DNA of 6,918 bases from Candidatus Gerdarchaeota archaeon (GTDB taxonomy: Archaea > Asgardarchaeota > Heimdallarchaeia > JABLTI01): assembly GCA_016840945.1 (NCBI GenBank), contig JAEORJ010000352.1:1-6918 (forward strand), in the 5' to 3' direction. Made by a program: the position numbers and the translations under genes. Below the pieces are notes generated by a model. The model was not told where the DNA came from and made no database searches. It worked only from the letters and a program-made list of their open reading frames with translations. Of the stretch, positions 1-6,918 are shown one piece after another. The first letter of the stretch is position 1; every line of letters begins with the position of its first letter.

Positions 1-1
1 A

Positions 2-1366
2 GATGGTGGTATAATCTCAGAATTAGCCTATCCGGTAAACGCTACAATAGGTGATGCCTCTGTTATCTTTAGAGAAATGAGTGATGTTCAACCATGTAAT
101 TTCTCAGCCCCATATGATCCTAATGATGCTGACTATGCTTATAGAGGACAAATTGGTGCTTGGTTGGGATTCTACCCACCTATTGAAGCAATTAGCTATA
201 AACGTAAAATAACAATTGACAATTGGTATTATGCTAAAGTGGAAGAAGAAATAACTATCGAATGTTTTGGCTTAAGACTTGATGAGGTATATGATTTAAT
301 ACATATCGAGACCCTCGTCGGCTATGGATTACAAAGATTCAGTCTTGGTATATGGTATGCTGAAAATGGTAAAGTACATGATGAATTTGGTGATTTAGGA
401 AAACCAACAGGTGCTGCAGATGTGGTCCAAACAAACCAGATTAATATTTATCTAAGGGTTCCAATGATTGGTGGTGACGTCAAAACTATTTATGTCGATT
501 ACAATTTAAAATTAGAGGATCTTCTAGAATTTGATGGAACTGAATATATTCTAAGTACAACTGCTTTACCTGAATGCGACTTCTTTGTTAGAAACTTTGA
601 ACTTGAATTAATCTTCCCACAAGGTTCAAAATTCCAATATTTAACCTTTGGTAATCAAGAAGTTGATTATAATACAGACTATGTATTTTCATTCTTGAAA
701 TTAGGTAGAAGACAATCAGTTGATTTCACTGCAACAAATCTCACAAGCTACGATGACATGTCCTTAAAGCTTGGTTATTATATGAATGACCTCGCTATTT
801 ACATCCAACCCTTAACATTCATGTTGATTATTTTCGTTGCCTGTTTACTCTACATCGGAGTAAGAACTCTACGAAAAGATGTCATAGAAAAAGTAATTAT
901 TGTACCAGAAGTAACTGCTGAAATACCAATAGAATTAATTCAATCTTTCGTTGAACAATATGAAGAAAAGACCGCTTTACAGACTCGAATAACAAATCTC
1001 GATGAAGATCGACGAAGAAAGAAAATCAAAGCAAAAGAATACGATCAACAAAGAAAGATTTTGGAATCAAAGATGCGAGAATTGATCAAGAAACTTGATT
1101 TAACTAAGAGACAACTCAAAGAAAAAGGTCGCAAATATTTCGATGTAATTCAAAAAATTGAAGTTAGTGAAGAAAAACGTACAAGTGTAGAAAGAAGCAT
1201 TCAAGATTTAAGATTTAGATATATTCGTGAAAAACAAATCTCTAAAGATGCTTACATTCGAATCTTACGTGATTATCAAAACCAAATTGAGAGATTTGAA
1301 CGTGATATCGATAAAGAAATCATTAACTTAAGGTTATTAATAGAACACGAATCAAAAGAAGTGTAA
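2..1366 (+). CDS. Ribophorin I (OST1)-like oligosaccharyltransferase subunit, 5'-truncated by the window edge
   Basis: Frame 2 is open from the first bases to the TAA at 1364, giving 454 residues. The first in-frame ATG (77) is internal: coding-quality sequence runs upstream of it to the edge without a stop, so the true start is outside. I recognise the second luminal domain of ribophorin I. The stretch at 200-259 (KRKITIDNW then AKVEEEITI) resembles the domain-opening strand and its conserved VEE. At 455-508, RVPMIGGDVKTIYVDYNL closely tracks human RFPLFGGWKTHYIVGYNL (recalled from memory). At 605-631, ELIFPQGSK matches a KIILPEGAK-type strand. One TM helix lies at about 809-862, followed by a Lys/Arg/Glu-rich coiled-coil tail of about 167 residues (863-1363). 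Ribophorin I supports STT3 in N-glycosylation. The order predicts an external N-terminus and a cytosolic tail. Two Asn-X-Thr sequons (Asn codons at 38 and 737) lie in the external part. A tandem TAA TGA ends the gene. The family call is firm; assembly into an OST complex is inferred. Confidence 0.85.
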   Translation, partial: DGGIISELAYPVNATIGDASVIFREMSDVQPCNFSAPYDPNDADYAYRGQIGAWLGFYPPIEAISYKRKITIDNWYYAKVEEEITIECFGLRLDEVYDLIHIETLVGYGLQRFSLGIWYAENGKVHDEFGDLGKPTGAADVVQTNQINIYLRVPMIGGDVKTIYVDYNLKLEDLLEFDGTEYILSTTALPECDFFVRNFELELIFPQGSKFQYLTFGNQEVDYNTDYVFSFLKLGRRQSVDFTATNLTSYDDMSLKLGYYMNDLAIYIQPLTFMLIIFVACLLYIGVRTLRKDVIEKVIIVPEVTAEIPIELIQSFVEQYEEKTALQTRITNLDEDRRRKKIKAKEYDQQRKILESKMRELIKKLDLTKRQLKEKGRKYFDVIQKIEVSEEKRTSVERSIQDLRFRYIREKQISKDAYIRILRDYQNQIERFERDIDKEIINLRLLIEHESKEV

Positions 1367-1377
1367 TGAATATTACT

Positions 1378-1440
1378 CTTCCCATTTTCTTTTATTTTTT
1401 TTATATTAATGAAAAAATTAGTGGGTAAATTATTTTACCC
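1378..1440. terminator. Convergent terminator zone: plus-strand T-tracts and a minus-strand hairpin with T-run
   Basis: Downstream of the ribophorin-like gene the plus strand has a pyrimidine run with dense T-tracts (about 1384-1402), the usual archaeal termination signal. For the opposing acetyltransferase gene, an 8-bp perfect stem TGGGTAAA/TTTACCCA (1422-1429 with 1434-1441, loop of four bases) spans its stop codon. On the minus strand it is followed within a few bases by TTTTTT (complement of the A run at 1412-1417). Both transcripts therefore appear to end within about 60 bases of each other. Confidence 0.6.
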
Positions 1441-2014
1441 AACCTTTCATTATTCTTTCACAATTTTCACAAACAAATTTAGAAGTGTCGACTTTTCCTT
1501 CTGGAATGGGGAATTTAGTTAATCCACACTTGCAAACATATCCTCGTAATCTGGCTGGATTACCAAAAACTAATGCATGTGGTGGAACATCCTTTGTTAC
1601 CACACTTCCTGAACCAATCATGCAAAACTCTCCTAAGGTAACACCACATACAATAACTGAATTAGCTCCGATTGATACACCATCTTCAACTTTTGTTTCA
1701 GTTATTTTCCATTCTTGATTAAAAGCCCTTGGATACAAATCATTTGTAAAGACCATGTGAGGTCCTAAGAAAACATTATTTCCAACTGTAACACCATGGT
1801 AAACTGAAACTCTATTCTGAATTTTTACGTTATGACCAATTTTAACTCCAGCATCAATATAGACATCTTTGCCTAAAATACAGTTCTTACCTAATTCTGT
1901 ATTTGTTCTTACATGAGCATGGTGCCAAATACTAGTTCCTTCGCCAATTTTAGCTCCATCCTCAACAATTGCTGTGGGATGAATTCTTACATTTTTCCAT
2001 TTTTCATCGCTCAT
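1430..2014 (-). CDS. WbpD/WlbB-like sugar-nucleotide N-acetyltransferase (left-handed beta-helix) with zinc-ribbon-like C-terminus
   Basis: From the ATG at 2014 the product is 194 residues. Residues of the type IHPTAIVEDGAKIGEGTSIW, then repeated I/V-G-x-x-x hexapeptides, form a left-handed beta-helix. IQNRVSVY, GPHMVFTND-YPRA and FGNPAR are characteristic of the WbpD/WlbB group, which acetylates the 3-amino group of UDP-2-acetamido-3-amino-2,3-dideoxyglucuronate using acetyl-CoA in the cytoplasm. The product sugar occurs in bacterial O-antigens and methanogen N-glycans. Four cysteines (C161, C163, C182, C185; CKCG ... CENC) suggest a small zinc ribbon. The frame extends up to an ATG at 2056, but that overlaps the upstream gene by 38 bases and adds a non-conserved extension. 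The 2014 start lies 4 bases after the upstream stop and places the conserved domain at the usual distance. The exact substrate is inferred; other 3- or 4-amino sugar acetyltransferases share the fold. Confidence 0.85.
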   Translation of the reverse strand: MSDEKWKNVRIHPTAIVEDGAKIGEGTSIWHHAHVRTNTELGKNCILGKDVYIDAGVKIGHNVKIQNRVSVYHGVTVGNNVFLGPHMVFTNDLYPRAFNQEWKITETKVEDGVSIGANSVIVCGVTLGEFCMIGSGSVVTKDVPPHALVFGNPARLRGYVCKCGLTKFPIPEGKVDTSKFVCENCERIMKGWVK

Positions 2015-2018
2015 ATGA

Positions 2019-2312
2019 TTAACTTCCATTAGTATCGTTTTGAGTTTTTTCCTCATTCCATTCTTTCTCTATTATTTCCTCTTCAGCATGATTTTCTTTT
2101 TCTATTTTTCCAGCTTTCTCTTTTTTCCATTCGCGAACAATTAAGAAAATCTCTAAAGCCATAAAAGCAACAAGAATCACATCCATTATTACAAAAAGAT
2201 AAGTTATTTCTGGCATTATTCTTAAAGTTCGTACTTGAATAACGATAAGTGCTGGTAATAATGCAAAAAAAGTAATAATACTAGCAATGGAGAAAATTCT
2301 TTTGCTATTCAT
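2019..2312 (-). CDS. Small two-TM membrane protein with charged cytoplasmic tail, unknown function
   Basis: 97 residues from the ATG at 2312. TM1 is at about residues 6-26 and TM2 at about 36-59. A highly charged tail (60-97) is rich in Glu and Lys and probably helical or disordered. With two TM helices, both termini should be on the same side, and the basic residues near the N-terminus and after TM2 favour the cytoplasm. A GTG at 2321 would add three residues, but it is better read as part of a Shine-Dalgarno: GTGAT (2321-2317 on the minus strand) complements the 16S rRNA end and sits 4 bases before the ATG. The stop is 4 bases upstream of the acetyltransferase start, so the two are almost certainly co-transcribed and probably translationally coupled. 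I recognise no family. A membrane anchor or partner for the sugar-modifying enzyme is only a suggestion from context. Confidence 0.7.
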   Translation of the reverse strand: MNSKRIFSIASIITFFALLPALIVIQVRTLRIMPEITYLFVIMDVILVAFMALEIFLIVREWKKEKAGKIEKENHAEEEIIEKEWNEEKTQNDTNGS

Positions 2313-2316
2313 TAAA

Positions 2317-2321
2317 ATCAC
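2317..2321 (-). promoter_or_regulatory. Shine-Dalgarno deciding the start of the two-TM protein
   Basis: On the minus strand GTGAT, the 3' end of the archaeal consensus GGAGGTGAT, lies 4 bases before the ATG at 2312. It overlaps the alternative GTG codon, which argues that the ATG is the true start. Confidence 0.45.
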
Positions 2322-2462
2322 TCTAGTAGTTTTATTAATGGTATTTTAACTCTATGGAAAGATTAACATTTAAATTAATTTTTTTATGGAATTAATCTTG
2401 CATTTTAATAATATGAACTCAAAATCAAGATTAATGAGTATATGATTGTAGTTGGTAATTCA
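2322..2462. promoter_or_regulatory. Divergent promoter region with a perfect 10-bp inverted repeat
   Basis: This AT-rich spacer separates the minus-strand operon from the plus-strand methylthiotransferase. For the plus gene a TATA-like TTTTAATAATA (2403-2413) lies upstream; transcription would start around 2435-2440. A perfect inverted repeat ATTAATCTTG (2391-2400) and CAAGATTAAT (2426-2435) flanks this box. A further AAGATTAA (2359-2366) repeats the right arm's core on the minus-gene side. For the minus operon a TTTAAAT box (minus strand, about 2375-2369) is a weak candidate. The arms are centred about 35 bases apart, compatible with a regulator bound on both sides of the TATA box, but the low complexity of the DNA makes chance repeats plausible. 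Confidence 0.35.
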
Positions 2463-3740
2463 ATGATAAGTTATTTTATTGAAACATTTGGTTGTACTGC
2501 TAATACTGCAGCATCTGAATTAATGAGTTACTTATTACAAGAATGTGGTTATCAAAAAACAACTGATATAGAAAAAGCGACTTTTGCTGTTATAAATACT
2601 TGTATTGTAAAAGCTCCCACTGAAAGCAAAATCAAAGTTCGATTATTAAACCTCTCTGAAAAATTACCATTAATTATAACAGGTTGTTTACCTCAAGTTC
2701 TACATGATTGGTGTAAAGAAAAAATTCCGCAAGCAGTATTGTTAGGAGTTGATCATTTTTTTGATATTTGTCTGGCTGCAAAGGAATTACTATCAGACAA
2801 TACAGTAGAATATCTAACAAGGCAAGAGAAATTTAGCACTGAAACTTCTCGAGATAGAACCAGAGATTTAACAGGGATAATTGAAATTTCAAAAGGCTGT
2901 ACAGGTGAATGTGCCTATTGTATTGTTCGAATAGCCAAAGGAAAATTAGTTTCAAAATCAAAAAATCAAATACTAGCAGAAGCTCATAAAGCAATTTCAG
3001 AAGGTTGTAAAGAATTATGGCTTACAGCTCAAGATACTGCTTCATATGGATTTGATATTAATTCAAGTTTACCTGAAATCGTTAATGAAATAGCAAATAT
3101 TGATGGCGAGTTTATGATTAGAATGGGGATGATGAATGCTGATTATGCATTGAAAGTGCTTCCTGCTCTTAAGAAAATATTACAGAATTCAAAAGTATAT
3201 GCTTTCCTTCATATCCCTGGTCAATCTGGTAGTAATAGTATCCTAAAGGAAATGAAGAGAAAATATACGATTGAAGAATTCATTAATCTAATAAAAGAAC
3301 TACGACAAACAACTTCATTTACATTATCAACAGACATAATTGCTGGATTCCCAGGTGAGACATTAGAAGATCATAAAGATTCCATTAAATTATTAACTGA
3401 CATAAGTTTTGATATTGTTAATATCTCAAAATATACTGATAGAAAAGGAACAGTTGCTAGCCATTCTAAAAATAAATTGCCTACTGAGATTATTAAGGAG
3501 CGCTCAAAAGAAATAAGTTCTATAGTAAAAGAAATGACTCTGCAAAAAAATAAACAATGGATTGATTGGAGAGGACCTGCACTTGCTCTTGAACATGAAA
3601 ATAACGAAAGAGACACAGTCTTACGAAATAGAAATTATAAGAAAATTGTAGTGAAAAATCAAACATTAAATTTAGGTCAATACTATAACGTTAAAATAAT
3701 ACAAGCTCAAAAAACTAGATTAATTGGCAAATTACTTTAA
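2463..3740 (+). CDS. tRNA (t6A37) C2-methylthiotransferase, archaeal MtaB / CDKAL1 type
   Basis: 425 residues from the ATG at 2463; the family is usually about 420. The enzyme converts t6A37 to ms2t6A37 in ANN-decoding tRNAs, using S-adenosylmethionine and two Fe-S clusters. The N-terminal methylthiotransferase domain opens with YFIETFGC and carries the three cluster cysteines C11, C47 (NTC) and C75 (TGC). The radical-SAM triad CTGECAYC gives C146, C150 and C153. LWLTAQDTASYG is a signature of the CDKAL1/MtaB branch rather than bacterial MiaB or RimO. The last 60 or so residues form a TRAM domain for tRNA binding. An in-frame ATG at 2442 would add seven residues. I prefer 2463 because family members begin just before the IET-GC motif and because GGTAAT, one mismatch from GGTGAT, lies 3 bases before it. 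No residue loss is seen. The 60-base gap to the PHP gene leaves co-transcription open. Confidence 0.93.
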   Translation: MISYFIETFGCTANTAASELMSYLLQECGYQKTTDIEKATFAVINTCIVKAPTESKIKVRLLNLSEKLPLIITGCLPQVLHDWCKEKIPQAVLLGVDHFFDICLAAKELLSDNTVEYLTRQEKFSTETSRDRTRDLTGIIEISKGCTGECAYCIVRIAKGKLVSKSKNQILAEAHKAISEGCKELWLTAQDTASYGFDINSSLPEIVNEIANIDGEFMIRMGMMNADYALKVLPALKKILQNSKVYAFLHIPGQSGSNSILKEMKRKYTIEEFINLIKELRQTTSFTLSTDIIAGFPGETLEDHKDSIKLLTDISFDIVNISKYTDRKGTVASHSKNKLPTEIIKERSKEISSIVKEMTLQKNKQWIDWRGPALALEHENNERDTVLRNRNYKKIVVKNQTLNLGQYYNVKIIQAQKTRLIGKLL

Positions 3741-3747
3741 CAAATAA

Positions 3748-3793
3748 TTACATAATATCATATACTCTAATGAAATACAGCTAAAGATAGAGG
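3748..3793 (+). promoter_or_regulatory. Possible TATA box and Shine-Dalgarno of the PHP gene
   Basis: The 60-base spacer holds an AT-rich TTACATAATATCATAT stretch (3748-3763) that could serve as a TATA box, with initiation near 3780. It also holds a GAGG Shine-Dalgarno (3790-3793) 7 bases before the ATG. No T-tract terminator separates it from the preceding methylthiotransferase, so read-through transcription is equally possible. The Shine-Dalgarno is convincing, the TATA box less so. Confidence 0.35.
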
Positions 3794-3800
3794 AAAACAG

Positions 3801-4535
3801 ATGGTAAGAATAGATCTACATGTCCACACTAACTATTCAGATGGCGTTGATTCACCTGTAGAAATCATTCGCCAAGCAGAAAAGATGTGTCTAGATGGCA
3901 TTGGGATTACTGATCATGATACTTTTGAAGGATTACATGAAGCACTAGAAATTGAGACAGAGTTAATAATTGTTCCCGGCATAGAAGTATCAACATGTAA
4001 AGGACATATTCTTGCTTATGGTATTTTTGAAGGGGATCTTGAGCTTGGTTTAACACCCAAAGAGACAGTTGATAAAATACATCGATTGGGAGGAATAGCT
4101 ATACCTGCGCATCCATTTGATTACATCCGATTGGGCATAAAAGATGAGATTTACAAAATCGATTCGGATGCTATAGAAACAATTAATGGTTGCATTACTA
4201 TGCCTATATTTAACAAAAAAGCACATGAAGCAGCTTTAAAGTTAGATTTGCCTATGATTGGTGGGAGTGATGGTCATTCAACTGAGGAAATTGGAAATGC
4301 TTGGACAAATTTCTTAACCCCGCCAGAAACTTGGGAAGATGTAATTTCAATGATATTGAAAAAAGAATGCATTCCTATTGGTGGCAGACATCCTGTGTTA
4401 CCTTCCAAAGTTAAACGATTTTGGAAAGCTTATAAAAAACGAAAAGTACGTCCAACACCTTATCCTTGGATAAAAAATCCTAAAAGGAATCATCTATCAT
4501 CAGATGAAGATGGTAGCGAAGAAGATGATGAATAA
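3801..4535 (+). CDS. PHP-domain metal-dependent phosphoesterase with acidic C-terminal tail
   Basis: 244 residues. The metal-binding set of the PHP superfamily is complete in order: H7 and H9 (DLHVHT), D14 (YSDG), D38/H39 (TDHD), E62 (PGIEVS), H69 (GHILAYG), H104 (PAHPFD), D157 and H159 (GSDGH). This pattern belongs to the small stand-alone PHP proteins related to bacterial YciV/TrpH (RNase AM). Those hydrolyse phosphate from short oligonucleotides or 3',5'-bisphosphonucleotides with divalent metals, so a cytoplasmic hydrolase is expected. After the core, a basic segment (about residues 204-230, with KAYKKRKVR) leads into an acidic end (DEDGSEEDDE). That basic-then-acidic tail is not part of the catalytic fold. 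The start is supported by GAGG 7 bases upstream and by the position of HxH near the N-terminus. Its stop lies one base from the stop of the opposing gene. The substrate cannot be read from sequence. Confidence 0.88.
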   Translation: MVRIDLHVHTNYSDGVDSPVEIIRQAEKMCLDGIGITDHDTFEGLHEALEIETELIIVPGIEVSTCKGHILAYGIFEGDLELGLTPKETVDKIHRLGGIAIPAHPFDYIRLGIKDEIYKIDSDAIETINGCITMPIFNKKAHEAALKLDLPMIGGSDGHSTEEIGNAWTNFLTPPETWEDVISMILKKECIPIGGRHPVLPSKVKRFWKAYKKRKVRPTPYPWIKNPKRNHLSSDEDGSEEDDE

Positions 4536-4536
4536 C

Positions 4537-5619
4537 TTATTTTAGCAATTCTTTCAATTCTGGATCATTCTTTATAAGACTAATTAATAGATTACTTGGT
4601 TTCTCCAATTTTGTTAGTAATTGAGTAGTATTTTTATGGTAATCTTTAGGTTGAGAGCAAATTTTCTTGATTAGTTTTTTAGTTTCTTCCATTGTTTGTG
4701 CAGAAAAACTTGGAAACCCTTTTTCTTCAATGAATTTTTGTGGTTCTAAGTGTCGCCAAAAATAAGTAATCGAAGGAATGCCAAGTAAAGCAGCTTCTCG
4801 ACCCATTGTTCCCCCACCAGTAATAACAACTTCAGCATTGCAAAACATCTTCAAATAGAAATAACCTTTCGGTGGAATCTCAATTTCGCCATCAAATTCA
4901 GTTAAAATAACTTGTCTTTGTTTTTCATATCGAGGTAAAACTAGTATTTTATTGCTGTAATTATTTTTCAATTCTCTAAGAATTTCAAGGTACGGTTTTG
5001 CATCTTTATCTTTCATATAAGAAGCGAAGCTTTCTTCTGGTCGAAATATTACATATTTTTCTTGTTTGTAACATTCTCTGTACTCTTTCAATTGCTTCAA
5101 GCTTTCATGAGTAATATATTCATTTTCATCAACCCCTTGATATTGATGGATAATCTCAGGTTGAGCACCAAGTTTGGTAAAATCATTTTTATTTATACAG
5201 GAGGGGGTGATAAGATATCTTGCTAAAGAGAAAGTCAATTTTGCTACTGGAATAGAATGAGCAGTATCATTCATGAGGATAATTGGAATTGCTAATCCAA
5301 AAGCAATTCTAGTAGCATCAGGTGAAGAGAATGATATGGCAATAGATGGCCTAATATTCTTTTTAATGAAATGTTTAGAAATATCGAGGACTCTTTTAGC
5401 ACTTGCGATTAATTTCTCATCTAAATCCTTACCACCATAACTGCCATAGCTTAGAGGTTTGATATTATAATGTTTAAAGATATCAAGAATATAATCATGA
5501 TTTCTAGTAGTATAAATTGATTCAAATCCTAATTGGGTTAATTTTTTACCTATTGCTATAAATAACATTGCTTGTTTTGGAGTAAGAACATCAAACCAGA
5601 TTAATTTATTATTAACCAT
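4537..5619 (-). CDS. DUF354 family protein, GT-B / UDP-GlcNAc 2-epimerase-like fold
   Basis: 360 residues, close to the usual family length. The N-terminal half has the DUF354 pattern: IWFDVLTPKQAMLF at the start, TTRNHDY (37-43), a KL..S.KRVL helix (69-78), and a SFSSPDATRIAF segment (96-107) followed by PIILMNDTAH. The C-terminal half carries FRPEESF (192-198), LVLPRYEKQR (227-235) and the strongly conserved GGGTMGREAALLGIP (268-282), a nucleotide-sugar-type loop as in GT-B proteins. The family is widespread in archaea and lacks a settled biochemical function. A role in surface-glycan or sugar-nucleotide metabolism is inferred from the fold. Its ATG overlaps the preceding gene by 8 bases (ATGGTTAA), indicating an operon with translational coupling. 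No signal peptide or TM helix is evident, so it should be cytoplasmic. Confidence 0.85.
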   Translation of the reverse strand: MVNNKLIWFDVLTPKQAMLFIAIGKKLTQLGFESIYTTRNHDYILDIFKHYNIKPLSYGSYGGKDLDEKLIASAKRVLDISKHFIKKNIRPSIAISFSSPDATRIAFGLAIPIILMNDTAHSIPVAKLTFSLARYLITPSCINKNDFTKLGAQPEIIHQYQGVDENEYITHESLKQLKEYRECYKQEKYVIFRPEESFASYMKDKDAKPYLEILRELKNNYSNKILVLPRYEKQRQVILTEFDGEIEIPPKGYFYLKMFCNAEVVITGGGTMGREAALLGIPSITYFWRHLEPQKFIEEKGFPSFSAQTMEETKKLIKKICSQPKDYHKNTTQLLTKLEKPSNLLISLIKNDPELKELLK

Positions 5620-5959
5620 TAACTTCTTCCAACTTTATGCCATTTTTCTCCATATAGGTTAAGTCCTCTCGGAAGAATGCCTTGATTAAAGCATTCCAAA
5701 CGATTAGCCAATATAAAAACAATAACCCTGCGAATAGAATCGTTACTACCCCAAAAGTAAGGGGATAACTATTTTGAATATTGAGTAATCCCTTAGGATC
5801 AAAGAATATGAAGTAGATAAATGTAATAATTAAAAGTAAGAAAATCCAAACAATCGATATAGCTTTAACAGGACCTAAACTTGCCTGAAGAATTTTATTA
5901 GATTTAATATTGATTCTCTTAAATTTATCAAACCTTGAAGTTTTAGTATTATCAGTCAT
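5612..5959 (-). CDS. Small two-TM membrane protein upstream of the DUF354 gene, unknown function
   Basis: 115 residues. A basic N-terminal segment (about 1-32, with RFDKFKRINIKSNK) is followed by TM1 (about 35-53, rich in Ile, Leu and Phe) and a short loop with DPKG. TM2 (about 68-88) is followed by a mixed-charge tail of about 25 residues. The basic N-terminus suggests both ends face the cytoplasm. The 3' end overlaps the DUF354 start by 8 bases. A good TATA box about 25 bases before the ATG, with no Shine-Dalgarno, suggests a leaderless mRNA. I recognise no family. Layout and size parallel the other small two-TM gene in this window, although I see no clear sequence similarity between them. 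Partnering with the DUF354 protein at the membrane is a contextual guess. Confidence 0.72.
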   Translation of the reverse strand: MTDNTKTSRFDKFKRINIKSNKILQASLGPVKAISIVWIFLLLIITFIYFIFFDPKGLLNIQNSYPLTFGVVTILFAGLLFLYWLIVWNALIKAFFREDLTYMEKNGIKLEEVNG

Positions 5960-5979
5960 TTAACTAACAACTCTGCAGA

Positions 5980-5987
5980 TTATATAA
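5980..5987 (-). promoter_or_regulatory. TATA box of the two-TM/DUF354 operon, predicting a leaderless transcript
   Basis: TTATATAA is centred about 25 bases upstream of the ATG at 5959 on the minus strand. Archaeal transcription starts about 25 bases after the TATA box, which puts the start at or within a base or two of the A of the ATG. No Shine-Dalgarno lies between them, which fits leaderless translation. Confidence 0.6.
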
Positions 5988-5999
5988 TACATTCACCTT

Positions 6000-6013
6000 A
6001 ACTTTAGAAAGTT
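6000..6013. repeat. Short inverted repeat in the divergent spacer
   Basis: AACTTT and AAAGTT (6000-6005 and 6008-6013) form a 6-bp palindrome with a 2-base spacer between the two divergent promoters. It could be an operator, but in DNA this AT-rich such short palindromes are expected by chance. Confidence 0.2.
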
Positions 6014-6051
6014 TGAGCTATATAATATTTAACTTTTTTTGGTAGAATGCT

Positions 6052-6060
6052 TTTATATAA
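6052..6060 (+). promoter_or_regulatory. TATA box of the peroxiredoxin gene
   Basis: TTTATATAA matches the archaeal TATA consensus well and predicts a transcription start near 6080-6086, leaving a leader of about 30 bases that contains the Shine-Dalgarno. A second AT-rich stretch (TATATAATATTTAA, 6019-6032) lies upstream but would give a longer leader. Confidence 0.6.
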
Positions 6061-6082
6061 CCTCAAAGTTTTATTAACCTAA

Positions 6083-6105
6083 CAAATGTTGCTACATTTG
6101 GAGGT
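6083..6105 (+). promoter_or_regulatory. Perfect 7-bp palindrome at the predicted transcription start, abutting the GGAGGT Shine-Dalgarno
   Basis: CAAATGT (6083-6089) and ACATTTG (6094-6100) form a perfect stem with a 4-base TGCT loop. The final G is also the first base of GGAGGT (6100-6105), a strong Shine-Dalgarno 9 bases before the TTG start codon. The palindrome sits about 25-45 bases downstream of the TATA box. It could be an operator over the start site or a hairpin at the 5' end of the mRNA next to the ribosome site. Confidence 0.5.
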
Positions 6106-6114
6106 TATTTAAAA

Positions 6115-6768
6115 TTGTCAGAAGAAAAACAAGGGTTTCCATTAATAGGTGATAAAGCACCAAGTTTTACTGCAACAACAACCCATGGAAAAATCAATTT
6201 TCCTGATGATTATAAAGGAAAATGGGTAGTATTTTTCTCTCACCCAGCAGATTTCACACCAGTATGTACCACAGAATTTATTGGCTTCCAAAAAAGAAAG
6301 AAGGACTTCGACAGATTAGGTGCATCATTAATTGGATTAAGTGTTGATCAAGTTTATAGTCATATCAAATGGGTAGAATGGATAAAAGAAAAAATGGATG
6401 TCGATATTGAATTTCCTATAATTGCTGATCATGGTCAAATAGGGAAATTATATGGTATGATTCATCCAAATAAATCCTCAAGTACAGTAAGAGCTGTATT
6501 TATTATAGATCCTGAAGGAATTATCAGGGCAATGGTCTATTATCCACCAGAAATGGGACGAAATATGGACGAATTTGTTCGAATAGTTGAAGCATTCCAA
6601 GTGGCTGATAAGAACAAAGTAGCTATGCCAGCGAATTGGCCAAACAATGAAATTCTAAAAGATCGCGTTATCATTCCACCACCACAAGATGTTGAAACAG
6701 CTAAGAAACGACCAAAAGAATATGAATGCTACGACTGGTGGTTGTGCCATAAAGAAAGACCAAAATAA
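6115..6768 (+). CDS. Archaeal peroxiredoxin (Prx6-like, with C-terminal two-cysteine tail)
   Basis: 217 residues. It reduces hydrogen peroxide and organic hydroperoxides in the cytoplasm. The active-site motif [16 protein letters not shown] gives the peroxidatic C51 with T48, and R126 completes the catalytic triad. The C-terminal extension ends in [10 protein letters not shown], with C205 and C211. This 51/205/211 arrangement mirrors the 50/207/213 set known in the Aeropyrum pernix thioredoxin peroxidase, where the last cysteine resolves the sulfenic acid. Members of that group form decamers of dimers. Translation starts at TTG. No in-frame ATG occurs near the conserved N-terminus, and GGAGGT 9 bases upstream supports the TTG. 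The gene has its own promoter and is followed by a strong terminator, so it is probably monocistronic. No oddities are seen in the catalytic core. Confidence 0.95.
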
Positions 6769-6794
6769 GAATAATAATCATTCTACTAAAAAAT

Positions 6795-6838
6795 TAACAG
6801 AGAAAAACTGATTTCTCTGTTATCTTTCCTCTTTTTTT
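6795..6838. terminator. Bidirectional hairpin terminator after the peroxiredoxin gene
   Basis: A perfect 11-bp stem TAACAGAGAAA (6795-6805) / TTTCTCTGTTA (6812-6822) with a 6-base loop is followed by a pyrimidine tract ending in TTTTTTT (6832-6838). On the opposite strand the same stem is followed by AATTTTTT (complement of 6788-6795). It could therefore end transcripts from both sides. Confidence 0.7.
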
Positions 6839-6918
6839 AAGATTAACTGTCTTTATTAGTGATACTTCAATATGATTAGATGAGAAAGATTTTTTTGATG
6901 AAACGATAAAAATACTTC
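6839..6918. other. Window-edge sequence without an assignable gene
   Basis: The plus strand here is broken by stops in all frames. On the minus strand two frames are open from the window edge, to TAA codons at 6858-6856 and 6878-6876 respectively. The bidirectional terminator next to them would suit the 3' end of a convergent gene, but too few residues are present to judge. Confidence 0.25.

Follow-up and report, generated by a model that had tools for sequence, protein, structure and literature searches.

The window (the whole stretch of 6,918 nucleotides that was analyzed) begins inside a gene: the reading frame at 2-1366 on the forward strand encodes 454 amino acids, and its 5′ end is open at the left edge of the window. 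The gene product is OST1 (ribophorin I), the subunit without catalytic function, of an Asgard oligosaccharyltransferase (OST) of the Heimdallarchaeota type. Its parts are as follows.

2..1366, + strand: OST1 / ribophorin I gene, 5′ truncated, with its stop at 1364-1366 (open reading frame, Pfam, relatives)
2..808, + strand: residues 1-269, the second part of the beta-sandwich region on the luminal side (outside) (Pfam, structure model)
809..862, + strand: transmembrane (TM) helix, residues 270-287 (hydrophobic sequence, structure model, relatives)
863..1363, + strand: cytosolic tail, residues 288-454 (match to PDB 8WHN, profiles, structure models)
929..1015, + strand: tail helix 1, residues 310-338 (structure model)
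1019..1042, + strand: KKIKAKEY, residues 340-347, spanning the start of helix 2; counterpart, in hairpin 1, of the KDAY turn
1031..1126, + strand: tail helix 2, residues 344-375 (structure model)
1130..1225, + strand: tail helix 3, residues 377-408 (structure model)
1232..1255, + strand: KQISKDAY, residues 411-418, spanning the start of helix 4 and overlapping KDAYI at 1244-1258
1244..1360, + strand: tail helix 4, residues 415-453 (structure model)

Downstream, Pfam recognizes a hexapeptide acyltransferase, a small membrane protein, a radical SAM/UPF0004 protein, a PHP protein, and a DUF354 protein, and no OST or translocon gene among the window genes after OST1. The same gene order recurs, as judged by eye, on contigs of three Asgard/Heimdallarchaeota MAGs (L001-L003), the last of which ends within the DUF354 gene. 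The first-pass annotation had proposed to obtain the full-length gene from neighboring sequence; these relatives carry it whole (680, 689, and 683 amino acids, with 64%, 62%, and 63% best-segment identity to the window OST1, respectively). Their frames have a hydrophobic stretch at the start and extra luminal length; the window OST1 begins near residue 227 of L003, and about 226 N-terminal residues are missing from the window.

Both the ribophorin-like luminal domain and the single TM helix at 809-862 that had been read from the letters alone were borne out. The Pfam profile Ribophorin_I (PF04597) matches residues 137-287 at E 9.8e-13 (profile positions 285-436 of 437; 48.4 bits against a curated cut-off of 25), and the luminal domain has the OST1 fold, in a structure model that is of low confidence at residues 1-31 and 48-56. 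Directly C-terminal to it lies one predicted TM helix: residues 270-287 (PLTFMLIIFVACLLYIGV) are hydrophobic, the model places a helix at residues 268-296, and a hydropathy scan of close relatives finds a TM segment at the matching place (e.g., 496-514 in L004). Compared as a whole, the protein encoded in the window has its best fold match in human ribophorin I (RPN1, of OST-A; PDB 6S7O, 8B6L), which is similar in its luminal fold, its one TM helix, and a helical tail of comparable length. Yeast Ost1 (PDB 6C26, 6EZN), unlike the window OST1, is without a cytosolic tail.

The tail is basic, as had been noted, with 167 residues, 41 K+R versus 34 D+E (net +7), and KDAYI beginning at residue 415. 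Its description as one long coiled coil has to be corrected, given that both structure models predict four helices. They form a bundle C-terminal to the TM helix with the fold of PDB 8WHN, which the tail also matches in sequence (E 3e-13, residues 307-448; 36% identity over 142 residues, rmsd 2.5 Å). That entry is the cytosolic domain of OST1 from the Lokiarchaeon MK-D1, Candidatus Prometheoarchaeum syntrophicum, for which both the crystal structure of the tail and its binding of human ribosomes have been published (Carilo et al. 2024, PMC11417166). The MK-D1 and window proteins belong to the same family and share the four-helix bundle, its position after the TM helix, and a similar helix 4 start (SKAAY in MK-D1, SKDAY in the window). 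They differ in lineage (Lokiarchaeon versus Heimdallarchaeota type), and ribosome binding, demonstrated for MK-D1, would extend to the window tail by homology. Because the 8WHN work is in print, so is the central idea of the first-pass annotation; the window OST1 is not the first discovery of its kind but a good additional case, such a tail having been described in 2024 in a related archaeon. The main additions made here are a distribution of the tail that spans the Asgard archaea and the FKBP-OST1 fusion described below.

The two helical hairpins of the tail can be aligned to one another with hhalign (score 35.8, probability 92.6, 55 columns), with KKIKAKEY falling on KQISKDAY. None of 100 column permutations reached this score (maximum 18.2), and a reversed half gave 17.4. 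The alignment is consistent with an origin by duplication of one helical hairpin, although it should be noted that coiled coils share features by nature.

Conservation is strong and concentrated in the tail. Among 37 of the 42 relatives from protein searches (the other five, P0039-P0043, stop short of the tail or within it and were omitted), many of them close kin of one another, mean identity to the window is 81% for the tail (84% for the bundle) versus 47% for the luminal part. In a set of 13 distant Asgard OST1 proteins, chosen from 33 loci, the corresponding means are 34% for the bundle versus 21% for the luminal part. Rapid change on the outer side combined with slow change on the inner side is the pattern expected from a fixed cytosolic partner, for which the ribosome would be the natural candidate. 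The 81% versus 47% conservation, together with the match to 8WHN, indicates that the tail is not due to chance, and we regard the window protein as a confirmed, well-conserved Asgard OST1 with a four-helix tail.

Ribophorin has been listed among the proteins distributed universally across Asgard phyla (PMC8813620), and Asgard homologs of Ost2, Ost4, Ost5, SWP1, and WBP1 have been reported beyond STT3, Ost1, and Ost3 (Eme et al. 2023, PMC10307638). In the literature searched, we found no survey of the OST1 tail across Asgard archaea, such as had been suggested from the window. PF04597 finds OST1 in 127 of the 227 genomes of the phylum (E ≤ 1e-3). At 30 of 33 OST1 loci (L004-L036, of which L004-L006 repeat L001-L003), a TM helix is called and is followed by 157-169 residues to the stop; in two of the others (L007, L032) the contig ends upstream of the tail or within it, and L033 has a tail-like stretch in its last 160 residues but no called TM helix. 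A tail profile of 20 rows has matches in 208 of the 227 genomes (E ≤ 1e-3). We also ran a 23-row profile, 22 rows of which come from 22 of the phylum's genomes, over 392 genomes, scoring up to nine candidates per genome. At E ≤ 1e-3 it matches 228 of the 392, namely 210 of 227 inside the phylum set and 18 of 165 outside (this split, with all 227 among the 392 and the other 165 outside the phylum, is deduced from handles and tallies). At E ≤ 1e-14 it matches 204 of 227 versus 0 of 165, the best match outside being 8.4e-8. The presence of the tail match and OST1 in one frame was read at the level of named loci. That the tail is matched in 204 of the 227 genomes supports an ancestral origin within Asgard archaea.

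Three of the 127 genomes with PF04597 are without a tail match (G114, G163, and G179). In G114 and G179 the OST1 is a fragment at a contig end. In G163 (L037:1584-3536) it is complete; its tail looks helical and is of comparable length but goes unrecognized by the tail profile, although the full-length Asgard profile extends into this tail (profile positions 12-604 of 653). A helical-looking tail with a weak match (2.2e-5) occurs in G169 (L038:3-2102). Several side observations were made in this survey. The G179 fragment (L041:2783-4123), which runs off its contig before the TM helix, is the best Ribophorin_I fit in the PF04597 search (E 2.4e-41); it could stem from a lineage that evolves slowly, or from foreign DNA within the MAG. 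In G053, OST1 and a gene that by eye is SecY/Sec61 alpha-like are divergent and about 830 bp apart (L044:1581-3671, − strand, and 4501-5499, + strand). In two genomes outside the phylum set, proteins of 303-309 amino acids (L062:3-911, L063:976-1902) match the OST1 tail profile over its second half (E 8.4e-8 and 4.6e-6) and by eye have an outer beta-rich domain, one TM helix, and a cytosolic helical part; neither matches Ribophorin_I at E ≤ 0.01.

Several alternative readings of the tail were weighed. That it is a generic single coiled coil without a fold of its own, matched owing to composition, is scarcely credible: tropomyosins do reach 20.9 bits with the tail profile, and there are the 18 matching genomes outside the phylum set, but the predicted structure is not one uninterrupted helix and the tail matches 8WHN. 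A different possibility is that the Asgard and animal tails arose separately, as coiled-coil additions after the OST1 TM helix, and reached a helical bundle by convergence. Alone, the human tail scores E 9.1 against the Asgard tail profile, and it is absent from another listing at E ≤ 10. It outscores all 497 of the scored shuffles, and with the full-length Asgard profile human residues 63-582 align in one unbroken stretch that brings human KKDTY (578-582) onto the KDAY turn. The first-pass annotation had put a human K-D-T-Y-I segment at a comparable place; the alignment confirms its first four letters and ends before the fifth, I. As the tails also occupy the same place, after the same TM helix in the same family, and the topology is, according to the 8WHN authors, the same as in human (PMC11417166), convergence seems to us quite improbable.

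It is also conceivable, though unlikely, that the tail is homologous but that its native Asgard job is the assembly of membrane complexes (holding SecYE, TRAP, or STT3), ribosome binding being secondary or arising later, toward eukaryotes. Conservation of the whole bundle would fit any fixed protein partner equally well, OST1 is near a SecY-like gene (named by eye) in one genome, and the pull-down published for the MK-D1 and human tails used human ribosomes only (PMC11417166). Against this, ribosome samples of differing purity all showed binding to the MK-D1 tail and none to the outer domain, and the human counterpart of the tail is labelled the ribosome interacting domain (PMC11417166); the window tail is, moreover, net basic.

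We consider it very probable that the window encodes an Asgard OST1 whose luminal domains and one TM helix lie next to STT3 in the cell membrane (the STT3 gene was seen in relatives), and whose tail docks on the ribosome near SecYE. The net positively charged bundle of two similar hairpins would most likely contact the large subunit of the cell's own ribosome near the SecYE channel. Docking would hold OST over the channel exit, so that it may act on the chain as it emerges, and would couple glycosylation to translation. The suggestion that a module for ribosome-coupled N-glycosylation may predate eukaryotes gains support from the published MK-D1 tail and from the breadth of tail matches in Asgard genomes.

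In Thorarchaeota-type genomes, OST1 (e.g., L040:2233-5208, L039:3146-6841, and L046-L061; genome handles G180-G226) has the luminal domain, TM helix, and tail of the window OST1 but differs in an N-terminal extension of about 430 residues. Among the matches listed, 43 genomes fall in G180-G226, and 42 of them have frames of 822-1233 amino acids around the tail (the G180 frame, 588 amino acids, runs off its contig). The extension carries FKBP_C (Pfam, above cut-off) at 16 of 18 loci (L039, L040, L046-L061); of the other two, L061 is truncated and L050 has no FKBP match at E ≤ 0.01. Some of these proteins also have a Big_7 Ig-like match. An OST1 profile built without this group matches the C-terminal part, through the tail, at all 18 loci. 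In L040 it spans residues 437-986 of 991 (E 5.1e-65), and PF04597 is above cut-off at only some loci (L039, with L040 and L057 below). PF00254 occurs in 108 of 120 listed relatives (of 196 found) in the protein database, several of them named FKBP-type peptidyl-prolyl cis-trans isomerase [Candidatus Thorarchaeota archaeon]; among the papers listed in the literature searches, none is evidently on such a fusion in Asgard archaea. Human FKBP11 sits at the secretory translocon beside OST-A, and its authors view it as a ribosome-binding adaptor whose buried catalytic site argues against a prolyl isomerase role (PMC12804085). The parallel with the Thorarchaeota protein is suggestive only.

Tentatively, and with a little less than even confidence, we propose that the docking tail was fixed in the Asgard common ancestor via hairpin duplication (with a K-x-I-x-x-K/D-x-Y type turn), inherited by eukaryotes, and later lost in yeast, and that the Thorarchaeota fusion may be a one-chain translocon subunit combining ribosome grip, glycosylation, and folding, a prokaryotic parallel to FKBP11. 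A docking tail that is ancestral in Asgard archaea would mean that ribosome, Sec channel, and N-glycosylation became linked at the cell membrane at a time when there was no endoplasmic reticulum; for one Lokiarchaeon, the protein-level half of this claim is already in print. An early tie between folding factors and the translocon is likewise suggested by the FKBP fusion of Thorarchaeota-type genomes.
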